From: a virus
Direction: 5' to 3' (one strand)
DNA: 22,807 nucleotides
IMG/VR virus record: IMGVR_UViG_3300030380_001556
Coordinates: 1 to 22,807 of that record
Of the stretch, positions 1 through 22,807 are shown piece after piece. The position numbers were made by a program, and so were the translations under genes. Under the pieces are notes generated by a model, which saw only the letters and a list, made by a program, of their open reading frames with translations, was not told the DNA's origin and did no database searches. The first letter of the stretch is position 1, and every line of letters begins with the position of its first letter.

Positions 1-173
1 AATGATTTACGTGTGTCACGCCATGCCTCTAGTAAACTTCTCATTTCTATAATATCTTTTTGTGCGTCATCATCAAGTAATCCAATAGAACGTAGTGCTT
101 CTTTAGCACCACGCCTAGCTGCGTTGTCTAGCATTGTCTCTATCTGTTCTACTGTGAGGGTAATATTATTCAT
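1..173 (-). CDS. DUF6127-like small protein, partial (C terminus outside window)
   Basis: The reading frame opens with ATG at 171-173 and stays open to the window edge, giving 57 N-terminal residues. It starts MNNITLTVEQIETML, followed by RRGAKEALRSIGLLDDD and LRD-like LLEAWRDTRKS. The pattern 'EALR-x-GL-DDDA ... EMRSLLEAWRDTRKS' resembles the DUF6127 family, small proteins that usually carry a transmembrane segment after this motif; that part lies outside the window. It begins 11 nt after the stop of the neighbouring 791-residue fibre, so it belongs to the same leftward transcript. Function is unknown. In phages such genes often sit close to lysis genes, so a holin-like role is possible but not shown. 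The family call is from memory of the motif. Confidence 0.6.
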   Translation of the reverse strand, partial: MNNITLTVEQIETMLDNAARRGAKEALRSIGLLDDDAQKDIIEMRSLLEAWRDTRKS

Positions 174-184
174 TAATCAGATCT

Positions 185-2560
185 CTATAAATCTTGGCTA
201 AATGAATTAGTAATCAAACCAGTTGTTGCTGTAAGAGCAACCATGTGTGATCTTGCTCTCTGTGCTTCACCAAATGCGTAATTGTATTGACCAGAATTAG
301 CATGTTGTTGCCATGCTCCATTAAAATTTATTTTGTAAACATTACCTGGCGTTAAACCTGAGAAGCCTGTTCCAATATTACCAACGGTAGCAATTTTTAC
401 TGTGGTATTTGCTGACGCAGCCTCTAATGCAGTACCAATGAATTTATGATAATTATCTACTTGAGGCGCATAATAATAAATATATGTTGGGTTTTGCGCT
501 CCAATAAACGTAAAAACTTCACCAGTTGCATCGTAAACAGCGGATCTTACAAACCCACTATCGCCACCATGTACAGCTACAGCATCGTTATTATCATTAT
601 CCCTTAAGTTAGAAGCGTTAGTACCTGAATTAGCTGTTTTGTTATTAGTCCTTACGCTAAATAATCTATCGTTTGTGGGGTCATATCCATAATTATAACC
701 ATATGTTGTAGAACTAGACTGATTATGTAATTGATAAACACTTCCAAGACTTATGGTTGTGCCACTAACTGTAAATTGATAGAAAAAACCATCTTGATTA
801 GAATTTTGTATACCATAAGCATAGGTGTTAGATGCACCAGTATGTGTTACATGAAACATATACCCTCTAGCTTGGTGGTCATAAGTATAATTACTACCAA
901 GATTTGTAAAATTAGTAGCAGCACCAGAAAACGTTGAACCACTTAGTGTTGCTGCTCCTACAAAATACCTTTGGTCATATTGGCTATAAAATCCGTAAAC
1001 AATTTGAGAGCCATTAACAGTAAGACCAAAATTTTCTACGCCAGCACCTCCGACTTTTATATCAGCAGTTTCGTTGCCCCAAGAAATACCAGTATTACTT
1101 AACCCACCAGCAACCATTCTGTAACAATCTGGTGAAAATTTAGGGAAAGCTACTATTATTCTTTGGTGGGTTGGAGAATAAACAGCTTGAATTTGTGTAG
1201 CACTTTCTGCCATTTGTACATTTGAAGTAGTAACAGTACCCGCACCTGTTGCTGATAAACTTGTACCACTTACAGAGTACATTCTATACTTTAATGGACC
1301 ACTACCACCCGTGTCCTTAAGCAAAGAAACAAGCCTACTAACATTAGCAGCCCAAACTAATTTAGCACCTCCAGTATCCCCTGTGGTAGCATCAACGTAA
1401 GGTGTGCCCCAAGCCCAACCACCACCATTAAATGTTCCAAGCATAATAACTCTTTTACCGTCACTTCTTTGACCAAGAACGGCAATTTTACTTATTTCTG
1501 GAATGTGTATTACATCATATAATTTTAAATTTGAGCTACTGCTGCTGTCATAAATATAATCATAACCATTACCACCAACACGAGTTACTTTTTTAACTTT
1601 ACCAGTAGTGAAATCCATAGCTAAAGTGTCACCTTCAACTACGTTTTCAGCAGCAGTTAATTCAATGCCACCACCACCACTAGCATCAGCCCAAGTCGGT
1701 GCAGCACCAGAGCCGCCAGATGTTAGAACCTGTCCTGATGTACCGTAAGTTGCACCACCTATACCAAACTGTCCTGATGACCCAAACCTAAATTTTTCAC
1801 CGCCACCTGATAAAATAGAAACATCTTTTGCACTACCAGATGCACCATTAACGTGACCAAATCTAGCTAATGAGCCAGTAAAATCTACTAAGGCTCTTTC
1901 GTTACCACCACTAAAATTAGCAGATGCACCAGAAACTCCTAATGCTCCTGCCACATTAAGTTTTTCATTACCTGTTGTTGCTGCTACATTAACTCTTCCT
2001 GAGTCATCAATACGCATACGTTCTGTGCCACCTGTTTCTACAGTAACTGTATCAGCGTCTGCAAATCGTATAGCTGTATTGGTATCACCATCATGTACAA
2101 TCTTATCTGGTATTGTTACATCGCCAGTAAATGTAGGAGATGCAGTAGGAGCTTTTGCTGTTACTGTATTTATATCAGATGCACTAACTGTTACACCGTC
2201 CATCTTGTTTAGTTCTGCAGCCGTAGCGGTTACAGCAACACCACCTATCTGTAAAGCTGTAGAGGCATTGACAGTAGGAGCAGTAGCAGTACCAGTAAAC
2301 GTTGGATCAGCTACAGGAGCTTTGGTGTCCATCTGTGTCTGCACATTAGATGTAACACCGTCAACATGGTTAAGTTCTGCAGTGGTAGCAGTTACACCAT
2401 CAAGTAAGTTCAACTCTGCTGCAGTTGCTGTTACTCCATCTAGTATGTTTATCTCTGCTGCTGTGGATGTAACACCTGTCAATTCAGCAGGAGCTACTGC
2501 ACCGTCAGCAAGTATATTTCCAGTAGCAACTACGTTTGCTAAATCTCTAGGTTTACCCAT
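185..2560 (-). CDS. Large tail fibre protein with LDGVT repeats and probable beta-propeller head
   Basis: This 791-residue protein is built like a marine-phage tail fibre. Residues 1-135 are a rod with 13-residue repeats of the ILDGVTATAAELN type (residues 30-69, one more near 111-124) and two 'APTxxPTFTG' elements. Residues 165-190 carry the DTVTVETGGTERMRIDDSG motif and 270-290 carry GTSGQVLTSGGSGAAPTW, both typical of phage fibre shafts. From about residue 300 onward it is rich in Tyr, Gly and Ser with recurring strand patterns (for example YSPTHQRIIVAF, YDPTNDRLFSV, YDATGEVFTFIG), which suggests a beta-propeller-like head; the last 60 residues include GFSGLTPGNVYKINF. It follows the fibre chaperone gene with a good ribosome site (GAGGATAG, about 5 nt before ATG). 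Likely receptor-binding role; ligand unknown. Confidence 0.82.
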   Translation of the reverse strand: MGKPRDLANVVATGNILADGAVAPAELTGVTSTAAEINILDGVTATAAELNLLDGVTATTAELNHVDGVTSNVQTQMDTKAPVADPTFTGTATAPTVNASTALQIGGVAVTATAAELNKMDGVTVSASDINTVTAKAPTASPTFTGDVTIPDKIVHDGDTNTAIRFADADTVTVETGGTERMRIDDSGRVNVAATTGNEKLNVAGALGVSGASANFSGGNERALVDFTGSLARFGHVNGASGSAKDVSILSGGGEKFRFGSSGQFGIGGATYGTSGQVLTSGGSGAAPTWADASGGGGIELTAAENVVEGDTLAMDFTTGKVKKVTRVGGNGYDYIYDSSSSSNLKLYDVIHIPEISKIAVLGQRSDGKRVIMLGTFNGGGWAWGTPYVDATTGDTGGAKLVWAANVSRLVSLLKDTGGSGPLKYRMYSVSGTSLSATGAGTVTTSNVQMAESATQIQAVYSPTHQRIIVAFPKFSPDCYRMVAGGLSNTGISWGNETADIKVGGAGVENFGLTVNGSQIVYGFYSQYDQRYFVGAATLSGSTFSGAATNFTNLGSNYTYDHQARGYMFHVTHTGASNTYAYGIQNSNQDGFFYQFTVSGTTISLGSVYQLHNQSSSTTYGYNYGYDPTNDRLFSVRTNNKTANSGTNASNLRDNDNNDAVAVHGGDSGFVRSAVYDATGEVFTFIGAQNPTYIYYYAPQVDNYHKFIGTALEAASANTTVKIATVGNIGTGFSGLTPGNVYKINFNGAWQQHANSGQYNYAFGEAQRARSHMVALTATTGLITNSFSQDL
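2354..2473 (-). repeat. Tandem 39-bp repeats encoding (I/L)LDGVTATxAELN
   Basis: Three consecutive 13-residue units (about residues 30-69 of the 791-residue fibre) read INILDGVTATAAEL, NLLDGVTATTAEL and NHVDGVTS. A further diverged copy lies at 2189-2230. The same unit occurs in the separate 400-residue fibre gene at 6100-6267 and 6676-6771. Copies vary at synonymous positions. Confidence 0.85.
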
Positions 2561-2579
2561 GTTGTCTATCCTCTATTTA

Positions 2580-3080
2580 TTACGGCTTTGTAGGCCAGTC
2601 AGCATCTTCTAAATTAGGCCAGTTCTTATGCGTTGGCAAATCACGTAAAGCCTGTCTGTAGGTTTTCATATTATCTGCCATAGTGACATCCGACATAGCT
2701 GTCCAATCTGTCTCTGCAAGTTTGTTGTTACGTGTACTACGATGACTTGCTGCAGTATCCGCATCTAGTGTAGTTTGGTACGCAGCTTCGTGTTCTGCTT
2801 TGGTAGTTTTCTTGCCATCTTCGTCAGTCGTATCAGCAAACATATCTTTAGCTACATACTTTTCAACCCAGTTACCTTTGCTGTCTTTTTCTACACCATC
2901 ACGCACACTGACTTGATATGCTGTTGTTGTAGCAGCAGGAGATGCCAGTACTGGGTCTATGTTCATTGCGTCACAGACATTACTGTTCCATACTTTTGGA
3001 AGAGACATATTTTTAAAGACTGCTCTCCATTCGCCTTGTGTTTTAACTTCACCTGTTTTTCTTTCTCTATATTCACTCAT
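2580..3080 (-). CDS. Tail fibre assembly chaperone (Phage_tail_APC-like)
   Basis: The C-terminal third matches the phage tail assembly chaperone pattern (PF16778 type): RSTRNNKLAETDWTAMSD, then a short helix, then YRQALRDLP and a closing NLEDADWPTKP. Proteins with this 'RN-x-L-x-x-TDW ... YRQALRD(I/L)P ... WP-x-x-P' ending help fold or attach tail fibres and are encoded next to the fibre they serve. The 166-residue length is usual. The N-terminal half (EYRERKTGEVKTQGEWR) is a lead region that differs between phages. It sits between an 856-residue adhesin and the 791-residue fibre, so either could be its client. Ribosome site GAAAGGAT lies about 8 nt before ATG. Confidence 0.8.
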   Translation of the reverse strand: MSEYRERKTGEVKTQGEWRAVFKNMSLPKVWNSNVCDAMNIDPVLASPAATTTAYQVSVRDGVEKDSKGNWVEKYVAKDMFADTTDEDGKKTTKAEHEAAYQTTLDADTAASHRSTRNNKLAETDWTAMSDVTMADNMKTYRQALRDLPTHKNWPNLEDADWPTKP

Positions 3081-3107
3081 TTGATTGATCCTTTCTTATG
3101 AGTTTGA

Positions 3108-5678
3108 TTAAGCAATAGCGTAAAAAATATATGTTCCACCACTAGCGTTTGTCTGACCGTTTGATGAAGTTACAGCAAAACCACCACTATAGGGATCAAC
3201 TCTATCTGCTGACCCTTCAGTCTGAGCAACATTAAAAGAAATACGAGCATCATCACCTGCAACAATACCTCTTACACTATCAAAGACATAAAAATCATCT
3301 GCTGAATCATATCGCTTTATTAAAATAAATCTAGCCCCTGATGAAAAACCACATTCTATGTTTTGAGAACTTCCGTTTCCAGTATAGCTTCCTACCTTAG
3401 ACACACCTGCTAATGTAGCAAAAAGATAGGCTACGTAGTGATGACCTGAACCATTAACAGCACCATCACTACCAATTGAAAAAACTGATGAAGTAGGTGC
3501 AGTAGTTGTAAACATATTTGAGTTTGTACCTGCACCAGCAGCATCATTTAACTGCAAGTGTTTTCCTGCACTAAGGTCTTTATGATAAACAGACCAATTA
3601 TCTGAATTGCTTCTGCCTTTTACCCACATCATTTCAGGTATAGCATTAAGGTTATGGGTTTGAGTTCTTGCGCTTCCTGTACCTTCGTAACCAACTATAT
3701 CAAAATAACCACGTGCTCTTTTCCAATGCCAACCCATCCAAGTACGATAATCATAACCAGTTGTAGTATACATACCATCCATATGATCAAGTTGATCATT
3801 ATACAATTGCTCCGTTTCTCCAGTAGTAGCATCAGTTTTAATCATTCGACTATTACCACGCACTCTATCAAAAACATAAGAATGTGACCCACCTCTGCTA
3901 TTGTAGATGTGCATGTCTACTGGAAAACTGCTATTAAATGTTTTGGTATTATTACTTGAGTTTAAACCTAATGTAAGATCAAAAACATCAGTTGCACTAG
4001 TAGGCTCTGAAAGTGAACCACGTCTAATTGCCATGTATATGTAGTCAGCATTAGCTGTTTGACCGCTTATTTTAAAACCATTTGACAACAACTGTGAAGA
4101 ACCTGTCCAGTTTAATCCTGCATCAGTTGTGTTTGGCTCCAACCAATAACCTTTGTTTGTTGGATTGGTATCAGTGCCTAGTTGTGCAGTCCAACCACGC
4201 ATAATATCGTACATACGCCAATCTCTTGTACCACTATACTGTTTTTCAATTAAAAATTGAGGCTCGAACCCAAGGTTTACAGTAGCATTTCCGTTTGAGT
4301 CTGTTGTAAAACCCCCACACTTAATAATATCTTCATTACCATTAGGTCCAAAATTACCGTCACTATTATTGTGTGCAAATAAATATGCCACATAACTTTG
4401 CCCATCTCCATTAACATGACCATCAGAGGATACAGTAAATCCTGTAGAAGTGGGGGCGGTATTATTCCAATAAGGAGAAGATGAAGCTTGAGCATTTGAG
4501 GTATTCAGTTGCAGATAATATTGACCTGAGTTTGTTCCCCCATTTAACTGTCTATGCCAAATAGCCCAAGGTGCGTTTGCATCTGTTCTCTTAACCATAA
4601 GCATACCTACATCAGAACCTAAGTCATGGTTTATTGTTCGTGTTGCTCCATTTCCAGTATACGTTACAATATCAAAAAACTTAGGGGCTTGGCGAAATGT
4701 CCAAACACAATAATCTTTTGCATCGTTTATGTTTGTAGTAGCAGAAAATCCTTTTGAATTAAATTTTGCGTTTCCAAGGTAATTAGCTACCCCTCCCTGT
4801 GTGTGTGATTGTAATATATGTAAACCCCCTTGTATTGAGTCTACTAAAAAATGACCACCACTACTTCTTGGTTTAATCCAAACTAAACCACCTTCTCCTG
4901 ATTCCGAACTAGTAAATGGGCCAAAGCCTGATGCGTTTGGAACATCTACTGTTCCGTTTATAGTTATTGTTTTATTTGTTCCAGAATTATCTACAAAAGG
5001 TGTATCACCTTGAAATAATAATAATTTTGTATTTGTAATTGCTGTAAGTTGAGATGTTGGAACTGTGTAAGTACTACCAGAATAAACAGCCGTACCTTTT
5101 ACAATTCTAAAGTTACTTAGATAACCAGTAAAATTTTCACCTGAGTTACCTATTCTTATGTAATTTGAATCACTACCAATATTACCTGATTGTGTTGATG
5201 AATCTTCTTTATTACCATTACAATAAATATGTGTATCAGAACCACTTCTAACAATAGCAATGTGATTCCAAGAATTATTATCTACTACACCATTGCCAGT
5301 AGCTAAACTAGATCCAAAATCGCCTGTAGAAATATTACCATTGCTACCTACTTCTAAATAATAAGATGTACTTGCTCCAAAACCAAATACATCATTCCAT
5401 GTAGCGTTTAAATTTGCATGATAAAAGAACTCAATAGTAAAATCACCATCAAATAAAAAATCACCACTAGCAGTAACGTCAATACTATCTCCTGATGAAG
5501 GAGGAAAATAAACAGATCCTCCATCATTAAGATTACCTAATGCAATACCACTATCTACAACACTAGTTTCAGATGTTCCATACCCAGTATACAAATAAGT
5601 ATTAAACACTTCATTTACATCAAGACCTGCACCGCCTACGCCAGAGGATGCGTTTAAAACTAATTTAGAAGCTGTCAT
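3108..5678 (-). CDS. Tail adhesin with LamG domain and tandem beta-sandwich repeats
   Basis: The protein has 856 residues. Residues about 60-222 look like a LamG/concanavalin-A fold (VYFPPSSGDSIDV, FTIEFFYHANL, WNHIAIVR, SNYIRIGNSGENFTGYLSNFR), a module that binds glycans. Residues 260-856 consist of about six related units of roughly 100 residues; the clearest pair is 334-437 and 658-757, both reading FDIV-x-Y-x-G-x-G, then WAIWH or WSVYH, then NTAPTS or TTAPTS and a closing SYVAYLFA or HYVAYLFA. The last unit ends at FILIKRYDSADDFYVFD and GGTYIFYAIA. I associate these units with the DUF7483 type found in marine phage structural proteins. It lies among fibre genes and is probably a virion adhesin. 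No diversity-generating template or reverse transcriptase is visible. Confidence 0.75.
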   Translation of the reverse strand: MTASKLVLNASSGVGGAGLDVNEVFNTYLYTGYGTSETSVVDSGIALGNLNDGGSVYFPPSSGDSIDVTASGDFLFDGDFTIEFFYHANLNATWNDVFGFGASTSYYLEVGSNGNISTGDFGSSLATGNGVVDNNSWNHIAIVRSGSDTHIYCNGNKEDSSTQSGNIGSDSNYIRIGNSGENFTGYLSNFRIVKGTAVYSGSTYTVPTSQLTAITNTKLLLFQGDTPFVDNSGTNKTITINGTVDVPNASGFGPFTSSESGEGGLVWIKPRSSGGHFLVDSIQGGLHILQSHTQGGVANYLGNAKFNSKGFSATTNINDAKDYCVWTFRQAPKFFDIVTYTGNGATRTINHDLGSDVGMLMVKRTDANAPWAIWHRQLNGGTNSGQYYLQLNTSNAQASSSPYWNNTAPTSTGFTVSSDGHVNGDGQSYVAYLFAHNNSDGNFGPNGNEDIIKCGGFTTDSNGNATVNLGFEPQFLIEKQYSGTRDWRMYDIMRGWTAQLGTDTNPTNKGYWLEPNTTDAGLNWTGSSQLLSNGFKISGQTANADYIYMAIRRGSLSEPTSATDVFDLTLGLNSSNNTKTFNSSFPVDMHIYNSRGGSHSYVFDRVRGNSRMIKTDATTGETEQLYNDQLDHMDGMYTTTGYDYRTWMGWHWKRARGYFDIVGYEGTGSARTQTHNLNAIPEMMWVKGRSNSDNWSVYHKDLSAGKHLQLNDAAGAGTNSNMFTTTAPTSSVFSIGSDGAVNGSGHHYVAYLFATLAGVSKVGSYTGNGSSQNIECGFSSGARFILIKRYDSADDFYVFDSVRGIVAGDDARISFNVAQTEGSADRVDPYSGGFAVTSSNGQTNASGGTYIFYAIA

Positions 5679-5682
5679 ATTA

Positions 5683-6885
5683 TTATCCTAATGCTTGGCC
5701 TAAAGTAAACCCATAGTACGTAGTTCCACCATCAATAGTAAGAAAACCAAAAACGTCTACACCATTGTTTGTTGATGTTAGAGTAGGTGCAGTTGCTGAT
5801 GCCCAGTCTACACTTCCAGGCCATGTTATTGTTCTAGCTGACGAGTCTTGAATAACTTTTAATATAAACGCTGAAGCACGTCCTGATGCTGCAGGGTTAC
5901 TAAATGTATACGTAACGTTTTCAGTTAGGTCATGCTCAAATACATTACCATCTCTTAGGTTAATTGTAGCTGCATTTGAACTTGATGTTATAGTTGTAGA
6001 CTCTTCTATTGTACCGTTATCAAAACTTACAACACCATTAGCATCTGCTGTTACAGCTTTAGATGCTGCTGTTAATCCTAGTGTTGTAATGTCTAGATAA
6101 TTTAACTCAGAAGTTGTTGCTGTTACACCGTCAAGAATATTTAACTCTGCGGCTGTAGAGGTGACACCATCAAGTATGTTTAATTCAGCAGCAGTAGATG
6201 TAACACCATCAAGTATATTAAGTTCAGCAGTAGTAGCTGTTACACCATCCATAATATTTAATTCAGATGCTGTGGCAGTTACACTAAGATCACTTAGACT
6301 AGAAACGGTAGCTCTTACGTCAATCTCTCCACCCATACCACTGTGATTTGTACAATAGTAATATAACGTATCTGGAGCATCTTGTTCTAGTTTAACTTCT
6401 GTATAAGCTCCTGCAGAACCTGGAGTACCTACTGCTGTTACACCTGTAGTAAATGCACTACCACCACCATGACTACCGTTTGAAGTTGTACTTAGTCGTA
6501 ATGGGTGTCCTGAGTTACTGCTATCTGATTGATCAAATCTGTATGTTACTGAGGGTGTTAGTAAAGCTAGTTGTTGTATTGTTCCGTCAAGAGCATACTT
6601 ATTACCACCAGAGTTAACTACAGTAACTGCAATTGTTGCGTAAGGTTGTTTAGCATCTATCTGAGTTTGTATTGCAGATGTTACACCATCAACATAATTT
6701 AGTTCAGCAGTCGATGCTGTTACACCGTCAAGTAAGTTTAACTCTGTATTAGTTGATGTAACACCGTCAAGTTTACTTATAGCAATAGCTGCACTTGCGT
6801 TAATATCAGCATTAACTATAGAACCATCTGTGATGCTGTCACTACCAACATTACTTGGTGCAGGTTGATTTCCTATATATGGCAT
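5683..6885 (-). CDS. Tail fibre protein with LDGVT repeats and cupredoxin-like insert
   Basis: The protein has 400 residues and four parts. Residues 1-80 form an N-terminal anchor (MPYIGNQPAPSNVG) with two LDGVT repeats ending in TSAIQTQIDAKQP. Residues about 82-193 form a beta domain with SGHPLRLST and YYYCTNHSGMGG; His127, Cys178, His181 and Met184 are arranged as in plastocyanin-type blue copper sites. Residues 204-262 hold four tandem 13-residue LDGVT units. Residues 300-400 form a C-terminal beta domain (FILKVIQDSSARTITWPGSVDW, DGGTTYYGF) common at the end of phage fibres. No secretion signal is present, as expected for a virion protein. It follows the 110-residue gene, with ribosome site AAGGGAGAG before ATG. 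The fibre call is solid; metal binding is inference. Confidence 0.78.
   Translation of the reverse strand: MPYIGNQPAPSNVGSDSITDGSIVNADINASAAIAISKLDGVTSTNTELNLLDGVTASTAELNYVDGVTSAIQTQIDAKQPYATIAVTVVNSGGNKYALDGTIQQLALLTPSVTYRFDQSDSSNSGHPLRLSTTSNGSHGGGSAFTTGVTAVGTPGSAGAYTEVKLEQDAPDTLYYYCTNHSGMGGEIDVRATVSSLSDLSVTATASELNIMDGVTATTAELNILDGVTSTAAELNILDGVTSTAAELNILDGVTATTSELNYLDITTLGLTAASKAVTADANGVVSFDNGTIEESTTITSSSNAATINLRDGNVFEHDLTENVTYTFSNPAASGRASAFILKVIQDSSARTITWPGSVDWASATAPTLTSTNNGVDVFGFLTIDGGTTYYGFTLGQALG
6100..6267 (-). repeat. Four tandem 39-bp ELN-x-LDGVT repeats
   Basis: Residues about 207-262 of the 400-residue fibre contain four 13-residue units: ELNIMDGVTATTA, ELNILDGVTSTAA, ELNILDGVTSTAA and ELNILDGVTATTS. 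Two neighbouring units are identical in protein but differ at several synonymous bases, so the repeat is maintained at protein level and is not a fresh DNA duplication. Two more units lie upstream at 6676-6771. Confidence 0.88.
6307..6642 (-). other. Cupredoxin-like domain with H...C-x2-H-x2-M motif
   Basis: Residues 82-193 of the 400-residue fibre protein. Seen directly: an upstream His in SGHPLR (codon near 6505-6507) and a downstream Cys-Thr-Asn-His-Ser-Gly-Met cluster ending at 6334. Known: plastocyanin-like proteins bind one copper through His, then Cys-x2-His and a following Met. Here the Met is 3 residues after the second His, a shorter loop than in plant plastocyanin. Metal binding is not shown. 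Confidence 0.55.
6676..6771 (-). repeat. Two LDGVT repeats in fibre N-terminal region
   Basis: Residues 39-70 of the 400-residue fibre read LDGVTSTNTELNL, LDGVTASTAELNY and VDGVTS. Bases 6722-6746 match 2394-2418 in the 791-residue fibre gene with two mismatches over 25 nt, and both copies are followed by related peptides (TSAIQTQIDAK and TSNVQTQMDTK). Confidence 0.75.
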
Positions 6886-6897
6886 CTATTCTCTCCC

Positions 6898-7230
6898 TTA
6901 CGTCTGCTCTAGTACAGAGACTATAACGTCTGCACTTGAAGCTGTATTACTTGTAACCTTTAGTATGTCAGTAGTTTCTAAAACTACTTTCTGATCACCG
7001 CCTATCGGAACTAATGCTCCTCCTACTGGAATAGTAGCTGCCTTTACTATAAATACACTAGCAGAAGCAGAGCTATCTGTTACTACTACATCTACTGTAA
7101 TAGCAGATGAGTGTCTATTTGCAACAGTCATACCTATAACTGTTGTTGTTGTTGCAGAAGGTACAGTATAAACACTTGTCTGGGATGTGCCTATTGCTGA
7201 ACTAACTGCGTTCTTAAAAGTGTTAGCCAT
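6898..7230 (-). CDS. Small beta-rich virion protein, function unknown
   Basis: This 110-residue protein is rich in Thr, Val, Ser and Ala with alternating hydrophobic pattern (TTTTVIGMTVANRHS, ITVDVVVTDSSASASVFIV, VIVSVLEQT), indicating an all-beta fold with no Cys, no membrane segment and no catalytic motif. Similar 100-120 residue proteins occur among the tail genes of marine phages and are usually labelled structural. It sits between two fibre genes with short spacers and has a clear ribosome site (AAGGAT) before ATG. It may be a fibre-connecting or decorating subunit; that role is inference from position. Confidence 0.6.
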   Translation of the reverse strand: MANTFKNAVSSAIGTSQTSVYTVPSATTTTVIGMTVANRHSSAITVDVVVTDSSASASVFIVKAATIPVGGALVPIGGDQKVVLETTDILKVTSNTASSADVIVSVLEQT

Positions 7231-7240
7231 TTTTGAATCC

Positions 7241-9244
7241 TTATCCTAACGCAATAGCAAAAGCAATGGGATCGTCTATTGGGGCAAAACGAGCATCACT
7301 TTCAGTTTTTGTATAATGGGTTGACAGTGAGAAAGTACCGTAAGCTACTAAGTCTACAATATCTCCTGCTGTTGCACCCGATGCCAGTACAACTGCTGTA
7401 CCTGACGTAGCAGTAAAATCTGTACCTGCTAATAGTTTTACACCGTTTAAGTAAACATCTACAAATCCTGCATCGTAAGTTATGCTAAATGTAGTCTGTC
7501 CACTTGTGGCTGTATAAGTTTGTCTTGATGAAGTTCCGTTTACAGATGAACCTGCTGCTTGGAATCCACCAGAACCATAAACCTGCATAGAGTTTGTGGT
7601 AGTATTAAAATAAAGAGTTCCTGTCTGAAGAGCATCTCCATCGTTGTCTGTAGAGGGTGCTGAAGATTTAGCACCAAGGTATCTGTCATCAAACGAATCA
7701 AAACTAGCTGCTGCAGAGGTTGCACTAGAAGCTGCTGCTGTTGCACTACTTGCGGCTGCAGTGGCACTTGAGGCAGCGGCTGTAGCACTTGAAGCGGCTG
7801 CTGTAGCTGATGTTGCTGCTGCAGTACCAGAACTTAGAATACCGTCAACATATGTTTTTGTTGTAAGATCAGCACCTGCACTTGGAGTATAACTAGCAGT
7901 AATCTTGTTACTACCTGCATCTACCGCACCTGTGAGTGTGCCACCTGCTAAGGGTAAGAATGTATCTGTTGTATATTTCTTAGTTGCTGCATCTTGGTTA
8001 GCTGTAGGATCACCCAAGCCTGTAATCTTGTTTGTACCCATAGCTATAGCACCAGACATTGTACCACCTGCAAGTGGTAGCTTAGTAGCTATACTATTTG
8101 TAACTGTTGTACTAAAACTTGCATCATCACCTAATGCTGCAGCAAGTTCGTTTAGAGTGTTTAGAGTTCCAGGTGCTGAGTCTACTAAACTAGATATTTC
8201 AGAATCGACATAATTTTTCGTGGCAGCATCTTGTGCATTACTAGGATCTGTAACATTAGCAATTGTTGTACCTGTAACGTCTAGTGTTCCGTTGACTGTT
8301 ACATTGTTAAATGTAGATGTACCAGAACCTGCAGTTACGTTACCTGTCACATCACCTGTAATATCACCAGTAATGTTACCAGTTATATTACCTGTAATGT
8401 TACCTGAAAGGTTTCCAACAAAGCCAGAGCTTGCGGTAATAGTTGTACCTGTTATAGCGGCAGGTGTACTATTCCCAATAATAGTGCCATCAATATTACC
8501 ACCGTTAATATCAACAGTCGCCAGTGTCGCTTGACCAGATGTAGAAACAGTTGTAAAGCTACCTGCTGCAGCACTAGAAGCACCAATTGTTGTGCCATCC
8601 ACATTACCGCCATTAATATCCACCGTAGCATGAGTTGAAGTTCCTGTACTTGTTAAAGCTGTAAATGTACCTGCTGCTGCTGTAGAAGCACCTATTACAG
8701 TGCCGTCAATATTACCACCGTTTACATCTGCTGTAGTTACTGTAGTTGTACCTGTGGCAGTAAGATCAGTAAACGTACCTGCACCTGCAGAGGCTGCACC
8801 TATCGTTGCACCATCAATAGCACCACCATTTACATCTATGTTAGAAAAGGTAGCAGCACCTGTTACAACTACAGAATCAATATTACCAACACCATCAACA
8901 TACAAATCTTTAAATTTTAGTGAGGATGTACCAATGTCAATGTCATCATCAGTTACAGGAACAATAGCACCGTCTTGTATTCTTACTTGCTCTACTGCAG
9001 ATCCACTTACTTCACTAAAAAAACCTATGCGGTTATTACTAGTATCTATTACTACTTTGTTTAGCGCATCACTATCTGCTATAAGAGGAACATAACCTCC
9101 TTCAGTAGAACTACCATCATGCTTATGTCCAGTAGCTAAAGCAAAAGCATCTCGTAGAGCATTGTACTCTGCGTTTACTGGTGCAGCTTTAATAACCGCA
9201 TTAGCGATAATGTCTGCTGCTGATTGTCTTGAATAACCTGCCAT
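7241..9244 (-). CDS. Repeat-rich tail fibre protein
   Basis: This 667-residue protein directly follows the tail hub gene (stop TAA and start ATG abut). The N terminus (residues 1-60) has EYNALRDAFALATGHKHDG, a collar motif of marine podovirus fibres that probably attaches to the tail. Residues 137-258 hold four 36-residue units starting D(V/I)NGG-x-(I/V)DG. Residues 277-304 are seven 4-residue units (GNIT type). Residues 329-467 contain three 'DAATK-x-Y' segments joined by LPLAGGT-x-x-GA. Residues about 477-514 are alanine-rich SSATAAA heptads. The C-terminal part (FVDVYLNGVKLLAGTDF, VDLVAYGTF) is a widespread fibre-tip module. Such proteins form trimeric shafts. Confidence is high for fibre, low for receptor. 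Confidence 0.85.
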   Translation of the reverse strand: MAGYSRQSAADIIANAVIKAAPVNAEYNALRDAFALATGHKHDGSSTEGGYVPLIADSDALNKVVIDTSNNRIGFFSEVSGSAVEQVRIQDGAIVPVTDDDIDIGTSSLKFKDLYVDGVGNIDSVVVTGAATFSNIDVNGGAIDGATIGAASAGAGTFTDLTATGTTTVTTADVNGGNIDGTVIGASTAAAGTFTALTSTGTSTHATVDINGGNVDGTTIGASSAAAGSFTTVSTSGQATLATVDINGGNIDGTIIGNSTPAAITGTTITASSGFVGNLSGNITGNITGNITGDITGDVTGNVTAGSGTSTFNNVTVNGTLDVTGTTIANVTDPSNAQDAATKNYVDSEISSLVDSAPGTLNTLNELAAALGDDASFSTTVTNSIATKLPLAGGTMSGAIAMGTNKITGLGDPTANQDAATKKYTTDTFLPLAGGTLTGAVDAGSNKITASYTPSAGADLTTKTYVDGILSSGTAAATSATAAASSATAAASSATAAASSATAAASSATSAAASFDSFDDRYLGAKSSAPSTDNDGDALQTGTLYFNTTTNSMQVYGSGGFQAAGSSVNGTSSRQTYTATSGQTTFSITYDAGFVDVYLNGVKLLAGTDFTATSGTAVVLASGATAGDIVDLVAYGTFSLSTHYTKTESDARFAPIDDPIAFAIALG
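7703..7816 (-). repeat. Alanine/serine heptad repeat (21-bp unit)
   Basis: Residues about 477-514 of the 667-residue fibre consist of about five consecutive 7-residue units of the type SSATAAA. The 7-residue period fits a coiled-coil or trimeric alanine-rich stalk. Confidence 0.85.
8333..8416 (-). repeat. 12-bp tandem repeat encoding G(N/D)(I/V/L)(T/S)
   Basis: Seven consecutive 4-residue units (residues 277-304): GNLS, GNIT three times, GDIT, GDVT and GNVT. The DNA shows the matching period of 12 bases (variants of gttacctgtaat-like units on the plus strand). Short period and high similarity make this the likeliest site in the window for slippage-driven length change. Confidence 0.88.
8471..8836 (-). 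repeat. Four 108-bp repeats in fibre shaft
   Basis: Residues 137, 173, 209 and 245 of the 667-residue fibre each begin a unit D(V/I)NGG(A/N)(I/V)DG-x-x-IG, followed by AAAGTFT-type and Thr-rich stretches. The period is exactly 36 residues. The fourth unit is cut short and runs into the GNIT repeats. Confidence 0.85.
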
Positions 9245-10783
9245 TTAAAGTCTATCCCCCACGCCAAATGTCACAACTAGTCCTTGAATACTGTGTGAAG
9301 CACTGGTGTCATTAGTAACATATTTAAAAGAAACTGATCTACCTGATCCTTCAATATTAGTTCTTTGTACTGGTGATGGATTACCATCAAATATTGCCGT
9401 ACTGTTGTATACTGCCTCGTTATAGTAAGCAGCAGCACCTGTTGTTGATAAGTTAAAGTTAGTTGGGTTTAACGTATCTACATCTTCATAATCGTATACA
9501 GCAGACATAACAATTGAGTTATCACCCTCAGAACGTAAGTAAGTAGCTACGCTATAAAATATTTTTCTTTGTTCTGGATCTTGTAAATAATAGTAAGGAG
9601 TTTGAAATATACTAAATATGTTAGATCCTGCAAAACTATTACCGCTTTCTTGTTGTTGTACTTTACCGTCTGATGTTCCATGTAACACAATTTCGTTTTG
9701 ACCTATATACCCACTTGCTGCACAAGTAGCTGTAATACCTAACATCTGACTATATTCAAATTGCAGACCGTTAGGTGTTTGTCTAAATCCACCTATAATA
9801 CCTTGAGAGTCTGACCCTGCAAAAAAATATCTGAACTGTGTCTTTTGTCTTATTACAACAGCGTTAAGGCCTTCAAGGTCAATATCAAAAATGATGTCTG
9901 TAAAAATAGATTGTATGTCTTTTGATATTGTTTCAAGATTAACATCTCCTATCTTGTCCGTACCAGAAATAGGGCGTAAACCATCCTGTGATAAGAATAG
10001 TAGATCCCCACCTATTTCTATAACACTGTCTGTAGCTAAACAACCAAGATCGTCTGTAACAGTTTGTAGCACAAAGTTAGCTAATGCAGTGCCTGATAAT
10101 TTTTTAATATTTGTGTTACCAAATATAAATAGTTCGTTCCTAAATGATTTGATAGCAACTATAGGAAAACCTACATTTATTACACCTGCTCCGTTACCTG
10201 ACGCAAAATCTGTTTCTGCTAGTGGAGCACTAAAAAAGAGTTTAGTTGGGTGTGCAGGATCTCCTGCTAGAAACAAATGGTTTTGAAATATTGCAGAAAA
10301 CTTAGGATCTGTAGGTGCATCTGAATGTGTAATCTGTGTATATGTTGAACCATCATAAGTAGCTGCAGGATTTATACCGTCTGTTAATACAACCTTTGCA
10401 GTACCAAAGTTTAATTTAGAAAATCTAACCTTAGATACCCCTACCATTGTAGGTGAACCTGCAGTTGTTACAGCATCCCAAGATGAACTAGAGTTATTCC
10501 ATTTATGTAAGTAGTTGTTACCTGATGATGGTTTTCTGCAAGCTAGTATACCATCGTTAATACCGTCTGCTACAAAAACACCTAGAACACTTCCTGTTCC
10601 TGTTACTGTTCCGTAGTTGTTAGCAAACCCATTTATTTTTCTGTAACCACCAGTAACAGCAGGTTCATAATTAATTAAAGCTACGGCTGATCCAGGTTGT
10701 GTTTCACCTTGAGACAACACATCTCTACTAGTGTTTAAACCACCTTGAGCAAAAACTTTAAAAGAGGCTAGATTGTCAGCCAT
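9245..10783 (-). CDS. Tail hub/nozzle protein (T7 gp12-like role)
   Basis: The protein has 512 residues with a repeating beta-strand pattern across its length (VLGVFVADGINDGILACR, KVVLTDGINPAATYDG, AIFQNHLFLAGD, ELFIFGNTNIKKLSG, GGDLLFLSQDGLRPI), which suggests a beta-propeller. It begins immediately after the adaptor gene through a TAATG overlap and precedes the fibres. In podoviruses the gene after the adaptor (gp11-like) usually encodes the nozzle or tail tubular protein B that closes the tail and anchors the fibres. No enzymatic motif is visible. The call rests on gene order, size and fold pattern; I cannot show direct family membership. Confidence 0.65.
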   Translation of the reverse strand: MADNLASFKVFAQGGLNTSRDVLSQGETQPGSAVALINYEPAVTGGYRKINGFANNYGTVTGTGSVLGVFVADGINDGILACRKPSSGNNYLHKWNNSSSSWDAVTTAGSPTMVGVSKVRFSKLNFGTAKVVLTDGINPAATYDGSTYTQITHSDAPTDPKFSAIFQNHLFLAGDPAHPTKLFFSAPLAETDFASGNGAGVINVGFPIVAIKSFRNELFIFGNTNIKKLSGTALANFVLQTVTDDLGCLATDSVIEIGGDLLFLSQDGLRPISGTDKIGDVNLETISKDIQSIFTDIIFDIDLEGLNAVVIRQKTQFRYFFAGSDSQGIIGGFRQTPNGLQFEYSQMLGITATCAASGYIGQNEIVLHGTSDGKVQQQESGNSFAGSNIFSIFQTPYYYLQDPEQRKIFYSVATYLRSEGDNSIVMSAVYDYEDVDTLNPTNFNLSTTGAAAYYNEAVYNSTAIFDGNPSPVQRTNIEGSGRSVSFKYVTNDTSASHSIQGLVVTFGVGDRL

Positions 10784-11511
10784 TAGAGGACTCTTCCTAA
10801 CACTTGATTAGAAGAGTTTATTCTGTCTACTACTGTTGATCTTACTCTTAGTGGTTCGTCAACAAGAACTCTTCTCATTAACTTTATACCGTCTTCAAAA
10901 TTGTTTTGGTGCATTGCAGCACTCTGTTCATTAGATCTAAACCTCATCATGTACATCATAGCACCATCAATAAGAACGTGTTTAAATCTGTCTGGTATTA
11001 TCGCTGTGTCATTAAAAGCTGATAGGTCAGAAGGAAACTTGTAGTACACATATTCTATTTCGTAAGAGTTATCAGGAATAGGTGTAACTCCAAACTTTAA
11101 CTCATCTGTTTGATATACCAGAGTTGGAGCAGATATACCTGTTTGATCTCCTGTGTCATCAAAGTGTCTGTATCTTTGAATGTACTCTTCATAACTAATA
11201 GAAGGTAGGTGCATTGGAGTATTATCTACTGATGTTAATTTTTTGATGTAGAAGGTTTCCCAGTCAGCACCAGAATAATCAGCAGGAAAGTCGTATTGTC
11301 TTGTACCTGCTGCCAACGTTTGTGTTTGTGTTGTTTTTAAAAAAGGAAACTCTTGCCCTGTCTGATTGATATTTCTAATGGAGTTATTTATTGCATCTTT
11401 AGCTAAAGCTTGAACGTTACGCACTGTATCAAAACCATCACCAGAAGTATCTAAGGTAACTTCGTTTAATCTTCTTAGTAATTCGTTAACTAGAGTAACG
11501 TATGTAGCCAT
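10783..11511 (-). CDS. Head-tail adaptor protein (SU10 adaptor / tail tubular A-like)
   Basis: This 242-residue protein begins MATYVTLVNELLRRLNEV, continues with a helical stretch (LAKDAINNSIRNINQTGQEFPFLK) and then TRQYDFPADYSGADWETFYIKK. This 'LVNE-x-LRRLNEV ... I-x-x-x-x-WPFL/FPFL ... Y-x-LPADY' order is that of SU10-type adaptor proteins (PF24175 type), equivalent in role to T7 gp11. Twelve copies typically sit under the portal and receive the nozzle. C-terminal helix includes RFKHVLIDGAMMYMMRFR. Ribosome site GAAGGAT is about 9 nt before ATG, just after the hairpin at 11537-11558. The stop overlaps the start of the hub gene by one base, indicating coupled translation. Confidence 0.78.
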   Translation of the reverse strand: MATYVTLVNELLRRLNEVTLDTSGDGFDTVRNVQALAKDAINNSIRNINQTGQEFPFLKTTQTQTLAAGTRQYDFPADYSGADWETFYIKKLTSVDNTPMHLPSISYEEYIQRYRHFDDTGDQTGISAPTLVYQTDELKFGVTPIPDNSYEIEYVYYKFPSDLSAFNDTAIIPDRFKHVLIDGAMMYMMRFRSNEQSAAMHQNNFEDGIKLMRRVLVDEPLRVRSTVVDRINSSNQVLGRVL

Positions 11512-11536
11512 TACAAAAATCCTTCAGATAAGCTAA

Positions 11537-11558
11537 AGGGGCAAGTCTCCCTGCCCCT
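11537..11558 (-). terminator. GC-rich hairpin after capsid/decoration genes
   Basis: A perfect 7-bp stem (AGGGGCA at 11537-11543 with TGCCCCT at 11552-11558) and an 8-nt loop lie in the 57-nt gap between decoration and adaptor genes. In the leftward transcript the stem is followed by UUUAGCUUAU, which is a poor U-tract. It may be a weak terminator or an RNA-processing/3'-protecting hairpin that lowers tail-gene expression relative to capsid. Role uncertain; structure seen directly. Confidence 0.5.
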
Positions 11559-11568
11559 AAAGTTTTAG

Positions 11569-12105
11569 TTATGCTAGTAGATCACGATCCACTTCAGTCG
11601 GAGCACGTCCACCTCTTGGTCCTGTGTCAATGCAACATGCAATAACACGTAGGATACCAGATGTAACATCTGCAGAAGAAGCAATTAACTTAACGTCAAT
11701 TGTGTCTGTAGTTGTTACGTGTGCAGTAAACGTATCCGCAGCAGCAGTATTTACGACCATAGTTTGACCGTTTGTACCACCTGCTAGGAAGCCAGTAGAA
11801 GAAACATCTCCACCGTCAACAATATCATCACCTGCTGCAAAATCAATATCTACAGTTGGAGATGATCCGTTAAAAGCAGTCTCAACTTCAGCACCTGCAA
11901 ACAACACCATAGTGTTAGCAGGAATTTCTAGAAGTTGAAAGATATCCCCATTTGCACAGGAGTATCCGTCTTCTACCATTTTGGCAATGTCCAAACGTGC
12001 TTCACGCATGTACATTCCCATTGCTTGGTAACGTGAGGTAGCTGCTGCAATGCTGTTAGCGTCAACACCTACAGTAGCTGAGGAAGTCATATCATAAGTA
12101 GCCAT
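11569..12105 (-). CDS. Probable head decoration / minor capsid protein
   Basis: The protein has 178 residues. The first 50 are partly helical (SIAAATSRYQAMGMYMREARLDIAKM), the rest beta-rich (IFQLLEIPANTMVLFAGAEVETAF, TVDIDFAAGDDI, TDTIDVKLIASS) and the end is a charged RGGRAPTEVDRDLLA tail. The central part resembles the trimeric beta-barrel domains of decoration proteins seen after capsid genes in marine phages. Position immediately after the major capsid gene, with a very strong ribosome site (GGGAGGA, 7 nt before ATG), suggests high expression. Function is inferred from position and composition; a head-completion role is an alternative. Confidence 0.6.
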   Translation of the reverse strand: MATYDMTSSATVGVDANSIAAATSRYQAMGMYMREARLDIAKMVEDGYSCANGDIFQLLEIPANTMVLFAGAEVETAFNGSSPTVDIDFAAGDDIVDGGDVSSTGFLAGGTNGQTMVVNTAAADTFTAHVTTTDTIDVKLIASSADVTSGILRVIACCIDTGPRGGRAPTEVDRDLLA

Positions 12106-12119
12106 AAGTCAATCCTCCC

Positions 12120-13193
12120 TTACGCTGCGTTGTATTTAGCAGTAACCAAGGCTTCTGGCCTTAGTATTTTTCTGCCGTATAGGTGCATACCACGAACAAT
12201 GTCAGCAAAGCTGTCTGGGTCACGATATGTTTCAGTCTTACTGATCTGCTCTGCAGTTGCTACTGCTGAGTCATGACCTGCAACAATAACACCAAAGTTA
12301 CTGTTTTGGTTTGCAGAACCTGCAGTTCCTGAACCTGTACCTACGTGAGGAAGGTTAGAAGAAACATACATTCTGAAACCGTGCATGTTGTTCAGTACTA
12401 GACCGTTACGTAGTGCGCCTGATTCACCGTAGTCTGCGTTCAAGAATCGAGAGTCTTCATCAGACAAGATTTCCATAAACACAGGGTCAACCACTAGCCA
12501 TCTACCTTGTGAGTCAACTTGTTGTTGATCCAACAAACGTTTCATACGTGATATAATCATCGCAGGAGAAACAGTTGCTGTTGGTAGTGCTGTTGCACCT
12601 GGTAAACGTGCTGCTACAGGAATTGAGTGATCTCCTGCAGAAGACGTTGTGATGTTGCCAAATGAGTCCTTGCGGAGTTTCATTGATGTCAACAACTCGT
12701 CAGAACCTGCTGTTGCTACAGCTTTAGTTCCGTTTACCACGTCATTTACTGTGTCAGCATCTGTGTGTAAAGCAGACTGTTTAAAACCTGATAGATAACC
12801 AAGTACTTCTTGGTCATGCTGATCAGCTAAACGATATGCTGCACGATCAGTTGCAAGCTGCATAAAATTTGCGTGGCTATGCGCCTCTTCAATATCGTCA
12901 ATTTTAAAAGCGTAGTAGTTTGCTTTATCAACAACAAGAGAGAAGTCTTCGTCATCAAGGTCTTGTGCTGAAACCTGTGTGCCTCTTGCGTAGGCGCTCA
13001 CAGAAATTTCTGGCTCCTTGATAATTTTCACTGTATCACCTTGGGCAGCAATCTCCCCAAAATAATCAGAGTTAGTTATGTCTCCTACTACAGTACTCTT
13101 GCGAAAAGCAAGCTGTACTTTTTTGGAGTAGATTACGCTAGAAAAATTCCCGTTGGGAAGATTTCCGTAACCTGATGCGGTTTGAAAAGCCAT
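12120..13193 (-). CDS. Major capsid protein
   Basis: This 357-residue protein follows the scaffold gene and has the features of a HK97-fold coat protein of T7-like/marine podoviruses: N-terminal arm with FSSVIYSKKVQLAFRKSTVV, then a strand-rich E-loop region (GDTVKIIKEPEISVSAYARG), then QDLDDEDFSLVVDKANYYAF, the long spine helix (IEEAHSHANFMQLATDRAAY) and P-domain segments (RWLVVDPVFMEILSDEDSRF, GFRMYVSSNLPHVG). It ends LRPEALVTAKYNAA. No frameshifted extension (as in T7 10B) is visible after the stop. Ribosome site GAAGGA (13201-13206) lies 7 nt before ATG. It is preceded by its own promoter and a long leader, so it is likely the most strongly expressed gene here. Confidence 0.9.
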   Translation of the reverse strand: MAFQTASGYGNLPNGNFSSVIYSKKVQLAFRKSTVVGDITNSDYFGEIAAQGDTVKIIKEPEISVSAYARGTQVSAQDLDDEDFSLVVDKANYYAFKIDDIEEAHSHANFMQLATDRAAYRLADQHDQEVLGYLSGFKQSALHTDADTVNDVVNGTKAVATAGSDELLTSMKLRKDSFGNITTSSAGDHSIPVAARLPGATALPTATVSPAMIISRMKRLLDQQQVDSQGRWLVVDPVFMEILSDEDSRFLNADYGESGALRNGLVLNNMHGFRMYVSSNLPHVGTGSGTAGSANQNSNFGVIVAGHDSAVATAEQISKTETYRDPDSFADIVRGMHLYGRKILRPEALVTAKYNAA

Positions 13194-13329
13194 GATTAAA
13201 TCCTTCCATGATATTTGGCTTAATTGAGCTAAACACCTTGAAAGAGGCTGAACGTTCTAGGGTAACACATAAGTGGGCCTATACTTGTACAGGTAAGTCT
13301 TTTTTTGTAGTTTATGCTTTATTTGAAAA

Positions 13330-13373
13330 GTATCTTTGAAGGTAGTCCATATAGGAGGCTTCAATGAAGATAC
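13330..13373 (-). promoter_or_regulatory. 5' hairpin in capsid mRNA leader
   Basis: In the leftward RNA, GUAUCU + UUGAAG pair with CUUCAA + AGAUAC, giving a 12-bp stem with a 3-nt bulge and a 17-nt loop that contains CCUCC and a possible inner UCC/GGA pairing. Plus-strand arms are 13330-13341 and 13359-13373. The predicted transcription start of the adjacent promoter falls at about 13372, so the RNA would start inside the stem. Such 5' stem-loops protect mRNA from 5'-end-dependent decay, as known for ompA. Confidence 0.6.
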
Positions 13374-13378
13374 ACGTA

Positions 13379-13406
13379 GTTATATAGAAGACTCTTAAAG
13401 TGTCAA
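13379..13406 (-). promoter_or_regulatory. Strong sigma70-like promoter for capsid gene
   Basis: Immediately after the scaffold stop codon, the minus strand reads TTGACA (13401-13406, perfect -35), a 16-nt spacer, and TATAAC (13379-13384, 5 of 6 matches to -10). Transcription would start near 13372 and give a leader of about 180 nt before the capsid ATG. Its location in the only gap above 100 nt in the window supports a real function. Confidence 0.72.
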
Positions 13407-14342
13407 CTAATTAGATACGTCATAGATAAATTTACCTTTTTTCATTGCTTCAGCAATTTCATCTTGACGCTCCTCAAACTCCTTTGTTGACATTTTAGCT
13501 ACGTCAGACTCTTTTATTTGGCCTGAAGCACCCTTTGCATCAATAGAAGTACGAGTTCCTTTGGTAACGGTAGAAGCTGCAGCCTTTTTGCTATCACGCT
13601 TGTCTGCTACACTAATACCCTTATCAACTTTATAAAGATCAATAACACGAACAACTGAAGCAGGATCATCTGAGTTTTCGTACAGTGCATCCTTAACCCA
13701 TTTGGGTTGTTCATCTACCCAGTCGTGAAACTCATCTGAAGCTTTTAATTCGTCAAAGTCATCATGAGACTTACGTATGACGTTCTCAGCTTTTAATCTT
13801 AGAGCTTCGCTGTGTGCATCGTCTAATTCTTTTAATCTTGATTCAGCTTTACTAAACATCTGTTTAGCTTTTTCTTCTGCTATCTTGTTAAAGATACCTG
13901 CTACATCAGGATATTGTTTTGCCCACTCATCAATCTCTTCAGGAGTCTTTGGTGGTATTATTGTGTCTGATGCCTTGCGCTTTTCAAGAGCTTGGATTCT
14001 TTCATTCCACTCTTTTTCTTTTTCTTGCATGTGTCTACGCAAGTCACCGTAACGTTTCTTAAAAGACTTTTCTTCAGCACTTAGTCCTGAATCATCTTCT
14101 TGTGTTTCGGTTTTCTCTGTGGCTTCTTCTTGTTTGGTATCGTCTGTTGCTTGAACTTCTGTGTCCTCAGTATTCTCGCCACTGGGTTTATCTTCAACAA
14201 CTTCTTCACCTCGAGCCTCTGCTTCTAGTCGGGCAATCTCTTGCTCTTCTTCTTCCATACGCTTTTGTTTTTTTGCGTGGTTGTATCCACGATCTACAAA
14301 ACCTGCTGTTTTAGGTTTTTCTACTTCTGTTAATTCAGGCAT
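13407..14342 (-). CDS. Capsid scaffold protein
   Basis: The 311-residue protein is highly charged, with long helical and probable coiled-coil stretches (KRMEEEEQEIARLEAEARG, RRHMQEKEKEWNERIQALEKR, IAEEKAKQMFSKAESRLKELDD) and an acidic, Thr/Glu-rich disordered part at residues about 45-90. It has few hydrophobic core residues and no Cys. The C terminus (DVAKMSTKEFEERQDEIAEAMKKGKFIYDVSN, in parts) has the short amphipathic helix that scaffolds use to bind coat protein. Placement directly before the capsid gene, after portal, is the usual place. It directs procapsid assembly and is then lost. No protease domain is visible, so maturation cleavage by this protein is unlikely. Confidence 0.85.
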   Translation of the reverse strand: MPELTEVEKPKTAGFVDRGYNHAKKQKRMEEEEQEIARLEAEARGEEVVEDKPSGENTEDTEVQATDDTKQEEATEKTETQEDDSGLSAEEKSFKKRYGDLRRHMQEKEKEWNERIQALEKRKASDTIIPPKTPEEIDEWAKQYPDVAGIFNKIAEEKAKQMFSKAESRLKELDDAHSEALRLKAENVIRKSHDDFDELKASDEFHDWVDEQPKWVKDALYENSDDPASVVRVIDLYKVDKGISVADKRDSKKAAASTVTKGTRTSIDAKGASGQIKESDVAKMSTKEFEERQDEIAEAMKKGKFIYDVSN

Positions 14343-14364
14343 ATTTTTTCCTTTTCTGTTGGGG

Positions 14365-14378
14365 TCAGCCGTAGCTGA
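14365..14378 (-). other. UNCG-tetraloop hairpin before scaffold gene
   Basis: The 52-nt spacer between the 1167-residue protein and scaffold encodes UCAGC-UACG-GCUGA in the leftward RNA: a 5-bp stem closed by a C(UACG)G tetraloop, a known extra-stable loop class. No U-tract follows, so it is not a classical terminator. It may act in RNA processing or protection of the scaffold message. The scaffold ribosome site (AAAGGAA) lies just downstream. Confidence 0.45.
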
Positions 14379-14394
14379 GTAGCCTTATAGTTAT

Positions 14395-17300
14395 TTACTT
14401 GCCTTTCTTTTTCTTCCTTTGCATCAGTCCACCTTTATTTACACCTGGACCACCTGGAGCCGTTGGATCTTGTGATCTTGCGTCTAAATCTTTTTGAGCG
14501 TCTATTGAATCTTGTATTGTTTGAGTAGCTGTTGATGTTCCACTAGAAGAATAACCTGGGGGTGGTGCAGGTGGATCATCATCATCATCCTCATAAGGAT
14601 CATCTCCACTTACACCGCTTGGAGTGCTACTACTGCTTCCACCACCACCTCCATCACCACCACTACCAGAATCATCCTCTGTAGTAACAACAGGTTTCTT
14701 TGGATCTCCTTGTTGAGATGGAACTATCTCTTTTTTTATACCAAAGATTTTGTCTAATAATGATTTATACTCGTCAACTTTTTCAGCTTTAGCATTATTT
14801 GAAGTTCCGTTCAGTGCTCCTTCAGGTACAAACTGCAATGCTGTATGCTTTTTTACAGTAGCACTTGCTAAATCGTTGAGTATTTTTGCAGTTTCAGGAT
14901 CGTTTCTAGCTTCTGCAGAAATTGCTAAAGCTCTGGTTCTTGAAACAGAAGTTCCTAGCTTAAAAATATCTAAAAGATTTTTAGCGTCACCTTCTAAGTT
15001 TTTCTTTGCCCAAGCTATAGCCGACTCAGAATCTGTAATTTGTTTTATCCACTCGTTAGGATCTGGTGGATCTACGTCTGGTGTACCTCCACCTCCACCA
15101 CCGCCTCCTCCTTGAGGAGCACCCTTAATGGCTTCTGCTAACGCAGGTGAACCCATCAAGTAATAAGGCGGTTGAGTATATTTAAGGTCAGCAGGAGGTG
15201 TTACTGCACCATCTACATACGTAACAATCCGTGTGTCAGAAGTGTTCTTTGAGTTAACATATGTTTTAGTATTAGTGACACTAACAGGTTTCTGGTTGGG
15301 CTGTTGGAACTGACTGAAACCTACAGTTGAAAAGTTCATGGGAGTAAACTGATTTTGTACAGGTTGTCCTGTTGTTGCTGTGTTAGCACCAGTTTGAGAC
15401 TGTTGACCTAGCATAGCAGGACCAGTGTTAGCAGCTACAGGTTGTACAGGTGGAGCACCTGCCATACGTTGACCACTCATGTTTTGTTGTACTTGACTTG
15501 GTGATAATGGTTCACCACCAATCCTGCCTGTTGCTTCCATAGTCTGTAGACCAGACTTTGCTTGATTACGTAAGTTCTCAAAGAAGTTTACTCCGTAGTA
15601 CCTAAGAACATCAGCAGGAACAACATATTCACCTTCGGATAACATGGCAGGAATATCATCTCGTACTTCTTTAGCTAACGAGCCTGGAGGTATTTCATTA
15701 CCTGAGACAGGATCTTTAGTCATGCCATCGTCTTTAAACGCCATCTGCATTTGATCTTTCATTGCTGCACCACCTTCATTAAACATTCTTAGTTTACCAT
15801 CTCTTGTCCTTACAGCCATTTGCTTCATTTGAGAGATAGTGGGTTTCTTTACATTTTTAGCTAGTACAAGAGGACCAACTTGAATTACTTCATCTGCTTC
15901 AAATACAGGAGCACCAGTTTTTTTATTGTAAAAAGCACTTCCACGATAAGGATTCATTCCTATCTGTGTCCACTCTTCTGAACCTGAAGCTATTATCTCA
16001 GCAGCTTGTCGTTGTAAATCATAAGGATCTTCAGGTTGATACTCTCCAAAGATACGAGCAATAGTAGCTTTACCTTGAGGTTTAGGAGCATCTTCTCCTG
16101 TAGCTTGAACAAGTCTTTTGCCTCTAGCAATATCAAGGGCTGTCTTAGGATCTGAACCAAAGTTAATATTTTTTAGTCTAATAGCTTGTCCGTATCCAAC
16201 AACACTACCTGACTTTTGATTACCATCATGAATAGAGACTACCCATGTATCATAGTCATCATAGGCAGGGATATCTAATCTAGAAGATACTACTTGCCCT
16301 TTATCTAAGTCTTTTCCTTTAACACCTATGATAGGATACTTTTTAGCTTTTTTACCTAATGCTCCTGTTATCTGAGTAAGACTAGGCATCATGTCTAAGA
16401 CTTGCTCTGCAGTAAACTCTTGTGGATCAGGTATAAAATCTTTTATTCTTTGCCTAGCTTCTTTAGAAGTAATTTCACCCTCTAATAAATCAGACGCTGC
16501 CTTTTTTGATCCTTCAGGATTCTTTTGTCTTTGTGACTCAGGTAGTTTATTTTCTTTACGCCACTGCTCTAGTGCTTCAGAATCTTTAATAAGTCTTTCT
16601 GCTTCTTTTGCATCTGCAGCTTTATCAACTACTTTTGTACTAGTTTTTCGTATTATAGTTTTACCTACTTGACCTAGACCAGGAACAAGACCTACAGCTT
16701 CACTAGCAGCCAACATACCTATTTTAGCTAAACTAGGATCTTCTTCTTTTAATTCTTCTTTAATGTCTCGTATTGTAGCTGCAGTGCTAACACCTGGAAT
16801 ACTTTCTATTGCTGCTTTTCCTAAAGCTTTTACAGTTTGACTTGTTTCTTCTGGGTCAACAACTGTCACACCGTATGATCTAGCTAGATCTAAATCTTTA
16901 TTTTCTGCTAAACCACCTTCGTCAAAGGATGGTAAGTCATCATCTACAAAATCTGCAGGATCAGTATCAAGAGAAGCATAATCAGGAATAAACTTTTTAA
17001 ACACAGGGTCTTGTTTAGCCATCTGTTCAGTAAAGTTAAAATCAATGTCGTTGTACGTAATTCTTCTGATTGCTAAAACTCTATCTTTTGTATACATGGG
17101 ATGATTTTCTCTTAGACTAACCTCTCCCATATCGTGATTACCACCCACTACGTTAATGTATTCTTCACCAGTATAAGGGTCTTTATCTCCTTGAGATGTT
17201 ATTCTGTCACCTGCATAAAAAGTTACGTGATCTCCTTTGCCATCTTTATCTATATCCCAAACAACTATGTCACCTTCTTTGGCATCTTCAAAGCTTTCTA

Positions 17301-17898
17301 TCTTTGATCCGTAATCTCTGTACTTATCTGCTCTGAGTCTGTCATACCTATCTTTTGATTTTAGAGGATCTGCCCCAAGTTCACTAAGAACGTGAGCAAC
17401 AAAAGCTGCACACCAATAATCTTTTGTAGGATCAAGATTTGATTCTCCACCTGCAGCATTATCAAAAAAACCTTTTATAGCTTTTCGACCACTTTCAGTA
17501 AGTGAGTTTAAACCTGAAAGAACCTGTGATTTTTTTGATTTAAGATCACGTCTACCTTCTAGTAAATAGTTAAGTTCTAAAATTTTATCTATGGGGCTTA
17601 CTGATCCAGGTCTTCTCTTCGGTCTTATAGTTGGCTTAGGCGGTCTAAGCTTTGGTCTTTTACCAAATAGTTTTTCTGTTTGTGATGTAGTACTAGGTTC
17701 TGTTATTGGTTCTGTTGTTGATGTTTCTGTTGGTAGTTCAGGATACAAACCGTCTGGACTAGACTGCACAGTTTTAAAATAGTCATTAATAAGACCTTTA
17801 GGAAGATCTATACCTACAGTAGGATCTTTTTCTTCAAGACCAAAACGTCCAATAGTTGTTTCAGGTTCAGTCTGATTACCCTGTATGTTCAGCACCAT
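14395..17898 (-). CDS. Large multidomain virion protein with N-terminal CHAP/NlpC-P60-like peptidase
   Basis: 1167 residues. Residues 1-130 are disordered and Pro/Arg-rich (RPKLRPPKPTIRPKRRPG). Residues about 135-280 form a cysteine peptidase of the CHAP/NlpC-P60 (TIGR02594-like) type: Cys163 in YWCAAFVAHVL, His224 in GDHVTFYAG and GGNHD at 252-256; it probably cuts peptidoglycan during genome entry or lysis. Residues 355-420 contain a Gly-rich hydrophobic stretch (AASEAVGLVPGLGQVGK). Residues about 500-690 carry a conserved module (SSRLDIPAYDDYDTWVVS, WTQIGMNPYRGSAFYNKKTG, ADEVIQVGPLVLAKNV). Residues 725-800 hold DPVSGNEIPPGS and MLSEGEYVVPADVLRYYGV, frequent in marine phages. The C terminus is low-complexity, with a run of nine Gly, acidic stretches and a basic end (KGGLMQRKKKKGK). 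It starts inside the preceding 68-residue gene. Likely an ejected or internal virion protein. Confidence 0.72.
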   Translation of the reverse strand: MVLNIQGNQTEPETTIGRFGLEEKDPTVGIDLPKGLINDYFKTVQSSPDGLYPELPTETSTTEPITEPSTTSQTEKLFGKRPKLRPPKPTIRPKRRPGSVSPIDKILELNYLLEGRRDLKSKKSQVLSGLNSLTESGRKAIKGFFDNAAGGESNLDPTKDYWCAAFVAHVLSELGADPLKSKDRYDRLRADKYRDYGSKIESFEDAKEGDIVVWDIDKDGKGDHVTFYAGDRITSQGDKDPYTGEEYINVVGGNHDMGEVSLRENHPMYTKDRVLAIRRITYNDIDFNFTEQMAKQDPVFKKFIPDYASLDTDPADFVDDDLPSFDEGGLAENKDLDLARSYGVTVVDPEETSQTVKALGKAAIESIPGVSTAATIRDIKEELKEEDPSLAKIGMLAASEAVGLVPGLGQVGKTIIRKTSTKVVDKAADAKEAERLIKDSEALEQWRKENKLPESQRQKNPEGSKKAASDLLEGEITSKEARQRIKDFIPDPQEFTAEQVLDMMPSLTQITGALGKKAKKYPIIGVKGKDLDKGQVVSSRLDIPAYDDYDTWVVSIHDGNQKSGSVVGYGQAIRLKNINFGSDPKTALDIARGKRLVQATGEDAPKPQGKATIARIFGEYQPEDPYDLQRQAAEIIASGSEEWTQIGMNPYRGSAFYNKKTGAPVFEADEVIQVGPLVLAKNVKKPTISQMKQMAVRTRDGKLRMFNEGGAAMKDQMQMAFKDDGMTKDPVSGNEIPPGSLAKEVRDDIPAMLSEGEYVVPADVLRYYGVNFFENLRNQAKSGLQTMEATGRIGGEPLSPSQVQQNMSGQRMAGAPPVQPVAANTGPAMLGQQSQTGANTATTGQPVQNQFTPMNFSTVGFSQFQQPNQKPVSVTNTKTYVNSKNTSDTRIVTYVDGAVTPPADLKYTQPPYYLMGSPALAEAIKGAPQGGGGGGGGGTPDVDPPDPNEWIKQITDSESAIAWAKKNLEGDAKNLLDIFKLGTSVSRTRALAISAEARNDPETAKILNDLASATVKKHTALQFVPEGALNGTSNNAKAEKVDEYKSLLDKIFGIKKEIVPSQQGDPKKPVVTTEDDSGSGGDGGGGGSSSSTPSGVSGDDPYEDDDDDPPAPPPGYSSSGTSTATQTIQDSIDAQKDLDARSQDPTAPGGPGVNKGGLMQRKKKKGK

Positions 17899-18082
17899 TC
17901 ACTTCATCCCTTAAAAACTTTAACCTACGAAAAGCTCTTGCTTCACCCTGCAGTCTAAATAAGTCTTCTTGTTTTATAGTTTGTTCCATTTGAATATGGA
18001 TGTGGTTAAGTCTTCGATCTAATTCTTCGTTAAACGAGTTCCATAATTTGTTGTCGTTTACTAAAGGTTTTAAATTGTTCAT
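17876..18082 (-). CDS. Conserved small protein after portal, function unknown
   Basis: The protein has 68 residues and is mostly helical: KLWNSFNEELDRRLNHIHIQM, then EDLFRLQGEARAFRRLKFLRDEVNG. Small proteins with the pattern 'LD-x-x-I ... RLQGEARA-x-R-x-L-x-x-LRD-x-VN' recur between portal and downstream head genes in many phages, with no assigned function. Start overlaps the portal stop in an ATGA junction with ribosome site AAGGA; its stop overlaps the start of the 1167-residue gene by 23 nt. Both overlaps indicate translational coupling and support that this short frame is real. Confidence 0.75.
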   Translation of the reverse strand: MNNLKPLVNDNKLWNSFNEELDRRLNHIHIQMEQTIKQEDLFRLQGEARAFRRLKFLRDEVNGAEHTG

Positions 18083-20190
18083 CCTTGTCCTTGTCCTGTG
18101 TTAGCAGTAAACCCAGGTTCACCAGGGGTAGGAACAGAGCCTGTACCTACTTGTCCACCACCAGATCCTTGAGTATCTTGTGCTTGTGCTCCTGCAGGTG
18201 CTCCTTGTTGTGGTGGTGCTGCCTGTGGAGGAGGTGGATTTTCTGCTTGAAATTTCTTTAAGATCTCAGCTTGTATGGCTGCATCTGTCATTGAGTTTGC
18301 AACCTTATCAGGATCAAGACTCATAGAGTTTGCAATCTCCCTGATAATATAATCCATTTTTGCGAAAGGTGCAAGGGCAGGATTCTGTACAACACCAAGA
18401 AACTGCATGAGCCTTTGACTACGAACTTCGTTAGCCATAAGAGAGTTTGTACCCTCAGCCTTTATTTCTAAGTCACCTTTTATTTCAGGATCAAAGTCAA
18501 ACTGCATGTTAAAACTAAAGAAAGCTTTTGCTAGTGGTGATAATAAGTAATCATCTATATTTTTAACAACAGAACGTATGCTACCGTTGGCAGCAGACAT
18601 AAGCATAGAAATACCAGAAGCAGTACGACCCACTCCTTGTATGCCTGTTTGACCATGAGCAAAAGAAGGGAAACCTGTTGACTCATCTGCTAACACCCTT
18701 GCTTTGTCGAACATCTGCATGTTCTCGTTAGATACGTTGGGGAACTTGGTTCCAAAGATAGCTTGACCAGGCGCACCCCCCATTCTTCTCAGGACTTTGC
18801 CAGGGTACATTGTTAGATCCTGACCAGGGGCTAGATTGGTTTCATCTACTTCAATAAGCAAGTTACCTGATAGTGCAGCGTTGTCCACACTCATCCTCAT
18901 GAAACCATTCATAAGAGTTTGTGTGTCATCCATATTTTCAGCAATACCTACACCAAAGAAACTGTAAGGATTTACTTCGTAAGGAACAGCATAGTACGGA
19001 AGTATGGCAGGAGTAAAAGGATTCATTACAAGACGTAGTACTTGTCCGTTACAAATCCAAATGTTTACTGATACTTGATCTTGATCTTTTAACTCTTTTG
19101 GAATTTCTATGTCGTGACCTTTTAAAATATCTGTGTCTACGTAACCCCAGAACTCAAGGACGTTAAATCTTTCAGCTTTTGTTTCTTGGTCTGCATCTTC
19201 CATAACTTGTTCCCACCACTCTTTGCTGTAGGACTCACCAAGTTTAATTGCAGTATCTATAGAGTTAGCTCTAAAGAAAGGTCTGTTCTTTAAACCTCTC
19301 ATTTGTGATCGAGACATTTTATGTCGTTCAATAACGTACTCAGCCTCATCCATGTTATTAGCGTCAGGGTCAGGGTAAAAGTTCCATATACTTACAGAAC
19401 CAGTCTGAGGAATAGTTTTGTACATTGGGGAGTAGTTGCCTTGATCATCCCAGTTAGGGTATTCTTTATCAAGGGCAAATGGGCCTTTCATTATGCCTGT
19501 ACCAAACAGAGCAGTTTCAAAGGCTGTGTTACGCAATTGTTTGCTTGCGTTAGATTCGTCTAGCTGATCATGGATTTTCTTTTCCATTTTCTTTGCTGCT
19601 ACCATAGCAGGATGATAACTAGGTTGTGATGGTGTTTGTCCTTCACCTTCTCTAAGATCGTCAATAACAGGCTCTAGTTTACTACTTAGACCTCCTAGTC
19701 TTTCTCTTAGATCAATTATAGTTTCTCCAGGCTTAAGCTTTGTATCATCAGGAGTAAGACCTTTTGAAGTAGCTTCTTTTATCTGGGGATTTGTTTCAAA
19801 GTGTACAGCTTCTGCTACACCGTCAGGTAGTTTAGTAGGGTTAATTGAGATAGGAAACTTGTGATTTCCAAATAAAACATCAACAATTTGACCGTAAGCT
19901 GCAAGAACTTTAGTCTTAGTTACTTTAACAAATACTCTTGATTTTTCTGTGGAAGTAAACTGTACGTCAGGACCATAGATACCTCTGTAGTTTTGATAAG
20001 ATTTAATCCATCTTTGTTCGTCAGAGTATCTAGCTTTTTCAGCTTTGTAATATCTTTCTTCTACAAAACCTAGAATAGTTCCTGTTGCAGGATCACTACT
20101 CAATTCATCATCACTAGCATCTTCTATATATGAAGAGTTATCTTCATCCATTGATAATTCATCTGTGTCAAAAATATCGTCTTCTTCCAT
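18079..20190 (-). CDS. Portal protein (P22/SU10-type)
   Basis: This 703-residue protein follows the large terminase. After an acidic N terminus (residues 1-35) it has the portal core: EERYYKAEKARYSDEQRWIKSY (clip and wing helices), RVFVKVTKTKVLAAYGQIVDVLF, then a stem/wing region with IWNFYPDPDANNMDEAEYVIER, the motif PYYAVPYEVNPYSFFGVGIAE and QTLMNGFMRMSVDNAALSGN, typical of P22-like portals (PF16510 group). The end is a disordered Pro/Gln/Gly-rich tail (NPPPPQAAPPQQGAPAG). Twelve copies would form the vertex ring for DNA packaging and tail attachment. Ribosome site AAGGA lies 6 nt before ATG, and the stop overlaps the next gene. Call is firm; the subclass is a judgement from motifs and length. 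Confidence 0.87.
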   Translation of the reverse strand: MEEDDIFDTDELSMDEDNSSYIEDASDDELSSDPATGTILGFVEERYYKAEKARYSDEQRWIKSYQNYRGIYGPDVQFTSTEKSRVFVKVTKTKVLAAYGQIVDVLFGNHKFPISINPTKLPDGVAEAVHFETNPQIKEATSKGLTPDDTKLKPGETIIDLRERLGGLSSKLEPVIDDLREGEGQTPSQPSYHPAMVAAKKMEKKIHDQLDESNASKQLRNTAFETALFGTGIMKGPFALDKEYPNWDDQGNYSPMYKTIPQTGSVSIWNFYPDPDANNMDEAEYVIERHKMSRSQMRGLKNRPFFRANSIDTAIKLGESYSKEWWEQVMEDADQETKAERFNVLEFWGYVDTDILKGHDIEIPKELKDQDQVSVNIWICNGQVLRLVMNPFTPAILPYYAVPYEVNPYSFFGVGIAENMDDTQTLMNGFMRMSVDNAALSGNLLIEVDETNLAPGQDLTMYPGKVLRRMGGAPGQAIFGTKFPNVSNENMQMFDKARVLADESTGFPSFAHGQTGIQGVGRTASGISMLMSAANGSIRSVVKNIDDYLLSPLAKAFFSFNMQFDFDPEIKGDLEIKAEGTNSLMANEVRSQRLMQFLGVVQNPALAPFAKMDYIIREIANSMSLDPDKVANSMTDAAIQAEILKKFQAENPPPPQAAPPQQGAPAGAQAQDTQGSGGGQVGTGSVPTPGEPGFTANTGQGQG

Positions 20191-20199
20191 AGGAAATCC

Positions 20200-21645
20200 T
20201 TAATAACCAAAAGTGGGATCTGAAGCTTGAAAGCCTGATCTTTGAGAAGCAGGATCAAAATCAAATATGCTGCTTCTTGGACGTGTCATTACACCGTATC
20301 TAAGTGCGTCATACAAATGATCTTCTGCGTGAGTGTCTACGTCTTCGGGGTTTCTTTTATCCAAAGGTATAGACGGTAGTTGAGAGATAAGATTTGTGCA
20401 GTTATTAAATATAACAAGCCTTGGCTCTTCCGTAAATTCGTCCACTTGCAATCGTCTGTGTATCTCGTTTTTACCTGCTACCCTAGAACCTTTTGATCTG
20501 TCAGATGGCCTCCAACGGCAACCTTTCATAATCATTTGTTCTGCTAAACTAGGGCCAGTGTCACCACGATTATGCCAAAGAGAAGAGTCTAATACTCCGT
20601 ATCTTACTTTCTCTCCGTCTTCAATGTCCAGGATCATGTCAGCCAAATCAGTAGCAATTACCTTAGAAACGTATAGCTCTCTGTAGACTATTAGCTGTTC
20701 AGATCCTGGAACAACTGCGAACCAGACAACACCGGTGTAAGATCCATATCCGTAGTCACATGCTCTAAATCGAGTCCAGTTACTAGGTACATCATAAGGA
20801 TCTACTACGTGGATACGCCTGTTAAACTCTGGAAAGGCAGCGCCTTCATTTATATCCCAATCCCCTTCAAGCAACTGTCTTCTTTGATGTTCTGGTAAAG
20901 ACAAAAGGTTTGCTTCGTACATACCATCTTCAGACAGGTAGGGATTATCAAATAACGTAGCAGGAATAAACTTTCTTTTAAATAGAGGTTCACCTTCTCT
21001 GCTATGACCTTTAGGCCACTTTATTATTTCTCCGTTTTCGTCTGTTGCCCAAAAAGATTTGTCTGGTGTATTTGGGTCAATAAATACTTTTTTTACCCAT
21101 CTGTGTCCTGGGCCTCCAGGGTTGCTTGTGGCTCTCATGTAGAGAGGAAGTCCACTGGCTTTTGTAGCACGTAACCTTGAACGCATATATGTCCAAGCGT
21201 AGTCTGTAGGCCATTGGGTTAACTCGTCAAAGCCTATCCAGTTAAAAGCTTGTCCTTGGTATCTCATAACATCATCATCACGATCAAGGTATGACATCCA
21301 AAGTGTTGCACCGTTAGGTGCTACCCAAGTCTTATCTCTTTCCATAAACTTTATTCCTGGCACAGCCTTTGGATAAAGTTGTTTGCTTACAGAAATAAGT
21401 TCTCGTAGCTCTTCTGTACTCCTACGAACAAGTAACATTCGTGCATGTGGATTCGTAAAATATCTAACTGGATCAGCAACCAACGAGAACGACTTACCCC
21501 CTCCTGCTGCTCCTCCATATAATACCTCTTGTTCTGTAGCTGCTAAAAACCTAGTCTGCGGTCCAGGGTTAGGTTCAAATATTACCTCTTGTTTGACCAC
21601 AGAAGGGGCAACACTCCCCTCTTTCGAGTTCGATGTATCCCTCAT
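20200..21645 (-). CDS. terL: Terminase large subunit
   Basis: Packaging motor ATPase and nuclease. Numbered from the ATG at 21645 (481 residues), Walker A is GGAAGGGKS (44-52) preceded by QEVLY; Walker B is WIGFDELTQW with Asp140-Glu141; motif III-like SNPGGPGHRW follows. The nuclease part has Asp297 in RACDYGYGS, Asp353 in YGVLDSSLW and Asp446 in HLYDALRYG, a typical RNase-H-like triad. The frame is open further upstream to a GTG at 21786 and another ATG at 21735, but that stretch overlaps the C terminus of the upstream gene by up to 212 nt, lacks a good ribosome site and gives a Lys/Arg-rich peptide typical of a shadow reading. Start is therefore uncertain, function is not. Confidence 0.93.
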   Translation of the reverse strand: MRDTSNSKEGSVAPSVVKQEVIFEPNPGPQTRFLAATEQEVLYGGAAGGGKSFSLVADPVRYFTNPHARMLLVRRSTEELRELISVSKQLYPKAVPGIKFMERDKTWVAPNGATLWMSYLDRDDDVMRYQGQAFNWIGFDELTQWPTDYAWTYMRSRLRATKASGLPLYMRATSNPGGPGHRWVKKVFIDPNTPDKSFWATDENGEIIKWPKGHSREGEPLFKRKFIPATLFDNPYLSEDGMYEANLLSLPEHQRRQLLEGDWDINEGAAFPEFNRRIHVVDPYDVPSNWTRFRACDYGYGSYTGVVWFAVVPGSEQLIVYRELYVSKVIATDLADMILDIEDGEKVRYGVLDSSLWHNRGDTGPSLAEQMIMKGCRWRPSDRSKGSRVAGKNEIHRRLQVDEFTEEPRLVIFNNCTNLISQLPSIPLDKRNPEDVDTHAEDHLYDALRYGVMTRPRSSIFDFDPASQRSGFQASDPTFGY

Positions 21646-22075
21646 CTGTGTCAAGACTTCTGGTGTTTCTACCACCAAGCCTTTCTTCTTCAATCTTCTG
21701 GCTTTTCCTTGCCGCTTCTTTATATTTTTTGGCATACTGCCTGTAGTTAGAAGATGCTCGCCTTCTTTTTTCTTCCATTCTGACACGTTTATATAACCCT
21801 ACATGTGAGATGTCTCTACCAGATTGATCAGACAACCACTTAGCTACTTGTCTTACACTGTAATCTTTAAGAAACTTCTTTGCTTTTTCTAAAAGTTCTA
21901 GTTCTTCAGGGATAGGAATAAGAAGCATGTCATCTTCTTTGTCCTGTTTATATCCAAAGGGTACGTGTCTCCCTACCCTTATGACAGGATACCATTCTCC
22001 TAGTTTTCCTTGTAGTGGTATCTGCCAGTCTACTTTGGTTGGGTGGTCTGCTTCTGAAGCTCTCTTACTCATCAT
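21575..22075 (-). CDS. HTH protein with C-terminal CPFCG knuckle, between terminase genes
   Basis: 166 residues. Residues 25-60 include GEWYPVIRVGRHVPFGY and a proline-rich PIPEELELLEKAKK; residues about 70-98 look like a helix-turn-helix (DYSVRQVAKWLSDQSGRDISHVGLYKRV, in parts), followed by a basic coiled helix (KRRRASSNYRQYAKKYKEAARK) and a C-terminal ECCPFCGQ that could be half of a zinc site. I have seen this arrangement encoded between small and large terminase genes in marine phages; function is unassigned, possibly packaging-site DNA recognition. Its start overlaps the end of the upstream terminase gene by 11 nt, and its end overlaps the large terminase start. An internal start at 22072 is equally possible. 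Confidence 0.75.
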   Translation of the reverse strand: MMSKRASEADHPTKVDWQIPLQGKLGEWYPVIRVGRHVPFGYKQDKEDDMLLIPIPEELELLEKAKKFLKDYSVRQVAKWLSDQSGRDISHVGLYKRVRMEEKRRRASSNYRQYAKKYKEAARKSQKIEEERLGGRNTRSLDTDEGYIELERGECCPFCGQTRGNI

Positions 22076-22427
22076 CTTTCGCAGGTAGAATAAACAAAGG
22101 CTCTGCAGACTTTACTTCTACCTTATCTGTTTTAGTGAAACCTGCACGATCAAGAATGTCTTTAGCTGCTAACATCTTTTCTTTTACACCTAGATCTGTA
22201 GGATCTGCCATAACAGAAAACATAGTATACGCTGCTTTTGTTGATGATTGTGCTATAAATTTTTTTGTTAGGTCTGCTATCTCATCTGTGAGACTGTTTA
22301 CTATCTGTGTAGAAGCAACACCGTCAGAGTAACCTGCTAGTTTTTTTGCTTGTACAGGATCTCCTTGAGCTTCTTCAAATAGAACGTCAAGGAACTTCTG
22401 TTGTTTCTCTGTTAGTTGTTTTGCCAT
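22065..22427 (-). CDS. terS: Terminase small subunit (probable)
   Basis: I place the start at the ATG at 22425-22427 (120 residues) because it overlaps the upstream stop as TAATG; a longer frame from 22499 merely reads through the neighbouring gene. The protein starts MAKQLTEKQQKFLDVLFEEA, with QAKKLAGYSDG completing an N-terminal helix-turn-helix-like part, a central helical oligomerization region, and a C-terminal ILDRAGFTKTDKVEVK ending FILPAKDDE. The 'LTEKQ-x-x-FL ... A-x-x-AGYS ... ILDR-x-G' order is that of small terminases that recognise phage DNA and load it on the large subunit. Position two genes before the large terminase agrees. Confidence 0.78.
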   Translation of the reverse strand: MAKQLTEKQQKFLDVLFEEAQGDPVQAKKLAGYSDGVASTQIVNSLTDEIADLTKKFIAQSSTKAAYTMFSVMADPTDLGVKEKMLAAKDILDRAGFTKTDKVEVKSAEPLFILPAKDDE

Positions 22428-22795
22428 TATGCCACCATGTAAAGTATAAATCCTAGAGTACTTGCACCAACTAAAAGAATAACACCTGATATACCCCAAG
22501 TAATTATTGCTTCAATCATTTCTGCTTTACGATACTCTTGTTCTTTCTTTTGTTTTCGTATCCTGCCTTCAGTCGCCACTAGCTCATCCCAAACCGATGG
22601 CCCATACGTAAAACTAATCCAGTCTTTTAGCTCCTGACGCATAGCCTCTGCTTTCTTTTTAGCAGTGAATATTTCTAAAGCTTCTGCTTCAACAGAACCT
22701 CCCATAGCTTTCCACCAAGGGGGGTTCTTATTTTTTTGTTCTAAGTAGGCTAGATCGCTCATGCTACTAGCCCACTGATTTAGTTGACCACCCAT
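22427..22795 (-). CDS. Small tail-anchored membrane protein, function unknown
   Basis: Up to 122 residues; the frame remains open past the ATG at 22795 to the window edge, so the start is not fixed (ATG at 22762 is an alternative). The N terminus includes NKNPPWWKAMGG, then a charged helical part (TAKKKAEAMRQELKDWISF, YGPSVWDELVATEGRIRKQK), and a single C-terminal hydrophobic span at residues about 96-121 (ITWGISGVILLVGASTLGF). Topology would place the charged bulk in the cytoplasm. Placement before the terminase genes recalls T7, whose holin precedes the small terminase, so a lysis role is possible. It has no signal peptide or spanin lipobox. Function is not assigned. Confidence 0.65.
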   Translation of the reverse strand: MGGQLNQWASSMSDLAYLEQKNKNPPWWKAMGGSVEAEALEIFTAKKKAEAMRQELKDWISFTYGPSVWDELVATEGRIRKQKKEQEYRKAEMIEAIITWGISGVILLVGASTLGFILYMVA

Positions 22796-22807
22796 TTCTT
22801 GAAGATC

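Follow-up and report, generated by a model that had tools for sequence, protein, structure and literature searches.

The established roles of cupredoxins are those of electron carriers and of oxidase domains, and a role for them as a structural part of virions is undescribed in the literature searched. In a first-pass annotation of a viral contig of 22,807 nucleotides (the whole of this stretch is referred to here as the window), an apparently complete set of blue-copper ligands was noticed in a beta domain of a tail-fibre-like protein. This locus raises the question of whether a cupredoxin has become a building block of a phage fibre, and whether it would bind copper there. The literature searched yielded no paper linking cupredoxins to phage tail fibres, to virions, or to structural proteins of cyanophages; matches to "plastocyanin-like domain" were plant papers, and a paper on Borgs and one on coccoliths were unrelated, judging by title and abstract.

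The fibre gene and its middle module

The tail-fibre-like protein is 400 aa long and is encoded on the minus strand (5683..6885) by the third ORF in a run of fibre-like genes; its matches in PHROGs carry tail-fibre or baseplate names and nothing else. Because the TerL of the window is 89% identical to that of Roseobacter phage CRP-9 and the window is collinear with CRP-9 from approximately position 6758 to its end, it was assigned to the HMO-2011/CRP-9-type marine podophages, a group described in PMC8528129. The counterpart of the fibre protein in CRP-9, gp45 (MW514246.1), lies at the same locus in the same gene order and is homologous at both ends, namely, in the conserved N-terminal part (aa 1-65, 68% identity) and in the conserved C-terminal domain of about 107 aa (aa ~294-400, 61% identity). 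It differs in being 276 aa long and in lacking the middle, including the putative cupredoxin domain (aa 82-193; 6307..6642, minus strand). The absence of this middle from gp45 indicates that the domain, together with the ELNxxDGVT fibre repeats that follow it (aa 206-255; 6121..6270, minus strand), forms an exchangeable middle module. The middle of a fibre has been swapped here between close relatives, the CRP-9 orthologue of 5683-6885 being without the module. The domain had been placed between fibre repeats by the first-pass annotation, and in the sequence it is indeed flanked by ELNxxDGVT repeats; no further copy of it was found elsewhere in the window.

Predicted fold and relation to known cupredoxins

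An AF2 model of aa 82-193, built from 24 homologues, reached a pLDDT of 87.8 and a pTM of 0.82. Its best PDB match by Foldseek was the cupredoxin domain of the nitrite reductase NirK 2dv6 (E 9e-5), followed by 2ux6, a pseudoazurin with an engineered amicyanin loop, and rusticyanin. VIA aligned 103 residues of the model with 2dv6 (Z 9.8, rmsd 3.3) and 100 with rusticyanin (Z 9.2, rmsd 2.7). A second subfamily, obtained with a domain of phage P-SSM2 as the query and linked to the first by a profile match of 99.8%, gave a model with a pLDDT of 95.1 that aligned with 2dv6 over 87 residues (Z 10.3, rmsd 1.8), and 50 of the 50 VIA matches listed for it were copper proteins or oxidase subunit II. With cupredoxins at the top of the Foldseek/VIA results for both subfamily models, the domain is predicted to be a Greek-key beta-sandwich of the cupredoxin fold superfamily. 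The three-domain nitrite reductase 2dv6 and rusticyanin are the best structural matches of both models, but they share 12-15% sequence identity with the window domain and function as enzymes or soluble carriers. The window model matches many structural proteins of marine phages in BFVD; also among its matches there are A0A481Z6J5 and A0A481YVH3, giant-virus "beta-sandwich proteins" (Pithovirus and Marseillevirus, metagenomic). SIRP and antibody Ig domains, recovered in a domain-only sequence search of the PDB at E 0.005 or worse, were rejected as a chance Ig-like resemblance with which the fold search disagrees, and an antibody match of the A1 profile in the PDB (E 0.5) was judged in the same way.

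At the level of sequence, the relationship is remote and continuous. The window domain scores 14.1 bits against Copper-bind (PF00127), for which the gathering cut-off is 21.2, and is therefore not filed as a member of PF00127; the best E-value among A1 members is 5.7e-4. Matches of the window domain to Pfam Pur_ac_phosph_N and SeleniumBinding were below cut-off and were rejected, and a search of NCBIfam gave no match. When a diverse profile of 39 members was compared by hhalign with a small set of classic cupredoxins, a probability of 73% (P 3e-5) was obtained, which rose to 95.5% (1.4e-8) when two flavobacterial domains positive for Copper-bind (L317 and L321) were added to that set as a bridge. 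One of these, L317, scores 28.3 bits for Copper-bind and also matches the family profile at 1.6e-8, indicating that homology is continuous with known cupredoxins. In the hhalign register the first His, the Cys, and the second His fall on cupredoxin ligands, and in the bridged comparison Met falls on Met. Against amicyanin alone, the A1 profile gave a weak match (2% probability), in which the Cys/His/Met loop was nonetheless aligned.

The four predicted ligands were found on the minus strand where the first-pass annotation had put them, i.e., His127 within SGHPLR (codon 6505..6507) and Cys178 (6352..6354), His181 (6343..6345), and Met184 (6334..6336) within YYCTNHSGM. Of these, Cys178 would supply the thiolate and Met184 the axial ligand. 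In the predicted fold, the first His directly precedes a strand (GHPL), and the other three lie in the loop that joins the last two strands, which is the cupredoxin arrangement. This loop had been described as shorter than in type-1 copper proteins, a description that does not hold: the spacing C-x2-H-x2-M, found in 299 of 304 family members, is exactly that of amicyanin (CTPHPFM). The likeness to amicyanin and other type-1 copper proteins of PF00127 thus extends from the fold to the ligand order His...Cys-x2-His-x2-Met, with ligands in register and, for amicyanin, an identical loop length. The phage domain differs in that Pro rather than Asn follows the first His, that the span from His to Cys is mostly 50-51 as compared to 39 in amicyanin-type proteins, and that it is part of a virion fibre, whereas amicyanin-type proteins are periplasmic electron carriers. 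A disulphide role for Cys178, the sole Cys of the protein, was rejected; one Cys per domain is likewise the rule in the family (301 of 305 domains), which argues against a disulphide.

Conservation, loss, and distribution of the predicted site

Among 177 domains at <90% identity, His127, Cys178, and Met184 are each conserved in 176 and His181 in 175, and these are the four most conserved columns of the alignment, above Gly185 and Phe117. At redundancy levels of 70%, 60%, and 50%, they remain within the top seven columns, the top being shared with Phe117, Tyr115, and Tyr176. The conservation of a further His, His139, does not extend to distant members. Since a whole-domain search favours copies that bear the motif, sub-alignments containing none of the four ligand residues were used as queries (A2 and A3). 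These scans sampled the best 80 loci each, with a bias towards nearer relatives, and yielded 166 domains spanning all four positions, 164 of which keep H/C/H/M. Recovery by ligand-free queries and the rank of the four columns both argue that the motif is not a chance match.

The exceptions are informative as well. Two ligands are gone together in L188 (Cys to Glu with His181 to Asp) and in L231 (His127 to Phe with His181 to Gln), and three in L395 of the second subfamily (His to Asn, Cys to Ala, and His to Gln). Three such multiple losses were observed where 0.08 would be expected if the sites were independent (Poisson P ~8e-5, an approximate value as the rows are related). As judged from the sequences, joint loss is the behaviour of residues that would share a single metal site. 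In L302, the axial Met alone is replaced, by Gln, which is the axial ligand in stellacyanins. The type-1 ligand set, taken as a His followed by Cys-xn-His-xn-Met or Gln, is therefore near invariant in the family. Variation of His127 or Cys178 among homologues had been named beforehand as grounds for giving up the claim, and neither residue varies freely. In three cyanophages, P-RSM6, S-SZBM1, and S-CREM1, the scaffold and the first His are kept while the Cys/His/Met part is replaced, suggesting that the module is usable without a metal site in some lineages. With fold, register, conservation, and paired loss all in agreement, the earlier claim that a beta domain of cupredoxin type bears all four blue-copper ligands stands, and both the predicted cupredoxin fold and the four-ligand set of the window domain are considered well supported by the models and alignments.

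The domain is widespread. With the window domain as the query, 55 phage records (cyanophages, pelagiphages, and Methylophilales phages) and at least 596 stretches in IMG/VR were matched, in line with the statement in the first-pass annotation that the pattern recurs in marine phages. For the second subfamily, 347 phage records were matched, and the matches listed were mostly proteins of T4-like cyanophages annotated as gp9 baseplate wedge-tail fibre connector. A full ligand set was found in 86 of 87 second-subfamily copies sampled from IMG/VR, all four ligands are invariant in its A4 alignment (48% mean column identity), and 13 of 14 family domains at the phage loci read in detail have the full set, P-RSM6 being the exception. 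No copy was found in plasmids with the second-subfamily query.

Several further observations concern the proteins that carry the domain. The gp9-annotated proteins of T4-like cyanophages, e.g., those of S-SSM4 and ACG-2014d (L420 and L423), end in a cupredoxin-like domain that has this ligand set too. The tail spike/proximal fibre protein of P-SSM2 (PSSM2_298; L326), a virion protein, contains a pair of cupredoxin-like domains, the second of which scores 21.0 bits, just under the Copper-bind cut-off. The family is also represented on contigs assigned to cells. On contigs of marine Bacteroidetes/flavobacteria (L293, L295, and L296), the domain lies inside open frames of 5,494-9,219 aa, which probably encode surface proteins. 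In a sample of 196 genomes of one order, matches were found in 6; one of them, L302, is in a large ORF with the motif CHHHTGQG. A weak match to the At5g54830-like domain of Pfam (PF25489, E 1.9e-4) was seen for L302/L307 and likewise in 11 of 24 A4 members.

Copper in the virion and alternative readings

The reading favoured in this study is that a shuffled cupredoxin module has a working type-1 copper site and acts as a metal-clasped structural or adhesion domain of virions; it is regarded as likely, with real room for doubt. From the near-absolute conservation of the complete type-1 set and from its paired loss, we infer that copper would be bound at His127/Cys178/His181/Met184. The closest published idea is that of metal in marine phage fibres: iron-binding HxH sites are known in the tail fibre gp37 of T4 and have been proposed for marine phage fibres, namely for Alteromonas phage R22Y (PMC11705849). 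The two cases are alike in the marine setting and in placing metal ligands (predicted ones in the present case) in a phage tail fibre, but they differ in chemistry and in domain, the HxH sites being His-only and located on the trimer axis, in contrast to the single-chain Cys/His/His/Met cupredoxin site predicted here. These iron sites, and the presence of the zinc-bound cupredoxin-like structure 4hcg among the VIA matches of the window model, could be taken to mean that the scaffold binds zinc or iron in a purely structural role. The site itself speaks against this, as Cys, two His, and Met with an amicyanin loop make up the type-1 copper set and the lone axial exception (L302) is the known type-1 variant Gln, and the window fibre protein has no HxH motif, its His residues being those at 127, 139, 181, and 318. 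Binding of a metal other than copper is accordingly considered unlikely.

About equally unlikely is that an ancestral copper protein has been reused as an Ig-like spacer or adhesion module that is metal-free in the virion, its residues being kept for folding, i.e., for hydrogen bonds and packing. Phage structural proteins often contain beta-sandwich modules, free copper is very low in seawater, and the cyanophage domains devoid of Cys/His/Met (P-RSM6, S-SZBM1, and S-CREM1) are compatible with such reuse. However, copper-free families of the cupredoxin fold, such as ephrins and many early nodulin-like proteins, let their ligands drift, whereas in the present family no columns are more conserved than the ligands, which are also lost jointly; it would be odd for a solvent-near Cys and Met to survive ~50% sequence divergence in a domain that holds no metal. 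A redox-active virion copper, in which the Cu(I)/Cu(II) state alters fibre conformation or adhesion at the host surface along the lines of the proposed iron Trojan Horse, would suit the complete type-1 set and the position of the domain in fibres and in gp9-annotated baseplate wedge-tail fibre connectors, and the Pro that follows the first His, a feature shared with the type-1 sites of laccases, may favour a high potential. There is no known redox partner and no sign of a conformational switch, and the fold of cupredoxins hardly differs between apo and holo forms, making this the most improbable of the readings weighed here. A redox role of the virion site is possible, and what points to it is the predicted site itself; plastocyanin-style electron transfer by the virion domain is less likely because no redox partner is known in the virion.

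Under the favoured reading of a copper-clasped virion module, the cupredoxin domain would have been inserted into the middle of the tail-fibre protein of an HMO-2011/CRP-9-type marine podophage. As the fibre protein is made in the cytoplasm, copper would most likely be picked up by the predicted site once folding is complete, while the host lyses or afterwards. With less certainty, a copper clasp may fasten the Cys-His-Met loop to the barrel, thereby stiffening an exposed fibre or baseplate domain, and the site may also be part of the surface that contacts the host.

Hundreds of phage records contain this domain without annotation, and its identification as a predicted cupredoxin provides a name for it. 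Because the four ligands are kept almost throughout hundreds of aquatic phages, virus particles may carry copper. A stronger version, put forward here tentatively and with more doubt than confidence, is that type-1 copper is present in stoichiometric amounts in the fibres and baseplates of abundant aquatic phages (podophages, pelagiphages, Methylophilales phages, and, most visibly, T4-like cyanophages), with the copper state affecting attachment or particle stability; if true, this would parallel the iron Trojan Horse proposal, with copper in the place of iron. If copper is bound, very common marine phage particles would be metalloprotein assemblies that draw copper from seawater or from lysed cells, and phage stability, attachment to the host, and the cycling of trace metals would be affected.
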